This document shows positions 1 to 64,000 of a stretch of DNA of 64,000 bases, piece by piece (position 1 is the first letter of the stretch; each line of letters begins with the position of its first letter). This DNA comes from Pichia kudriavzevii (lineage: Eukaryota > Ascomycota > Pichiomycetes > Pichiales > Pichiaceae), in contig NC_042506.1 of assembly GCF_003054445.1 (NCBI RefSeq), positions 875,501-939,500 of the forward strand, written 5' to 3'. The notes beneath the pieces were generated by a model, which saw only the letters and a program-made list of their open reading frames with translations, had not been told where the DNA came from and searched no databases. Position numbers and translations under genes: made by a program.

Positions 1-95
1 GTAAATGTGAAAATGTGATAATGTAAATATGTAAATATGTAAATGTGTAGATATGTAAAAGTGTAAATATGTAAATGTGTCAATATAGATGTGGC
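1..95. repeat. Degenerate TGTAAATA-type short tandem repeat
   Basis: The first ~95 bases are a run of imperfect units built on TGTAAATA and TGTAAATGTG. The tract lies beyond the 3' end of the AHK1-like gene and is cut by the window edge, so its full length is unknown. No coding potential is seen. Confidence 0.6.
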
Positions 96-152
96 TTTGT
101 AAGCATGTACGTGCATACGTAAACTGGTATAATTAAGAGCAATCCAATGTGA

Positions 153-3100
153 TTAAAATGCATTTACTTTATCAGTCCCTAATTCAGGTACTATGCTAGG
201 TATTTGTTTTTTCAGATTCTCATAATCTGAGTTTGTTATTCTATAATTCCCTCCAAAATTAGTCTCCAACTTAATCTCTAATAGCGAAGACGAAGATTTG
301 CTTAGTGCGGTATTGGATTCATGATCCCAACTATCGTTAGTTGTCGAATTTTCAAAATCTGCTTGAACTACCGATAAAATATTGTTACATTTCTCTTGCA
401 TAAAAGTTTCAAACCGTTTAACCTCTTCATTATATTCCAATATACCATTTGCTAAATACATTTGAGATGCTGGTGTATTTTTGATAACGTTCTTGATGCT
501 ATCGTTAATTCCATCATGATATATAATTGTCCCTGTTGAAAACGGATCATGTTTGTTATTGTTCAAATCAAATGAACCCAAACCCTCAAAATCATCGAAT
601 CCACCTTGTAAATCGATAATGTCATCATCACCAATCTCATCATCAATAAGGCTTTCTACTGATTCCATATCATGTTTTATCAAATAATCATTTTTCTTGG
701 TGATCTTAACACGTGGTAACCTAGGTTCTTCATTAATGATAAGAATCTCATCGTTATCTCTAGAATACTTAAGGATAGCGTCCTTATCATTGATCTGGTT
801 TAATTTACTCAAATATGATTTGATTTTTGAATCATTTCTCAATAGTTTGAATTCCCATAGTTCGTTGGCTATATCAGTGTTGTTTGTCCACTCAGGAGGT
901 TTGGAATAATCAATCGAATGACTTTGATCATTTACTTCTAGAGTGGAATTTGCATCCACAGAATTCAGCTCAAGTGATGAAAAAGAAGAGGATACTGATG
1001 ACATTGAAGAGTTTGATGCTATATTATTAGAGTTGGAAACTTCTTTTCTCTCCGTTCTATTACTTAAGCCTAAAAATTTAGATAATCCACCACTTGAATT
1101 ATCATCTTTATATGAATTGGAAGAGGCGCTAGAAGTTTTCTTGAAGAGATTGCCCATCCATTTTTTCTTTGAAAGTTTATCTTTACCCAGTGAAGAGCTT
1201 GAAAATTTAGATTTGCTTGTAATTGATGCTTCACTTTTACTTTTAGATATTTTCGATTTTGATCTATTGTTAATGTAAGCAGAATCATCTAAAACTTCAA
1301 AAGGATAAAGCCTTGATTTTTTGTCCCTATTTCTATCATCGTTGCCCTCATGTTTGACTATCTGGAATTTCTTATTGAGTATTGGATCGGTAGGTTTGAA
1401 TATAACGTTTTCTGTGGTATAGTAAGTACTCATCAATTTTGACAGAATCAGTACCTTAATTTTGCTCTCATCTTTGAAATCTTGCCTTTTAAAGTTTTCA
1501 TGAACCAGTACTATATTTTCAATTGATGATAGGCCTAATATTTTCCAAATAAGTAATTTATTATAAATGTTTCTTACCAAAGGCATGTAATGCCCAAAAA
1601 AGCTAAACCAATGGTGATCGCTGACAAGATAATAGATCAAATTGAGCTTAATTGGCTCAGAGGGGGACAAGATCCACCGTCCATTGGCTGAAGTGAACAC
1701 ATGTGATGGTATGAGGTCCCAGATTTGATATAATGTAGATAATGCCTTTACTTGACAACTCAAATTGTCAGAATCTACCAAACGCACCAGAACGTCCAGC
1801 CAAAAAGTCCAATCTAAATAAGAAAAATTTTCTGCATTATTACTATCAGAGAAAGAAGATGGTGTTTCAATATGTTTGAGGAACTGTGTGAAAATATCCA
1901 TTACCATATCAACCATTACGTTATCCAGCAAGCTTGTTTTAACGACAATCAGCTTGATTATATTTTCGAATGATTTTACCAAGCCCCCTTTCAAAAGTTT
2001 CTCGTATTCATTCCTTGGGTTAAAGATAGTGTCTCTAAAAACATTAAAACATTTCTCTATACTTGATTCCAATGATATTTTTGGTACAATAAGGATATTG
2101 TCGTTATATGTTGAAGAAGTTGAGGAGGTAGCTGATGTAGGAGTTGATAAATTGAAGTTTTTGAATTTATTGGGAGTATGAGAATTTTTGGCAATTGATT
2201 TACGAATTTGGTGATTGAATATTTCACTAATATGAGTCATGAAACACATAAAACCAGGAATACCGTATATGTGAAGCTCATCAATGATCAAAGACGGAAA
2301 CGTTCTCAAATAAACTGATGAGTAAGATAAATAATTTCTGAAAAATGAACAAAATATTGATATACTGTCGTATGAGGACCATCTAGAGACCCAAATACCT
2401 TTTGTTTCCCTAATGCCATTGATTTTATCACGAGGTGGAGGGACTGAATTGATGAAATGGGATTCAATAATATAGTTAACATCTCTTGGGTGCGAGGTTG
2501 AAGTTATAAAATGCGTCAAATGAGAGGGAAATTGAGTTTTCAAGTCAGCCAATACCTGGTTGAATACAATTGAATATTCATTTTTAGGGTTTGATGTGAA
2601 TGAATGATTAACGAATAAATTGAAGATTTTCTTATACTTGACAAGCTTAGTATTTAACAAAAAGGATAATCCCCGAGATATGTCATTCAAGTTGAAGAAG
2701 GCATAAGCAAACACTTTCCCAATAAATATGGACATTGAAACAGACAAGGATTTTGAGTTGATTTTCAAGTAAGCCAATTCGAAAGTTTTCATTAGTAAAG
2801 ATTTATAACTATCATACATGTCTGAGAATTGAGAAGAATATGAGTGATTTATTTGAAACAAGAGCCAAATGTTATGAGAGAACAGCCTTGAGACAGATTC
2901 GTAATAGCAATTTCTATCTAGAGAGGAGACGGTTTGATAATCTAGGAAAACAATGTTGAGTAATTCTGTCCACCAATTCAACAAAGTCTTTGCTTCCAAT
3001 AAAAGTAGTTCTGGATTAAGGTCGGATATTGAGGTCGATAGAAACTCGTGGAGATTGGAAAACGGGCTGATTGGATACCTCAATTGAGGCAACAAGTGCA

Positions 3101-3578
3101 AACGAAGAATGTTTGCCCTTGAGGTTGCAGCCGACGAAGACGATGCCGATGCTCCCGATGGTATTTTGATGCTGACGAACTTTGAAAGGTACTGATCCAA
3201 GGATTTGATGGTATCTTTCCTGAGATCTGCCGACTGAAAGGGTATATTATTGCCGCCATTGTTGATGTTATTGGTATTGCTGTTGGTATTGCTATTGGTA
3301 TTGATATTCTCATTGTTATTCCCGTTGTTACTGTTAGTAATGGTGGAATTCCTATTCCCGTTTTTACGAATGGAGGGAGACTTTGAGAAAAAAAAGGAGT
3401 GCAAGGACGTATTCGGTGAATGGAGAGTATTAGAGCTATTTGCTGCAGCATTAGGTGCTGATAATGATAGACTGGACTGCGATTTCACTGACGACGATCT
3501 CGAATGGGAAGTGAGTGACTGTTTGGGGCTCCGGTGGGGGGTTTGTGCCCTGCGGGAGACGCTGTTGGGAAGCAGCAT
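153..3578 (-). CDS. AHK1: UPF0592/DUF1765 family protein, AHK1 (YDL073W)-like
   Basis: This 1141-residue protein has a low-complexity Ser/Asn-rich N-terminus (roughly residues 1-115, with an Asn/Thr/Ser repeat), a helical central region and a Ser/Lys-rich, then acidic C-terminal third. The central region (about 190-690), with conserved Trp-rich blocks such as WTFWLDVLVRLVD and YYLVSDHHWFSFFGHYMPL, matches the fungal DUF1765/UPF0592 family. The S. cerevisiae member Ahk1 is a scaffold of the Hkr1 branch of the HOG osmosensing pathway. The family call rests on the blocks; the ortholog call also rests on YET3 lying nearby, as YDL072C does in S. cerevisiae. It starts at an ATG and shares a 757-bp divergent promoter region with SFP1. 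HOG function is inferred from the ortholog only. Confidence 0.72.
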   Translation of the reverse strand: MLLPNSVSRRAQTPHRSPKQSLTSHSRSSSVKSQSSLSLSAPNAAANSSNTLHSPNTSLHSFFFSKSPSIRKNGNRNSTITNSNNGNNNENINTNSNTNSNTNNINNGGNNIPFQSADLRKDTIKSLDQYLSKFVSIKIPSGASASSSSAATSRANILRLHLLPQLRYPISPFSNLHEFLSTSISDLNPELLLLEAKTLLNWWTELLNIVFLDYQTVSSLDRNCYYESVSRLFSHNIWLLFQINHSYSSQFSDMYDSYKSLLMKTFELAYLKINSKSLSVSMSIFIGKVFAYAFFNLNDISRGLSFLLNTKLVKYKKIFNLFVNHSFTSNPKNEYSIVFNQVLADLKTQFPSHLTHFITSTSHPRDVNYIIESHFINSVPPPRDKINGIRETKGIWVSRWSSYDSISIFCSFFRNYLSYSSVYLRTFPSLIIDELHIYGIPGFMCFMTHISEIFNHQIRKSIAKNSHTPNKFKNFNLSTPTSATSSTSSTYNDNILIVPKISLESSIEKCFNVFRDTIFNPRNEYEKLLKGGLVKSFENIIKLIVVKTSLLDNVMVDMVMDIFTQFLKHIETPSSFSDSNNAENFSYLDWTFWLDVLVRLVDSDNLSCQVKALSTLYQIWDLIPSHVFTSANGRWILSPSEPIKLNLIYYLVSDHHWFSFFGHYMPLVRNIYNKLLIWKILGLSSIENIVLVHENFKRQDFKDESKIKVLILSKLMSTYYTTENVIFKPTDPILNKKFQIVKHEGNDDRNRDKKSRLYPFEVLDDSAYINNRSKSKISKSKSEASITSKSKFSSSSLGKDKLSKKKWMGNLFKKTSSASSNSYKDDNSSGGLSKFLGLSNRTERKEVSNSNNIASNSSMSSVSSSFSSLELNSVDANSTLEVNDQSHSIDYSKPPEWTNNTDIANELWEFKLLRNDSKIKSYLSKLNQINDKDAILKYSRDNDEILIINEEPRLPRVKITKKNDYLIKHDMESVESLIDDEIGDDDIIDLQGGFDDFEGLGSFDLNNNKHDPFSTGTIIYHDGINDSIKNVIKNTPASQMYLANGILEYNEEVKRFETFMQEKCNNILSVVQADFENSTTNDSWDHESNTALSKSSSSLLEIKLETNFGGNYRITNSDYENLKKQIPSIVPELGTDKVNAF

Positions 3579-4335
3579 TGACTAGCGAGAGACTGGCGTT
3601 GGAATGATGCTCACAGGGAATGGCACAAGGTGGATGGGTGGGTATGGATATTGATGCCGTTGGGGGCAAAGACGTTGCGAGTAATAATGATTTACACAAC
3701 ATGATACTTAATATAGAATTTGTGTGTTTGTGTGTGTGTGTGTTTTTCTGTCAGTTTCTCCTTCTCCTTCTGGAACAATAAATTCTACAATGAGATTCAT
3801 GTGATGATAAACAGGGGTAGGAAAAGGATAGGAAAAAAACGTGTTGGTGGTACATACCAAATGGGGAAAACACAAACGCAGCGACCGCCGCGTCGATTCC
3901 GCGACAGCAAAGGCAACTTTCCGGATTTTTCCCACTCGCGAATTTGGAAGCGCCTTTATATCGCGAAATTTCCTCGCTAACCGGCCCTCTTGTTAGTCGC
4001 CCCCAAGTGATTAATTAATTGATGGTGTATGCAATTTTAGTTCATCCACATAGGGGAATTATCCATTAATATCGTCAAGGTTGCTGCCACTTGCCACATT
4101 AGGAGCGTCCAGGTACACAGGTTCATACATAAGGGTTGGACAGAGACAGTCAAGACGTTGACACTGGCACTCATAGACATAGTTGCAGAGACACTTGTAT
4201 TTCTCAAACACCCAAACACACAAACACACTTATAGACATAATAATACACACACATCCATAAATATTATATATATTTATATATATACAGGAGACGCTATCT
4301 TTATTAAGTTTCCCTCAACTTGACTTTTGCATATA
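3579..4335. promoter_or_regulatory. Divergent intergenic region AHK1-SFP1
   Basis: This is a 757-bp shared promoter. It holds a (TG)n tract at about 3718-3743, a CA-rich tract at about 4205-4253 that is roughly complementary to it, a CGCGAAA (SCB-like) core near 3961, and an AT-alternating TATA-rich stretch at 4263-4285 about 50 bp upstream of the SFP1 ATG. Short open frames here look spurious. Confidence 0.5.
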
Positions 4336-6192
4336 ATGGACACACAACTAGGAAACCACCCTTCCGCCATGGCAGTACACCACCAGCAGCACACCCAGAA
4401 CTCGTCTGAACCAATCAACATATCCTTTTCAAGGAACAACTCAATATACCACAACAACCCAAAGTTGAGGAGAGAAAGTATAGCCCAATCCCAGGGAATA
4501 GGAGGAGTGTCATGGGGATCGGTTGGCATTGGCTCGTGGCTCAAGGACGAGGTGTTTATGCTTCAGCACCAGCATCAGTATCAAAACCCGAACTTAAATT
4601 TGAATCAAAGTCAAACTCAGAATCAAAGCCAAACCCAAACCCAAAATCACAACTACCAGCAACATCAAAATCAACATCTCGCTCATAATAACAGCAGCAA
4701 CAACCTCATCAACATCAATAGTGCGGCCCCACATTCCAGCAATCATCAATTCAGACATGGCTCTATCAACCTCTATAATGGGAATTTTAACAACAGTAAT
4801 GCCATGGATTTAAGAAATGATAGTATCATGATGGTTTCGGATTCGATACCTAATTCTTCGTATTTGGCAGATTTGGAAGCAAATTACTGCAAAGACTATT
4901 CTTGTTGTGGTCAACTTCTACCCACTTTGCATGATTTATTGAAACATTATGAGGAAATGCACATTGGAAACGATTTTTCCAGCAATAATTTCCAACAAGA
5001 TGGGAATTTCCAATCGAATGACTTGAATAATGGATTGCAACCTCAGCTGAATTTAAATACAGGAACTAATGGCAATTTACCGCATCATAGTAACGCATTG
5101 TCAAATGATTCAAATTCAAGAGTTAGAAATAATAATTCAATAGGAGCTGTATCGACTAATGAGGTATTTTTGAACAATCATTTGAATACCAAACAAAATT
5201 TCAATAACAATAATAAGAAATTCAACATGAGTTCCAAACCCGACAAAATATCGAGTTTCAACTTGAATTTAACTTATGATCATCATGGGGATAATCTTCA
5301 GAGCAATGATTTACATAAAACTCTGTCAAACTTTGAATTTGATAATGGTATCAATGCAAACAATGGAAAACACGATGAAATGAACTTTGACTTTCCAAAC
5401 AATAGCGCTAATAATATTTTCCAAAATGACTCCCTAGTGAAAGATTTGGAAAATCAAGCTAAAATGTTTCATCAGCAAGTACAGCAGCAGCAGCAGCAAC
5501 AACAACGCCTTCAACAATTACACACTCACCAGCAACGTCATAACCAACAACAGCAGAGTAACAACAATCAGTTCAATGATAATTCAACTACAGGAGGTGG
5601 CAATCATAATAGCATTCCAATTAACAATACAAACAGTCATCTACTGAACGATTTAATAAATAATGGTAATGGTGGTAGTGTAATAAGCTCGCCAAGTTTA
5701 AAAAACCACGATAGTCTTAATATTGATCTCGATCATGATACCCAATTTCAAATGGATGTTGATGATGATATCTCTATGAGTATCGATAGTAATACCCCGG
5801 GCATCCATCAATCTATCAATGCTAATATCAATAGCACCTCTAATACTGTCAATTCCAACTCGCACCATGATGTTTGCATTGCTGATCCTGCTAGGCGATT
5901 ATATGCGATCGAACAACGTGAAGAACGTCCTTTCCAATGTCCCGTTATAGGGTGTGATAAGACTTACAAGAATCAAAACGGTCTTAAATATCATCGTCTA
6001 CACGGTCATCAAAACCAAAAATTGCGTGAGAATCCAGATGGCACCTTCTCTGTGATCAATCCCGATTCAAATTCCCCATATCCTCACGGAATGGCATTTG
6101 AGAAAGATAAACCGTACAGGTGTGAAGTGTGTGGCAAGCGATACAAGAACTTGAATGGTTTGAAATATCATAGAGCACATACCACACACTAG
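4336..6192 (+). CDS. SFP1: SFP1, zinc-finger activator of ribosome biogenesis genes
   Basis: This 618-residue protein has the Sfp1 architecture. A conserved N-terminal block (GGVSWGSVGIGSWLKDEVFM, near residues 56-76) is followed by Asn/Gln-rich low complexity. A first C2H2 finger (CKDYSCCG...HYEEMH) lies at about 185-209. A poly-Gln stretch near 385-395 precedes two C-terminal C2H2 fingers (FQCPVIGCDKTYKNQNGLKY and YRCEVCGKRYKNLNGLKYH) that end the protein. In S. cerevisiae Sfp1 activates ribosomal-protein and ribosome-biogenesis genes and shuttles between nucleus and cytoplasm under TORC1 and PKA control; RRES near residue 47 is a possible PKA site. The open frame begins at a TTG at 4327, so the first ATG at 4336 is used. 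Two putative targets, RPL31 and UTP21, lie within 15 kb. Confidence 0.95.
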   Translation: MDTQLGNHPSAMAVHHQQHTQNSSEPINISFSRNNSIYHNNPKLRRESIAQSQGIGGVSWGSVGIGSWLKDEVFMLQHQHQYQNPNLNLNQSQTQNQSQTQTQNHNYQQHQNQHLAHNNSSNNLININSAAPHSSNHQFRHGSINLYNGNFNNSNAMDLRNDSIMMVSDSIPNSSYLADLEANYCKDYSCCGQLLPTLHDLLKHYEEMHIGNDFSSNNFQQDGNFQSNDLNNGLQPQLNLNTGTNGNLPHHSNALSNDSNSRVRNNNSIGAVSTNEVFLNNHLNTKQNFNNNNKKFNMSSKPDKISSFNLNLTYDHHGDNLQSNDLHKTLSNFEFDNGINANNGKHDEMNFDFPNNSANNIFQNDSLVKDLENQAKMFHQQVQQQQQQQQRLQQLHTHQQRHNQQQQSNNNQFNDNSTTGGGNHNSIPINNTNSHLLNDLINNGNGGSVISSPSLKNHDSLNIDLDHDTQFQMDVDDDISMSIDSNTPGIHQSINANINSTSNTVNSNSHHDVCIADPARRLYAIEQREERPFQCPVIGCDKTYKNQNGLKYHRLHGHQNQKLRENPDGTFSVINPDSNSPYPHGMAFEKDKPYRCEVCGKRYKNLNGLKYHRAHTTH

Positions 6193-6715
6193 TGTTATTC
6201 TAATTTGCTAAGCCCCTCCTCTTCCATTTACAGTTTTATACTCAAACTTTCATTTACTATTACACATATTCCTCCCTCTTGTCCCTCCCATCTTTTTCCT
6301 CCCATCTTTTCCCTTCCATCTTTTCCCTTCCATCTTTTCCCTTCCATCTTTTCCCTTCCATCTTCCATCTTTTCATCCTACCATCACATTATCCTCTTTT
6401 TCTAAAAATTAATTTCCATCACGCTAAAGGTGGAACGCATTGATTTCTTTTTTTACTAATTTAATTTATCTTATCCTTTATATTTAGAAGACAATTAATA
6501 CATCATGTTATGTTGCAAGGTACTGGCGTGAAATTTGAAAAAGAAGCTTAAGCTTTGAAGAAAAAAAAGAAAAAATACACAAGCGTGCACTGACAAGCCG
6601 CATCGCCCTCATTTCAAACTAAAGGACAAGGCCATTATTGTTAGACAATTTGCCATCCCTATATGTGCTACTTCTTCCTTCCTCCTTGCCTAACTTTCGC
6701 CAATTAACAACAAAC
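6193..6715. other. Intergenic SFP1-YET3
   Basis: This 523-bp spacer between two + strand genes contains the 14-bp minisatellite and then A/T-rich sequence with A-runs near 6560. I see no further gene. Confidence 0.5.
6291..6375. repeat. 14-bp minisatellite in SFP1 3' region
   Basis: Four exact tandem copies of TCTTTTCCCTTCCA occupy 6305-6360, flanked by degenerate copies on both sides. The array lies about 110 bp past the SFP1 stop and is pyrimidine-pure on the + strand. The 14-bp period is not a multiple of three, which argues against coding. Confidence 0.9.
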
Positions 6716-7246
6716 ATGGCATTCCAATACGTACTAACCTTCACACTTTTGGTAGTAGAAATGGCTCTCTTTGCGCTAATTTCATTCCCTCTGCCATCCA
6801 AATTCCGTCGTCCCTTGTTACAAACGCTATCAACGCCCTTCAATTCACCCCAAGTTCAAATGGTTTTGAGATGCGTGTTTGTCTTCATTGGTATTATGTT
6901 TGCAGACTCGGTCAATAGGACTATGAAGGTGGGAAACGAATTGGCTGGTGATTTGGTCACTGGTGGTGTCACAAGAGCTGAAATTCAGTCGAGAAAGTTC
7001 TATTCCCAGAGAAACATGTACCTCTGTGGATTTACCTTATTTTTGTCTCTCATTTTGAACAGAACCTATAAGATGGTGTTCGCTTTACTTGCAATGAAAG
7101 AAAAGGAAAGTAAGTTGATGAATGAAAGTAAGGTTGATGAAAAACTACACGAGGAAAATGAAAAATTAAGGTTAAAGATCAAAGAGTTGGAAAAAGAAAA
7201 GGAAAACTTACTCAAGAAGTCCAAGGCATTGTCTGATGAATATTAA
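6716..7246 (+). CDS. YET3: YET3/YET1, ER membrane BAP31-like protein
   Basis: This 176-residue protein opens with a hydrophobic segment (MAFQYVLTFTLLVVEMALF). Two further membrane segments follow, near residues 45-65 and 105-125, and then a charged coiled-coil tail (about 140-176). The PLPSKFRRPLL block after the first membrane span and RKFYSQRNMYLCGFTLFLSL are typical of fungal BAP31/Yet proteins and closer to Yet3 than Yet1. Yet3 acts at the ER membrane and is linked to the translocon and to inositol/phospholipid gene control in S. cerevisiae. The frame is open 78 bases further upstream, but the ATG at 6716 gives the family N-terminus. In S. cerevisiae YET3 (YDL072C) is next to AHK1; here SFP1 lies between them. 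Confidence 0.88.
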   Translation: MAFQYVLTFTLLVVEMALFALISFPLPSKFRRPLLQTLSTPFNSPQVQMVLRCVFVFIGIMFADSVNRTMKVGNELAGDLVTGGVTRAEIQSRKFYSQRNMYLCGFTLFLSLILNRTYKMVFALLAMKEKESKLMNESKVDEKLHEENEKLRLKIKELEKEKENLLKKSKALSDEY

Positions 7247-7302
7247 GATCCGGAGACACGTTTATAGTCTAAGTATATATAGGTTCCCTATATAATTGTC
7301 CT

Positions 7303-9159
7303 TTAATTTCTAGGCGTCTCATATGCATTACTTTTATGTTTTGGAATAAATGTGAAATTTTCGTTGGCTTTACCAAGGAACATTTCAGAGATCTTAATCC
7401 AGTCTTTATAATCACTTGATCCCAAGAGTGTCTCCAACTCATTACGTCCTCTCCATTTAGGTGGTCTCTGGTTTAATTTAGGAGGTAATTTCTCCAATAT
7501 ACCCACTGGAATGTATCTGTAGGTAAAGGAAAGGAATTCACAGAGATATCTTCTAGCTGTGTTGACACCAAAGTCATCGGAACCCCAATGTTGCAACGCA
7601 AATCTAGAGTAGTTTTCTATAATTCTCAGTCTCTCACTTGCCGACTTATCCAAGTACTGACGTGCTTCTATTTCCTCGAAAATCCATGGTTTAATCAACG
7701 CACCTCTGGCAACCATAACAGTATCAATGCCTTCTCTACCGACATGCTCATAGTAATCTTCATAGGTATAACAATCGCCATTACCAATTAAATAAACAGG
7801 GTTTGGTCTATCAGATACGTCCTTCTTTTCCTCGTATTGTTCATTATACGCCTTGACAATTTTACCAACTTGTTCAATGTAGTCCCAGTTAGCTTCCTTT
7901 GTATATCTTTGTTGTCTCGATCTACCATGGACGGTTATTGCACCAATGTCACCAGCATCCAATAACTTGGAAACGATCTCAGTTGCTACAGGTTTATTAT
8001 CTTTGACCCCCATTCTCATCTTGACAGTAATTGGTATATCACCAGAGGAGTCATTCATCACCTTCAATAAGTTCTTCATTCTATTACTACTCAACATCAA
8101 CGCAGAGCCTTCTCCCTTTTTAAATAATAGATCAATCGGACATCCACAATTTAGATTGATTTCACTGACATTAGAGGCAAATCTATAAATGACTTCAGCA
8201 GATTTTGCTGCTTGCCATGGTTTTGAAGCTGCAATTTGTGCACCAAAGCCAGGATACTCTGATTTATGAGCCTTAAGTAATGCCCACTCACTGTTTTGTC
8301 CAGTAATTAAAGAGTTGGCCAGAGCCATTTCAGAAAATGTAATATCTGCTCCCAATGTTTTCATTAGTCTTCTGTATGGTAAATTTCCAACTGTTGTCAA
8401 TGGCGAAACAACCTTCTTATTTTTATAATCTAGTTTCTTCTTTTCGCCCGCTTTGATTTTGGCTTCATTATAGGCAGCCTCTAATTCCTTCCTCTTCTCA
8501 ACATCGAATCTCTCTAGTCTTTCCTTGTCATACATCTCCAAGGCAACTTCACTTACTGGGAAATCAAACTTCTTTTTGTATAGCATTCTCTTGTCATCTA
8601 AAGAAATAAAATTGACTTCGCCCTTGTTTTCGTCTCTAACGTAACCTTCCTCGTACGTCAATTTTTTGGTATCTTTATCAAAATGGGAATATAGCCATCT
8701 ACATCTGATTCCTTGTGGACAATAACCTAGTTCCTCTTTGACAGGACAAGGTCCTTCAAAACACTCCTCCTTCTGTGCTAGATATGCGTCTACATCGTGG
8801 CACCAGTTGCATTCGCTACCTTTAAGGCATGGCTTACCTGCCTCTGGGTCGATAATAGAAGGACAAACTTTCAAATCTTCCTTAGTCTGAACCAACTTTC
8901 TAGCTTTGTTTTGTCCACGATTCTTATTCTTACCCTTACCCTTGCCCTGGCCTTTTTGATCTCTGGAATCACCCAACTGCTCACTTGTCGGAGCTGCTTC
9001 TGCGGCATCATCGTCAATTGCATTATCGTTCGTGTAAGAGATTATAAATTCCGTTTTAATTGGGGCAACACCATTTGCAAAATGGTCAACTTTACTCTTT
9101 TTTGGCTCGGACTCGACACTCTCCTCAATTGGACGTTTCCCTGACTCAAGCTCAGACAT
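7303..9159 (-). CDS. DUS3: DUS3, tRNA-dihydrouridine(47) synthase
   Basis: Dus3 reduces uridine 47 of tRNAs to dihydrouridine using FMN and NAD(P)H. This 618-residue protein has a basic low-complexity stretch (about 70-90), two CCCH-type zinc fingers (about 99-160, with Cys/His pairs in CPSII...CNWCH and CPVKE...RCRWLYSH), and then the Dus TIM-barrel from about residue 250. The barrel carries the family signature LNCGCPIDLLFKKGEGSALM with the catalytic Cys of GCP near residue 340, and VHGRSRQQRY further on. The S. cerevisiae protein is 668 residues. The frame is open upstream to an ATG at 9264, but that extension is hydrophobic and unlike the family, so the ATG at 9159 is chosen. The gene is divergent from its paralog DUS4. 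Confidence 0.95.
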   Translation of the reverse strand: MSELESGKRPIEESVESEPKKSKVDHFANGVAPIKTEFIISYTNDNAIDDDAAEAAPTSEQLGDSRDQKGQGKGKGKNKNRGQNKARKLVQTKEDLKVCPSIIDPEAGKPCLKGSECNWCHDVDAYLAQKEECFEGPCPVKEELGYCPQGIRCRWLYSHFDKDTKKLTYEEGYVRDENKGEVNFISLDDKRMLYKKKFDFPVSEVALEMYDKERLERFDVEKRKELEAAYNEAKIKAGEKKKLDYKNKKVVSPLTTVGNLPYRRLMKTLGADITFSEMALANSLITGQNSEWALLKAHKSEYPGFGAQIAASKPWQAAKSAEVIYRFASNVSEINLNCGCPIDLLFKKGEGSALMLSSNRMKNLLKVMNDSSGDIPITVKMRMGVKDNKPVATEIVSKLLDAGDIGAITVHGRSRQQRYTKEANWDYIEQVGKIVKAYNEQYEEKKDVSDRPNPVYLIGNGDCYTYEDYYEHVGREGIDTVMVARGALIKPWIFEEIEARQYLDKSASERLRIIENYSRFALQHWGSDDFGVNTARRYLCEFLSFTYRYIPVGILEKLPPKLNQRPPKWRGRNELETLLGSSDYKDWIKISEMFLGKANENFTFIPKHKSNAYETPRN

Positions 9160-9647
9160 GCTTTGTTTATCACCAAATTTTTGAAGTTGAATATGATCAC
9201 TACGAGTAGTATAATATAGGACATCCAAGCTGAAATTTGCAAAAATCAATATCAGAACTGACAAAAAAAATTATAGTCACTGAGAATAGAACTAAAAAAA
9301 AAAAAAAATAGCATTTCCCAATGCGGCAACAAGAGCACGTGACCGAGTGCGCTTAACTTGCCTCTTTTTGAAGAGTAGTGTACCGGATAAAAATGCCTGA
9401 TTAGGAAGGTCCAGCCAAGGAAGTTTCCAACGCCAAAGCCATAGATATAAAATTTCATATCATAAAATCAACAAACCCATAGCTCTAACGCATCTTCATT
9501 GCAAACTCTTTATAGTCTGCATACTATTTTACTCCGATTCTGATTTTTTTTTCTCTTTTAACTTTCAAGTTGTTGTTTGCCAATACTCTTAGACATCAGT
9601 TTGTATCACCATCTTGTGTGCTATATAGCAAGAGAGTCTATTCTATA
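9160..9647. promoter_or_regulatory. Shared DUS3/DUS4 promoter with a CACGTG box
   Basis: This 488-bp region separates two divergently transcribed tRNA-dihydrouridine synthase genes. It contains an A-run near 9290-9309 and a CACGTGAC box at 9336-9343 (GCACGTGAC), which fits the Cbf1/bHLH consensus. Co-regulation of the pair is inference. Confidence 0.5.
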
Positions 9648-10772
9648 ATGAGTGGTGCAACTTATAAAGAAATTGATCATGCAATAAACGCAAAACAGGT
9701 TAATGCAACAGATAAGGGGCTCGATAAGAGAACAACACCATACATGGGATATATTGCGGCGAGAAATCCAGACGACAAGCCGATTAATATAATCAAACGA
9801 TGCCAAAAGGAGGGTAGACCTGTGTTTATAGCTGGACCAATGGTACGTTATTCAAAACTACCATTTCGGCAACTGGTTCGGGATTATCAGTGTGATATTG
9901 TTTATTCTCCCATGATCTTGGCAAGGGAGTTTGTAAGGAACGAAAATGCCCGTTTGAGCGATTTTTCCACTAATGACAGTGACAGACCATTGATAGTTCA
10001 GTTGGGGGTCAATAATATCACCGATTTGATCAGATGTGTGGAGATGATACATCCGTATGTTGATGGTATTGGCATCAACTGTGGATGTCCCATTAAGGAG
10101 CAAGTGAGAGAAGGCATTGGAGCTGCACTAATGAGCAACAAGGATTTAGTTAGTGAAATGGTCTATGAAGTTAAGAAGAGGTGGGGGGACGAAATCTGCA
10201 TTGAGACTAAAATCAGGGTTCACGATGATATCAATGAGACGATTGACTTTGTCAAGGAGGTTGAAAAGGCTGGTGTTGACTTTATAACTGTCCATGGACG
10301 TACCAAGAATACTAGGAGCAGCCAACCTGCAAATTTTGAAAAAATCAGGATAATCAAGGAGAGTGTTGGTGTGCCAGTTATAGCCAATGGTGACTGTTTC
10401 AGTTTAAAAGATGCGTATAGTATTATCGAGACTACTCGATGTGACGGTGTCATGGCTGTACGTGGCATATTGAACAATCCAGGGTTATTTGCAGGTCATG
10501 CAAAGTGTCCATGGGGGGCAATTGAAAAATTCTGGCATTATTCAACCTCGTACGGCCTCCCCTATAAATTGATCCAGCATCATCTCTCATGTATGATGGA
10601 AGGGTTGATCACGAGGAAACAACTGATTGGGTTAAACGAATGTGAAAATTTGATTGAGCTTATCGAATGGTTTGATGAAAGGTACCAACTAAAGAGACCA
10701 CAAGATCCAGGGTTTGGTGAAGGTGTTCATATTCCTGTTCGTTTGGATCGCAGTGACATGCCCAATCTATAG
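9648..10772 (+). CDS. DUS4: DUS4, tRNA-dihydrouridine(20a/20b) synthase
   Basis: This 374-residue Dus-family flavoenzyme is close to the 367 residues of S. cerevisiae Dus4, which modifies U20a and U20b of cytoplasmic tRNAs. Seen are the FMN-barrel start (VFIAGPMVRYSKLPFRQLVR), INCGCPIKEQVREGIGAALM with the catalytic Cys near residue 147, the KIRVH motif and the phosphate-binding VIANGDCFS. It lacks zinc fingers, unlike Dus3. The open frame extends upstream to a TTG at 9570; the first ATG is at 9648. The upstream residues could resemble a weak mitochondrial presequence if a non-AUG start were used, but nothing supports that. DUS4 followed by convergent RPL31 matches S. cerevisiae YLR405W-YLR406C. 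Confidence 0.95.
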   Translation: MSGATYKEIDHAINAKQVNATDKGLDKRTTPYMGYIAARNPDDKPINIIKRCQKEGRPVFIAGPMVRYSKLPFRQLVRDYQCDIVYSPMILAREFVRNENARLSDFSTNDSDRPLIVQLGVNNITDLIRCVEMIHPYVDGIGINCGCPIKEQVREGIGAALMSNKDLVSEMVYEVKKRWGDEICIETKIRVHDDINETIDFVKEVEKAGVDFITVHGRTKNTRSSQPANFEKIRIIKESVGVPVIANGDCFSLKDAYSIIETTRCDGVMAVRGILNNPGLFAGHAKCPWGAIEKFWHYSTSYGLPYKLIQHHLSCMMEGLITRKQLIGLNECENLIELIEWFDERYQLKRPQDPGFGEGVHIPVRLDRSDMPNL

Positions 10773-11819
10773 ATACACAACAATATACCTCCTATATACA
10801 GTACTCACTAATAATACGGCCTTTACTAAGAGATAATGCTTTGCTGGGAATTCTCCATTGTTAGGAAACCCTTAACCGTGATGGTGTGCGTTTATGAATT
10901 CCATGTGACCTTTTTTTTTCACACGTTCTCTACCCTCACTGGGTGTGCGACGTGTGGAAATCGTGCTGAAAGAGTTTCCATGGTCTTTAGTTTAAATGGA
11001 CACTTTGAAGACTACACCTGGTAGAATGTGGGGTTTTTCCTTTCAACTGATTAATGGAACGTTCACTGTCCAGCAAAGACCATCCAACTATAAGGATATG
11101 ATTGGATGAGACGTCTTGGGAAGGCGAGAGAGTAGACACACTAACAGTGAGGAATTGGCGGCACTTGGTTGTTGCTATTGAGGTTTCCATCTCTATAATT
11201 TCACGTTGGTTGTTGTGTTTGCTACATTTCCACCATTCATTTCTCTCCTTCTTGCCCGCTTTCACCAGTTAATACATTAGATACATGATGAACATTTTCT
11301 TTAATCGTGCCGCTGTTTGAACATGATGCTGGGTCGCCCTGGCATTTCCACCTTGTTTTATCGACTTCGTTTTGAAGGACATTTAACGCGGACTTGTTGT
11401 TATGATTGGCACTTTTGTCATAGTTACACTGACATCTATTGTATGTATATTGGTGAAACGGGCAAGTTTACAGACACATTCCACCCCATTCTGTAGATGT
11501 AGTACGAGGTGGACATTCTCCCCAGTAGACAAGCATCCAAGAGGGTGTTAAACCCATCCGTGTGTATCTAGCCGGTTGCAACGTACGCTACACGTTATGC
11601 CAGAGAGACGGCTGCTACTGCGAACTGCAAGCTTGGCAGTATAGAGGGCGTGCTGGTTCTCTACCAAAAGAGGCCCCCATACCTAGAGCACCCCTGCAGA
11701 GAGTAAGGCCACCAGAACAAGTGGCCAACTACAGTTGTGGAGAATTTCCAAGTTATTATTGATTTATAAACATTGTAGATAGAGAACAGTTGCACAGGAG
11801 AGATGGTGAGTCAACTAAC
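10773..11819. other. Intergenic DUS4-RPL31 (convergent), no gene recognised
   Basis: This 1047-bp tail-to-tail spacer is unusually long for two convergent yeast genes. The only open frames are short and unlike known proteins. The segment at about 11550-11730 is GC-richer than its surroundings and could form RNA structure, but it matches no RNA family I can name. I see no tRNA or snRNA signature. Confidence 0.4.
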
Positions 11820-12164
11820 TTATTCTTCGTCTTCAACAACAACGGTTTGTAAACCCTTTGCAGAAGCAACATTGACAGCCTCAACGAAGGAGAACATGGT
11901 GGACTTTGCGTTTTCGTCCTCGTTTCTCTTTCTAGAGATTCTCAATCTTAATCTGAATGGAACACCTTGGATACCCTTCTTCCATAACTCAACGTTCAAC
12001 TTAGGATCTAATCTGACATCGTCAGTGCCCATGTGTAACTTGGCAAACTTCTTGATTTCCTTGACGGCCTTTGGTGCTCTCTTCTTGAAGGTGACACCGT
12101 GGAGTCTCTTGTGTAAGTTGATGGTGTACTCTCTGGTAACTGCGTCCTTTAATTCCTTAGCCAT
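11820..12164 (-). CDS. RPL31: 60S ribosomal protein L31 (eL31)
   Basis: This 114-residue protein is nearly identical to yeast L31 (113 residues), including REYTINLHKRLHGV, FKKRAPKAVKEIKKFAKLHM, RLRLRISRKRNEDENAKS and the C-terminal ASAKGLQTVVVEDEE. eL31 sits near the polypeptide exit tunnel of the large subunit, where it contacts nascent-chain factors such as the ribosome-associated complex; SSZ1 of that complex lies later in this window. The coding frame is uninterrupted, whereas both S. cerevisiae copies contain an intron. A single locus combines the neighbours of RPL31A (YDL075W) and RPL31B (YLR406C). Confidence 0.98.
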   Translation of the reverse strand: MAKELKDAVTREYTINLHKRLHGVTFKKRAPKAVKEIKKFAKLHMGTDDVRLDPKLNVELWKKGIQGVPFRLRLRISRKRNEDENAKSTMFSFVEAVNVASAKGLQTVVVEDEE

Positions 12165-12684
12165 TGTGTGTCAAGCGAGTTATGTCTATACAAAAAGTCA
12201 AAGAGGTTTTAAAGTATACCAAACTTTCCAATTCACACCCTACATTATACACACCTTTTTTTTTTGTTTCCTACACCATTCTCACCTCCTACAACTACAA
12301 CTGTCGACAACGGTGGTGAGGAGAGACTACCCGATTGGGAAGGTCCACGGTGGGGGGAGAGAGAGAGAGCAGAGAGAGCAGAGTGTGTGTGCACAGAGTG
12401 TGTGTGCGAGTGGTGGCAGTGGTGGTGGCACTACATGCCCCTGGGAGGAGGGGTGAAAATTTTTCACTCCATTTGCGCTTCTTTCTAGCTTTTTTTTTTT
12501 TTCTTTGCGTATGTGTTGTTTCTCCTTTTGGATGTTTGCGTCTCACTGCTAGGGAAAGAGAACGGGAAACACCCATGAGGTAAATCCCGCCTCGCGTGCG
12601 GTGCGCGGGGGGTGGAGGGGGACGCCGGCTATACAATGGCACCACAAGAGGGTTTGGTGCACAGAGCCACCTGTGTGGCGTGTG
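12165..12684. promoter_or_regulatory. RPL31 upstream region
   Basis: About 520 bp lie upstream of RPL31. The region contains a T-run at 12257-12265, a purine-rich AGAGAG/TGTG tract at about 12358-12420, a second T-run near 12490-12502 and a GC-rich block at 12590-12640. A TCACGTGC box (Cbf1 type) lies at 12685-12692 at its far edge. Poly(T) tracts are common at highly expressed yeast ribosomal-protein promoters. I see no clear Rap1 site. Confidence 0.4.
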
Positions 12685-13569
12685 TCACGTGCGGGCAGCG
12701 AGGGCTGCAGCGAGGACATTATAGAGCCTATTTTTCCCCATTTTGACAAATAAATTGACCGTTTTAATGTTTAGAGGCTCAGATGGAGTTAAAAATGACA
12801 AACACATCCTTAGGTGTAGACGACTCAATCTTTCAAGTGGCTGTTCATCACTTTCGATTGTATCTTGGAGTTTGTTCATTAACTCGTCGTCTCTGATTAG
12901 TGTATATACATTGACTAGCTCGTTTCGTTTTGTTAGCACTGCAATTAGGGCAAATTTCAAACTCTTAAGATAAGAGACATTCCTTGTAGCCCTTGCCTTG
13001 AAAACCTCTTTATAGTAAAACTCAACAAGAGGGAAATCTTTTCCGCCAAATTTGAGCCACGTCAGTAAGATCTTAGTCCGGTGTCGATCATTACAATCGT
13101 TGCCATCATCACTATCATGGACATCATTACTACCACTTTGATTGGATCCTCTATTGACATGTCTCTCCAGTTTGTACATTTGGCTCAGCATGGTACTAGC
13201 CTCAAATTTAATCATGGACTCTGTCACTATCATCTCTCTGGGAATCCCTCCTCCTCGTCCAATTGACAATCGTGTCTCTCCTAATAAGAAGGCAATGTAC
13301 ATGGATATCAACCGCATCTCCCATATATCAATAACATCCTGCAATTGTAAATCAAACCCTTGGAAACTCGTGCTTAATAACAAGCTCTTGCAGTAGTTGG
13401 CCATCCCAATAAAGTTGATCTCCTTCATCGTGTTCTTCTCCCCTTCCCAATTGCACCTCTTGATCCATTCTTCTAACCCTTGTGGATTCGCCCTATAAAT
13501 TCCTTCCTCACTCCCTATAACCACAAAGTTGCTCTTGTTGAGAAGATCCGTATGTGCAGCCTGCAACAT
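12685..13569 (-). CDS. Conserved-looking protein of unknown function
   Basis: The frame from the first ATG gives 294 residues, mostly predicted helical (for example DVIDIWEMRLISMYIAFLLG and RLSRLHLRMCLSFL), with a short Ser/Asn/Asp-rich linker near residue 150-165. It has no membrane segment and no motif I can name. There is a faint resemblance to helical-repeat trafficking subunits such as TRAPPC12, which I do not rely on. Coding-looking sequence continues about 31 codons upstream of the ATG without another ATG (QLHAWTELSIRIAIPKDID), bounded by an in-frame TAA at 13663-13665. Beyond that stop, the same frame offers an ATG at 13749 and 28 basic residues. The true 5' end is therefore uncertain: read-through, a nonsense change, an unseen exon or a non-AUG start are all possible. 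Confidence 0.6.
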   Translation of the reverse strand: MLQAAHTDLLNKSNFVVIGSEEGIYRANPQGLEEWIKRCNWEGEKNTMKEINFIGMANYCKSLLLSTSFQGFDLQLQDVIDIWEMRLISMYIAFLLGETRLSIGRGGGIPREMIVTESMIKFEASTMLSQMYKLERHVNRGSNQSGSNDVHDSDDGNDCNDRHRTKILLTWLKFGGKDFPLVEFYYKEVFKARATRNVSYLKSLKFALIAVLTKRNELVNVYTLIRDDELMNKLQDTIESDEQPLERLSRLHLRMCLSFLTPSEPLNIKTVNLFVKMGKNRLYNVLAAALAART

Positions 13570-14208
13570 GTCTATATCTTTTGGTATGGCTATTCTGATT
13601 GAAAGTTCTGTCCAGGCGTGCAGTTGCTCTCTTTGTTGTACATGCCCACCTCTTTCTCCTCCTTATTTATCTTGGCGCTTCCCCGTTAAACTTGAGCCTT
13701 TGGATCTCTTGGCCCTTTTTTTTTTGCCCTCTTTGATCGCCTTAGCCATATCTTCAAGCCCGTACTTTACTTTATTAGTACTGGCCTCTCTACCTTCCTC
13801 CCTCTGATCCCACAACCACGCCTCCAACACTCACATACAAACACACCTCCTTAGAGGGGGGGGTACTTGTAAAATACAAACAAATCCACAACCTCCCTTC
13901 CTCCCCATTCACAGTTTGACTAAATTTCTAATTCTGTAACTGAGCCCCCCGCCCGTCGGCGTGCTGAGCCGCCAGTGGTTGCTCGACTCCATTTTTTCTT
14001 TTTATCCCCCTCCTTCCCCCCCCCCCCCAACCCCACCCTCTTTTTTCATTTTTCTCGGCGCGTCGTTCTTTTGCATCCAGATTTCAGAGTTGAAACCTAT
14101 GATGTAAGCTGCTATTGTAGACATTGTTCTCGGTTTGAGGTTGTTCCTTATAAGGATACATTGATCTTCTGCTCGAGAGCAGGGGCCAAACATCCACGGA
14201 CAACAGCC
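13570..14208. promoter_or_regulatory. Divergent intergenic region, unknown gene/Gag1-like
   Basis: These 639 bp lie between the first ATGs of two divergent genes. They contain a T10 run at 13716-13725, a C-run near 14018-14028 and T-rich tracts. The frame from 13749 to 13663 on the minus strand reads like a basic protein start (see the neighbouring unknown gene). On the minus strand a GTATGT at about 13834-13839 and a TACTAAT near 13770-13776 could be splice signals of a leader intron, but this is unproven. Confidence 0.35.
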
Positions 14209-14820
14209 ATGACAAGGAAGCTGAAACATAGTAGGTCGATAGGGGAGAAGCTTAGGGACAAGTGTTCCTCGGCAATGCACTCGTTGAAGGTGATTTCGAA
14301 TGCCGTCTTGCAACATAATGACGATTTGGAAGAGGTTGAGCAGTTGTTCGATAACGACACAGAAGAGGAGCACCTTAGGGGAGACTATGTGTCTGTTCTG
14401 AAAAGTGAAAACAAGAAGATATCTCAGGGGGGCGACATCCCAACCCAGCAGCGGCTGAGCAAAGATAAAGTGTCTACGTCAAGCGACGCTACAAACACGT
14501 CCCCAACTCCAATTCCTACAGTGACAGGTGCCTCTGAAACGGTGAGTAACGGAGCAGAGCTATGGGAGAAACAACGAGAGGAGTGGTTAACTCCAACGTA
14601 CTCCATAGCAGAAATCGAGGAACGAAAGAGGTTACATTCCTTGGCCTATTTAACTAGCAATCCCGACGAAAATATCTATCAGAACATATATAGGAATTTG
14701 GTCATCCACGGTAAACCGTTGAAGTGTGGCCTCAACATGGCCGATGGATTCAAAGTTATACATCAGGGCTGGGAGAACACCAACATGTTCGAAAGGGTTG
14801 CCAGAGGTGGTGTACCTTAG
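14209..14820 (+). CDS. Gag1-like clamp domain (DUF4050) protein, YLR407W position
   Basis: This 203-residue protein has a basic N-terminus (MTRKLKHSRSIGEKLRDK), a Ser/Thr-rich middle, and a C-terminal domain (about 120-203). That domain contains ELWEKQREEWLTPTY, then NIYRNLVIHGKPLKCGLNM and FKVIHQGWE, the pattern of fungal DUF4050, now called the Gag1-like clamp domain. The open frame begins at a GTG at 13975; the first ATG is at 14209. Its position and strand between RPL31 and the BLS1-like gene match S. cerevisiae YLR407W (228 residues), whose loss gives elongated buds. The domain call rests on sequence; the ortholog call rests on position. Confidence 0.7.
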   Translation: MTRKLKHSRSIGEKLRDKCSSAMHSLKVISNAVLQHNDDLEEVEQLFDNDTEEEHLRGDYVSVLKSENKKISQGGDIPTQQRLSKDKVSTSSDATNTSPTPIPTVTGASETVSNGAELWEKQREEWLTPTYSIAEIEERKRLHSLAYLTSNPDENIYQNIYRNLVIHGKPLKCGLNMADGFKVIHQGWENTNMFERVARGGVP

Positions 14821-15080
14821 TTGACTATGCCATTCTTTGAGCATCAAGCGCATGCTGTAGATCGATCAATTTTAGAATTTTCACCCTGTAACACATACAT
14901 ATACAGATACAGACTTACTTGTCTAGGTGTATCTATTTCCATATTCATACTTATACTGTTAGTAATACTCACTTGATAACTCTGCGCGTAAGACAACCAA
15001 AGTACAGCCTGTATATAAACGATCCTGTCCGCTGGCCGTGTTCTTCCCCCCAACTACTCGCTACTGCATCCATTATGCAC

Positions 15081-15455
15081 TCATTTGTTGTCTTGTATAT
15101 ATTTCACAGCGGATTCCAATATTCGTATCTGCTGATTGAGAAGCTCAACTCGCCGTTGGATCAACTCCGAATTACACTTTTCCAACTTCTTTTCAACATG
15201 CTCCACTCTCTCCTCAAGCTCTCCTCCTAGTCTCTCCATTCGCTTAACGTGTCCTTCCAGCTCCTCCTCCGCTTTGTCTAGCATCTTCTCGTTCTCATAC
15301 ACTATATGCTGCTGACCTGGAACATCAAACTCCATGAGAGTTTGCCGTAATACCCGCCGGTACTTTTCTCTGAGCTCAATGTTTGCGATCTTCTTTGCCT
15401 CCTCCCGCTCAATCACCCGTTTCACACGATCGTCCATCACTGTATGTTGCCACAT
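15081..15455 (-). CDS. BLS1: BLS1-like BLOC-1 subunit
   Basis: This 124-residue protein is almost entirely charged coiled coil (heptads run from about residue 50 to 118). It has no membrane segment. S. cerevisiae Bls1 (YLR408C) is 122 residues and coiled coil, and lies on the minus strand in exactly this position, before UTP21. It is a subunit of the endosomal BLOC-1 complex, which acts in endosome maturation with Rab5 regulation. Coiled-coil composition alone is not diagnostic, so the name rests mainly on conserved position, size and strand. A second ATG at 15437 is an alternative start. Confidence 0.6.
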   Translation of the reverse strand: MWQHTVMDDRVKRVIEREEAKKIANIELREKYRRVLRQTLMEFDVPGQQHIVYENEKMLDKAEEELEGHVKRMERLGGELEERVEHVEKKLEKCNSELIQRRVELLNQQIRILESAVKYIQDNK

Positions 15456-15745
15456 TTGACCACATATACCTCACATTCACCATACTAGAGACATGGACAC
15501 CTACATCACCGGCATCTCGATTCAGGGGATTTAAAACTGGGTGATATTGGCAATCTTTTTTTTTTTTCTATTGCGTCGTTCTTTTTTTTCTGCATCTTCG
15601 GCGCGTGCGCATCTGGAACGGCATAACCATTGCTGCTTTTCCATGGGTACAAGAACCATTATTATCTCCAACTGAGAAACAAGAACCTAGCACACCGAGT
15701 CGTAGGTAAGTTCCACACATTGAGGGACGGGTTTGGTATCAGATA

Positions 15746-18442
15746 ATGCCCAATGTGTTTAACCCCGTTCAGGAGATTTGTCCACTCCAGGGGAACCCCA
15801 TCTCAATAACTAACTCCGATGAAATTACTTATGTTGCCACGCCAAATGTTATATTCTCAACAGAACCCACAGAATGTACAAAATTGAGAAGACTGCTGAC
15901 CTCTTCTGTGCGGATAAAGAAGCTGCAGGCGTTGCCAGATATAGGGATACTGACCATTGTCTTCGATGACCATGTGGAATTACGAAATATCAGTAACTTA
16001 TCAAACCTAAATGATCGATGTTTCCAAAGCTTAAATCTTCGGGTTGAGGATATCGTCACGTATTCTTCTTCTAACGCAAGCCAAGCGCCCTCAAGGTCGT
16101 CTTCTTCTGATATCCTCTCTCTAGCAACTGTTGTCATAGACAAACCAATTACTAGTGATAGAGACAATCCAGCGAATCCTGACGCCTTTATAACGTTGTT
16201 GGCTCTTCTATCGAAAAATCAAATAACTATACTGAAATGGAATAACAGAGAGTATGTCGACCGATATAACCTTTACGTCTCCAACATCAAGTTTCTCAAA
16301 TTTACATCCACTGAAGACCTTATATGCATGTCTAGCACAAAGCCCAATATACTAATCCACATAAATCTGCAGACGTCCAAAATATCACATCATGACCTAA
16401 CTAGGTTTCTACATCTGAGGTCTTCAATGCTTTCTTTTACCAACAGCCACCACCTAGCTAGTCTTGGCTATTATGATAATCGAATACTCTTCTTGAAATT
16501 CGACGAATTTCTCAATGTAGACTACACCAACTTTGATTCATACAATGCAACGAAAATTTCAAATGGACATTTCAAGAAATCACAAATTTGTTTCCCCTTT
16601 ATTTTCCTAATATATGACAACAGTTTAGAAGTTCGCAGTGTAAAAGACTTCAAGCTTTTCCAGGCAATCCGAGCTAATAGAATAATTGACGTTGGTTATC
16701 ACGATATGCGACTTTCCATTCTATCCAAAAATGACATTCGCACGATTACAGCTTTTCCTTACAATCGAATTCTTGAAGGTCTATATAGCGAGAAAGACTA
16801 TGATAATGCCATCCTGTTAATTGAGAATTTGGATATCCATTATTTTCTTTCTACTGACGATGAAAGCAAGCGGGAAAATGTCAATCTAAACCAATTCAAG
16901 TTCATAAAGCTAAGAAAGTTTAACTTGCTCAAGGCGGTTGATCTGATGAATGATGGGTCCGAAAATGATTTTGCCTTGTCGATTGATCTCTTTTCTGAGT
17001 TTTTAGCCCCTCCTAAATTAGTGGTGGAGAATATACCCAAACCTATCAAATTGATTTTAAACAACGAGAGAAGCAATAGTAACAACGAGGCTAAAGATCT
17101 AAGTGCGTCTGATAGGTTCTGTATCAATCAATTGATTAAATATTTAACAGATTCCAAAAGGAAACTATTACGCTTCAAGGATAGTAAAGATACAGTATTT
17201 CAATTTGGAAATATGGAAATCTCACTCTCTATTTATCAAGATAATGATCCTGGTTTCTCAGTAGATGAAAACCTAATTTTAATTGATGATTATCTATTCA
17301 AATGCTATCTGTTGGTCAATGTAAAGATGATTGGCCCATTTTTAAGGTTAAACAACTACTGTGATTTTGATATGGTAGAGGAAAAGTGTAAAGCACTATG
17401 CTTATCTGAACAATTAGTTGCCTTTTATTCTAGTAGGAATGATTACACCAAGGCAATACGTTTATTAAACGAGCAAGAAAAGTATGACGATCTACTAGCA
17501 TTTCTTCAAAGAATGGTTCAAAACGATGACCCACCTATTGACTTGATTTTTGAAAATTTGAAAACCTTGATATCCGCCTTAAAAAATAATGATGATACAG
17601 ATCCATTCTATCTAGTCTTCTTGAATGAGAGCTTTGACTATTCTAATGTCCACTATGATGATATAATCAGGCATCTACAACAAGAAAAATGGAAGCAGTA
17701 TTTATTAGATTATCTTGAATTTATTTTCACCCATGAAAATAAGACAAATCTTCAAGTCACCACTCAGCTATTGAATATATACTTTGAAGATATTGACGGT
17801 AATTCTGCGAAGATTCAAAAACTATTTGAAAAAGGTCATTATAATGCTAACCAAGCTCTCGCAAGATTGAAAACACACTCGAAATCAGAACACGCTAAAA
17901 GGTTGATGGTATCTCCCCTTCAAAAATTGGGCAGGTATGACGATATATTGAGCATATATGTTCACGAATTGAAAGACACCAAAGAGGCTGTTAATTTTGC
18001 CTTGAATATGAGAGATATCAAAAATGATAGTCTGAGTAGAGGATTAATATTCAAAATTATTGACATGTGTTTGTTGGAGAAAGACCATTCTAGTATAGTT
18101 CAATTTGTCCTTAATAATGCTAATCTTGACTTTATCAACTTTGAGGAAATACTCATAAAATTACCAAACGATATGTCGATGAATTTAATGTCGTCGTTGT
18201 TGCTCATGAATTTGAAAAATATGAATACAATCAATCACAGGCTGGTTGTTAAAAATGAGTTGTTGAGAGCTAACCTGACTCACTTGAAACTAGATAAGAT
18301 GAATTTGGAGAGAAAAATGGTGAGATTAACTTCTTCTAGTGTATGTTCTAAATGTGGACGCTATTTTAACAAGTCGGAAATTTTATGTTTCCACCCTAAC
18401 GGTAACATTTTACACTACAAATGTTCCAAAGTCACATACTAG
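15746..18442 (+). CDS. VAM6: VAM6/VPS39, HOPS complex subunit
   Basis: This 898-residue protein has an N-terminal citron-homology-like propeller (about 1-300), a long alpha-solenoid (about 330-850) and a C-terminal zinc motif (VCSKCGRYF...LHYKC) ending at the stop. That terminal Cys-rich patch, with the NGNILHYKC form, is characteristic of Vps39/Vam6 rather than Vps3 or Vps8. Vam6 is the HOPS subunit that binds the Rab Ypt7 and tethers membranes at the vacuole; it also takes part in vacuole-mitochondrion contacts. S. cerevisiae Vam6 is 1049 residues, so this one is shorter. In S. cerevisiae VAM6 is YDL077C, two genes from RPL31A, which agrees with its position here. Confidence 0.88.
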   Translation: MPNVFNPVQEICPLQGNPISITNSDEITYVATPNVIFSTEPTECTKLRRLLTSSVRIKKLQALPDIGILTIVFDDHVELRNISNLSNLNDRCFQSLNLRVEDIVTYSSSNASQAPSRSSSSDILSLATVVIDKPITSDRDNPANPDAFITLLALLSKNQITILKWNNREYVDRYNLYVSNIKFLKFTSTEDLICMSSTKPNILIHINLQTSKISHHDLTRFLHLRSSMLSFTNSHHLASLGYYDNRILFLKFDEFLNVDYTNFDSYNATKISNGHFKKSQICFPFIFLIYDNSLEVRSVKDFKLFQAIRANRIIDVGYHDMRLSILSKNDIRTITAFPYNRILEGLYSEKDYDNAILLIENLDIHYFLSTDDESKRENVNLNQFKFIKLRKFNLLKAVDLMNDGSENDFALSIDLFSEFLAPPKLVVENIPKPIKLILNNERSNSNNEAKDLSASDRFCINQLIKYLTDSKRKLLRFKDSKDTVFQFGNMEISLSIYQDNDPGFSVDENLILIDDYLFKCYLLVNVKMIGPFLRLNNYCDFDMVEEKCKALCLSEQLVAFYSSRNDYTKAIRLLNEQEKYDDLLAFLQRMVQNDDPPIDLIFENLKTLISALKNNDDTDPFYLVFLNESFDYSNVHYDDIIRHLQQEKWKQYLLDYLEFIFTHENKTNLQVTTQLLNIYFEDIDGNSAKIQKLFEKGHYNANQALARLKTHSKSEHAKRLMVSPLQKLGRYDDILSIYVHELKDTKEAVNFALNMRDIKNDSLSRGLIFKIIDMCLLEKDHSSIVQFVLNNANLDFINFEEILIKLPNDMSMNLMSSLLLMNLKNMNTINHRLVVKNELLRANLTHLKLDKMNLERKMVRLTSSSVCSKCGRYFNKSEILCFHPNGNILHYKCSKVTY

Positions 18443-18512
18443 CTTGAATTTTTTTCACCTTTTATTTTTTATAAACTAAACAAGGTATACGCCTATAAAA
18501 ATAAAATTTCTA

Positions 18513-21347
18513 CTAAGTGGTCGATATGAAATTAGTAACACTTGAGCAATACTTAGTGAGCTCATCTAACCTGTCCATCGCCTTGTTATTTACAAATTCA
18601 AATGCACGCAATGCAGCAACAACCTTCTTGGCATCTTCATTATCTTCCTCTGTTGCAAGCTTTTTTATACCAAAGATAGCATCGGAATGGGATTGCAAGA
18701 ACACAAACAAGATAGCAACTATCATCTCTATATTCCGATTTGATTTAATACCAAACTTCATAGCATCTAAGAAAGATACTATTTCTGAAAAGGGGGATGA
18801 AACAGATAGTGATTTAATCTCAAAATCAATTTGAGAAGGTGTCATATCAACCACTAATTTGATGAACTCATCATACTTGGCTAGTCTCAATAGTTTAGTG
18901 AAATCGGTTTCAAATTTATATTCTTTTGAGGCATCTAAATCAAGTAATTTAGAAGTGGACTCACCTTGAACTGCTCTTTGGTTCATTTCATCAACAACAT
19001 TCTTACCCAATTCGTTTTCAATTGCACTATTACCTGCCTTGAGACCGGTAAGTTCAAGGAAAAATGGTAAATTTTCCTGTTTTTTTGGAGCTTCTTTGGT
19101 CTTATTTCTTTGTTTTATGTTTTCTAAATAAATCACTGCATTAAATTTGTTCCTCGGATTATTGGAGAATGTAATAAGTTTTTCGTCCAAGACTGGAGGA
19201 GAAATGTAAATACCTTCATTAAAATCAACTTCGTCATCTTCAAAAGCCCCTTCGAGCATAATTGATCCACCTTCACCACTGACATTTGGCAATAGCATGT
19301 TGGCAAAATCATCTTCACTTTCAATATGCTTTGTTGTTATTTTTTTGAACTGAGACTTGTTGGTCCAAAGGGAAATCCCCACATCGTTAACATGCGCTGT
19401 GGCTAAGTATTCACCATTAGGAGACATTTTCAAACTAGTAGCCACCTTGGGTAGCTTAATACCATCAATACAACTACCTGTTGGTAAGTCCCATGTCCTT
19501 ATAGTCGAATCCAAAGATGAAGAGATCAACCATCTTCCATCATTTGAGAAATCAATGGCGGTTATTCTGTTTGTATGACCGAAGAGTTGTCTAACAATTT
19601 TCTGTGAGATTGCATCTATAACTACAATTGACAAGTCATCCAATGCAATAGCAAACAAATCACTTGACCTATGATAGCACAATTGAGTAATTGGAGAATC
19701 GAACTCCAGTTTACCAAGATATCTACTTTGAGAAAAATCGTAAAATCCCACAATACCATCTAAACCACAGGAAACCATCTTTCTATTCATGCCATCCAAT
19801 GCAATACCGGTAACAGTCTTCTTATGTAGTTTATATTTCTTTCTCAATAAACCACTTTGCAAGTTGTAAACACCAATACCACCATTACTACTTCCAACAA
19901 ATCCAAAATTACCACATTGAGAAATGGCAATAGATTTAACAATACCTTCGTCAATGGTGTCCAATTTCCATTTACCAACTTTTTTGTTTTTTGAGTTCCA
20001 AGTTCTTGCAAAAGTTTCATCTTGGTGTGCAGTTAAAATATTGTCCCAGTCACCCTCTCTGGCATTCTCTTGGACCATAGACACAATAGGGGGGAACTTC
20101 ATTTTGTATTTACCAGATGCGCCTGCTTGCATTTGTCCATTCTTGACCTTATTTTCTTTTTGTGACATTTCCTGAGACTGTGCATCCTTTCTTAAGGAAA
20201 ATAGCCAGAACGTTCTATCCAACGATCCTGATGCAATAAAGTGTGCATTTTCATCGCTGAAGAGGATCGAGTTAGGTGGAGCAGAATGACCACCACGAGA
20301 CCTCAAATGTCTTGGAGGGGAGGCAATTGAAGAGTTTGTTTCTGATAAGGCTGGATCAAACACAAATTCCTTCAAGGAGTTATCACCACCAGTTGAAACA
20401 ATAATCGGATTACCATTAAGAAATTGGACCTTTGACACACCACCATACTCCTCCTTGTGAACATTTGATAAAAGATGAATTCGTGCATTTTTATTCAAGT
20501 CGTAAAAGAACAGATCACCATTCCTTAAGGATAACACAACATGTGGATTTCCGTCAGTTCTAAATGAAACTGAAGTTACCAAAGACTTGGAACCTGTGTT
20601 GATAGTTTTCATAGTTTTGGCCTTCTTAATATTGTAGATTTTACAAACACCCTCGGTAGTTCCAATAGCCAAGAAATCAATCACTGGCGCAGGTGTGATG
20701 GTGGTTATAGTTTCTGCAAATTCTTTAGAAGTATAGACGTTTTTACCTGTCTTGACATTGTAAACCAAGAGATGCTTAGATGTTGCAATAACAATCTTAT
20801 TCATATGAGTCGGCATATGGATAAGATCAACAATGGATCCATAAATAGAATTGACTTGAAAAGAGGTGTAAAATTCGGTTGGATATTTGTCTGTTGGCGC
20901 CTTATTCTCATAAACATAGACTCGGTTGTCTGTGATTGCTACCAAATATGCATTGAAAACAAGTAACTTATTGATTTTAAAGTTTGGATCGTCGGAGGAA
21001 TTTGGAATTTCTATTTCATGTTCTAATCTGCCTCTTCTGAATATACCTACTTTGTTTCCATATGCACAGTAGACAAAGTGAGAACGTGCGGTAACGCAGG
21101 ATATTGAATCGGGTGTTTGTCTGCTAGAAACGAAAAGCAAATGTAAAGTAGATGCATCATAGATTTGAAACGATTTACCAACTATGGTCACAATGTAGAA
21201 TGTTGCTCCTAATGTACCAATTGCAAAAGGTGATCCATCGGAAACATGACCTATAGTTCTGAAGGGGGAAAAAATCTTGGATTTCTTCACAAGAGACTTG
21301 ATTGGAATTGTCTCATTCTTCTGCCTTTTCACAACAGCAGTAGACAT
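18513..21347 (-). CDS. UTP21: UTP21, SSU processome WD40 subunit
   Basis: This 944-residue protein (S. cerevisiae 939) consists of tandem WD40 propellers over residues ~30-690. Repeats include FGHTNRITAIDFSNDGRWLI and HKKTVTGIALDGMNRKMVS. A C-terminal helical Utp21 domain follows (~740-944, with NLPFFLELTGLKAG). Utp21 belongs to the UTP-B module of the 90S pre-ribosome needed for 18S rRNA maturation in the nucleolus. It starts at an ATG and is divergent from VIP1, 276 bp away, as in S. cerevisiae YLR409C-YLR410W. An RRPE-like element lies just upstream. Confidence 0.96.
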   Translation of the reverse strand: MSTAVVKRQKNETIPIKSLVKKSKIFSPFRTIGHVSDGSPFAIGTLGATFYIVTIVGKSFQIYDASTLHLLFVSSRQTPDSISCVTARSHFVYCAYGNKVGIFRRGRLEHEIEIPNSSDDPNFKINKLLVFNAYLVAITDNRVYVYENKAPTDKYPTEFYTSFQVNSIYGSIVDLIHMPTHMNKIVIATSKHLLVYNVKTGKNVYTSKEFAETITTITPAPVIDFLAIGTTEGVCKIYNIKKAKTMKTINTGSKSLVTSVSFRTDGNPHVVLSLRNGDLFFYDLNKNARIHLLSNVHKEEYGGVSKVQFLNGNPIIVSTGGDNSLKEFVFDPALSETNSSIASPPRHLRSRGGHSAPPNSILFSDENAHFIASGSLDRTFWLFSLRKDAQSQEMSQKENKVKNGQMQAGASGKYKMKFPPIVSMVQENAREGDWDNILTAHQDETFARTWNSKNKKVGKWKLDTIDEGIVKSIAISQCGNFGFVGSSNGGIGVYNLQSGLLRKKYKLHKKTVTGIALDGMNRKMVSCGLDGIVGFYDFSQSRYLGKLEFDSPITQLCYHRSSDLFAIALDDLSIVVIDAISQKIVRQLFGHTNRITAIDFSNDGRWLISSSLDSTIRTWDLPTGSCIDGIKLPKVATSLKMSPNGEYLATAHVNDVGISLWTNKSQFKKITTKHIESEDDFANMLLPNVSGEGGSIMLEGAFEDDEVDFNEGIYISPPVLDEKLITFSNNPRNKFNAVIYLENIKQRNKTKEAPKKQENLPFFLELTGLKAGNSAIENELGKNVVDEMNQRAVQGESTSKLLDLDASKEYKFETDFTKLLRLAKYDEFIKLVVDMTPSQIDFEIKSLSVSSPFSEIVSFLDAMKFGIKSNRNIEMIVAILFVFLQSHSDAIFGIKKLATEEDNEDAKKVVAALRAFEFVNNKAMDRLDELTKYCSSVTNFISTT

Positions 21348-21392
21348 GCTATTTGGTGGTTGGTTGAGCCAAAAGGTTGAAGCTTTTTAAAA

Positions 21393-21401
21393 AAAAATTT
21401 T
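21393..21401 (-). promoter_or_regulatory. RRPE-like element before UTP21
   Basis: AAAAATTTT within a longer A-tract, followed by CC, lies about 46 bp upstream of the UTP21 ATG. The yeast ribosomal RNA processing element is TGAAAAATTTTC-like and marks ribosome-biogenesis promoters. Because the sequence is A/T-rich, chance occurrence is possible. Confidence 0.4.
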
Positions 21402-21623
21402 CCAGATATCAAAATAGATGAACTGAAAAAAAAAACTAGAAAATCATGTGTAGAGAAAAAAAAAAATGCTACTCGAAACGGGAAATACCAGGCTGTGCTA
21501 TTTTTTCGTTAATTAATGTCACCCACATGTGTCCTGCGAAAGACAATTCTCCATTGTATCCGGAAAAGCATATAGTATGAGTATATAAGAACGTCTAGCC
21601 GGTATCCACAGCAAGTAGAGGAA

Positions 21624-24600
21624 ATGGAAGAGGAAAGTATTCCTATACCTATCTCCAGCAATTCAAATTTATCGGAGATGCCTGTGCCCCCAAGTATTTC
21701 CCGGGCCGTTTCAAGTGCATCTAATCTGTCCATCGATTCGTCTGTGTTTCCCGATCAAGATGAACTACATTCAGAACATGACGAAAAACATGACGAGGAC
21801 CCAATCCCTTTGACACAAGAATCTTTGGATCAGCACAAAAGGGCCATTGCTTCTATTGCACCTATTTTAGAAGACTTTGTGCCTGTGTTGTCCAAGTCAG
21901 AAATCGTGTCACCTTCCCAAGATGCTCTATCAAGAACTGTATCTAATGTAAGTGCGTTAAGCATTTCCCACAGCCATCCATCACAACATGTTGCTTCCAC
22001 CAGTGGGGATGGTATTGAAGTAGAAAAACGGAAGTCGATTGAGCACAAAGAACCGATTAACACATCAGTATCCCACACATCAGCCACTTCTAAGGAACCA
22101 ATTCCTGAAGAAGAAATAAAGGAATCTAAAGAGAAGGCGTTCAAACGTTCTAGCACAAGCTCTAACCTAAGCAAATCTAGATCTGGTTCCATGTCAAAAA
22201 ACATCCCTGAAAGTTCTCCACACACTGTGTCATCAAGTGATTCATTCAACTCAATCTTAAAAACTAGATCATTCTCATCCTCTTCAATGAATGATATTCC
22301 AAGTGGTCCCAAATTACCTAGAATTGGTACGATTGGAGTGTGTGCAATGGATAATAAGGTCTTGTCAAAGCCGTGTAGACAAATTTTACAGAGATTAATA
22401 GCACATGACGAATTTGACACTGTCATTTTTGGTGATAAAGTCATTCTAGATGAAGCCGTTGAAAATTGGCCAACTTGTGATTTTCTAATCAGTTTTTTCA
22501 GTACTGGGTTCCCATTAGAAAAGGCGATTGCCTATGAGCGTTTGAGGAAACCATATTGCCTTAATGATTTGGTCATGCAAAAGGCATTGTGGGATAGACG
22601 ATTATGCCTAGAGATTCTGAAAGCTGCCGGTGTTCCTACGCCCTACAGGCTAGTCATTTCTAGGGATGGTGGCCCACAAGTTGATGAAGAGCTAAGGAGA
22701 AAGCTTGAAGCCATTGGTATAGATTGTAGTGAAGTAGATGAACCTGATTGGAGAATGGTTGATGATGATACTTTGATGGTTGACGGAAAAACAATCAAAA
22801 AGCCATTTGTTGAAAAACCAGTAGACGGTGAAGATCACAATGTTAATATATACTATTCCAAAAAAAACGGTGGGGGAGGTAGAAGATTGTTCAGAAAAAT
22901 CGGAAATAAATCGAGTGAGTTTGACCCTGATTTAAATGATATCAGAACTAATGGTTCCTTTATTTATGAAGAGTTTATTGACACCGACAACTTTGAAGAT
23001 GTTAAGGCATATACTGTAGGGACTGAGTATTGTCATGCGGAGACCAGAAAATCACCAGTTGTTGATGGTATAGTTCGAAGAAATACTCAAGGTAAAGAAG
23101 TCAGATATCCAACTGAGCTATCTGATGTTGAAGTCGAAATGGCAGCTAAGGTTAGCCGTTACTTTCAACAAACAATTTGCGGTTTTGATCTATTGCGAAC
23201 AAACGGTAGAAGTTATGTTATTGATGTCAATGGGTTCTCATTTGTGAAAGATAACAAGGATTACTATGATACATGTGCCAAAATCTTAAGAGCTAAATTT
23301 TTAGAGGCCAAGATGTTGAGAGATGAATCTATGGTTCCTAAACCAATACATGAGAAGAAACAGAAATGGATCTTCAAAGGTTTTGTTTCAGTTATCAGGC
23401 ACGCTGATAGAACACCAAAACAAAAGTTCAAGTATTCCTTCAGGTCTCCAATATTTATCTCTTTAATGAAAGGATATAAAGAGGAGATTATCATTAGAGA
23501 AGTGCGTGATTTAAACGTGGTTTTACAGACCATCAAAGTGGCGCTTGAGAGAAATTTGGAAGACCCAAGAAAACTACGACAATTGGAGGGCGCTTTGGAA
23601 AAGAAAATGACATTCCCTGGTACTAAGATACAACTAAAACCCGCTTTAAATAAAGAAACTGAGGAAATTGAAAAAGTTCAATTAATTTTGAAATGGGGTG
23701 GTGAACCAACTCATTCAGCACGTTATCAAGCAACTGATGTTGGTGAACAGTTTCGACAAGATATTCAATTGTTGAACAAGGCTGCCTTGGATGATGTGAG
23801 GGTATACACGTCATCTGAGAGAAGAGTAGTCGCATCTGCACAGCTGTTTTCCAAATCTTTCCTTTCTGAAGATGAACTGCCCGAGGATTTTCTTAAGGTT
23901 AGAAAGGATTTATTGGATGATTCGAATGCTGCCAAGGATCTCATGGATAAAGTCAAAAAGAAGCTAAAACCGCTATTAAGACAAGGTGAAGAGGCACCGC
24001 CACAATTTGCATGGCCACCTAAGATGCCAGAGCCTTTTATTGTTATTAAGAGGGTTGTTGAACTAATGAATTACCATCACAAAATAATGGATGAAAATTT
24101 CAAGACGCAAGATGTGGAGAGATTTCAAACTGAATGGTGCTGTGGAGAAGATCCATTCCTCTTCAAGGAGAGATGGGACAAATTGTTCCAGGAATTTGTT
24201 TCCGTTGAAAAAGTGCATCCATCCAAAATCAGTGAATTATATGATACAATGAAGTACGATGCATTGCACAATCGTGATTTTTTGCAAAACATATTTATAA
24301 GGAAAACTAAGGAAGATGAACAAGAGAAGGAAACCACCAAGGAGTTACTGGGATCGTTAGTTAAACAGTATCCTATCAATGTTTTGGTGATGAATGATTT
24401 CAAAGTTAACGATTCTTCCCTTGATGCAACATCTTCTTTGCCATTAGATGGATCGGCGTCGAATCCGGCTGGCTCTATTGGATGGGTTCTATCATCATCC
24501 TACAAACCTAAAGTTAATTCGAAGAATAGCAATAGAAAAGACTCACCCTTTGATGATCCCAAATTCAACCTATTAAGAGAGCTGTATAGACTTGCGAAAG

Positions 24601-25241
24601 TACTATTTGACTTTATTTGTCCACAAGAGTATGGTATTGAAGATAACGAAAAACTAGATATTGGTTTACTGACTTCTTTGCCATTGGCCAAACAAATCCT
24701 GAGTGACATTACTGAGATCAAGGAGACCAACAAAGCAGGTACTCGAGTGTATTTTACGAAGGAGTCCCATATTTACACACTTTTGAATATCTTATATGAG
24801 TCCAATGTTCCTATGAAGATTGCTAGAAATGCGCTTCCCGAACTAGACTATCTATCACAGATTGTCTTTGAGTTGTATGAAAGTGAAGGATTGGATGGCC
24901 ATAAGAAACACTCGATCAGGTTATCTGTCAGTCCAGGATGCCACACACAAGATCCATTAGATGTAGAATTGGATGAAAAGCACTACATTTCTTGTATCAG
25001 AAGGATCAATTTAACAAGGCATCTAGACATGGATCTAGTGCAGCAAAAGCTGAAGAGCAGGTTTACCAGGGTTTCTTTGCCGAAGAAATTCACACCAGTC
25101 AATATTTCAAGCCCTTTAACCAGCGATGTTAAGGTGGAGAAGGACAAGGACAAGTTGAAGGAGGAGGGCAAAGACAAGTTGAAGGGTGAGAGCAAAGACC
25201 AACACAATGGAAAGAACAAGGACAAGGACATCAATAACTAA
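21624..25241 (+). CDS. VIP1: VIP1/PPIP5K, inositol hexakisphosphate kinase-phosphatase
   Basis: Vip1 makes 1-InsP7 from InsP6 and also has phosphatase activity, linking to phosphate signalling and polarity. This 1205-residue protein (S. cerevisiae 1146) has a disordered Ser-rich N-terminus (1-230), an ATP-grasp kinase domain (about 235-560, with IGVCAMDNKVLSKPC, RRNTQGKEVRYP and VIDVNGFSFVKDN), and a histidine-acid-phosphatase domain with RHADRTPKQKFKYSF near residue 591 and SPGCHTQDPLD near 1103. It ends in a Lys/Asp-rich charged tail (about 1165-1205). Active-site landmarks of both domains are intact. A CTG codon encodes the conserved Leu in LLRELYRLAKVLFDF, supporting standard CTG decoding. 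Confidence 0.97.
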   Translation: MEEESIPIPISSNSNLSEMPVPPSISRAVSSASNLSIDSSVFPDQDELHSEHDEKHDEDPIPLTQESLDQHKRAIASIAPILEDFVPVLSKSEIVSPSQDALSRTVSNVSALSISHSHPSQHVASTSGDGIEVEKRKSIEHKEPINTSVSHTSATSKEPIPEEEIKESKEKAFKRSSTSSNLSKSRSGSMSKNIPESSPHTVSSSDSFNSILKTRSFSSSSMNDIPSGPKLPRIGTIGVCAMDNKVLSKPCRQILQRLIAHDEFDTVIFGDKVILDEAVENWPTCDFLISFFSTGFPLEKAIAYERLRKPYCLNDLVMQKALWDRRLCLEILKAAGVPTPYRLVISRDGGPQVDEELRRKLEAIGIDCSEVDEPDWRMVDDDTLMVDGKTIKKPFVEKPVDGEDHNVNIYYSKKNGGGGRRLFRKIGNKSSEFDPDLNDIRTNGSFIYEEFIDTDNFEDVKAYTVGTEYCHAETRKSPVVDGIVRRNTQGKEVRYPTELSDVEVEMAAKVSRYFQQTICGFDLLRTNGRSYVIDVNGFSFVKDNKDYYDTCAKILRAKFLEAKMLRDESMVPKPIHEKKQKWIFKGFVSVIRHADRTPKQKFKYSFRSPIFISLMKGYKEEIIIREVRDLNVVLQTIKVALERNLEDPRKLRQLEGALEKKMTFPGTKIQLKPALNKETEEIEKVQLILKWGGEPTHSARYQATDVGEQFRQDIQLLNKAALDDVRVYTSSERRVVASAQLFSKSFLSEDELPEDFLKVRKDLLDDSNAAKDLMDKVKKKLKPLLRQGEEAPPQFAWPPKMPEPFIVIKRVVELMNYHHKIMDENFKTQDVERFQTEWCCGEDPFLFKERWDKLFQEFVSVEKVHPSKISELYDTMKYDALHNRDFLQNIFIRKTKEDEQEKETTKELLGSLVKQYPINVLVMNDFKVNDSSLDATSSLPLDGSASNPAGSIGWVLSSSYKPKVNSKNSNRKDSPFDDPKFNLLRELYRLAKVLFDFICPQEYGIEDNEKLDIGLLTSLPLAKQILSDITEIKETNKAGTRVYFTKESHIYTLLNILYESNVPMKIARNALPELDYLSQIVFELYESEGLDGHKKHSIRLSVSPGCHTQDPLDVELDEKHYISCIRRINLTRHLDMDLVQQKLKSRFTRVSLPKKFTPVNISSPLTSDVKVEKDKDKLKEEGKDKLKGESKDQHNGKNKDKDINN

Positions 25242-25784
25242 CGCTACTCTTTATAGCCTGTTTGTAACTTCAAAGACTTACAGAATATTATTTTAAAGGC
25301 TTTCTTTTACTCTTACGTTAGAAACAGCACATAAGAATGGTACTGTAGCTACCTAGATTAAGGGATTACAATTTGTTCACCTAATAACCATCCGATTCAA
25401 CTGTTGAGGAATAACCAGTTCGACCAGAAACATAAAGTTAGGTAATCGGAAGAGATTGATATTCCAATGCTCCGTTAGTACCATATTCTCATTAGGAGGA
25501 TAGGCACTGCAGCCCTCTGACTGCGTCATTGAAATATGTTCAGTCACGGAAAGTGACGAACTAGAAAAAAAACCAGCATTTTAATATTTACAAAAAGAAA
25601 AAAAAGTCAGAAATGTATATGATTAAATAAGAATATTTGGAAATGGTGACAGCAATTTTGTGAAAAAATTTTTAATCTTTGGTTTAGTGTTATGTATGTC
25701 CTTGACCTCAATCATTTCATTTCCTTTTTAAAATTAGATTGAAGTAGATATGAACCGAAAATAAAAGGTGAGAACCAATATCCC
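25242..25784. other. Intergenic VIP1-PRS1 (convergent), nothing recognised
   Basis: This 543-bp tail-to-tail spacer becomes A/T-rich after 25560, with A-runs that may serve 3' end formation. I see no gene or RNA signature. Confidence 0.5.
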
Positions 25785-26993
25785 CTATACAATTGAAGCT
25801 AATGAATCGAATAAAACACTAATTGACTCACCAAAATGATCCCTCCTTATACACTCTGCAAAGATTGGAGAGACATCAATAACAGTAAGTTTCTTACATT
25901 TCTTCATTTGGTCTTCAGGGATAGGGTAGGTGTTTGTGACAATGACACCGTCAATGTAAGGACAATCATCCAACCTCTCCAAACAATCATTATTGAAGAT
26001 ACCATGAGTTGCAACAATATAGCAACTGTTTGCACCACAATTCATTCTCAAATGTTCTGCAGCTGCAATAAAGGAGGTATGTTTGTCAATCATGTCATCG
26101 ACAATGATAGCGGGACGATTTTGGACGTTACCAACCAAGGTTATCAACTTTTCCTCTGCATTGAACTCTGGTTCATCTTCATCATCAGAATTGTTATTTT
26201 CAAAGTTCAATTCTGATTCCTTGTGTAATAAATGAGGCTTCAAAGGAATCGATGTTGGAGTTGCCGATTCATCATCTTCAATGACATGACCCTTGACAAT
26301 TCTGGCAGTCTGGATATCTGCGTTTATATTGTCATTGGCCAAGGTGGAAACGGTAGATGCGTTCTTATGTTTCATCAAGCCATTATAATCATCAACGCTT
26401 CTTCTTCTATCGGTGTGAATCATTGCAAAATTGATCTTTAACTGATCGGCCAATGCAGTGACTCTCTTAGTACCACCTGGGTTTTTCGAAACGACAACGG
26501 CATCTCCATAATTTGCAATGTTTTCCTTGATCCATTTGGCCAAGGTAGGACCTGCATATAAATTATCAACAGGTTTTGTGAAAAAGCCTTGCATTTGAGA
26601 GGCATGTAAATCCATGGAAACAACATGATCTGCTCCAGCCATAACTAACAAATTTGCCAACATTCTAGCGGTGATTGCGCCTCTGTGTTTCTTCATTTTG
26701 GACTGTTTAGAGTAGGGGAACTGTGGAATGACCGCCGTAATTTTGGCAGCAGAACCACCTTTACAAGCGGAAATCAAAATCAACAACTCCATGATATGGT
26801 CGTTCACGTCTGGAGAGCCGGATTGGATGATGTAAACGTCCTCGTCTCTCACAGACACGCCGATCTGGACAGAAGTCTCACCATTGGCAAACTTCTTTGC
26901 AGTTGCTGGAGCCGGTTCAATACCCAAGTTTTCACAAACAAGTTTCCCCAATTGAGGATGGGAATTACCAACAAAGACCTTACACTTTCTCAT
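25785..26993 (-). CDS. PRS1: PRS1, ribose-phosphate pyrophosphokinase subunit with insert
   Basis: This protein makes PRPP from ribose-5-phosphate and ATP, feeding purine, pyrimidine, His, Trp and NAD synthesis. It has 402 residues. The N-terminal half is near-identical to S. cerevisiae Prs1 (MRKCKVFVGNSHPQLG, DMDLHASQMQGFF-type HVVSMDLHASQMQ, VVVSKNPGGTKRVTALAD). A non-homologous acidic insert at roughly residues 210-290 separates it from the PRPP loop (IIVDDMIDKHTSF) and the C-terminal IFAECIRRDHFGESISVLF. The insert is the hallmark of Prs1 (427 residues in S. cerevisiae), where it ties the enzyme to cell-wall integrity signalling. The BAS1 regulator of purine genes lies 21 kb away; I saw no TGACTC box in the PRS1 promoter. 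Confidence 0.95.
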   Translation of the reverse strand: MRKCKVFVGNSHPQLGKLVCENLGIEPAPATAKKFANGETSVQIGVSVRDEDVYIIQSGSPDVNDHIMELLILISACKGGSAAKITAVIPQFPYSKQSKMKKHRGAITARMLANLLVMAGADHVVSMDLHASQMQGFFTKPVDNLYAGPTLAKWIKENIANYGDAVVVSKNPGGTKRVTALADQLKINFAMIHTDRRRSVDDYNGLMKHKNASTVSTLANDNINADIQTARIVKGHVIEDDESATPTSIPLKPHLLHKESELNFENNNSDDEDEPEFNAEEKLITLVGNVQNRPAIIVDDMIDKHTSFIAAAEHLRMNCGANSCYIVATHGIFNNDCLERLDDCPYIDGVIVTNTYPIPEDQMKKCKKLTVIDVSPIFAECIRRDHFGESISVLFDSLASIV

Positions 26994-27741
26994 TAGACGA
27001 TTTCAAGCAAAAAGAGGCTGGGAGAGGGGGGAGGGGCGTTTTGGGTAGCAGTGGGGAGTGTTGGAAGTGGAGCTAAAGCTAAAGAAAGAACAAAGAAAGA
27101 AAAGACATGGTCTAAGGAGTGCCAAAAGAAATTTTGGAAAAGAGCAAAGAAGTAGTAAACTACTCCTGTTGTGAATTGAAGTTGGGGAAAAAAAAAACTG
27201 CACTACTCTTGCACTAGTTGCCTTTTAAGCTGAGAAGTTTTTTTTTTTTTTCCTCCATGTTCAAGAAGAAAAAAATTTTTTTTGTCTTGAATTTATAGAA
27301 AAAAAAAAATTGAGAACGCCGAGAAAAAAAGAAGTAAAATAAATTTTAAAAAAAAAATTTTTTTTTTTCTGAAACTCCGGGTGTGTTTACGTAAGCGTTT
27401 ATGGGGTGAAAATGAGAGAGTAAAAAAAAAACAAAAATCGTTTCTTTTTCGCGTCTTTGATTTTTCCGTTGTTTTCCTTTTTTCCGTTTTTTTTTTCCTT
27501 TTTGAGCGCGAGTCTGAAATTGGAAATGGAAAGGAAACCAGTCGAAAACGAAAATAGCGACAGAAAATGATGATGTATGTGTACAATATTTACCATTGGC
27601 AGCGGAGAGAGAAGAAGAGGCTGGGGAAGACGAGGAGAGACTAGTAAAAACGATAAATTTGTGTAGATTAGAAGTACCTGAAAATGAGGATTCACTTTGA
27701 CAATTAGGTGACACAAATACCAACTATCATCTGGTGAGGGC
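26994..27741. promoter_or_regulatory. Divergent PRS1/ERC1 promoter, homopolymer-rich
   Basis: These 748 bp hold many A and T runs (for example 27239-27251, 27297-27309, 27350-27369 and 27482-27498), likely nucleosome-depleting. A TTTTTCGCGT element at about 27445-27454 combines SCB and MCB cores. Several minus-strand open frames here are low-complexity Lys/Phe/Ser strings and are judged non-coding. Confidence 0.4.
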
Positions 27742-29727
27742 ATGACACACCAGTTCACGCACACAACGTCGGAGAGAAGGGCATCAACGGCCATTGTGGG
27801 GTCTGTTGGGCGGCCCGGGTTATTTGTGCCACAGGATTTCATCAAGTACAACAAGGACCAGATTGGATCGGCACTAACAAGTTTGGAAGACGGGTTGGAT
27901 CCTGACGAATTGGAACAGGACGAACTGGAGGGGGGCTATCCGCTGTACGCCGACGAGGGGAACGACAGTACCAATGACAACGGCAATGACAACGGCAATG
28001 GTAATGATGACGACCCTAGTATGTCTTCTCGGTTACTGACCCCACATCGTCCCTGCCATTCCAACTCCTTCTCCAATGCAAATTCAAGGAGACAGTCCTT
28101 CCTCTTGTCTGAGGAGGCGGCGCTTTTGAAGGCAAACAGGATTCCCATAAGACGTTTGTCAACTGGTCTAGAAAACACGACCTCGTTATACAGCTCCACA
28201 AATAACAGTACAGGTGTTGCCGAGAGAAGCAATGCCGCTGAATATAACTACATCTCTCCCAACAACATTTGCACGGACCGTGTCTGTGATGTCGAAAACG
28301 ACGAGGCAATTGTAGAGTCATGGGATGCGGCCGTCAAGATGGGCAAATTAAAGACAACAGTGGCTATCGAACTGAAATCAATATCAAGATCGTCGATACC
28401 CTTGGTAATCACGTTTCTCTTACAGAACTCGCTTTCGGTTTGCTCGATTCTAGCAGTTGGTCATATCTCCTCAGAGGCATTGGCGGGAATCACTTTAGGA
28501 TCAATGACTTGCAATATAACGGCCATTGCAACAATAGCAGGCTTGGCATCATCTTTAGACACTTTTTTACCCCAAGCTTATGGGGCGAAAAAGTACCATT
28601 TGGTTGGAATTATCTTCCAGAGGTGTGTCGTGCTGATCTTCACAATCATGTCACTTGTATGTCTCTCGTGGTGGTTTTTCGCCGAACGTATATTGATCAA
28701 CTTCTTACCCGATCCGAAATCGGCCAATTATGCAACTCAGTATTTGAAGGTCAACTCGTTTGGTATTCCCGGGTATATATTGTTTGAAACAGGGAAACGA
28801 TTCTTACAATGTCAGGGTATCTTTGACGCTTCAACATACGTTTTGTTTGTTTGTGCTCCACTGAATGCACTCATGAATTATACCTTGGTCTGGGTCATGG
28901 GCTTGGGATTTATTGGCGCTCCCATTGCAGTCTCAATCACTTATACATTGATGGCCGTTGGCTTGTACTTATACACAACTAGAACCAGAAATCAAATCAA
29001 CCCCATGAAATGCTGGACGAAATTCGAAATTAGTAGAGTCTGCCGCAATTGGGGGGAATTGGTGAAATTGTCAATTCCAAATTTGATTATGATTGTATCC
29101 GAGTTTTTATCCTTTGAATTGATGACGCTCCTTTCCTCGTATTTGGGGACAAAACCTCTGGCAGCCCAGTCGATCTTGGCAACGATGGCATCCTTGACTT
29201 ATCAGATTCCATACGGAGTTTCAATTGGTGCAGGTACAAGAATCGCCAATTTCCTAGGAGCCCAACTGCCCGAGTCCGCCTTCATTGCTTGCAAATCCTC
29301 ATTTATATTCACATTGGTCATTGCAACCTTAAACTGCTCTATATTTCTCTTTGGCAAAGGATTCATTGCTTCAATCTTTACAAACGATGAAGAAGTTATA
29401 GAACTATCGAGTAGGGTGTTCCCCTGGTTGGCCTTTATGCAAATATTCGATGCGCTAAATTCCACCTCGGCTGGCTGTTTACGTGGTCAAGGGTTGCAGA
29501 GAATAGGAGGATACGTGAATCTCTTCAGCTACTATATAGTCGGGCTACCATTGGCTGCATTCTTTGCATTCTCTTGGCCTGCAGCCCATCCAATGGGATT
29601 GTCTGGCTTGTGGGCGGGCTCAACGGTGGCCCTCATCATCATTGGATGCGTGCAGAGCTATTGCGTGCTAAATGCCAATTTCGACCAACTAGTGGATGAC
29701 GCAATCAGAAGAAGTAATTCCTATTGA
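27742..29727 (+). CDS. ERC1: ERC1-type MATE family transporter
   Basis: This 661-residue membrane protein has a long soluble acidic/Ser-rich N-terminus (about 1-205) and then twelve predicted transmembrane helices of the MATE (multidrug and toxin extrusion) fold. Recognisable blocks are SSIPLVITFLLQNSLSVCS, GLASSLDTFLPQAYGAK and FLQCQGIFDASTYVLF. S. cerevisiae has two such proteins, Erc1 (YHR032W) and YDR338C; Erc1 confers ethionine resistance and raises S-adenosylmethionine storage, suggesting a vacuolar role. The extended N-terminus is usual in yeast members. The choice between the two paralogs is not certain. Its 3' end overlaps the convergent VMA22-like gene by 7 bp. Confidence 0.85.
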   Translation: MTHQFTHTTSERRASTAIVGSVGRPGLFVPQDFIKYNKDQIGSALTSLEDGLDPDELEQDELEGGYPLYADEGNDSTNDNGNDNGNGNDDDPSMSSRLLTPHRPCHSNSFSNANSRRQSFLLSEEAALLKANRIPIRRLSTGLENTTSLYSSTNNSTGVAERSNAAEYNYISPNNICTDRVCDVENDEAIVESWDAAVKMGKLKTTVAIELKSISRSSIPLVITFLLQNSLSVCSILAVGHISSEALAGITLGSMTCNITAIATIAGLASSLDTFLPQAYGAKKYHLVGIIFQRCVVLIFTIMSLVCLSWWFFAERILINFLPDPKSANYATQYLKVNSFGIPGYILFETGKRFLQCQGIFDASTYVLFVCAPLNALMNYTLVWVMGLGFIGAPIAVSITYTLMAVGLYLYTTRTRNQINPMKCWTKFEISRVCRNWGELVKLSIPNLIMIVSEFLSFELMTLLSSYLGTKPLAAQSILATMASLTYQIPYGVSIGAGTRIANFLGAQLPESAFIACKSSFIFTLVIATLNCSIFLFGKGFIASIFTNDEEVIELSSRVFPWLAFMQIFDALNSTSAGCLRGQGLQRIGGYVNLFSYYIVGLPLAAFFAFSWPAAHPMGLSGLWAGSTVALIIIGCVQSYCVLNANFDQLVDDAIRRSNSY

Positions 29728-30248
29728 TGGTTATCCACCTGACACTCCTCCAAGAGCCTCATCACCTTGTTTCTCAAATTGATGACGTTTATAATCTTTG
29801 TAACAGTAACCCTACTCTCTGCTTGGGCCACTTTCATGGACAACGAGTTGAATCCACCGTGAACTAGTTTTGCAGGATCCACTACTTTGGGGACATTGGC
29901 TTCCTCTTGTGTAGCTTCCACAACTCCTTTACTGAGTTTTCCATCCTTACGATTTCTCAGTTTGTCCCCATTTCTCTCCTGGCTCGTTGTTTCTAATGTC
30001 TTCTCCGCTACGAGCGTACTCTTGATATCCTGTCTGAGTGTGGACACTCCATTCTCATCAACGTCTATACGCACGCACGAGATGGCCAACCTTGGCGTCT
30101 CAGATAGTGTGAACCTAGCTTCATCCCGTTCGGTCAACCGCAACGATAACAGCCCTTTCATCACCACCGCCTCTGACTTCCTCTGACTCTTGATAAGCTC
30201 CTCATATGCAGACATATAAGCATCGTATGCAAGCGCTACCTCCTCCAT
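29721..30248 (-). CDS. VMA22: VMA22-like V-ATPase assembly factor
   Basis: This 175-residue soluble protein has an N-terminal helix (about 1-30), a KGLLSLRLTERDEARF block, a charged Lys/Glu-rich linker (about 85-120) and a C-terminal helical block (DPAKLVHGGFNSLSMKVAQA, then helices to the end). This is the layout of Vma22/CCDC115, which has a DPxxxFGxLxxxSLRxAQ-type motif before the last helix; here it is diverged. Vma22 works in the ER with Vma12 and Vma21 to assemble the V0 sector. S. cerevisiae VMA22 (YHR060W, 181 residues) is adjacent to GIC1 (YHR061C), and the next gene here is a GIC homolog, which strengthens a weak sequence call. Confidence 0.72.
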   Translation of the reverse strand: MEEVALAYDAYMSAYEELIKSQRKSEAVVMKGLLSLRLTERDEARFTLSETPRLAISCVRIDVDENGVSTLRQDIKSTLVAEKTLETTSQERNGDKLRNRKDGKLSKGVVEATQEEANVPKVVDPAKLVHGGFNSLSMKVAQAESRVTVTKIINVINLRNKVMRLLEECQVDNHQ

Positions 30249-30481
30249 GTGCTATTGCGAATACCTTGCCCTTGGGGACCGATGCCTCTAGAACAAAATT
30301 TACACATGTAGACACACACAAGGAAACAACTATACACTCTAAGAACGGACAGCATGAAAAAAAAAGGAAACTTCTCTGATCGCGTTTGCATACCACACAG
30401 TGGCTACTTTTATCAGCTTGATGAAAGACTTGATGGGGTATTATACAATGGAAAAGAATACATACAAAAGCGGAAAAACGT

Positions 30482-31837
30482 CTACAAATCTAGCTGGCGG
30501 AGGGAGTCAAGAGATGTATTGCAACTGCACCCTATTTGGAGGTCTTTGAAGAAATCGGACTCGGTTTCGTTGAATTGGAAGTCCGTGTCAATAATGGAGT
30601 CGGTATCGCCAAACGATACAGAATCTAAGAATGCCTTTGGGTCTTCCTCGAGCATATTTGAGACTGCCAACGAGTTGCGTGTGTTGAGTGTCTCTATAAA
30701 CTTGCGGATCTCAAACTGGGTCTTGTCCAATAGTTTGGCCAAGTACTCTCTCTCTGACGGATCCTGCTCTACTTTCATCATCATCATTATGGAATTCCGA
30801 CAGTTTTTCGTCCTTGTAAACTCCTTGAGCTGTTTTCGAAAGGTAAACTCTGCAACCACAGCCTCCACTGGAGACGACAACTCAAGTTTCTCTAGCTTGA
30901 CCGTATCCTCGTCTCCCTCTGTGTCCGAATCTTGATATATATCTAGATCCAGATCTAAATCTAAAGCTAAATTTGAGTTTGAGTTTGCATTTGAAGGTGA
31001 CTTTGAGAATTTGTCAACACAGTTGTGTTTTCGCACCAGGGACTTGAACCTCTCAATTGGATCAATCGATATTGGAGGCAGCGGTGCCCTCCTAGCAGGT
31101 GCTGGAGGCGACTCTGCCTCCTCGTATATGGGAGGAGACGTGAAGAGCACTGCAGTGGGGGTGTGTTCATCTGGGCTAAAAGTATCTGTTGATTTATTGA
31201 GCAAAAGAAGAGGTCTGCTTTTGGTGTCTTCTATAGCTGGAGAAGGGGGGATCGATGCAGAGGATTCTGAGGCCAAACTCATCCTAAAACTAGTGGAGGA
31301 TGTGCTAGTGTAGATGCTGGTAGTTGGCAGTGTGGAGACGGAATTGTGCCTCGAATGATTCTGAAGCATGGTATTTATAGAATGATCTGACCTTGAAGGC
31401 GGTATGGTTGGCATGTGTCGACTGACGCTTCTGGTGGGAGGCGGTGCAGGGTTGGTTCTTCCAAAGGAGGTGGCCCTAATGAGAGGTAAATCTCCCTGCT
31501 GGCCATGGGAGACCAGAGGAGTATGGGAGACATTGGGTTTCTCTGCACCAGTTCCCGTGTCTTGCAGTTGTGTGTGTTGTATTTGACCTACGTCGTTGGA
31601 GAGCGACATGTCGTCGATGCGATTGTGGTTGTAGTTGGTAGCATCAATATGTGCCACATGGTTGAAGGCGATTGGCGCCGAAATCGTCTTGGTGGTAATG
31701 CCACCATGAGAGGGGGATATATTTGAGGAATCAAACTGCCTGATGAATCTCGACAACTTGGACTCTTGTCTCTTGGCCAATCTCCCGCTGGCCATTCTGT
31801 TGTTATTTTCCAACCACAACGATTCTCCACTGTTCAT
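30482..31837 (-). CDS. GIC1: GIC1/GIC2-like CRIB-domain Cdc42 effector
   Basis: This 451-residue protein has a short basic stretch (RLAKRQESKLSR, about 19-30) and a CRIB motif ISAPIAFNHVAHIDAT at 52-67, matching the ISxPxxFxHxxH consensus for GTP-Cdc42 binding. The rest is Ser/Pro-rich and disordered, with an Asp-repeat (DLDLDLDIYQDSD) near 295-310 and a short acidic C-terminus. Gic proteins bind Cdc42 and phosphoinositides and organise polarity at bud emergence. It is longer than S. cerevisiae Gic1 (314) and Gic2 (383). Linkage to VMA22 matches the S. cerevisiae chromosome VIII order. G1 control is suggested by MCB/SCB-like sites about 340-400 bp upstream. Confidence 0.85.
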   Translation of the reverse strand: MNSGESLWLENNNRMASGRLAKRQESKLSRFIRQFDSSNISPSHGGITTKTISAPIAFNHVAHIDATNYNHNRIDDMSLSNDVGQIQHTQLQDTGTGAEKPNVSHTPLVSHGQQGDLPLIRATSFGRTNPAPPPTRSVSRHMPTIPPSRSDHSINTMLQNHSRHNSVSTLPTTSIYTSTSSTSFRMSLASESSASIPPSPAIEDTKSRPLLLLNKSTDTFSPDEHTPTAVLFTSPPIYEEAESPPAPARRAPLPPISIDPIERFKSLVRKHNCVDKFSKSPSNANSNSNLALDLDLDLDIYQDSDTEGDEDTVKLEKLELSSPVEAVVAEFTFRKQLKEFTRTKNCRNSIMMMMKVEQDPSEREYLAKLLDKTQFEIRKFIETLNTRNSLAVSNMLEEDPKAFLDSVSFGDTDSIIDTDFQFNETESDFFKDLQIGCSCNTSLDSLRQLDL

Positions 31838-32177
31838 GTCGATACTTTCTTTTTCTCGTCAACAAACCCTATAATTAGCAAAGATAAACCTGACTGTCGA
31901 GTGTAGTAATAATAATAGAAGTACCCGTACCAATACCAATATCTTGGAAAATGAAAATAAAAGCAATAGTACTATTGGTGAAATAGATCAACAAGGAAAA
32001 AGAAGAAACTCCAACTTCAACACTAGTACTTGCATTAGTGCAACCAGCAAATCAGACCATCTTATTAGGTCTTGATGCTTTGTCCTAAAAGACGTGCCGC
32101 AAGCTGCAAAGGGGGGAATTTAACGGCCGGAATTACAGCAATGTGCATTTCTTGGGCACATTATACCTAATGAAGAG

Positions 32178-32233
32178 ACGCGCTTGGACGGCTGATTTGT
32201 GCATTTTTTTCGCGTGTTCATTGTTGTGACGCG
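32178..32233. promoter_or_regulatory. MCB/SCB-like cluster before the GIC gene
   Basis: Within 56 bp there are ACGCG at 32178-32182, TTTTCGCG (reverse of the SCB core CGCGAAAA) at 32207-32214 overlapping CGCGT at 32211-32215, and ACGCG at 32229-32233. The cluster is 340-400 bp upstream of the GIC start. In S. cerevisiae GIC1 and GIC2 are expressed in G1 and are SBF/MBF targets. Confidence 0.5.
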
Positions 32234-32370
32234 AGGGAGCATTTATGACCTCAATATGGCAATGTTGTGTCCCAAAGCGGAAATGTAATTGGATACTGCA
32301 TGGGGAGAGAGACATGAATTTGCAACGATAAAACAGTGAAACAACAAAGGGGTGAAGGGGTGAAACAATG

Positions 32371-32412
32371 GAATAATTGGAGTAATTGGAGTAATTGGAG
32401 TAATGGAGTATT
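32371..32412. repeat. 9-bp tandem repeat AATTGGAGT
   Basis: Three exact copies of AATTGGAGT lie at 32375-32401, followed by a shortened copy. The array is non-coding and lies upstream of the GIC gene, on the side facing PIB1. Confidence 0.8.
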
Positions 32413-32527
32413 TGCTCAACGGAGTGTCCTGTGGCTGGTTCAGGTGAAGGACAAGAAAGGGTTTTGGTGTCCCCTACCCCGTGCCCCTCTTGACTCAATG
32501 AGTAACGTCTCTGTTAGTCTTTGTTCG

Positions 32528-32622
32528 TCTCTGTCTATTCGTTACTTCTCTGTCTATTCGTTACTTCTCTGCCCATTCGTTACTTCTCTGTCTATTCGTT
32601 ACTTCTCTGTCCATTCGTTACG
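32528..32622. repeat. 19-bp minisatellite in PIB1 3' UTR
   Basis: There are five head-to-tail copies of TCTCTGTCTATTCGTTACT starting at 32528, 32547, 32566, 32585 and 32604. Copies differ at one to three positions. The array ends 9 bp beyond the PIB1 stop codon, so it should be transcribed in the PIB1 3' UTR. The 19-bp period excludes a coding repeat. Confidence 0.9.
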
Positions 32623-32631
32623 TTCCTAAGG

Positions 32632-33744
32632 TCACTCGACAGTGAGCGAATGAATGGGACACTCACAGTAGCCCTTCTTGCGGGTCCAGTCGGTGATGCA
32701 GTCGTAGTGGAAACAGCAGAGACACTCGAGACGGGCAACCTTGTCGCCCGGATGGAACTCGTCAAGACAAATGACACACTCGTTGTCCTCGTTGACGGAG
32801 ACCATCGCAAAGTCTGCGTCCTTGGGGATGTACGAGATAAGCATCCTGTTGACATGTCGTTTCAGAGCTCCCTCGTGGTGCTGTGGTGACCCAAACTCCT
32901 GTTCTTGTATGCAAAGTCTCACATGTTCCTCACGCTGGGCTTCCTCTTGATCCTTCAGACACTCTCCACAGATCGGACATCTGTCTCGGTCGTTGATGTC
33001 TTCGACAGAGTCACTTCTCTCAATCGTGTCTTCGCAGGGTATGACTGTCTTCACTATACTCGAACACTCCTGCGTTTGTGTATCATCATAAGAGACCCTC
33101 TCTGGTGGACTGAGCTCTCGGTTCGTGTTGCCCTCAGTACGCATGTAGCTCCCATCGTTCCGTATAATACTGACCCCCCTTCCATCGCCATCACTATCAC
33201 CGTCACCGTCACCGTCACCGTCGTTGTAGTTATCGTTGTAGTTTTCATTTATACTGTCATTCCCAGCTTCTGTCAAACCTAGCGCCTCCTTCAACATCTT
33301 GATCTCTTTAAAACACACATTGCACGTTCTGAACTCAACGTGCCGTAACGCCCACGTGACCCGTTGGTTGCCCCCATCTTCCTCGGGCTCAACGACAGTG
33401 CTACCTGGTATATAAGTACAGTAGTTCCCACAACATGCACTGCAATAGATTCTCCCACATTTCCGACAGTGGTGCTTGCGATTAAAAAAGTTGAACTTCA
33501 GCTTACACGTTGGACACTGCGTCACTTGGGAATCGTCCTCCCATATGGCCGTTACAACATCGCCGGCTTCATCCACTGGAGAAGACCAATGGCTCGCCCC
33601 CGTGATGGCGTCATCCAAATTCTGGTACCCTGGCTCCGACACTGCACCAGAGACCAATCCGTTCATGGACGATTCTGAGCGTGGTGGATCTCCATGGTTT
33701 CCGACGTAGGGTGTCGACTCAGTGGCAACTGCATTGGACATCAC
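32632..33744 (-). CDS. PIB1: PIB1, FYVE-RING E3 ubiquitin ligase
   Basis: This 370-residue protein has a FYVE zinc finger (about 68-150) with the PI3P-binding core NRKHHCRKCGRIYCSACC, and a C-terminal RING (about 320-366, CVICLDEFHPGD...CPIH). Pib1 is an endosomal/vacuolar-membrane E3 ligase that binds phosphatidylinositol 3-phosphate and helps sort ubiquitinated cargo. Between the domains lies an acidic Asp/Gly repeat (about 170-190) and a further Cys/His cluster (RCPICGECL...EEHVRLC, about 252-278) that looks like a C2HC or UBZ-type finger. S. cerevisiae Pib1 has 286 residues, so this protein is longer in the middle. Confidence 0.92.
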   Translation of the reverse strand: MMSNAVATESTPYVGNHGDPPRSESSMNGLVSGAVSEPGYQNLDDAITGASHWSSPVDEAGDVVTAIWEDDSQVTQCPTCKLKFNFFNRKHHCRKCGRIYCSACCGNYCTYIPGSTVVEPEEDGGNQRVTWALRHVEFRTCNVCFKEIKMLKEALGLTEAGNDSINENYNDNYNDGDGDGDGDSDGDGRGVSIIRNDGSYMRTEGNTNRELSPPERVSYDDTQTQECSSIVKTVIPCEDTIERSDSVEDINDRDRCPICGECLKDQEEAQREEHVRLCIQEQEFGSPQHHEGALKRHVNRMLISYIPKDADFAMVSVNEDNECVICLDEFHPGDKVARLECLCCFHYDCITDWTRKKGYCECPIHSLTVE

Positions 33745-34207
33745 TTTAAGTTTGGCTTGTAATCAAGTGGATTGGAATTGCGCTGTATTTGAGAGAAAAC
33801 AAAAAAAAACAAACTTTGTCTGTCGTTCTATATATATATATGTATCTATATATAGATATACCAATCTGTGTGATGGTGTTGTTGTATGTGGCACGTCCTA
33901 GACAAGGAAAACTGGCGTGGTTTACCCTTCCTGCAGAGACAAAAGGAACAAAGATCACATCTTTACGTCAAAAATATCCAATTGAGGAAACATCAGATAA
34001 GAGTTTTTTTTTTTTAAGCTAAACATGGTGCGAGCAAAAGGAAAAGCAACGAAGGACAAGGGAAAAAAAAAGAGAAAGAGTAAAAGCAAGGATTCATTTA
34101 CAGAATTACGGATCAATCTGCTGCCCTTTTGTTGAGTGGTCGTTTTTCTAAATTTACGTGTACTTAGGTGGTGGTTTCTATATCCATATATATGTTGCTT
34201 GTACACG
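33745..34207. other. Intergenic PIB1-MCH1, TA-rich
   Basis: These 463 bp include a TA-alternating stretch at 33829-33860 capable of hairpins and a T-run near 34005-34015. The adjoining open frames look spurious. I see no gene. Confidence 0.4.
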
Positions 34208-35737
34208 TCAAAAAAAGGCGCTGGCACGGGCTATGTATCTGTTTCTGACAGAGAAGACAATTCCACCAAACGTCAGTAAAGCAAGGCCGCTACTGAAGAA
34301 GGTCATCGTAGAGCAGATCATCATCTTCTCTTGGAGACCTCTGACGCAGTTTTCCTGAAAATCGAAGGAGTAGAGGAAGTTAAGGATCATATTTCCGAAA
34401 AAGCTGGACCCGGAACACACACCCCACGTAGTTCCAAGGATTTCAATACCGTAAATACTTGCTAGAATTGCTGGGAATAAGGTGAAGACTGTTGAATTAA
34501 GAATGGAATTCGATACAACCACAAGGGGGAAGTTGAGAGATGCAATGGGAGAGCTTGACAAATAAATGTGCGATGCTCCACATGACATCACACACAGTGT
34601 AAAAATGGTCAATCTGGAGATTTTGAACCTTGAGCAAACGTAGTCTGTTGACAACATAATGATAAACCTAGTAAGCGTGGATGCTATTGACATGGTCTCC
34701 AAGCTCGAATCTAGTTTGCCTGGTGCATCCAGGTTGTTCAATATGGCATTCAGGTTGGCAATAAAGAATTCTGTTGATCCAATAGCTACAAGACAGCAGA
34801 GTAAGAGTGGATACATCATGAAATCCTTGGCAAATTTGTTCACCTTCACCTGGTATGGTGTATCATTCTCCGCTAAGGAGAGGTATCCCGATGAAATCAT
34901 TGACATCCCTGTGTCTAAATTAGCAATGCCTTCCTCATCAACGTACCATGGCATTGGTGATCCAATGATCGATGGTCCTGGTGAGTGCAGCACTGTGGCG
35001 GCGCCTGTCAATAGTGGGGAAGTATTAAAACTCTCGAAATCGTCAATATCTGCCTCTGGAGATTCCTCCGTAACGGTTTGGTACTTGTTTGCCAAATCTG
35101 TCAATAAGGATCCAACAAGAGACAATATCGTGGACGACGTCAATAGAATCATAAAGAAATTGAGCAAGTTCATAAAGTTAGTCTCGTACTCTTGCAACGA
35201 GGTATAGTTGGGACTATAGAAGATCGTTATTATTTGGATCTGTATGTAGGAAGATATTGAAATCATCAAATTCGGAGTGCTTATTGCGAGTGTTCTGTAG
35301 TATCTGCCCAAACTCCTTGCCGAATTCAATAGACAAGAAAATAAAAAGGAGACGTGAGAACAGCCCAGAATGAAAAAGCAGAGATATGTGTAATACTCGT
35401 GGAGGTTGTGTTTTATGATATACTTCAACAGAGTGAATGAAAATGTGTAACCGGAAAATGAGAAAAGTGGTAGGATCCAAATCCCTTTAGCATCTGCAAT
35501 GAACCCACTTAGGGGAGTGGAAATGTTCAATCCTAAAACATGGATGACGATGATCTTGTTTATTGTGGATTGTGGGTAGTCTAAGAGCTTTTGGAGCGGA
35601 TCTGCAAAGATAGAAAACAAGGTTAAGATCCCCAGTGACAGACATCCAAGTATCGAGAGCACAAAGGCAATCAGATAAACCCTGAATTCTCCGTGTCTAT
35701 CATAGATCCCCCTGATTTTTTTCTCCAGAAACGACAT
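34208..35737 (-). CDS. MCH1: MCH1-like major facilitator transporter
   Basis: This 509-residue polytopic protein has about twelve transmembrane helices, with a soluble loop (~225-290) between the halves. The first helices (LIAFVLSILGCLSLGILTLF, SIFADPLQKLLDYPQSTINK) and STPLSGFIADAKG follow the nodulin-like/Mch1 branch of the MFS. The C-terminal half has TTWGVCSGSSFFGNMILNF. S. cerevisiae Mch1 (YDL054C, 486 residues) is a vacuolar-membrane monocarboxylate-transporter homolog without shown monocarboxylate transport, so the substrate is unknown. YDL054C is on the same S. cerevisiae chromosome arm as the AHK1-VAM6 block, a weak positional support. Confidence 0.8.
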   Translation of the reverse strand: MSFLEKKIRGIYDRHGEFRVYLIAFVLSILGCLSLGILTLFSIFADPLQKLLDYPQSTINKIIVIHVLGLNISTPLSGFIADAKGIWILPLFSFSGYTFSFTLLKYIIKHNLHEYYTYLCFFILGCSHVSFLFSCLLNSARSLGRYYRTLAISTPNLMISISSYIQIQIITIFYSPNYTSLQEYETNFMNLLNFFMILLTSSTILSLVGSLLTDLANKYQTVTEESPEADIDDFESFNTSPLLTGAATVLHSPGPSIIGSPMPWYVDEEGIANLDTGMSMISSGYLSLAENDTPYQVKVNKFAKDFMMYPLLLCCLVAIGSTEFFIANLNAILNNLDAPGKLDSSLETMSIASTLTRFIIMLSTDYVCSRFKISRLTIFTLCVMSCGASHIYLSSSPIASLNFPLVVVSNSILNSTVFTLFPAILASIYGIEILGTTWGVCSGSSFFGNMILNFLYSFDFQENCVRGLQEKMMICSTMTFFSSGLALLTFGGIVFSVRNRYIARASAFF

Positions 35738-36244
35738 TCAATATTAAGAGAACCTCTCTTATTTATCAGATGGTTGTGTGTTGAACTCACCAAACTAAAA
35801 AAAGACGGAAAAGGTAAGGTTTTAATTGAGCTAATTATGGGTACAAATGAAACCTCTATTTGTGACTCTCGAAAAATGAGAGACAGACAACAAGCTGATA
35901 AATGGGATTAGTAGGGGGACTAGATACGTATCACTCGGGCGTCCGTCTTTGTGGGTGTGTCTCTATGTCTCCTATCCCTACTCTCTGTTTACTTCTATAT
36001 GGACTTGTCCATCATCCTTATCAACACCGGCATTCCGAATCGGGGTGGTGCTTTTTTCTCTCCCCAAAGGAGAATGTGGCTAGTGAAGGCAGTTTCGAGG
36101 CTTGTTGGCGGTGTCGTTTCTTTTTCTATCATTTTGACTAAAGACGCGTTAGTAAAGGCTTGAAGGTCAAGAGTAATGTGGCAACAACAAGAAGGTTTTT
36201 TTTCTCTTCTGGTAACAACAAGCAACATAGTGAAGCTCTTCTAG
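35738..36244. promoter_or_regulatory. Divergent MCH1/RAD7 promoter with MCB site
   Basis: This 507-bp region has a perfect ACGCGT MCB at 36144-36149, 96 bp before the RAD7 ATG. Short open frames on both strands are not convincing. Confidence 0.5.
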
Positions 36245-37948
36245 ATGCCGTACGGCCGTCGTCGAAACAATACAAACACAGACGAAGGTGGAGTCAAGGG
36301 CCCGTCTAGTGCGTTAACGTCTTTCCTTAGAGAACAGGGAATCAGCGCAGAACAAATTAGACTTCGATATGAACAATCCAAGAGACAAAAGGAGCCGGGT
36401 GGCACTACTGAAGTTGAAAGTGGCGTGGAGATTCCTGTCGAAGAGGTTACAAATAGGGATTTGGAGATCAAGATCAATACAGGATTGGATTCCGATGAGG
36501 AGGAAGTCGATTATGAAAAGCCTCTGAGTAAAAGACAGAGGTTGGAGCAAACGGTCAACGTCAGCTCTGGAACCGATTTGTACTGTATGGAATGTGACCA
36601 AGACTTTACGATATCGGTCTACTCGAAAAAAATGGAGAGAGACGGTAAGATTGGATACTTATGTCCATCTTGCTCGAAAATCCAGATAAGAAGGGAACGG
36701 TTGGCCAAAAGGCATGAAATTGAAGCTAGAAGACGTCGTAAGAAAATAGCGGCTGCACTACTAGACAAAAAACAGTTCAAACTACCTAGCTTGCAGGATT
36801 TTTGTATTAATGTGATAACTGAGAACATCAACAGTGTAGAAGCATTAGGAGAAATAGGTACTCATAATAAAATGAAAATATGCCGTATTTTGGCAAAGAA
36901 TAGGTCTCTTAACAATAAAACAATCACATTGTTTCTTGATGGAAATACAAAGAAATTGGAATTTTGGGACTGTTCCAAGATCGACAAAAATTCACTTGAT
37001 AAAATTGCCGTTTATTGTCCTAATTTAGAATCACTGACATTGAACATGTGTGGACAGTTGCATAATGATAACTTGCAATATTTTGGCTCCAAGTTGAATA
37101 ACCTGAAATCCTTCCATCTTAATGGGCCTTTTTTAATCAATGATAATGCTTGGCAGAGCTTCTTTGAAAGTAAAGTAGGAAAAAATTTGAAACAATTTAC
37201 CCTGATCAACACACACAGGTTCTCGAACGACTCCCTGGTTTGTCTTTTAGAGAATTGTGGAAATAATTTAGAATCCTTGACTTTATCAAGATTGGATTCA
37301 TTAGACTCCAAACCTGTTTTTGACTTACTGCCACATTTTCTTTCTAGTTTGAAACATTTGGAAATCTCTTACCCCCATTCTAAAAATCTCATTGATGACG
37401 ACCTAATAATCAATTTGTTGGCTGTGAATTGTGATAGTCTGGAATCTCTGAACCTCGACAGATGCTCTGACCTCACTGACCGATTTCTTACCGAAGGCTT
37501 AAAGCCATTCGGCTCTCATATTAGGAAACTCTCTCTCACAGATCTTGATCAAATTGACGACGCCGGGGTAGGTGTGTTGTTTGATGACTGGAAAATAAAC
37601 GGCGGCTTAACGGACATAAATCTCGAGAGATGTACTCTTTTGACTGATGATTCTATTTACAAGATGCTAAGTCATTCAAGCGAAACCCTTGTACGATTGA
37701 AACTGAATAGTGTCAAATTAATATCAAAATCACTATTCTCAAAATTATCAAGAAACACCACTTTCCCCTTGCTAACATTTCTTGACCTGGGATTTGTTCG
37801 CAGTGTGGATGATTCGGTATTGGCTATACTATCAAGAATCTGCCCTAAACTTGAAATACTGGAAGTATATGGCAACAACAGATGCACAGAACGGGCTTTG
37901 ATACGGGAAAACTTAACAGTCATTGGAAGACAAACTGATAGTATATAA
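36245..37948 (+). CDS. RAD7: RAD7, nucleotide excision repair damage-recognition protein
   Basis: This 567-residue protein (S. cerevisiae 565) starts with the conserved block VKGPSSALTSFLREQGIS and ends with the highly conserved VIGRQTDSI. Leucine-rich repeats cover about 210-560. Rad7 works with Rad16 in the global-genome repair complex and as a Cul3-type E3 with Elc1. A C4 zinc-ribbon-like motif lies at C114, C117, C140 and C143 (LYCMECDQDF...YLCPSC); fission yeast Rhp7 has such a motif, whereas from memory S. cerevisiae Rad7 lacks it. RAD23, a partner in the same pathway, lies 2.3 kb downstream. Confidence 0.95.
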   Translation: MPYGRRRNNTNTDEGGVKGPSSALTSFLREQGISAEQIRLRYEQSKRQKEPGGTTEVESGVEIPVEEVTNRDLEIKINTGLDSDEEEVDYEKPLSKRQRLEQTVNVSSGTDLYCMECDQDFTISVYSKKMERDGKIGYLCPSCSKIQIRRERLAKRHEIEARRRRKKIAAALLDKKQFKLPSLQDFCINVITENINSVEALGEIGTHNKMKICRILAKNRSLNNKTITLFLDGNTKKLEFWDCSKIDKNSLDKIAVYCPNLESLTLNMCGQLHNDNLQYFGSKLNNLKSFHLNGPFLINDNAWQSFFESKVGKNLKQFTLINTHRFSNDSLVCLLENCGNNLESLTLSRLDSLDSKPVFDLLPHFLSSLKHLEISYPHSKNLIDDDLIINLLAVNCDSLESLNLDRCSDLTDRFLTEGLKPFGSHIRKLSLTDLDQIDDAGVGVLFDDWKINGGLTDINLERCTLLTDDSIYKMLSHSSETLVRLKLNSVKLISKSLFSKLSRNTTFPLLTFLDLGFVRSVDDSVLAILSRICPKLEILEVYGNNRCTERALIRENLTVIGRQTDSI

Positions 37949-38018
37949 AAAGATGTGATTCTTTTTTTATTTTTACATTTGTCCTTCTATATGTATACAT
38001 CTTGCATCATTTATAAAA

Positions 38019-39992
38019 TTACAGAGATTCATGAATATGTTTTACATTCAAACCCGCCTTTTCCACATTCCTGAAACGTGGCAGCGGGTAAGGGTCGTTT
38101 TCTGATTTGGTAACCTCAGTCAGTAATATAGAGTTTATTATCTGAGGTCTTCCTTCTGAGGTTGCGGCAGGATGGCCGTTCTCCCTGAGTAATCGTTTAT
38201 CAATTATTTCAGAATCAGAACCACCAGCTAATCTGGTTTTCAAGTACGTCTTCATATGTGTAGACGACTGAAAGTCTGTTTCAATAATATTTTTGTACAA
38301 ATCTCGATCAAACTGCTTAAGTTCAGACGCAGACAGGTTTTTCAGCATAAAAGCAGTATATTCTGTTAATAGCAAATTAATGGCTGATATACTCAAAGTG
38401 GAATATGACCGAACTTGTTGTATGATGTGAGTCAGATTCTTTTTGTTTCTCTGCGATAGCTCGAACTTGAATGCCATAAACCAATATGGTTTACTGCTTT
38501 TCACAGCCTCCGTGTTCAAAAATGACATAAAGGTGTCTCTTGTACGTCGGATATCTTTGTCGACAAACCACATGTATTTACATGCATTGACAATTAATTG
38601 TCCAGCCGTCCAAAAATTGATCAAACCTTTAAGGTGTCGAATCTCTGGCGAGTTTATCTCCAGGTTGTTTTTGGCCGAATTGTGGGTAGGTTTTCTCTTT
38701 TTGTCTAAATGGTTATCAGAACCATATTCCTTGTTGAATAGATGAGCACATTTTATTAAATCGTCGATAAGCGTCCTCTGATTCTCCTTGGACTCATGGT
38801 TTATCAGGAACTCTAGATAATGATCTATTAGTTCGGAATCGTTTGGCAATTTTTCGATGGTTGAAACATAAATACTTTTGCAGCTCTCAATATTCTTCTC
38901 CTTTAATTCCATATACCTGATATACATGTACCGGATATCCTTTGAATCCAACGGTACAAAATGATCACAGGCTTTATTGAAATTTGCTATTATGTGGTTT
39001 CTCTGGCCGTTATTCTGAATGAGATATCTGTTATAGCGAATCCATATATCACTGGTCAAACACGTTGGAATCAACGCCCGTTCATATAACGATATTAGCT
39101 CCTTTTCGTTAGAATTTGGCATCTTGCTATGGTATGCTTCCTCATAATCTAAATATTTGTTCCAATTAACAAGTTCTTCATTTGTAACCATACTCAATGT
39201 AAATGACGTTCTAACTATACTCTCAAATTTCCATTTCTCCTGAGATCTGATCTGCACCTCCTTAAGCAGGTCTCCAAAATAATCCTTTACTAAATCTTGC
39301 GAGTTCATTTCTATGTAGTCATCGTAGTTGCTTATCACATCTTTCGTCTTCTTTCCTTCGATATATAATATTAATTCTTCCTTACTTACTAAATCCAGAA
39401 CTGCGAAATATTGTGACAATTTTTGAAACTCTTCATTATATTTGGCATACTGGTGCAATGGAATTTTTATCACTTTAGTTAATACCTTGACATACTCAAT
39501 CGAATTTTGACCAAATCTAGATTTTGCCCACTTGAGATAGATATCCCAAAAATCGTGAGCTAAAAAATGAAACCCTACTTTATCTTCAGCGTGTTCAAGA
39601 AGCTTTTGGATTTCGTCATCAGACTTGACTCTGTTGGTGAGCAAGTTAACCAAATAATCCACCCAAAGTTCAAGTGAATGCGGGAAAACAACAGTTGCTC
39701 GTTTCAAAATCTCGATTGAAGGCAGCACACCTTCTAGTAGTTTAACTATCTTTGTGTATCTAGTCCAATATTTGGCGTAATAGGGGTACTTGGTGAGTAA
39801 TCTATCAAAATCGGAATACATCAACAACCTCAGCTCTTTTCTAGACCTCAATAAATCAGCATGTTCGTTAGCTAACTTTTCATGATGCATAATCAATTCA
39901 TTCCAAAAGATATCACTGAAAGGGTCGTCCTCCAACTTTCCCAGCAATTTCTCCCATTGAGGAAAATTGTGTAGTAACGAGTTGTCAGACAT
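38019..39992 (-). CDS. PRP39: PRP39, U1 snRNP HAT-repeat protein
   Basis: This 657-residue protein is built of half-a-TPR (HAT) repeats, recognisable as repeated W...Y/A...E patterns (for example FPQWEKLLGKLEDDP, DIFWNELIMHHEKL, YYAKYWTRYTKI, SLELWVDYLVNLL). Prp39 (629 residues in S. cerevisiae) is a core component of the yeast U1 snRNP and needed for commitment complex formation at the 5' splice site. Its relative Prp42 is the alternative; the N-terminal blocks fit Prp39 better. The open frame starts at a TTG at 40001, so the ATG three codons in (39992) is used. It is convergent with RAD7 (70 bp apart) and divergent from RAD23. Confidence 0.87.
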   Translation of the reverse strand: MSDNSLLHNFPQWEKLLGKLEDDPFSDIFWNELIMHHEKLANEHADLLRSRKELRLLMYSDFDRLLTKYPYYAKYWTRYTKIVKLLEGVLPSIEILKRATVVFPHSLELWVDYLVNLLTNRVKSDDEIQKLLEHAEDKVGFHFLAHDFWDIYLKWAKSRFGQNSIEYVKVLTKVIKIPLHQYAKYNEEFQKLSQYFAVLDLVSKEELILYIEGKKTKDVISNYDDYIEMNSQDLVKDYFGDLLKEVQIRSQEKWKFESIVRTSFTLSMVTNEELVNWNKYLDYEEAYHSKMPNSNEKELISLYERALIPTCLTSDIWIRYNRYLIQNNGQRNHIIANFNKACDHFVPLDSKDIRYMYIRYMELKEKNIESCKSIYVSTIEKLPNDSELIDHYLEFLINHESKENQRTLIDDLIKCAHLFNKEYGSDNHLDKKRKPTHNSAKNNLEINSPEIRHLKGLINFWTAGQLIVNACKYMWFVDKDIRRTRDTFMSFLNTEAVKSSKPYWFMAFKFELSQRNKKNLTHIIQQVRSYSTLSISAINLLLTEYTAFMLKNLSASELKQFDRDLYKNIIETDFQSSTHMKTYLKTRLAGGSDSEIIDKRLLRENGHPAATSEGRPQIINSILLTEVTKSENDPYPLPRFRNVEKAGLNVKHIHESL

Positions 39993-40170
39993 GACGGACA
40001 ATTCAATTAAGCCTGGAAGACGCTATCAAGTTACGGCTAATCGACAGGAGAGTTAGCCCACCGACAGCTGAAACGAAGAAAAAAAAAACTCTAATGTGAA
40101 CCACAAAATTCATGTTCTCATTCTTGTTTTTCAGGTGAGAAATATCTAAAATTTCAAGAATTTGGTGTGT

Positions 40171-40179
40171 GGTGGCAAA
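40171..40179 (+). promoter_or_regulatory. PACE element (Rpn4 site) before RAD23
   Basis: GGTGGCAAA, the exact proteasome-associated control element, lies 88 bp upstream of the RAD23 ATG. In S. cerevisiae Rpn4 binds this sequence upstream of proteasome genes, and RAD23 is among the PACE-bearing genes. It is also upstream of divergent PRP39. Confidence 0.75.
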
Positions 40180-40266
40180 TTGAAACGGCTCTATCTTTTT
40201 CTTCACGAGCTAGAGGTTTGAATTTGGGGAATCGGGGCTTTCTTTGGACAGGCAGAAAGACGAACA

Positions 40267-41343
40267 ATGCAAATTATTTTAAAGGACTTTAAGAAGGAGA
40301 AAATCCCTGTTGAAATTGAAGCTTCTGACAGCGTCTTGTCTGGTAAAGAAAAGTTAGCTTCAATCAAAAACTGTGACGTTGATCAAATAAAGTTTGTCTA
40401 CTCAGGTAAAATTTTACAAAATGACAAAACTTTCGAATCATTCAAAGTGAAAGAAGGTGACCAGATCATCTTCATGATTTCAAAGGCTAAGAAGGTGGAC
40501 CAGCCGGCCACTACTACTTCAGAAACTGCAGCTCCAACAACGTCAAATGAAAATACTCCAGCTGTAGACTCTGCAGCTTCAACACCAACCCCTGCAAATC
40601 CATCTGCTGAGGAAGTGTCTGAATTCACGGCATCGACATTCGCACAAGGCTCGGTAAGAGAAACTGCGGTACAGAATATCATGGCAATGGGATTCGAAAG
40701 ACCGCAAGTTGAAAGAGCTTTGCGTGCAGCGTTTAACAACCCTGATAGAGCAGTCGAATATTTATTGTCAGGTATTCCGCTTCCAGCAGAACCGGAGGAA
40801 TCTTCTGCCCCAGCTGCTGGACCTGTCAACTCTCCAACATCCGAAACGACCGCTGCTACTGAATCAACAGCCACACAAAATCCAGGAGAAAATCTCTTTG
40901 AACAGGCTGCTGCTGCGAATGCCGGAGGTGAAGAAGAAGCTAGTGGTGACATGATGAGTCAAGTCAGAGAAATCCTCCAAACACAACCAGAAATGGCCGA
41001 AGTTGTTTTGCAGCAACTAGCAGCATCCAATCCACAATTAGCTGAATTTATACAATCCAACCCAGAGGCATTCCTGAGATACATTACTGAGGGTGATCAG
41101 ACTGCTTTGGCTACTGCTCTGGGTGTCCCATCTGAATACATTGACGCTGAACAGGGCGGTTTAGAAGGTGAAGGTGAAGGTGGAGAAGGTTACCAAATTC
41201 AAATCACTCAAGAGGAGAGTGAAGCCATCGATAGGTTATGTGAATTGGGATTTGACAAGAACTTGGTCATTCAAGTGTACTTTGCTTGCGACAAGAATGA
41301 AGAAATGGCAGCAAATTTACTATTCACTGATCATGCGGACTAA
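40267..41343 (+). CDS. RAD23: RAD23, UBL-UBA repair and proteasome shuttle
   Basis: This 358-residue protein has the complete Rad23 order: a ubiquitin-like domain (1-75, [20 protein letters not shown]), an Ala/Thr/Pro linker, UBA1 (about 130-172, [20 protein letters not shown]), an XPC/Rad4-binding domain (about 205-275, [20 protein letters not shown]), a Gly/Glu linker and UBA2 (about 318-356, [18 protein letters not shown]). Rad23 stabilises Rad4 at DNA lesions and delivers ubiquitinated proteins to the proteasome. It is followed by convergent UTR4, the same neighbour and orientation as S. cerevisiae YEL037C-YEL038W. A perfect PACE precedes it. Confidence 0.97.
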
Positions 41344-41504
41344 ACGCTAGATTTACAAGATCATGAATATACAAAGTCTACTTGACGGTGCTTTCCAATG
41401 TTTTTGTCTGCAACAAAATCATCCATAACAATGTTACCTTTACTATTTGTATTTTATAATTGAAATATCTATCACTCTTTCGAAAAAAAAGCAAATATTA
41501 TTAA

Positions 41505-42272
41505 TCATCCAAACAGAGCTTGAAAATTGGTAATCACTGGACATATATCCCTATCGTCGGACGACAAGGGATAGTTTCCTGGTTTTTCGATTATGAAACT
41601 AGTCAGTCCGGCAGATAGTGCTGCTCTTACCTCAAGAGGGTTGTCACTCAAAAACAAGCATAACTTTTTACCCTCGGTATCATTAACATCAACACCAATC
41701 TTCTCCAATATTTTCTCGTAGCTCTTGACATCTGTCTTGTTTCCTATGTTGACCGTGTCGAAATAATCAGTAATTAGATTGTTCATATCGGACCACTCAA
41801 CAGAACCATTACTATGGACCGTTTTGACATTACCAAATAGAAGTTTCTGAGCTTTCACACTTCCACTACTATATATATACAGCCCATCACAAAGTCCAGA
41901 CCAAAGCTTCATGGCCTCGACTGCATCCTCAAACAATGGAGCCATGATGGACCCTGTTGTATATCCGTTTTCCCATATAAAGCCCTGTAGTTGTTTCAAT
42001 GTCGAATCTTTGATATCCTTGTCCACCAAATCATTGATGTATCTCAGAAGAGACTCTTTCCGTTGGTAGGTTTCTGAGGGGAACTGTGTCAATATCCTTT
42101 CAATCACATCGTTTGACTTCTTAGTTGGATCTAATGGGAATTTGTACTGGTCAAGAACAGAAGGTAATTCCTTCAGAAAATATGGGAAAAGTTCATCCTT
42201 TACAAAAGAAATTGGACATAATGTACCTTCAATGTCCAGAATGACATTCCTGTATCTCGTCGTCTGTTCCAT
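41505..42272 (-). CDS. UTR4: UTR4, enolase-phosphatase E1 (methionine salvage)
   Basis: This 255-residue HAD-superfamily enzyme carries motif I DIEGTLCPIS (nucleophile Asp13 and Glu15, the DxEGT form typical of enolase-phosphatase), motif II in YIYSSGSVKAQ and motif III-IV in LCLFLSDNPLEVRAA. It converts 2,3-diketo-5-methylthiopentyl-1-phosphate to the acireductone in the methylthioadenosine recycling pathway. S. cerevisiae Utr4 has 227 residues. The frame opens at a TTG at 42359; the first ATG at 42272 gives the normal N-terminus close to motif I. Confidence 0.95.
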   Translation of the reverse strand: MEQTTRYRNVILDIEGTLCPISFVKDELFPYFLKELPSVLDQYKFPLDPTKKSNDVIERILTQFPSETYQRKESLLRYINDLVDKDIKDSTLKQLQGFIWENGYTTGSIMAPLFEDAVEAMKLWSGLCDGLYIYSSGSVKAQKLLFGNVKTVHSNGSVEWSDMNNLITDYFDTVNIGNKTDVKSYEKILEKIGVDVNDTEGKKLCLFLSDNPLEVRAALSAGLTSFIIEKPGNYPLSSDDRDICPVITNFQALFG

Positions 42273-42460
42273 GGGTTGGCTTGATACTTTGACAAAAGGT
42301 TTCCTCCTGGTGGTTCGGATATATCTTCGCAGTCTAAGTATGCACACAAATTTGATCAATCTTCAAAAATTCCAGCGCTTTTATGAAACCTCCATGATCC
42401 ATCTATTTGAGTAGATTTGTGTAATTTTAGTACAGCCCTACTTTGTCAAGCTCTAAGTAA

Positions 42461-43813
42461 ATGAATGAGGTTGAAGGTATACCCCCATCGGAACTAAAGA
42501 TAAAAAGTGGTTTAGAACCTCCTGATATCAAAATCCAGTCAGAACCAAGTGCTATAATCTATGAAGATCTTATACCAGAGAATCTCGAAAAGCATCCAAC
42601 ATCCGACTGCAACAGATGCAAGAAGAAGTTTGCACAACTAGGGCCAAAACCTTTTAAAATGTGTGAGCATTGTCGAATAGCTCAAAGACAGAGGACGAAA
42701 AGGTGGCAAAAGAAAACAAAGGAGAAAGAGGGTGTCTGCAAGAGGTGTGGGACCGAGCTACCTATGGATAATCCAAACAATTACGTCCTTTGTGGAAACT
42801 GTCGGAAAATCTCTAACAAAAATAAATCTGAGAGATATCTCAAGGGAAAATGCATACATTGTGGGAATCCAAACATGGGTGATAGTGGATACAAAGTATG
42901 TCAAACGTGTAGGGAAAAGGATAGAATTAGAAGGCTAAACCTATCAAACGAAGGTCTTTGTAATAGATGTTCCAAGGAATTGCCAAAGGACGAAAGCACT
43001 CACCGTGTATGTTTGAAATGCCGAATAAAGAAGAGGATGAACTCAGGCCACGCACATTATAATCCAAAGTCCATTCGATCTACGGATTCAAATAAATTGC
43101 CTTCCCAGTTGACCACGCAAGGAGATACCACCTTGTACACTGAAATCGGGGACCTATATACAGCTAAATGTGATTCTGATGCCCGAAATAATCAAACAGC
43201 AGGGAAAAGACAGTTTGATGCGGATCAGCTCAGTTCGAAAAGACAAAAAATGGAGCCTACCCATCCACTTGGTACTTCTTCACAGATGAAAGAGCAAACT
43301 AAAAGCTGTGAGGTTGATATTTCTGTTTACGAAAAGGAGCTTACAGAGAAATTATTGTCAGAAACTTTTATGCAGCAAGACCACTCCGAGCTCAATCAGC
43401 AATTGAAGCAACTTACACGGTATACATCACATTCACAGCAGGATAACGGCACACTTGCAGAAGATGACTCTAAGTTTGACGATCAATCAGTTCTTGTTGA
43501 TTTGAATGGATTAGGTGATTTAGATATAGATTACCATATGGATGTGAGTGATACCATCGGGGGTCATCATAATACAAACGATTGTAATGTTAATGCCGAT
43601 CATGACGAAGAAGAAGATAATGACGACAATGGCGACGAAGAGGATGACGATGATTATGATGAAAACGAAAAAATGCTTAGGCATGTCCGAGAGGTTCAAG
43701 CGGGGCTGTTGTCCAATACATCAGAGCCTAGCGATGCTGAAATTGCTGCTGCTGTTGAAGCGGTTGCGGTTGCAGCTGCCGTGGCACGTGGCAACAAACA
43801 AAAGGATTCTTGA
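42461..43813 (+). CDS. Unknown protein with four CxxC-CxxC zinc modules
   Basis: This 450-residue protein is not recognised by name. Four tandem modules fill residues 50-190: C50/C53-C68/C71, C93/C96-C111/C114, C131/C134-C147/C150 and C167/C170-C184/C187. The spacing is CxxC-x(12-14)-CxxCR, with 16-21 residues between modules. The second pair is followed by R and basic residues in each (for example CRIAQRQRTKRWQ, CREKDRIRRLN). This suggests four small zinc-binding units, possibly DNA- or RNA-binding. Downstream come a bipartite-NLS-like KRQFDADQLSSKRQK, a disordered region, a strongly acidic tract (about 380-405) that could activate transcription, and an Ala-rich end. A regulatory nuclear role is inference. 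It shares a 188-bp divergent promoter with UTR4. Confidence 0.8.
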   Translation: MNEVEGIPPSELKIKSGLEPPDIKIQSEPSAIIYEDLIPENLEKHPTSDCNRCKKKFAQLGPKPFKMCEHCRIAQRQRTKRWQKKTKEKEGVCKRCGTELPMDNPNNYVLCGNCRKISNKNKSERYLKGKCIHCGNPNMGDSGYKVCQTCREKDRIRRLNLSNEGLCNRCSKELPKDESTHRVCLKCRIKKRMNSGHAHYNPKSIRSTDSNKLPSQLTTQGDTTLYTEIGDLYTAKCDSDARNNQTAGKRQFDADQLSSKRQKMEPTHPLGTSSQMKEQTKSCEVDISVYEKELTEKLLSETFMQQDHSELNQQLKQLTRYTSHSQQDNGTLAEDDSKFDDQSVLVDLNGLGDLDIDYHMDVSDTIGGHHNTNDCNVNADHDEEEDNDDNGDEEDDDDYDENEKMLRHVREVQAGLLSNTSEPSDAEIAAAVEAVAVAAAVARGNKQKDS

Positions 43814-45155
43814 ATTGACAATTTCAAATCAATGGAAATAACTATAAATAAAAAACATTAGTCGCCACAATCCCAACACTCATTATCAGCGTCAGTGGAC
43901 TTTTGAAATGATTGTTATGGGACTAAGGAGCACGAACCATCTTTAATAGCTTTATTCCCTCCGTTTTAAAAGGAGGCAGGTTCTTCAAAGTGAAAGGGTG
44001 TCTATTTTCTAGTTTGTCCCTCCATCCACATCAAATTGGTGGTATTCTTGGTGGTGATACCTGTTTCTGAGTCCCGAAAAAGAGGGAGCTTTTCAGAAGA
44101 CTATGTTCATTTTCCCCAAAAAACCTTTACTGCAACATGTAAACCGGAATTGCTACGCTGATTGAAACCTTAGAGTTTTTTATGTGTATATTACGAAAAA
44201 TCTCCTTTATAGAAACCAATCCTACAGTTTCTGTTGCTAGTAGTGCTTTATATTCAAGACATCACTTTTTTTTCTCCACATCTTGTGACTAGATCAAAGC
44301 GATGCTTTAGAGTCACGGTGGATGTTTACCATATTCTGGCAAGCTTAGCTTGTAATCTGTATAGTTGAGAATGTTGGTTCCCAGTGGGTCTGTCATTGTC
44401 TGTCCCTTGTTTGTTTCCCTCGCTCTAGTCGCCGTAAATACCATGTGTGTTTTACTTTTATTATCGTATTCATCTCCATCTCTTGCAGTCGGTCCAGACT
44501 ATACCTTCCCTCCTTCTTACTCTCCGTCTCTACGGCTTAAAATCCATTTTCATTAGTAATTATTCCTATCTCCTCGACCCACAACCTCCTCAGAAAGTGT
44601 GAAATTAGGAATGTCTTGCTAGAACACCGCCATTGCCAACGTTCCAAACAAAGGTAATCACCCCATCTATAGAGGACCGTGGGAACTGGTATATGTAGGG
44701 CAAGCAGCTTCTTGTGCTCTCTTTAATGCATGACACAATAACTTCTCTGCTGAACACCTACTAATCCTCGAGTAGTTGGCTTGTCTTTTCATAAACCCTT
44801 TGACTCCTCTGTTAGTGTCCCTCCAAACCCTCAGCTCTGTCTTCCTTCTCTGTGGAGCCCAATTGAAACGTCCATTTGGCTATGTTGCTCTAAGATAGAT
44901 GGACATTCTTTGCTGAGCCTTTGAAGTCTCGTTAAAAAGTGCCAAGCCTCTTTTTTATATTCTTCCCCCCTCGGAGAAAAATTTCGCATGATTTCTGTGT
45001 TTCTATTTCTTGCCCCAGGCGGATTTCCTGTCATTGGCGATTCATGGCGTGGTAAATTCACATTGGAAAGCATATTGGAAAGCATACAAAGTATCTCTCG
45101 GGGAATTCCTCTAACTTCTACCCTCCGGTTCGGACACACATTTTGAGCATCGGAA
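43814..45155. other. 1.3-kb intergenic region before AIM14, no gene recognised
   Basis: No convincing coding frame is present; short frames at 44365-44556 (+) and 44831-45277 (-) lack family resemblance and the second runs into AIM14. A direct repeat of ATTGGAAAGCAT lies near 45060-45085. The region is long for this genome and may hold an unrecognised non-coding RNA or an extended promoter. Confidence 0.4.
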
Positions 45156-46715
45156 ATGGCTGCTATTATATGGGAGAAGGATGCATTAATGGAAAACACA
45201 TTCCAGCTGCTGAAAAGGCACGGTTCTTTGCATAAAGTAAACATTAAATACGGATACATTTTATTTGGCGTGTCCATCTTATTGGTTGCATTGAGAACTC
45301 TGGCTCTGTGGTTCTACGATAAGTCATGGAAGAAAAGTAGTCGTTCAACAACTTATTTGAGATTGGCACGCTTCCCGCTGGCACTCTCGATGGCAGTGTT
45401 GGTTCTTGCTATAACATTTTTAATGTTTGTGAACCCACATTTGGAGAAAATTTCGGTTTTAATCAAAAGAACTGGACGTCTCTCGTACGCATTGATCCCT
45501 CTAGATTTGTTCCTGGCGGCCCAACCTGCTTGGTTTTCAATTGACAATTATCTGGATACCATCAAATTGCACAAGTGGGTATCTAGAATCATTGTTACTT
45601 TGGGCATGTTGCATGGCATTGGATTCTTTGTATACTACATTGAAAACAATACCCTGAACAAGGTGTTCAAGTTCGAGAACTTATTGGGTGTCGTGGTCTT
45701 CGTACTATCTCCTGTGATTATGTTGATGTTCAAGCCCGTTAGAAGTATAAGTTACCAATTTTTCTACCTCTTTCATACTATTTTTCTAATGGCCATGATC
45801 TTTTTGATAGAATATCATGCAAGACCCGGAGTTGGTTTTTTTTTATTCATCAACATTTGTCTGTTGATATCTCAATATGCGAAAAAATACTATTATTCAA
45901 AAGACATTACTATGACCGAAATCGTCGAACATCCAGGTAGTGACTACAAAATTGTAAAATTTCCAAAAAGCTTGTTGCCCGAGTCGTACTTACCTGCTTC
46001 CCACGTTAGGATTGGTTATAGCAAATGGTCACCTCTGTTTGTTTTCTTACCCTCTCATCCTTATACCGTGGCAACAACTTATCAAGACCACGACTTGTTG
46101 TCTAGTTTGGTTATCAAGCCCTCTAAGTTTCAATTGCAGCCTTTTGAAACTTACTCAATCATCCCGGTGTTCAAATCCTCATTGAGTCAAAACTTTTTCG
46201 ATACTGCCGAAAATGTGTCTATTGTTTGTGGAGGTTCGGGTATCTCATTAGGATTGGGTATTTTTGAATATTTCAAACGCTGTAAGGTTGCAGATGGCAG
46301 AGATATCAAGCTGAAGTTCATCTGGATCACAGGTAAAGAGGACGATTTGTTCATCCTAAATGAACTCAATGTACAAGGTGTTGATATTTTTGTCACTAGC
46401 AGTGATTCCGATGAGTTGGATGCAGTTCAGGATGCCTTTGTTGATTCCGCAAATGATGTTTCTGATATCCCTCTAACCAATCTACCCAACGAATCAAGAG
46501 ACTCGTTTGGCTCAGTTTTGCACAAGTATGAGAATGTTGCTGTTTTAGGTAAAAGACCCAACCTTGAGGTGATGCTGAGAACCAACATGTCCAAAACTAT
46601 AGACTATGCAAACAAATGGGTTATTGCATGTGGCCCTCCTTCATTGATTTCCGATTGTGAGAATATTGCTAGACAGGAGAAATGTAGGTTTTTCTCTGAA
46701 GAATATGCATTTTAA
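45156..46715 (+). CDS. AIM14: AIM14/YNO1-type ferric reductase-like NADPH oxidase
   Basis: This 519-residue protein belongs to the ferric reductase/NOX superfamily. It has about seven membrane helices; the heme-ligand pairs sit in HKWVSRIIVTLGMLHG (about 138-153) and in the FHTIF...EYHARPGV region (about 206-225). The FAD motif HPYTVA is near 301, the nucleotide motif CGGSGIS near 358 and ACGPPSLI near 492. LGRLSYALIPL-like TGRLSYALIPLDLFL is a signature of Aim14. S. cerevisiae Aim14/Yno1 (570 residues) is an ER NADPH oxidase making superoxide that affects actin and apoptosis. The first ATG is used. Confidence 0.9.
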   Translation: MAAIIWEKDALMENTFQLLKRHGSLHKVNIKYGYILFGVSILLVALRTLALWFYDKSWKKSSRSTTYLRLARFPLALSMAVLVLAITFLMFVNPHLEKISVLIKRTGRLSYALIPLDLFLAAQPAWFSIDNYLDTIKLHKWVSRIIVTLGMLHGIGFFVYYIENNTLNKVFKFENLLGVVVFVLSPVIMLMFKPVRSISYQFFYLFHTIFLMAMIFLIEYHARPGVGFFLFINICLLISQYAKKYYYSKDITMTEIVEHPGSDYKIVKFPKSLLPESYLPASHVRIGYSKWSPLFVFLPSHPYTVATTYQDHDLLSSLVIKPSKFQLQPFETYSIIPVFKSSLSQNFFDTAENVSIVCGGSGISLGLGIFEYFKRCKVADGRDIKLKFIWITGKEDDLFILNELNVQGVDIFVTSSDSDELDAVQDAFVDSANDVSDIPLTNLPNESRDSFGSVLHKYENVAVLGKRPNLEVMLRTNMSKTIDYANKWVIACGPPSLISDCENIARQEKCRFFSEEYAF

Positions 46716-47635
46716 CACCAATGCGTCTTATTGTGCACAATGGTCCGCTGTACAAGTTGGTCGATAACGATCGAAATTATAAACGAATAATCGATAGACG
46801 ATTTAGGTTTATTATATGGATGTATCAGTATGTTTTTGAACAGTCCGAAACTATAACTTCTCATGATTCGTTGTCTTTTTCTACCAACTAACGCTAAACC
46901 GTAAAACAGTTTCAAGAACTCTCCAGATTATGTAATGCATTAGACGAAAATACAGTTATCTGAAAATTCGAAATAAGCAAGTATGGCAACGTCGTTTTGA
47001 GCTGTAATCACCTATACCCAAAAAACCGCCAAAGCAGTCAAACAGTAAGCATGTTTGTAACTATCTCCCATTCGAGCAGAAAGTCCAAACAGTCATTTTA
47101 CTATTGCATCAGTAGCGCATTTTACCAGCTAAGGTATAATACTTTTGATGTTCCAAGCATCAGTCGGTAGCACAACACTCAGTTGATTTGATACCTAAAT
47201 GGAATAAGTCGTCAGATATGGATTTCCAAGAGTATCATCTAAGAAAATGTTTAAAGCGTTACAGTTCAGAATATTTCTCACACCATGGCTAATTACTGGT
47301 GTCAGAGTTTGCTGTTTATATGACTTGAACCACCATCAGGTGGGCGTTTCATTCTGGTTCACTCGCTTACTAACGGGAACTGAGCTTTAGTAGAAACCAA
47401 CGATTGAAACAGGATCTCATTCTGGCTGTTCTACATTCAATTCAGAATAGGACAAACAAAAACGAACATTGCAAATTGGGGCACACAAGCTCCAGCCCAA
47501 AAAAAATTACCTGATTTTATCTTTTCCCTCTCGAATGCACCATCAAAAGTAAAAACCTTTAGGAGGATCAACAGTTAATAATTGAAACGGGATGTTTTAT
47601 GCACCACACGACTACACGATATCTGACCTCCCGAA
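46716..47635. other. Intergenic AIM14-DUF1748 gene
   Basis: A 920-bp spacer between two + strand genes. I see no coding frame of interest and no RNA signature beyond one isolated tRNA-like B-box match that lacks the rest of a tRNA. Confidence 0.4.
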
Positions 47636-47934
47636 ATGGCTGTAAGTATATCTCTTGTGTTGTCTTATTTTCATTTTCAAGTTACTAACACTCTCACCTG
47701 ATCCACTCCCAACAGATTGGAAAAGTCGTACATGTTGCCTTTGATTTGACGCTTGCAGCAGGTTTTCTAGCTGCAATTAAGAAGAACACAGGAATTACTC
47801 CTGATATCTCTGTGATAGGACAGCCTGATGTGGAATACTATGCATACAAATATCTTGATTATGGTGACTACGTATATGACAAGAGCGTAGACTTCATGAG
47901 AAAATCCCAATTTTTCGTTAAGAACCTGTTTTAA
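47636..47934 (+). CDS. Spliced DUF1748 small protein
   Basis: The coding sequence joins exon 1 (47636-47641, only ATG GCT) to exon 2 (47716-47934) and gives 74 residues. The product (MAIGKVVHVAFDLTLAAGFL..., then KNTGITPD, YKYLDYGDYVYDKSVDFM and a Phe-rich end) matches the fungal DUF1748 family. That family has the same R/KxTGLTPD motif, a helix with Y-x-x-x-Y-L-x-x-G-x-x-V-x-D-x-S and one hydrophobic N-terminal helix. Function is unknown in the family; a small membrane-associated, perhaps mitochondrial, protein is a guess. Without the intron the frame would have no ATG, so splicing is required. Confidence 0.88.
47642..47715 (+). other. Spliceosomal intron (74 bp) in the DUF1748 gene
   Basis: The 5' splice site is GTAAGT at 47642, the branch site a perfect TACTAAC at 47683-47689, and the 3' splice site AACAG ending at 47715, 26 bases after the branch site. 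It splits the gene after its second codon in phase 0. Confidence 0.93.
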
Positions 47935-48096
47935 TAAGCATTCAGTCTCACTCCAGTTTGTTCCTTTTTGATTCTCTTCTATAAAATTTCCTATACTTAT
48001 AGCTTCTCTCTGTTTATACAATCGTTCAAAAATCTAAATCTATTCGATTCTACCTGTATTCCCCTAATGGGCACTACACAACGAAAATAGCATAAC

Positions 48097-50232
48097 TTAT
48101 GAAGGATTGAAAGGCATCAAATATCCACTATTCACTAATCCAGTTGCACCTCCATTGGAAGAGTTGACTTCCCCATGCCTACTATACTCACCTTCATTTA
48201 CATGAGTTCTATTGGCAAAAACACTATAGTACATACCGTACTGCTCACCCTCTTCGTCTTCATCTTCCTCCTCATCCTCTTCAGCTCCCACATACAATCC
48301 AAAGTTCTGATTACTAGGTGCAACCGAAGTGGTCTGTTTTTGGTTCTCATTTGCGTTTGTAGTAAATGGGGTGGCCATATTGGGAAACCGTTGAATTCCA
48401 AATGAGTCTGAGGGTTGATAGGGTGACTGTTCTTTGTAGTTGGAAGGCTGATAATAATGCAATGGATGATGTTGTGATACCGGTTTCGTGTTTCTAGGAT
48501 TATTCATGGACCTCATAGTCTCCCAAAAATCCAACTCTTCATCTATGTCCTCTGTCACATACGTTTTCTTCCCTGAATTAGATCGAGAGTCGTTATTTTT
48601 ATTGTTATTTCGACTTGAACCGCTGTTGTTATTGCTATCATTGTTGCTTGTTGAGGGATTAATCTGATGTGCTGAGTGTGGGAAATTGCTGTTTACTTGA
48701 TTGGTGTTTAAATTTGCTCCCGCTAATGTAACATTTGAAGGATAAAACTGTTGTCTATGAGGCTTTGAATTCTCCTCTGACATGTTTTGGGAATTACTTC
48801 GACTTTCACCGTTAAAAGTTGGCGGCTTTTCATGGACACTGCTGTTATTGTTGGCCTTGGCTCGTTCCTCGCTATTCAACAGGCGAAACAAAGAGTTCTC
48901 ATTGTAGTTTTTATTTGAATTGTTTGAATCAACAGTGTTGTCGGGAGAAGATGAAGATGTCAATTTGGGCACCTCTGTTAAAGGAGGGAGATAGTTGAAA
49001 TGTCCATATCGAGATAAATTAGCTTGCGGGTCAGTATTGACGCCAGCTGGAGTAGAGGAGTAATGGTGATGAATATGCTGATGAACAGTCAACGTAACGC
49101 CATTGAACCTTGCCAAATCAATAAGATAATGCGCTAATTCTTGGGTTTTTATGTTACCCGAATATGATTTCATTTCCTCTTTCGTTCGTGGATCAAGGAG
49201 AGAAAATGACCAATCGGTCTGGGTCCTTGAAGGAGTCGCCACACGAGGGTACATCGTAGTAGTTTTAGTGAAAGTTGGAGTGATACTTGGAGGGGTGGGA
49301 GTGTTGTCAATGCCACCGGCCTTTTGTCTCTTGTTTGCTGGTTTATCAGAAAGGTCAGTGTTATCGCTAGCCATTGATTCGGCGGGGCTCAGATCTTTGT
49401 CTGATATGGACCTTTTCTTTTCTTTACCAGCTTTAGTATCTTTTTTATCTTTCTTAGAAACTTTGGCTAATTCACTCTCTTTGAACTGAACAATAGGTTT
49501 GCCGTTTTCATCGAGAACTCCTACGGCCTTCTTGATGGTGTCCGATGCACTATCCTTGGCTATATCAGTCATGATTTTTCTCCATCTATTACGGCATGTT
49601 AAGCTTGGTCTGGTAGGTAAAGCTTGCGATATCTGCCTCCATTTCGTTCCATACTCTTTGACTTGTTTTATCAGAATCAAATCTTCTTCTAGCGTCCATG
49701 GTTTAAGTCGTTCTCTAGTATCACTGTTTAAAACTTCTGTATATCTCTTGGAACATTGATCTTCGTTTCTGCCCTCAATGTCGTTAGCAACTTTCTGCCA
49801 GGCGGGACCATGGATTTTGAAGGCCTTAATAAGGGCTTGATCTTCTTCTGCTGTCCATTTTCCTTTTCTTAAAAATGGATCTAGGGAGCTTACCCAACGT
49901 TTCTTGCACTCCTTACCTCTTCTTTTCGTGATCATATTGTTAGAAATATCAACCCAATCTATACTTTTGATGTCAATAGGCTCATTGTTGTATTTTTCTA
50001 ACTTACTGGTTTTGATATATTGTTTTATAATTAAACTTTTTAAACACTCATCCTCCTCTGCACTCCAGGCATTTCTTCTGTTTTTTCGAAAAATTTGGTA
50101 GCCTAACGACTTGCTGATGGCTAAATGATCGATTGAACCAACAGCTGGTTTCTCAACAATCAGTGGAGATGGTGCCGCCTCACCGAGTGTTGGTGAATCA
50201 GTGGCAGAATTTTTTTTGTGGGTGTCAGCCAT
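48097..50232 (-). CDS. BAS1: BAS1, Myb-type activator of purine and histidine genes
   Basis: This 711-residue protein has three Myb repeats near the N-terminus: R1 from about residue 52 (RNAWSAEEDECLKSL), R2 from about 124 (KGKWTAEEDQALIKAF) and R3 from about 176 (LKPWTLEEDLILIKQVKEYG), ending in RPSLTCRNRWRKI. SLGYQIFRKNRRNAWS and GKWTAEED are the Bas1 family blocks. The remainder is disordered and Asn/Ser-rich. Bas1 with Bas2/Pho2 activates ADE and HIS genes in response to SAICAR. The open frame begins at a TTG (50259); the first ATG is 50232. Confidence 0.93.
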   Translation of the reverse strand: MADTHKKNSATDSPTLGEAAPSPLIVEKPAVGSIDHLAISKSLGYQIFRKNRRNAWSAEEDECLKSLIIKQYIKTSKLEKYNNEPIDIKSIDWVDISNNMITKRRGKECKKRWVSSLDPFLRKGKWTAEEDQALIKAFKIHGPAWQKVANDIEGRNEDQCSKRYTEVLNSDTRERLKPWTLEEDLILIKQVKEYGTKWRQISQALPTRPSLTCRNRWRKIMTDIAKDSASDTIKKAVGVLDENGKPIVQFKESELAKVSKKDKKDTKAGKEKKRSISDKDLSPAESMASDNTDLSDKPANKRQKAGGIDNTPTPPSITPTFTKTTTMYPRVATPSRTQTDWSFSLLDPRTKEEMKSYSGNIKTQELAHYLIDLARFNGVTLTVHQHIHHHYSSTPAGVNTDPQANLSRYGHFNYLPPLTEVPKLTSSSSPDNTVDSNNSNKNYNENSLFRLLNSEERAKANNNSSVHEKPPTFNGESRSNSQNMSEENSKPHRQQFYPSNVTLAGANLNTNQVNSNFPHSAHQINPSTSNNDSNNNSGSSRNNNKNNDSRSNSGKKTYVTEDIDEELDFWETMRSMNNPRNTKPVSQHHPLHYYQPSNYKEQSPYQPSDSFGIQRFPNMATPFTTNANENQKQTTSVAPSNQNFGLYVGAEEDEEEDEDEEGEQYGMYYSVFANRTHVNEGEYSRHGEVNSSNGGATGLVNSGYLMPFNPS

Positions 50233-51125
50233 TACTTTCTTTTTTTCTCTAACTCCCAATCCAAATTTGATATTTGATAGTAAGTAAGCCTAACAAAAAA
50301 TTGTGTATCTACAGTTCTGGGGGTATTTGTAAGTTTTGTACGAAAATTGAATGATCCTATGATGCTATAGGCATGATTTACAATAATCTAGGCAGACTAT
50401 TATCAGTAAGGAAATGATGTTATAAAAAAATTCTCAAAATAATAATAAAACAAAATAATAATAATAAATAATAATAATAAATAATAATGAAAAATAATAA
50501 TGAAAAATAATAATAAAAAATAATAGTAATAAAAAAAGGCTTCTCTAGGACGACAAATACTATGTCGTGCCGCAGCAACTGGGTTGTCGTGGTGCGGAAA
50601 TTTTTGCGTGTTTCTTGTTTCTTTTTTTTCTCTGAATGCGAAAAATCGTCACAAAAACAAGAGAAAGTTAATTATTATGGATCTGCGAAAAAATGGAGTC
50701 ACTTACAGCTCTTCCAACAAAAGCTTAATTAGACAAGACTACCAGCACATGGACATAATGTCCTTTCACAAGGTGGAATTCGGTGCAGAAAAAAAAATCC
50801 GGACCCGACATGTCTGAGCCGAGAGGAGCCGATTGTTGGTCTTAGAACTAAACACCACACTAGTCGTTTATGACTAAAATTTGGTTGCCCAGTCATATTT
50901 ATCATAGTCTTCCTGAAACTACATGCTAAGTATGCTCAAATAACAAAATTGCGTTTATAAATCTAGAAAAGTAGAATACATATAAGAAGTGAAACAAATA
51001 GTCCATCCAGGTCAAAATTGACGGCGGATAAAGCAAACCCAAATGAAAGCAGTTGAAGGTATATGGTAAAATGGAATCTTACTAAATGAAAAAAAAATGG
51101 AAGAGGAAAAAGGAAAAAAAGTGTT
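50233..51125. other. Intergenic BAS1-Ada-like gene with AAT microsatellite
   Basis: 893 bp of A/T-rich sequence. An imperfect (AAT)n microsatellite with AAAT variants spans about 50436-50540. No gene is recognised. Confidence 0.6.
50436..50540. repeat. Imperfect AAT/ATA microsatellite
   Basis: About 100 bp made of AAT units broken by AAAT and GAAAA interruptions, on the + strand, roughly 205-310 bp upstream of BAS1. Such tracts are length-variable. Confidence 0.85.
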
Positions 51126-52889
51126 TCAATTGATGAAAGTATTAATGTCTGCTAGATTGTTGTCTTCCTCCCACTGAATAGAGGTTAAATCTGATATTTT
51201 GTTTTCAAGCAAATTTTGTAATCTGAGTTGTTTCAGGAGACACTGATGCTCGTAATTTGTTGGATCTGTATACTTGAAACAGTCATCAAAATAATCCACT
51301 GAAGTAACATTGATTCTTGTGTCCGTATTAAAAGGATTTCCCCATTCGATATCGTCAGGTATATTATTTAAAGCACTAGCTGATTTGGGAAAGTTTTCCT
51401 CTCTAGAAGTATTAGAGCTGAACATGCTTTGGATCCCGTTATCCAGAGGATATTGTCTTGTTGGCTGCGTATTGATCGAGTCAAAGGCAACATAAGAAGC
51501 AGGTGCACTAAGACTTGTAGGAGATGCCGCATTTGCATCCACTAATGATGGCATCCTAGAAGAGTATTCGTTTGCATAATTTGAGAAAAACAAAGTTAAC
51601 TCTTGTTCTTGAGGTGATAGAAACAGCTCTGTTGAATGTGGTGAACTTTGAGGAAATCCTCTATTTGGTGAACTAAACACCTCATCGAAAAGCTGAGGTG
51701 ACTGCGGAGGCATTTTTGGTTCTTCGATATTCACATGTGAATTTAAACTTTGATTGTTGTTAACAAAATCATTGGTAATATAATTATACTGTATTGGAAC
51801 TGACGCTGGTACTGGTAACGGTACCGGCACTTGGATTGGCATTGGTACTGTAGATGGTGTGATGGTAGTGTCAATGTTTAACAAAAAGAGTGCACTACGT
51901 GACACCCTCTTCTTTGAACCATCCTTTGAAGAATCAGAAATAAAAGAAGGGTTGGCCAGTTTGGCGTTGACTATAATTGAAGAATCAGATACAAAACTAT
52001 GTGGCAAGGAATGTTTCTTGTGTTCTAAATATTCAAAACATCGATCCCCGTATTGTTTGGGTGTTATACCAGTCATATTCTTAAAAGTACGATGAAAATG
52101 CCAAGGACTCAGTTGTGACTTAGCAGCCAATTCTTTGAACCCCAATGCACCGCCTTTACGTTTATTTGTTTTTAATCTCTGATGTTGCATTATGAAAATG
52201 CCCTTCTCAACTCTATACGGGGACCACTGTGTTTCGTCATCACCAGGGGTCTTCTGATGCTCTTCAGTGTAACTGTATCTTCTAGAATATTCACTGCCTC
52301 CTTGCTGATCCATTTTTTTGATTGAATCATCTCTCCCCACCAATTTATCATTATATATAAATTGAAGTCCAAAGAGAGTGGACAGTGCAGCTAAAGCTAT
52401 ATGTCGGCATGCCATATCGATCATTTTGAGATGCTCTAGTTCGTTTGTTTGAGGAAGTTTATCGTTGTTTGTAAATTGCAAAAGCTTCTTCTGCAACCTT
52501 GCGTTTTTTATTTGCATTATTGCCTGCTTGTAAAACTGCTGGCCTTTTTTGATAAGAGGAGGAGTAAATCCTATCTTCTTATTGACGGCATCTATTGTAG
52601 AGAACAACAATTCCAAATCGATTGTAACAAAGTTTTCTCTTAATATGTAGTCAGATTTCTCATTCAAATTGGGCAAACAGTGATGGCAAAGTCTGAAGTC
52701 TTTTTCTAGGGCCTCCTCAACTGTATCGACAAAGATAATGGACTTAGAATCTTCGTCACTGAAACTGAACCCACAGTTGGGTCTGCAGCATACATTCAAG
52801 CCAATATGGCACACGAAAAACTTATCAGCAGCAAACGGGTCCTTGTTCTTGAAGGCCTGCCACTTTGAGGTGTCACTCAAATAGAACAT
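51126..52889 (-). CDS. Ada zinc domain + AraC helix-turn-helix regulator
   Basis: This 587-residue protein starts with an Ada-type metal-binding domain: SKWQAFKNKDPFAADKFF, then CRPNC (C35, C39) and CHHC (C68, C71). The spacing equals that of E. coli Ada (C38, C42, C69, C72), where the first Cys takes methyl groups from DNA phosphotriesters. An AraC-family helix-turn-helix follows at about 248-285 (ELAAKSQLSPWHFHRTFKNM, TGITPKQYG), very like the AraC part of bacterial Ada. There is no O6-methylguanine transferase domain. The last ~280 residues are Ser/Pro-rich and disordered. A role as an alkylation-responsive transcription factor is inference. The frame is open to an ATG at 53123, but that extension is hydrophobic and unlike Ada; the ATG at 52889 fits. 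Confidence 0.88.
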   Translation of the reverse strand: MFYLSDTSKWQAFKNKDPFAADKFFVCHIGLNVCCRPNCGFSFSDEDSKSIIFVDTVEEALEKDFRLCHHCLPNLNEKSDYILRENFVTIDLELLFSTIDAVNKKIGFTPPLIKKGQQFYKQAIMQIKNARLQKKLLQFTNNDKLPQTNELEHLKMIDMACRHIALAALSTLFGLQFIYNDKLVGRDDSIKKMDQQGGSEYSRRYSYTEEHQKTPGDDETQWSPYRVEKGIFIMQHQRLKTNKRKGGALGFKELAAKSQLSPWHFHRTFKNMTGITPKQYGDRCFEYLEHKKHSLPHSFVSDSSIIVNAKLANPSFISDSSKDGSKKRVSRSALFLLNIDTTITPSTVPMPIQVPVPLPVPASVPIQYNYITNDFVNNNQSLNSHVNIEEPKMPPQSPQLFDEVFSSPNRGFPQSSPHSTELFLSPQEQELTLFFSNYANEYSSRMPSLVDANAASPTSLSAPASYVAFDSINTQPTRQYPLDNGIQSMFSSNTSREENFPKSASALNNIPDDIEWGNPFNTDTRINVTSVDYFDDCFKYTDPTNYEHQCLLKQLRLQNLLENKISDLTSIQWEEDNNLADINTFIN

Positions 52890-52936
52890 TGTGTGTTTAT
52901 CTTGTTGTTGTTTCGTAGATAGTCTATGATTGTCTC

Positions 52937-53138
52937 CTACAGAAAAATAGGACAAGAGAATAGAAGTTAAGTTAGTCAAGCACAACGTCAAACTCCAAAG
53001 CATCCATTGGGGGAGATGCAATTCCGAGAAAGAAAAAAAAAAAGAGCATGGAACAGTGTTCTTATAAAAAAAAGGTTGGATACACCAGCACCTTATCCAC
53101 AATACAATAAGAAGCTTCATCATGGACTTATAACTTAC
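52937..53138 (-). other. Possible 5' leader intron of the Ada-like gene
   Basis: On the minus strand there is GTAAGT (53138 downwards), a GACTAAC branch-like site (about 52972-52978) and TTTTTCTGTAG ending at 52937, defining a 202-bp intron 47 bases before the chosen ATG. Splicing would remove the hydrophobic in-frame extension and leave a short leader. The branch site differs from TACTAAC by one base. Confidence 0.4.
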
Positions 53139-55795
53139 AATACATTGGGAAATTCATGAACAATCTGCAGAGATCTCCGTGCCTCAATACGGTAAGTTCC
53201 TATGCAATGTTATACTTTGCAATTTCCTAATGTAATCCAGATTTTTTAGCAAAGACAAAACTTTCGCGATGGGCGTCTTCTACTAAACCGCAAGATCTAC
53301 TACGCGGGCAGAAATTCCGCATGCATCAATTATGGTTCTTATACAGCAAGTTCTGCTTTTTTCGCGGATTACTGCCCTTTAAATGCATCTGATTTGCCAG
53401 AAATGTAAACTATTATATTTACCACACTAAACATTACCATGTTGCTGCAACCACTAATATGCTGCACTCTAAAAGACAATGGTTCCCAATGTGTGTCTCC
53501 TATAGTAGTCAAAAACTGCTGATACAACCAACATTATTTCTTGTTTAGAATTCTATTGAACTACACAGAACCGTACCATATACATGTACGTGCAGTTTTG
53601 AGTCGGCGAAAAATCTACTAAGGTTGTATAATAGAAAGTAGTGTTCTACTCGGTTGATGCACATAGGATAAGGGAACTACAGAACAACTCATCTAAGCTT
53701 CATCAAACATGACGATGTTGAGAAGGTTAGAAGTAGAATTACCTGCACACTATTTAGCTTTGGCAAACGCGCTCATATCGAAGCTTAAATGTGTTGTTTT
53801 TTCTTGGCGGATACTCTTCGGTTTATGAACTTATCCTGAAAACTCGGTCCAGCATCTCCTTGGTGAGATTTTTTCTCGCCCGCATGAAGACACTAATTTT
53901 ACACTTAGCCCCCAACAGAATTCAGAATCCTTATTTCCGGTAGATTTTCTCTCTCCCCCCAAACAAGTATAAATGCCGTAGCGACGCGCATGTTCACATG
54001 ACCGCTGAGACATATATAAGGTTAGCAAAAGTTTTTCTACATGGGACATTTTCATACCGCTCTAGTAACCAACAAGAGGCCAAGTCGATATCCGAATACT
54101 TGCAGTTTCTTGACAATAGGAGGTGTCTCGGTAATGAATGGAACAACCAAATAAAATATGCTCTACGAAGTACGGATTTAAGTCTGCCAATTTAGATACA
54201 GTCAGGTTACACTTGCATGCATCCACAATAAACGCTAAATTTATGGTACCATTAGTTTGCTCTAGGTTTGGTGCATATAAAAAAGGTTTTTGTTTTTTTC
54301 TCTTTAGAGGAAGACTGTAGTCCGACGGTAGATAAAGCGTTAGAGATGGTAAAATGGGAAAGAATTTAAACTTTCTCAAAAGATACCTTTAGGTTAATTC
54401 TCAATCAAGCGTGTGGGGCTTGTTCTCTGATCTTTCTCGCTACTGAAACATCTCATGGGCACAGGTTTAGCGTATGGCATGTATAACCACCAATACCAAA
54501 CAAAAAAAAGAAAAGAGGAAGATCCTTTTTTTCTCTTAGACTCGCACAAGCCTCACGCTGTTCCAGACTTGGCCCGCTGTCAGCCAGTTTGATATTTGCA
54601 GATCTCGATTATCTTGGCTGAATCCGGTATCTTACCTCCAATGGGTTTTAGGTTACATGGATCTAAATGAACGATAAAATGCAGGGGGGGCGAATATACT
54701 CCAAATTTAACTCTACACATGTGGTAACTAGTCTTGCTGTCAACGTTGAGCAAATGACGGGGATTATCACACATGGACATGAAGCACACCATGTTACCAC
54801 TCTCAAAGTTTAATTACAATAATGATGTTTTGGTTGTTAACCTAAATCTGCTCTTAGAGATTATTCACTATATAACTATTGTTCTTAAAGAAGGTGAAAT
54901 TATATAGCGTAGAAGTGGCGTTTTTTTTTCTCTTATTATTGACATCTGAACTTTTGGAGGTTAATACTAATAGAAAAATGCATCGATACTCTAGTGGCTG
55001 AAACATATATCAACTCTGCATAATTGTAATTTCTTTGTGGAATGTGTACAAAGCCCATCAGCCTCCTTCTCATCAATTTTTTTCTTGCAAGGACAATCCT
55101 AGTTTGTGAGGTAATTTTCTTCTCCATGTTGGTTATTGAAAATGGGATTTGCACCTAGTTATAGCACTTTCATTTTTTTTTATTATATTTATGTACTATT
55201 TCTAAAAGCCGGGATTTGCATACTCTCCTATCTTCACAATTCCGAAGAATGTCATGGAACCAGCTATTTGCTCAAATATGAGAAAATTCTTACAGCATGT
55301 AACATACTAGTAACATACTCGCAAGGCATGAGAACAGATGTACCAATTAAACAGGTGGATCTGACAATCGCTGAGATCTCAAGTCTAGAAGTATGGTACG
55401 AAAAGCAAAAGGAGGATATCTAATAGATTTCCGCCTTTTCTGATTTGTATAAAAGAAATTACAAAAGCTGACTAGAAAAATGGTGTTCCTTTTGTGGGTG
55501 CCCCGTATGTGATTGTAGATTCAGTCACAAATTACCATGTACATTGGTAATGTTTTGTCGAAGCAATCTCCACCTTTCGACAAATGGATACTTTACCTTA
55601 TTCTTTTATATGCGGTTTACATGAAAAAAAAAATTGAAGAAAAAAAAATGGCTAGTAATTGTAGGCGCGACATCTCAGAAGCTACAGATGAAGAAAAACG
55701 AATTTGTGAAACACCAGGATACATTTTACCAAGTTTAACAGAAACGGAGGTGACGCAGATTCCTTTGAAGGAAACCACTTGGCAAAGGAACTGAC
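53139..55795. other. Gene-poor stretch between Ada-like gene and CTK1
   Basis: About 2.7 kb with only short frames (for example 53998-54195 +, 54580-54792 -, 55142-55423 +), none recognised. Some read like scraps of protein rather than random sequence, so an eroded gene is possible, but I cannot name one. A CGCGAAAA core (as TTTTCGCG) lies near 53359. No tRNA or transposon is seen. Confidence 0.4.
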
Positions 55796-57388
55796 ATGTC
55801 TAAAAACAGCAGAAGGGGGAGAAACTATCAAAAATATAATGATGGATATCCAGTTAATCAGCAAAACCGTGGAAGGAATTATCAAAAAAACACATATGCT
55901 AATGAATATCATGAGGAGTATGCCGAGTTACAAGATGAGAGGTATGGAAATGCGCCACCGAATAGAAATATAGGAAAGCAAAGGTTCAACAATCGTAATG
56001 CTGGTGGGAGATTACCAACTGGTCCTAGAGGATTCCAAGCCGAACCAAACGAAACATACCAAAACGATGAACCTAATTACAAAAGAAGAACAGAGCATGA
56101 TCAATACTATTCAAAGAGTAACTACAAGCAAAGGAGGTATCCTAATGAATACTACGAGCATGGGTATCATCATGATAATGGCTATAACACCGGCGTTCCA
56201 ATAGATCGAGATGCCGACGATGATGATGATGTTTTTCACCAACTTACAAATTCGAGTAGGAAACCTGCACCTTCGTCTCTGTCGATATCATCTTCAACTA
56301 AGGGGCAAGAGAAGCCCGATCTTTTCAAATATATGGTCAAATGTAATATCACGGGGAGTGTACATGAAAGAATCCAACAAGTCGGTGAAGGTACTTATGG
56401 AAAGGTCTATAAGGGTAAAAACCTTATCACTGGTGAGTTGGTGGCATTAAAAAAGCTCAGACTTGAAGCAGAAAGAGAAGGTTTCCCAATAACATCGCAC
56501 AGGGAAATTGGTTTACTGCAATCTTTTGACCATGAAAATATTGTTGGTTTGTCAGAGATTATGGTAGAGAAAAACCAAGTTTTTATGATATTTCCATACA
56601 TGTCCCACGACCTGAGTGGTATCTTACAGCAATCGAATATCCAAATATCACTGGGAGAAAAGAAAAATATGTTCCAGCAGCTATTAAAGGGAATTGAGTA
56701 CCTGCATTCTAAAAGAGTCATTCACCGAGACATAAAGGGCTCAAATATCTTGATAAGTAACGACGGTGTATTAAGAATAACGGATTTTGGTTTGGCAAGA
56801 ATGATGAAGAACATAGATGAAAATTTAGTTTCCCCAAACTACACAAATAGAGTCATTACTTTATGGTATAGGCCGCCTGAAATTTTGCTTGGTTCTACTG
56901 ACTATGGAAGAGAAGTTGATATCTGGGGAATTGGGTGTATTTTAGTAGAATTGTTCACCAGAAGAGCAATTTTTCAAGGCAATAACGAAATTGACCAGCT
57001 ACTTAAAGTTTATGATACTATGGGAACGATAAAGACAAATGAATGGCCAGATGCATTCAAGTTACCTTGGTTTGAGATCATGCGTCCTAACTACAAATCC
57101 GATTCCAAATTTAAAGAGAGGTTTGGGTCACTGTTGTCACCTCAGTGCTATGATCTTGCCTTACAGCTACTGCGAATGAATCCAAAAAAGAGAATGACTG
57201 CTTCTGGGGCACTACGCCATCCATATTTCAAGGAGGATCCGCCAGTTTGCCCATTGAACTTTTTGAAAACTGTAAAGGGGGAATGGCATGAATTTGAAGC
57301 CAAACAAAAGAGAAGATACTTGCAAAAACAAGCCAAACAGCAACAACAACAGCAGCAGCAGCAGCAGCAGTTGGTGCAAAAATCGTGA
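55796..57388 (+). CDS. CTK1: CTK1, catalytic subunit of RNA polymerase II CTD kinase I
   Basis: This 530-residue cyclin-dependent kinase (S. cerevisiae 528) has a disordered Arg/Asn/Tyr-rich N-terminus (1-185) and a kinase domain from about 190 to 480. The domain shows the Gly loop GEGTYGKVYKG (~196), the VALKKLRLE lysine, the C-helix motif PITSHREI, catalytic HRDIKGSN (~310), DFGLA and the T-loop YTNRVITLWYRPPE (~349). Together with Ctk2 and Ctk3 it phosphorylates Ser2 of the Pol II CTD during elongation. The tail is poly-Gln (CAA/CAG) at about 513-524. A CTG codon encodes the conserved second Leu of GLLQSFDH. Key catalytic residues are intact. Confidence 0.95.
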   Translation: MSKNSRRGRNYQKYNDGYPVNQQNRGRNYQKNTYANEYHEEYAELQDERYGNAPPNRNIGKQRFNNRNAGGRLPTGPRGFQAEPNETYQNDEPNYKRRTEHDQYYSKSNYKQRRYPNEYYEHGYHHDNGYNTGVPIDRDADDDDDVFHQLTNSSRKPAPSSLSISSSTKGQEKPDLFKYMVKCNITGSVHERIQQVGEGTYGKVYKGKNLITGELVALKKLRLEAEREGFPITSHREIGLLQSFDHENIVGLSEIMVEKNQVFMIFPYMSHDLSGILQQSNIQISLGEKKNMFQQLLKGIEYLHSKRVIHRDIKGSNILISNDGVLRITDFGLARMMKNIDENLVSPNYTNRVITLWYRPPEILLGSTDYGREVDIWGIGCILVELFTRRAIFQGNNEIDQLLKVYDTMGTIKTNEWPDAFKLPWFEIMRPNYKSDSKFKERFGSLLSPQCYDLALQLLRMNPKKRMTASGALRHPYFKEDPPVCPLNFLKTVKGEWHEFEAKQKRRYLQKQAKQQQQQQQQQQQLVQKS

Positions 57389-57540
57389 TGTATTCTATAA
57401 AAAAAAAAAACATTTCAATTTAATAAAGAAGACAACAATTTATTCAGTAGTTTTTGTCACTCCTTGGCTGAATATTTTCATAACTTACAAACTTCCTAAG
57501 CCTGCGACGCAGAATCATCATTCTTTTCGACCATATATCT

Positions 57541-59415
57541 AACTTTGCCATGTCTACAATATATAACTTAATGACATCTTTGCTTGTAAGTATTGTAATA
57601 TCGTCCCTTTGGCTGGACCAAGTCCTTGCCGGTCCTCTTCGGGAGCTAGTTGCGAAAGGTCAAAAAAGGTTAAATGAGGATGACACTTTCTCCTCTTCCA
57701 GTAAAGCAAGAGGCTCCTATGCAGTTATGTACGGAATGAATGTTGAATAAGGAGGTACCAGACAGCTTTTCGGGATCTTTTGAAGGAGTTTAAAATACGT
57801 TCGCTTTATACCCAAATGAGATAGTCTACGACACCCGTAATTGCATTGCTGGGCCATTGGATAGCTATAATACACATGAGAAAACAATAAAGAAAACAGT
57901 TGCAACAGAAGCTAACCAAAGTAAGAGTAAATACATGGGAATAGACGCACATTCGGAATTTAAACTTATATTATTCCCAATGCTGGGATTTGCAAACGAA
58001 GTCTATAGAATTTGTGTCCCCCACCATTTTGATGAGTGGACTAAACATACCATACATGCACCTAAAAGTGATGGGCATCCCCTTTGTTATACAGTCAGCT
58101 TAAAATGACATGACTAGTTTTTATTTAGAAGACAATGAAAAAGTCTTTAAGTTGTATATTTCAAGAGAATAATAATCATTATGATAGAGGCTGGCCAAAT
58201 AACACCACTAAGGTTTTAGGGGAAGATTTTGTTCTAGCTTCCACTGAAGTTCCTGAAAATACATAGTCGGTATTAATGCAAATATTACCAAGGTTACTTG
58301 CCAAGTTCTCCAATGAGCCGATTATAGATCTTGATGAGGAAACCAGTAAAACGTATTGCACGACTGAAAAAGAACTTCCAACAAGTAAGCAGATAGAAAA
58401 GGCTATACAAACTGGTTTGATACATGAACCAGATATAATCACCCAACCATTAATTGGTGTAACTTCTACCGTAAACCCCATTCCTAATAAAGCCACGTTC
58501 CACTTGCTGAAAAGACATAAAGCCTCTACACTTTGGAATTCCTCAAATATTACGAATTATCAACAATTACGGAATAAAAAGGAAAATCGCCATAGAGCCA
58601 AATCTGGTGTAGACGTGGTAGCAATAATTGCAGTTAATACCGATGCTCGAAGGGATGCCACAACGGTGAATACAGCGATTCGTACGAAGTATTCGAGCAG
58701 CGTACCATTAGTTGCTCGAGTTTGCAATGCTATGACCAGATTGGGGCTATCCTGTCGTAGTGGACATCTACAACTCTAACAACTTGTCCTGCGTTCAAAA
58801 CACTTGAACGTAATCCTACAAACATTAATATTAATGTCAAAGAAAATAAGGGGTACAATAAGATACCAAATACAAAATCTTATAATAGGGACGGCACTGT
58901 TGCACTCACAGTAGCAGAGACCACAGCTCCAAACCCCAAAACAAAAGAGTTACTACGACAACACACAAAAGTTTGACTAAGACCAAACAGTTCTTTTCAA
59001 CGGCCACAGGAATAGAAACCATCAAGAAGTTCAGAACGATTACACAAGTACATACTAAAGTATCCAAAAAGCACGAAGAGTATGAACACGATGCTGAAAT
59101 TTAGATGAAAGGAGTACTTTAGACTATTCCCACGATGAGCATGACGAGGATGAAGGTAAATATGGATATGAATATGAATATGAACACAATGAACACAATT
59201 TTGGTGTATATGATAAATTAGATCTTGAATGTATCGAAAGTTCTGACTCAAAAAACAGCAGCAATCGATATTATAGAAGCAGAAGAACGGATACTGAAGA
59301 TTTTCAAGTACAAACACCTTAATGGTGAGCCTATCAAAATTCCGAACTACACTCGATACTTGATTAATTCTGCTCATCTTAGGGAAGAAGGTTTCAGTTG
59401 GTACCTCAATTAAAC
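57541..59415 (+). pseudogene. Decayed gene for a secreted protein, family unknown
   Basis: The + strand between CTK1 and SSZ1 holds a series of coding-looking stretches in different frames over about 1.9 kb. The first begins with a signal-peptide-like hydrophobic start and has a Lys-Arg site of the kind cleaved by Kex2 shortly after. Later parts are hydrophilic and Thr/Asn/Glu-rich. It is clearly broken, probably in at least four places, and cannot make one protein. A secreted precursor, possibly of toxin or cell-surface type, is a guess from the N-terminus; no family is recognised. Relatively little drift in the individual stretches suggests fairly recent decay. Confidence 0.4.
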
Positions 59416-60016
59416 GTTTATTCTCGAGAGTTTAGCGTTGCGCTCAAAATAACATGACTTCACTTTTGGATTTGTGCTTAGCATAAGCTTTACACTGAGT
59501 TTCCTATAGCTTTCTGGTTAGTGTAAATCGAGAAATACCAGTTCTATACAACAATCATAACTGAATGGTTTCACCAATCCAGGAAGAAGTGGGTGGTGAT
59601 ACTTAACAGACTGCCAACAATGTAAATTTTTGTATTACACTTCTTCCTAAAAAATGATTTTAAGGTATCTCACAATTGTAAATCATTTGACCTGAAGCAA
59701 CATAGGATAAACTAATCAAATGTCCTTCTTACCCATGCATTAATAGGGCATACCAAACTTTAATTTAATATTGTTATTGTCGGACAAACGACCAAACCGA
59801 TCTTCAGACTTTCAAATAGATAAGTTCTCTCTATATATTAGGTATTCCCCTCTGAGCAAAACTCTATTTTTTGAGGCCGGTGCGCACTAAGAGATTCTCA
59901 TTTTCAACTTCATTTTCAAAATGAAGGTTCATGTAAAATTTTTCTTGCTGGTAAAAATCATTCAAGAAATTCAGAAGAACAGCAACACGATAGCAAAAAG
60001 ATAAACACTGATTAAA
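59416..60016. promoter_or_regulatory. SSZ1 upstream region
   Basis: About 600 A/T-rich bp. An AAAATTTTTC (RRPE-like) element lies near 59935, about 80 bp upstream of the SSZ1 ATG, in keeping with ribosome-biogenesis-type control of this gene. No gene is seen. Confidence 0.35.
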
Positions 60017-61609
60017 ATGGCTACTATTGGTATTGCATTTGGTAATTCTACTACCTCTTTTGCTACCATCAAAGATGGTAAGGTTGATGTCATTGCCAAC
60101 CCGGATGGTGAAAGATTCATTTCTTCCGCTTTATCTTACGTTGATGGAGATGAATATCACGGTCAGCAAGCACTCTCGCAAATTGTTAGAAATCCTCGTA
60201 ACACCATCGTCAATTTTAGAGATTTCATTGGTGTTCCATTCACTGATATCGATGCTAGATACTCCAAATTAGCTGCTCATCCAGTTGAGTTAAATGGTAA
60301 GGTTGCTTATGAAATCAACGGTAACAAGCTTTCAATCGATGAAGTTGTCAAGAGACACCTGAAGCAAATCAAAAACGCTGCAGAAGACTATTTAGGTCAA
60401 TCCATTGAGTCGACCGTCATTACTGTTCCTACTAATTTTTCGGATGTTCAAAAACAAGATATAGTCAGAATTGCAGGCGAGGCAGGTTTAAAGGTTTCCC
60501 AGTTAATTAACGAACCAACCGCAGCTTTACTAGCACATTTATCTAACAAGGATTTGTTGAAAGAGGATAAGATTTACGTTGTGGCAGATTTTGGTGGTAT
60601 CAGATCTGATGCTGCTGTAATTGCAGTTAGAGGTGGTATTATGACACTCTTAGCTACCGAACACTCAACTACATTAGGTGGTGCAGAATTAGATGACGCA
60701 TTAATTGACTTCTTTGCTGCAGACTTCCAAAAGAAATTCAAAGCTGATGCAAAGAAGACCGAAAAATCCCTTGCAAAGCTTGTTGCTGCTTCTATCATTA
60801 CTAAAAAGACTTTATCTAACGTTCAAACTGCCAGTGTCTCCGTTGATTCTTTAGCAGAAGGTTTTGACTATATGTCTTCTATCAACAGATTAAGATTTGA
60901 ATTAGTTGGTAGAAAAGTTTTCTCCGAAATGATCGAATTCATTGAATCTCTGATCAAAAAGGCAGGTTTAGAAAATCTAGACATTGATGCTGTTTTATTA
61001 GTTGGTGGTACTTCTAACATTCCAAAAGTTGCAAGCACCCTGTCTTTAATCTTCCCAGAATCAACTGAAATCCATGCCCCAGCTATTGACTCTAAGCTAC
61101 CAAATCCTAATGAATTGAACTGTAGAGGTGCAGCTATTCAAGCTTCTCTTATTGCAGGTTTTGATGATGAAGAAATTCAAGAATCTTTACAGCCAGTTGT
61201 CGTGAACACCGAACATATTTCTGCACCGATAGGTATTAAAGATACTGATGGTCACTTCTTGACCATTCTACCAAGAGAAACTGCATACCCAATCAAGAAA
61301 ACCATCTCTTTTACAAGTAACTCAAATAATGTTGAAATCGAGTTTTACGAAGGTAAACGTAATGTCAAAGAAACCGTTGTAGAACCAGAACAATTTTCTG
61401 ATGACGAAGAAGATAGTGAGGAAGAAGAGCCAGAAATTGTTAGAGAAGTTGAGTACGTTCCAGGTACCTTGCTGGCGAAGATGGTTTTGAACGGTGTTGG
61501 TGCAGGTAAGCCTGTTGATGTTATCGTTCAAATTGACAGAGAAGGTAAGATGCACTTGACTGGTAGATCTGGTGATGTTATTGTTAAGGGTGAGGTCTCC
61601 CAAGCATAA
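60017..61609 (+). CDS. SSZ1: SSZ1, ribosome-associated complex Hsp70
   Basis: This 530-residue atypical Hsp70 (S. cerevisiae 538) pairs with the J-protein Zuo1 to form the ribosome-associated complex, which stimulates Ssb on nascent chains. Seen are the divergent first phosphate loop GIAFGNSTTSFA, TVPTNFSDVQKQDIVRIAG, INEPTAALLAHL, the second phosphate loop written VADFGGIRSDAAVIA (~190), and VLLVGGTSNIPKV. The C-terminal substrate-binding domain is short, with an acidic insert (DDEEDSEEEEPE), and lacks the Hsp70 lid, as normal for Ssz1. Loss of canonical phosphate-loop residues agrees with its known lack of ATP hydrolysis. SSZ1 (YHR064C) is close to VMA22 and GIC1 in S. cerevisiae; here it is 28 kb away. 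Confidence 0.96.
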   Translation: MATIGIAFGNSTTSFATIKDGKVDVIANPDGERFISSALSYVDGDEYHGQQALSQIVRNPRNTIVNFRDFIGVPFTDIDARYSKLAAHPVELNGKVAYEINGNKLSIDEVVKRHLKQIKNAAEDYLGQSIESTVITVPTNFSDVQKQDIVRIAGEAGLKVSQLINEPTAALLAHLSNKDLLKEDKIYVVADFGGIRSDAAVIAVRGGIMTLLATEHSTTLGGAELDDALIDFFAADFQKKFKADAKKTEKSLAKLVAASIITKKTLSNVQTASVSVDSLAEGFDYMSSINRLRFELVGRKVFSEMIEFIESLIKKAGLENLDIDAVLLVGGTSNIPKVASTLSLIFPESTEIHAPAIDSKLPNPNELNCRGAAIQASLIAGFDDEEIQESLQPVVVNTEHISAPIGIKDTDGHFLTILPRETAYPIKKTISFTSNSNNVEIEFYEGKRNVKETVVEPEQFSDDEEDSEEEEPEIVREVEYVPGTLLAKMVLNGVGAGKPVDVIVQIDREGKMHLTGRSGDVIVKGEVSQA

Positions 61610-62108
61610 ATTACTTAGATATTCTATATATATTGTGAAAGTCAACACATCCAAATTAATACAAGCCGTAGCTTAACTTTATTCAAACACTGTAAAATTC
61701 ACAATTTTTCATACATTCCGATATAATTGGTGCGACATGTTTTATGTTGTGATCCACAAAGGTAGGAACATGTTGTACAACTATAATCTACTCAATTTTA
61801 CTTAAGGAGATCACAGTAAAAACTATTGTAACTAAAATGTTTCTTTCACATGTATATAAGTCAACCGATTTGAATAATATTTTTATTAGACAAATGTTTA
61901 CTTTTTTATGCCACAATAACTTTTTAATTTTTATAGCATCGTTTCTTAAAAACAGACTGACCATAGGCTCTTTAATTTTTTGCCGTGTCACGTGACTTTG
62001 GAAGGAAAGAATTAAGAATCAATATCATGTTATGGAATGAATATGCAAGTTACTAAAAGATAACTAGAGAATAAAAAAGCAATATAACATAGAGACGTAA
62101 CTTGAAAT
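61610..62108. promoter_or_regulatory. Intergenic SSZ1-DIA2 with Cbf1-type palindrome
   Basis: A 499-bp A/T-rich spacer whose only striking element is the perfect 10-bp palindrome GTCACGTGAC at 61987-61996, 113 bp before the DIA2 ATG. It matches the Cbf1 consensus. A minus-strand frame at 61788-61991 has no family resemblance. Confidence 0.55.
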
Positions 62109-63971
62109 ATGCCACCCAATGAAAATATCTTCAAAGAAGGAGTTAATTTATTTAAACAGCAGCGTTATGAAGAATCTATCACGATTTTCAAGAACTTGGT
62201 GAAAGAATACCAACTTGAAGATCAGCCAGGAGATACACAAAGGAAAAATTTTGTGAATCTCTTAGATTGCTTGAGTGCCTCATACTCCAAAGTACAGAAG
62301 CTTGATAGATCAATAAAATGTGCGGAGAAAATGATTGATGTGGATCCTTTTGGATGCAAGGGATATCTACGGTTAGCTAAAGTTTATAGGTTACAAGATA
62401 GAGAGAACAATGCTTATGAAATATTAAAGCACGGATATCTTAAAATAAAAGAGGAGAAAATGAAACCACAATATACATTATTTAATGAAACATTGTATAA
62501 GCAACTGAAGGAGGAATTAAAACTTGCTAAGAAAAGAAAAGGTTTTAGGGAAAGATCTTATGATCCATTGAAGGATTTTCCAGATGAAATCATAGGTATT
62601 ATATTTTCTGAATTTAGTCCATATTTTAATTTGCAGTGCTTAATAGTTTCAAAGCTTTGGTATAAGCGACTAGTTTGTGTTCCTTATATTTTTAATAACT
62701 GTCACTTGAAAAAGAATATCAGGAAACAAGAGTTTGATAGATTTTTAGGGTTCGTTAGTTTGGTATCACCAGGTAGTCATAATTTTGTTAAATCGATTAA
62801 TATTCAGCCTCATAAAACAGTTGAACAAACTATAATAAACGATATATTTAAACGTGAGATCAAGGTTGAAAATCTTTCTATCGAATTAGAATCTTTAAAC
62901 TTATTTTCTTTAACGAGGAGTATGAAAAATAGTAAACTGGAACTGTCATCTATAAAGTCATTAAGTATAGATCTTCCTATAATAACAAATGAGAATACCA
63001 GCATTGAGGCTGTTTTATCCAAATGTCCTAATGTTTCTAAGTTCGTTATTAAAATTCCCAAATATGATTCTCGATCACACGATACACTAAATACACCTAT
63101 TACTTTCCCTTCACTAACATCTCTAACAATTGTGGTAGAAAGGTCCATGCAGAAACATCAGTTAAATAACGTCATTATAAATAATTTTCTTTTAAGGAAT
63201 GATTTCCCATCTTTGGAACATCTTTCTTTTTCGAAAGTTAATCTGTGCTTTGAGGTTTTTCAAAAAATAATAACGACCAAGTTAAAGACAATTGAGCTTG
63301 AACTTGTCCCAAATATATGTATCATAAGGCTAACCAATCTGTTAATTTCTCAAGTGGGGAACAAAGTTGAGGGAAGATTAGAGGAACTTCGAATAGTTGA
63401 AAATGATGTTACCATGGAAGTACCATCACCAAATTGGGAACTAGAGCTTACCAAGTTCCAAGTGTATAAAAATTTGAAGACCTTAGTGCTACGACATAGT
63501 CACGTTACACCAAAATTACTTCTAGCTATTTTGATATCTACTTCATGTGAACTTGAAGAACTTCATCTGATTCTCAATTCTAATATTGTATTCGGTAGTA
63601 ATAGACCATCTACATCGAATAGGCCGCTCTATGGCTCTGTTGATATCATTGAGTTAATTGAAAAGATCCCAAGGATAAAACAGCTATCTCTTGTTGGATG
63701 TTTTGGAATGGACAACACGGCGATCATTAGGATGGCCAAACACATAGCGATAGGAAATTTATTTGGCCATTTGAGTTACTTAAACTTATCCCTAAACAAG
63801 ATTGACGGAAGGGGAATTTTACAGCTACTGGGTAAGACACCAAAGTTGAAACTGGAGACCTTGGTTATTAATTTCACTAAAGTTGACGCTAATACTGTCA
63901 GATATTTGAGAGAACTTCGAGTATGTAAAAAAATTGAATATAAGATGGATGATCGGGTGTCTCTTCTCTAA
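62109..63971 (+). CDS. DIA2: DIA2/Pof3-like TPR-F-box-LRR protein
   Basis: This 620-residue protein has N-terminal TPR repeats (about 5-115, KEGVNLFKQQRYEESITIF), an F-box at about 150-195 (DPLKDFPDEIIGIIFSEFSP) and C-terminal leucine-rich repeats (about 230-610). This three-part order is that of S. cerevisiae Dia2 (732 residues) and S. pombe Pof3. Dia2 is the substrate receptor of an SCF ubiquitin ligase that travels with the replisome and promotes CMG helicase unloading through Mcm7 ubiquitination. The protein is shorter than Dia2, mainly in the linker between TPR and F-box. The stop at 63969-63971 is inside the window, so the gene is complete. Confidence 0.88.
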   Translation: MPPNENIFKEGVNLFKQQRYEESITIFKNLVKEYQLEDQPGDTQRKNFVNLLDCLSASYSKVQKLDRSIKCAEKMIDVDPFGCKGYLRLAKVYRLQDRENNAYEILKHGYLKIKEEKMKPQYTLFNETLYKQLKEELKLAKKRKGFRERSYDPLKDFPDEIIGIIFSEFSPYFNLQCLIVSKLWYKRLVCVPYIFNNCHLKKNIRKQEFDRFLGFVSLVSPGSHNFVKSINIQPHKTVEQTIINDIFKREIKVENLSIELESLNLFSLTRSMKNSKLELSSIKSLSIDLPIITNENTSIEAVLSKCPNVSKFVIKIPKYDSRSHDTLNTPITFPSLTSLTIVVERSMQKHQLNNVIINNFLLRNDFPSLEHLSFSKVNLCFEVFQKIITTKLKTIELELVPNICIIRLTNLLISQVGNKVEGRLEELRIVENDVTMEVPSPNWELELTKFQVYKNLKTLVLRHSHVTPKLLLAILISTSCELEELHLILNSNIVFGSNRPSTSNRPLYGSVDIIELIEKIPRIKQLSLVGCFGMDNTAIIRMAKHIAIGNLFGHLSYLNLSLNKIDGRGILQLLGKTPKLKLETLVINFTKVDANTVRYLRELRVCKKIEYKMDDRVSLL

Positions 63972-64000
63972 GTAGTGGTAGTGTATTAAAGATTCTAATC

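What the first reader, a model, noticed from the sequence alone, without database searches (positions are those of the whole stretch)
51126..52889. Bacterial-type Ada sensor fused to AraC HTH in a yeast nucleus
Four cysteines with the exact E. coli Ada spacing are followed by an AraC HTH nearly identical in pattern to Ada's, then a eukaryote-style disordered tail, but no alkyltransferase domain. This implies ancient transfer from bacteria and reuse as a fungal transcription factor that may sense methyl-phosphotriester damage. AraC-type regulators are rare in eukaryotes.
Basis: partly seen in the sequence, partly recalled or inferred. Interest (0 to 1): 0.75.

Follow-up and report, generated by a model that had tools for sequence, protein, structure and literature searches.

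The report
Yeast regulator built from bacterial Ada
A yeast gene encodes a probable gene regulator made from half of a bacterial DNA-damage sensor; related proteins are common in fungi, but the yeast branch seems to have kept one DNA-reading part and lost the surface that recognises damaged DNA.

Summary
Mostly right observation. An intronless 587-codon gene (minus strand, 52889..51126) carries an Ada-type Zn(Cys)4 domain, one AraC-type helix-turn-helix (HTH) and a largely disordered tail, with no alkyltransferase. Corrections: the cysteine pairs are 28 residues apart (26 in 63 of 63 bacterial Adas measured), and only the first of AraC's two HTHs is present (HTH2: 0 of 86 yeast-clade and 0 of 120 filamentous relatives; 32 of 32 held-out bacterial Adas). 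It is not a one-off: named orthologs span Saccharomycotina, Ada-Zn + HTH proteins are common in filamentous ascomycetes, and one is published in a basidiomycete (SaraC). What my searches did not find in print is a lineage split: the yeast clade keeps Ada's B-box-reading residues (W/H/R, 85-86 of 86) but lost both A-box-reading arginines (0 of 74 keep both) and the domain's positive charge; the filamentous sample, biased by my probe, does the reverse. The yeast protein is probably a sequence-specific regulator whose zinc domain no longer handles methyl-phosphotriesters as Ada does. Alkylation sensing is weakened, not excluded. New variant of a known kind.

The parts
51126..52889 (-). Whole gene: Ada-Zn + single AraC-type HTH + disordered tail, 587 codons and stop
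   Evidence: relatives start at the same Met
52671..52865 (-). Ada-type zinc domain (residues 9-73): C35-x3-C39-x28-C68-x2-C71; S42 and H70 stand where E. coli Ada has A-box-reading R45 and R71
   Evidence: Pfam; PDB alignment; residue roles from PMC4437013 passages
52425..52652 (-). Linker (residues 80-155), mostly helical in the model, similar in the Pichiaceae relatives shown; the three bacterial Adas in the alignment lack it
52374..52424 (-). Helix (residues 156-172) with the ACRHIA motif, counterpart of the first helix of Ada's HTH1 domain
52161..52373 (-). Insert (residues 173-243) inside the HTH1 domain, variable in length across the family
52041..52160 (-). Basic arm (R/K)(R/K)GG and HTH1 (residues 244-283); recognition residues W263, H264, R267 = E. 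coli F114, H115, R118 (B box)
51129..51914 (-). C-terminal tail (residues 326-587), mostly low confidence
51180..51263 (-). Predicted C-terminal helix (residues 543-570), similar in the Pichia-type relatives shown

Best explanation
It is a yeast transcription factor of an Ada-derived family. It binds DNA with a single AraC-type HTH that keeps Ada's B-box-reading residues, helped by a yeast-specific basic arm. The Zn(Cys)4 domain still folds around its metal but no longer binds the DNA backbone or the A box as Ada does, so it is most likely not a methyl-phosphotriester repair or sensing domain. It now serves as a structural or protein-contact module, or as a sensor of something else. The disordered tail would contact the transcription machinery. 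Shown: domains, fold match, conservation pattern, absence of HTH2 and AGT. Inferred: DNA binding, a GCAA-like target, direction of regulation, metal binding, fate of the zinc domain.
For: HTH1 is nearly invariant: 85 of 85 rows keep F251, L254, A255, S261, W263, F265, R267, F269, T276, P277, K278, Y280 and C284, including members without the zinc domain. B-box positions: W 86/86, H 85/86, R 86/86. A-box positions, counted from the cysteines: R or K at the R45 site 5/74, R at the R71 site 1/74, both 0/74, against R or K 71/71 and R 71/71 in bacteria. Net charge of the zinc domain: median -1 (range -8 to +4, n=72), window -3; bacteria +5 (2 to 9, n=63); filamentous fungi +8 (6 to 10, n=97). Loop length is 26 in 63/63 bacteria and 97/97 filamentous sequences measured, but varies in the yeast clade, 28 in 54/72. 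Each fungal group is one side of a branch at 100/100.
Against: All four cysteines are kept in 73 of 85 rows and the other 12 lack the domain or most of it, with no partial loss. That is stricter than a dispensable relic would show and fits a retained thiolate function. The arginine of CRPxC is kept in 69 of 74 rows. The R45 site was counted by position, and 28 of 74 yeast-clade loops have some R or K within five residues of the second cysteine, so a shifted arginine is not excluded. No DNA-binding, localisation or expression data. The tail showed no significant acidic/hydrophobic cluster (window shuffle p 0.58; 11 of 81 tails at p <= 0.05). The gene's own 2.9-kb upstream region has no excess of GCAA/TTGC (27 seen, 27.6 expected).
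Confidence: 0.55

Rival explanations
1. It works as Ada does: Cys35 takes a methyl group from a methyl-phosphotriester, lowering the negative charge of the zinc-thiolate centre, and the protein then binds promoters of alkylation-repair genes.
For: Four cysteines and CRPxC kept; fold match to methylated N-Ada on DNA; the natural protein is close to the N-Ada + HTH1 fragment in the 1u8b structure; an AlkB-like gene exists in the same genome.
Against: A-box arginines and net positive charge lost across the yeast clade; 10 of 85 relatives, five of them Yarrowia-type, keep the HTH with no zinc domain in the alignment (missing exons not excluded); no Ada-like operator AATN6GCAA upstream (0 in 2.9 kb; 17 in the whole window, both strands).
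Confidence: 0.2
2. Direct electrophile sensor: the zinc-thiolate centre reacts with a diffusible alkylating or other electrophilic compound rather than with DNA, and the modification changes HTH binding or a partner contact.
For: Strict cysteine conservation while the DNA surface decayed; [quoted passage not shown]
Against: No ligand, no target genes, no regulated neighbour known; strict cysteine conservation is equally expected of a structural zinc site.
Confidence: 0.22
3. The protein is not a transcription factor (pseudogene, contaminant, or a non-DNA-binding relic).
For: No functional data.
Against: Open frame, a chromosomal locus among yeast genes, conservation of HTH1 across the clade.
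Confidence: 0.03

Closest known systems
E. coli Ada (N-Ada20 + C-Ada19)
   Same: Zn(Cys)4 domain followed by AraC-type HTH1; B-box residues (F/W114, H115, R118); fold match to 1u8b.
   Different: No HTH2, no AGT domain, loop of 28 not 26, A-box arginines lost, domain not positively charged, insert inside the HTH1 domain, long disordered tail.
Bacillus AdaA-type regulators (recalled, not retrieved here)
   Same: Zinc domain + AraC HTH without AGT.
   Different: Recalled to have a full two-HTH AraC domain; the yeast protein has one HTH.
Filamentous ascomycete Ada-Zn + HTH proteins (P0091-P0210)
   Same: Zinc domain + HTH1 only, no HTH2, no AGT, low-complexity tail in those read.
   Different: They keep A-box arginines and positive charge but have other B-box-site residues (R/Y/K); no insert and no basic arm in those read; most about 265-320 aa. 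HTH counts are biased by the probe.
SaraC of Stereum hirsutum (PMC9769804; abstract, introduction, phylogeny section and discussion read)
   Different: Basidiomycete; reported DNA-demethylating activity and secondary-metabolism effect on overexpression; its sequence was not compared here.
Cada2 of Caulobacter (PMC10957082; passages)
   Same: Keeps Ada's B-box HTH without an A-box-reading domain.
   Different: Has an AGT domain that is its methylation sensor; lacks the four-cysteine domain.

Membership tests
Bifunctional Ada (NCBIfam NF011964) | Score over the equivalog cut-off | tested here: not met
   53.8 bits against 345
Bifunctional Ada (NCBIfam NF011964) | C-terminal AGT domain with PCHR | tested here: not met
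   No Pfam AGT match; 0 of 86 yeast-clade proteins
Bifunctional Ada (NCBIfam NF011964) | Methyl transfer from phosphotriester to the first cysteine | not testable with these tools
   Cysteine present; A-box arginines and charge lost
Ada zinc domain (Pfam PF02805) | Score over gathering cut-off and four cysteines | tested here: met
   54.1 bits against 23; C35, C39, C68, C71
AraC/XylS family | HTH1 related to AraC | tested here: met
   86 of 86 match an HTH1 profile from bacterial Ada; PF00165 E 1.2e-5 but 25.7 bits, just under its cut-off of 26.6
AraC/XylS family | Two HTHs in one domain | tested here: not met
   HTH2 profile: 0 of 86; held-out bacteria 32 of 32; PF12833 matched only over positions 1-30 of 80, below cut-off
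Ascomycete Ada-Zn + single-HTH proteins | Zinc domain + HTH1, no HTH2, no AGT | tested here: met
Ascomycete Ada-Zn + single-HTH proteins | Common ancestry of yeast and filamentous members to the exclusion of bacteria | tested here: inconclusive
   Free tree does not join them; held-together tree fits 15 log units better, AU p 0.775; 109 columns

The most novel reading that the evidence does not exclude
Ascomycetes inherited one truncated Ada (zinc domain + HTH1) and the two lineages kept opposite halves of its DNA-reading surface: filamentous fungi the damage and A-box half, budding yeasts the B-box half. In yeasts the intact zinc-thiolate centre was freed from DNA and became a sensor of diffusible electrophiles that controls a yeast-wide regulon.
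Probability: 0.15. Interest if true: 0.75.

Novelty: new variant of a known kind. Interest (0 to 1): 0.5.

Why it matters
If true, a bacterial suicide repair sensor was converted into an ordinary eukaryotic transcription factor by dropping one HTH and the alkyltransferase, then parting with the damage-reading surface while keeping the promoter-reading one. That gives a clear case of an AraC-type HTH working alone in a nucleus, and a direct prediction of its DNA motif (GCAA-like) that can be tested in laboratory yeasts. It also warns that the database name 'methylphosphotriester-DNA--protein-cysteine methyltransferase', which some members carry (P0004, P0037), is probably wrong for the yeast clade.

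Tried and rejected
Contamination or horizontal transfer just into this yeast: rejected, named orthologs span Saccharomycotina and the locus sits among yeast genes.

A companion alkyltransferase elsewhere in the genome: none found with PF01035 (controls 14 of 14), TIGR00589 (14 of 14) or a bacterial AGT protein. This is inconclusive: PF00730 found only one gene (NTG1-like by my reading) and OGG_N found nothing, so the search probably misses yeast genes that one would expect. PF12833 found nothing in the genome, not even this gene.

Autoregulation: GCAA/TTGC not enriched upstream (27 against 27.6 +- 5.4) and no AATN6GCAA there (17 in the whole window). Acidic activation domain in the tail: not significant for the window protein (p 0.58; 11 of 81 tails at p <= 0.05).

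A first filter for bacterial sequences lost 28 of 80 loci, and its HTH2 pattern was useless (1 of 52 bacteria); profile searches replaced both, recovering all 80 loci. The profiles used 65 of the 80 (33 to build, 27 of them for the zinc profile; 32 to test); 15 were left out because my pattern missed them. The zinc profile found 32 of 32 bacteria, 72 of 86 yeast-clade and 120 of 120 filamentous proteins. For the tree, 57 of 289 sequences were dropped because my motif patterns missed them (20 bacterial, 12 of these without the cysteine motif; 23 filamentous; 14 yeast-clade; 40 of the 57 were printed), and 91 of the 232 left were used. In one search, 12 of 83 bacteria and 12 of 86 yeast-clade proteins had no zinc motif and are not in those counts; 7 bacteria and 4 filamentous sequences had no HTH matched by the pattern. 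The 85-row alignment left out P0002 (the window's own longer frame) and P0076.

Literature: locus-name searches for the Yarrowia and Komagataella orthologs gave nothing; 'Ada_Zn_binding' + fungi gave the SaraC paper and a cyanobacterial database paper; methylphosphotriester + fungal gave 3 papers, of which only SaraC bears on this by its listing. Other listings. Passages looked at without use here: PMC7230313, PMC10779285. The library holds open-licence papers only.

Full report
What is there. The minus strand of the window holds one open frame with a 587-codon gene at 52889..51126. The frame is open up to 53123, but the nearest relatives in the alignment start where Met 52889 lies. Pfam finds Ada_Zn_binding (E 1.6e-14, residues 9-73) and HTH_AraC (E 1.2e-5, residues 252-280, just under its cut-off). 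Among solved structures only E. coli Ada matches in earnest, best E 3.3e-9, in both domains. The genome around the window has 10,791,929 bases in 5 contigs, and one such gene was found. Its size and contig number fit Pichia kudriavzevii as I recall that genome, but no tool named the organism, so that is my inference. The flanking genes are ordinary yeast genes: a Myb-type factor, a protein kinase, Dus, Utp21, PRP39 and others.

The spacing is C-x3-C-x28-C-x2-C. E. coli and 63 of 63 bacterial sequences measured have x26. The AraC part is only HTH1. A profile of the bacterial second HTH finds 32 of 32 held-out bacterial Adas, 0 of 86 yeast-clade proteins and 0 of 120 filamentous ones. An AGT profile gives the same 32, 0 and 0, while an HTH1 profile finds 32 of 32, 86 of 86 and 120 of 120. 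The counterpart of the first helix of the HTH1 domain (MACRHIA) is separated from the rest by an insert whose length differs widely between members.

The family. One search gave 65 proteins: the window's own, three bacterial-type Adas with AGT domains (P0064-P0066), and 61 that I place in the yeast clade by sequence. Those with names are Ogataea, Komagataella, Pachysolen, Ambrosiozyma, [Candida] boidinii and arabinofermentans, Pichia inconspicua, Wickerhamomyces, Saccharomycopsis and Yarrowia; many are unnamed. One search added Brettanomyces, Blastobotrys and others. No Saccharomyces or Candida albicans-type name appeared, but only the 7,995 and 7,997 best candidates were scored, so their absence is suggestive only. 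Search 3, with a typed probe, gave 2,095 proteins at E <= 1e-8. The best 120 were listed; their precomputed domains include Ada_Zn and no AGT, and every organism named is a fungus, of the Pleosporales as I recall them. In the yeast alignment of 85 rows, 73 keep all four cysteines. The other 12 have no such domain (10), begin inside it (P0049) or do not align there (P0056). Whether these are true losses or missed exons I could not test.

The key comparison. A review's figure legend states that in E. coli Ada R45 and R71 read the A box, and F114, H115 and R118 the B box; its text says that methylation of C38 reduces repulsion from DNA phosphates (PMC4437013, passages). I mapped these positions by the alignment. 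Bacteria with the zinc motif (71 of 83): R45 site R 67, K 4; R71 site R 71. Filamentous sample: 120 of 120 R at both. Yeast clade with the motif (74 of 86): R or K 5 and R 1, with none keeping both; 28 of the 74 do have some R or K close after the second cysteine. B-box sites: bacteria F/Y/W 66, H 75 and R 76 of 76; yeast clade W 86, H 85, R 86 of 86; filamentous sample R 116, Y 116 and K 115 of 116. Median net charge of the zinc domain is +5 in bacteria, +8 in the filamentous sample and -1 in the yeast clade, with the window at -3. So the yeast clade kept the B-box half and lost the A-box half. The filamentous sample shows the reverse, with the warning that my probe favoured its HTH type.

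Reading. The yeast protein most likely binds DNA through HTH1 alone, with a basic (R/K)(R/K)GG arm and possibly as a dimer or with partners (inferred). Its zinc domain lacks the surface by which Ada holds a DNA backbone, so methyl-phosphotriester repair is unlikely. The unbroken conservation of the cysteines leaves two possibilities that sequence cannot separate: a structural site, or a thiolate sensor of something other than phosphotriesters.

Origin. A tree of 91 sequences and 109 columns gives yeast and filamentous groups at 100/100 each and draws the filamentous one among the bacteria. Holding the two fungal groups together raised the likelihood by 15 units (AU p 0.775), and bacteria as one clade was also not rejected (p 0.632). 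A single acquisition in an ascomycete ancestor is therefore possible, as the shared lack of HTH2 and AGT suggests, but not shown.

What is known. SaraC of Stereum hirsutum is a published fungal Ada_Zn + HTH_AraC protein. I read its abstract, introduction, phylogeny section and discussion. Its tree has basidiomycete, bacterial and ascomycete clades. 'AraC type' is a listed class in two fungal factor surveys (PMC5470089 and PMC8306183, passages). I found no paper on the yeast clade or on the A-box/B-box split in the searches, of which I saw listings and the passages named here.

Noticed in passing
L014, L024, L058, L066-L069, L073, L078 (Pseudomonas), L077 (Teredinibacter): Bacterial Adas whose zinc cysteines are partly lost (in the Pseudomonas ones serine stands at the second and third sites) while the first cysteine stays and the Ada profile match runs to its C-terminal end; 12 of 80 loci lack the full motif, one of them (L063) a fragment. 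The sensor seems to have died in these too.
   Followed up: partly
L083:1234-2670 (-): An AlkB-like 2OG-Fe(II) oxygenase of 478 aa in the same genome (PF13532, E 2.1e-24), with a cysteine-rich C-terminus; S. cerevisiae is recalled to lack AlkB.
   Followed up: partly
window 36245-37948 and 40267-41343: A Rad7/rhp7-like gene and a RAD23-like gene (nucleotide excision repair, by their Pfam domains) span about 5 kb, about 10 kb from the Ada-like gene.
   Followed up: no
window 52890-55795: A 2.9-kb stretch upstream of the gene with no separate ORF of 150 codons or more from ATG.
   Followed up: partly
L071: A MAG titled Klebsiella pneumoniae whose Ada falls, weakly supported, beside Comamonadaceae in the tree, so the title looks doubtful.
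   Followed up: no
window about 50435-50535: A run of AAT-rich repeats between the Myb-type gene and the Ada-like gene.
   Followed up: no
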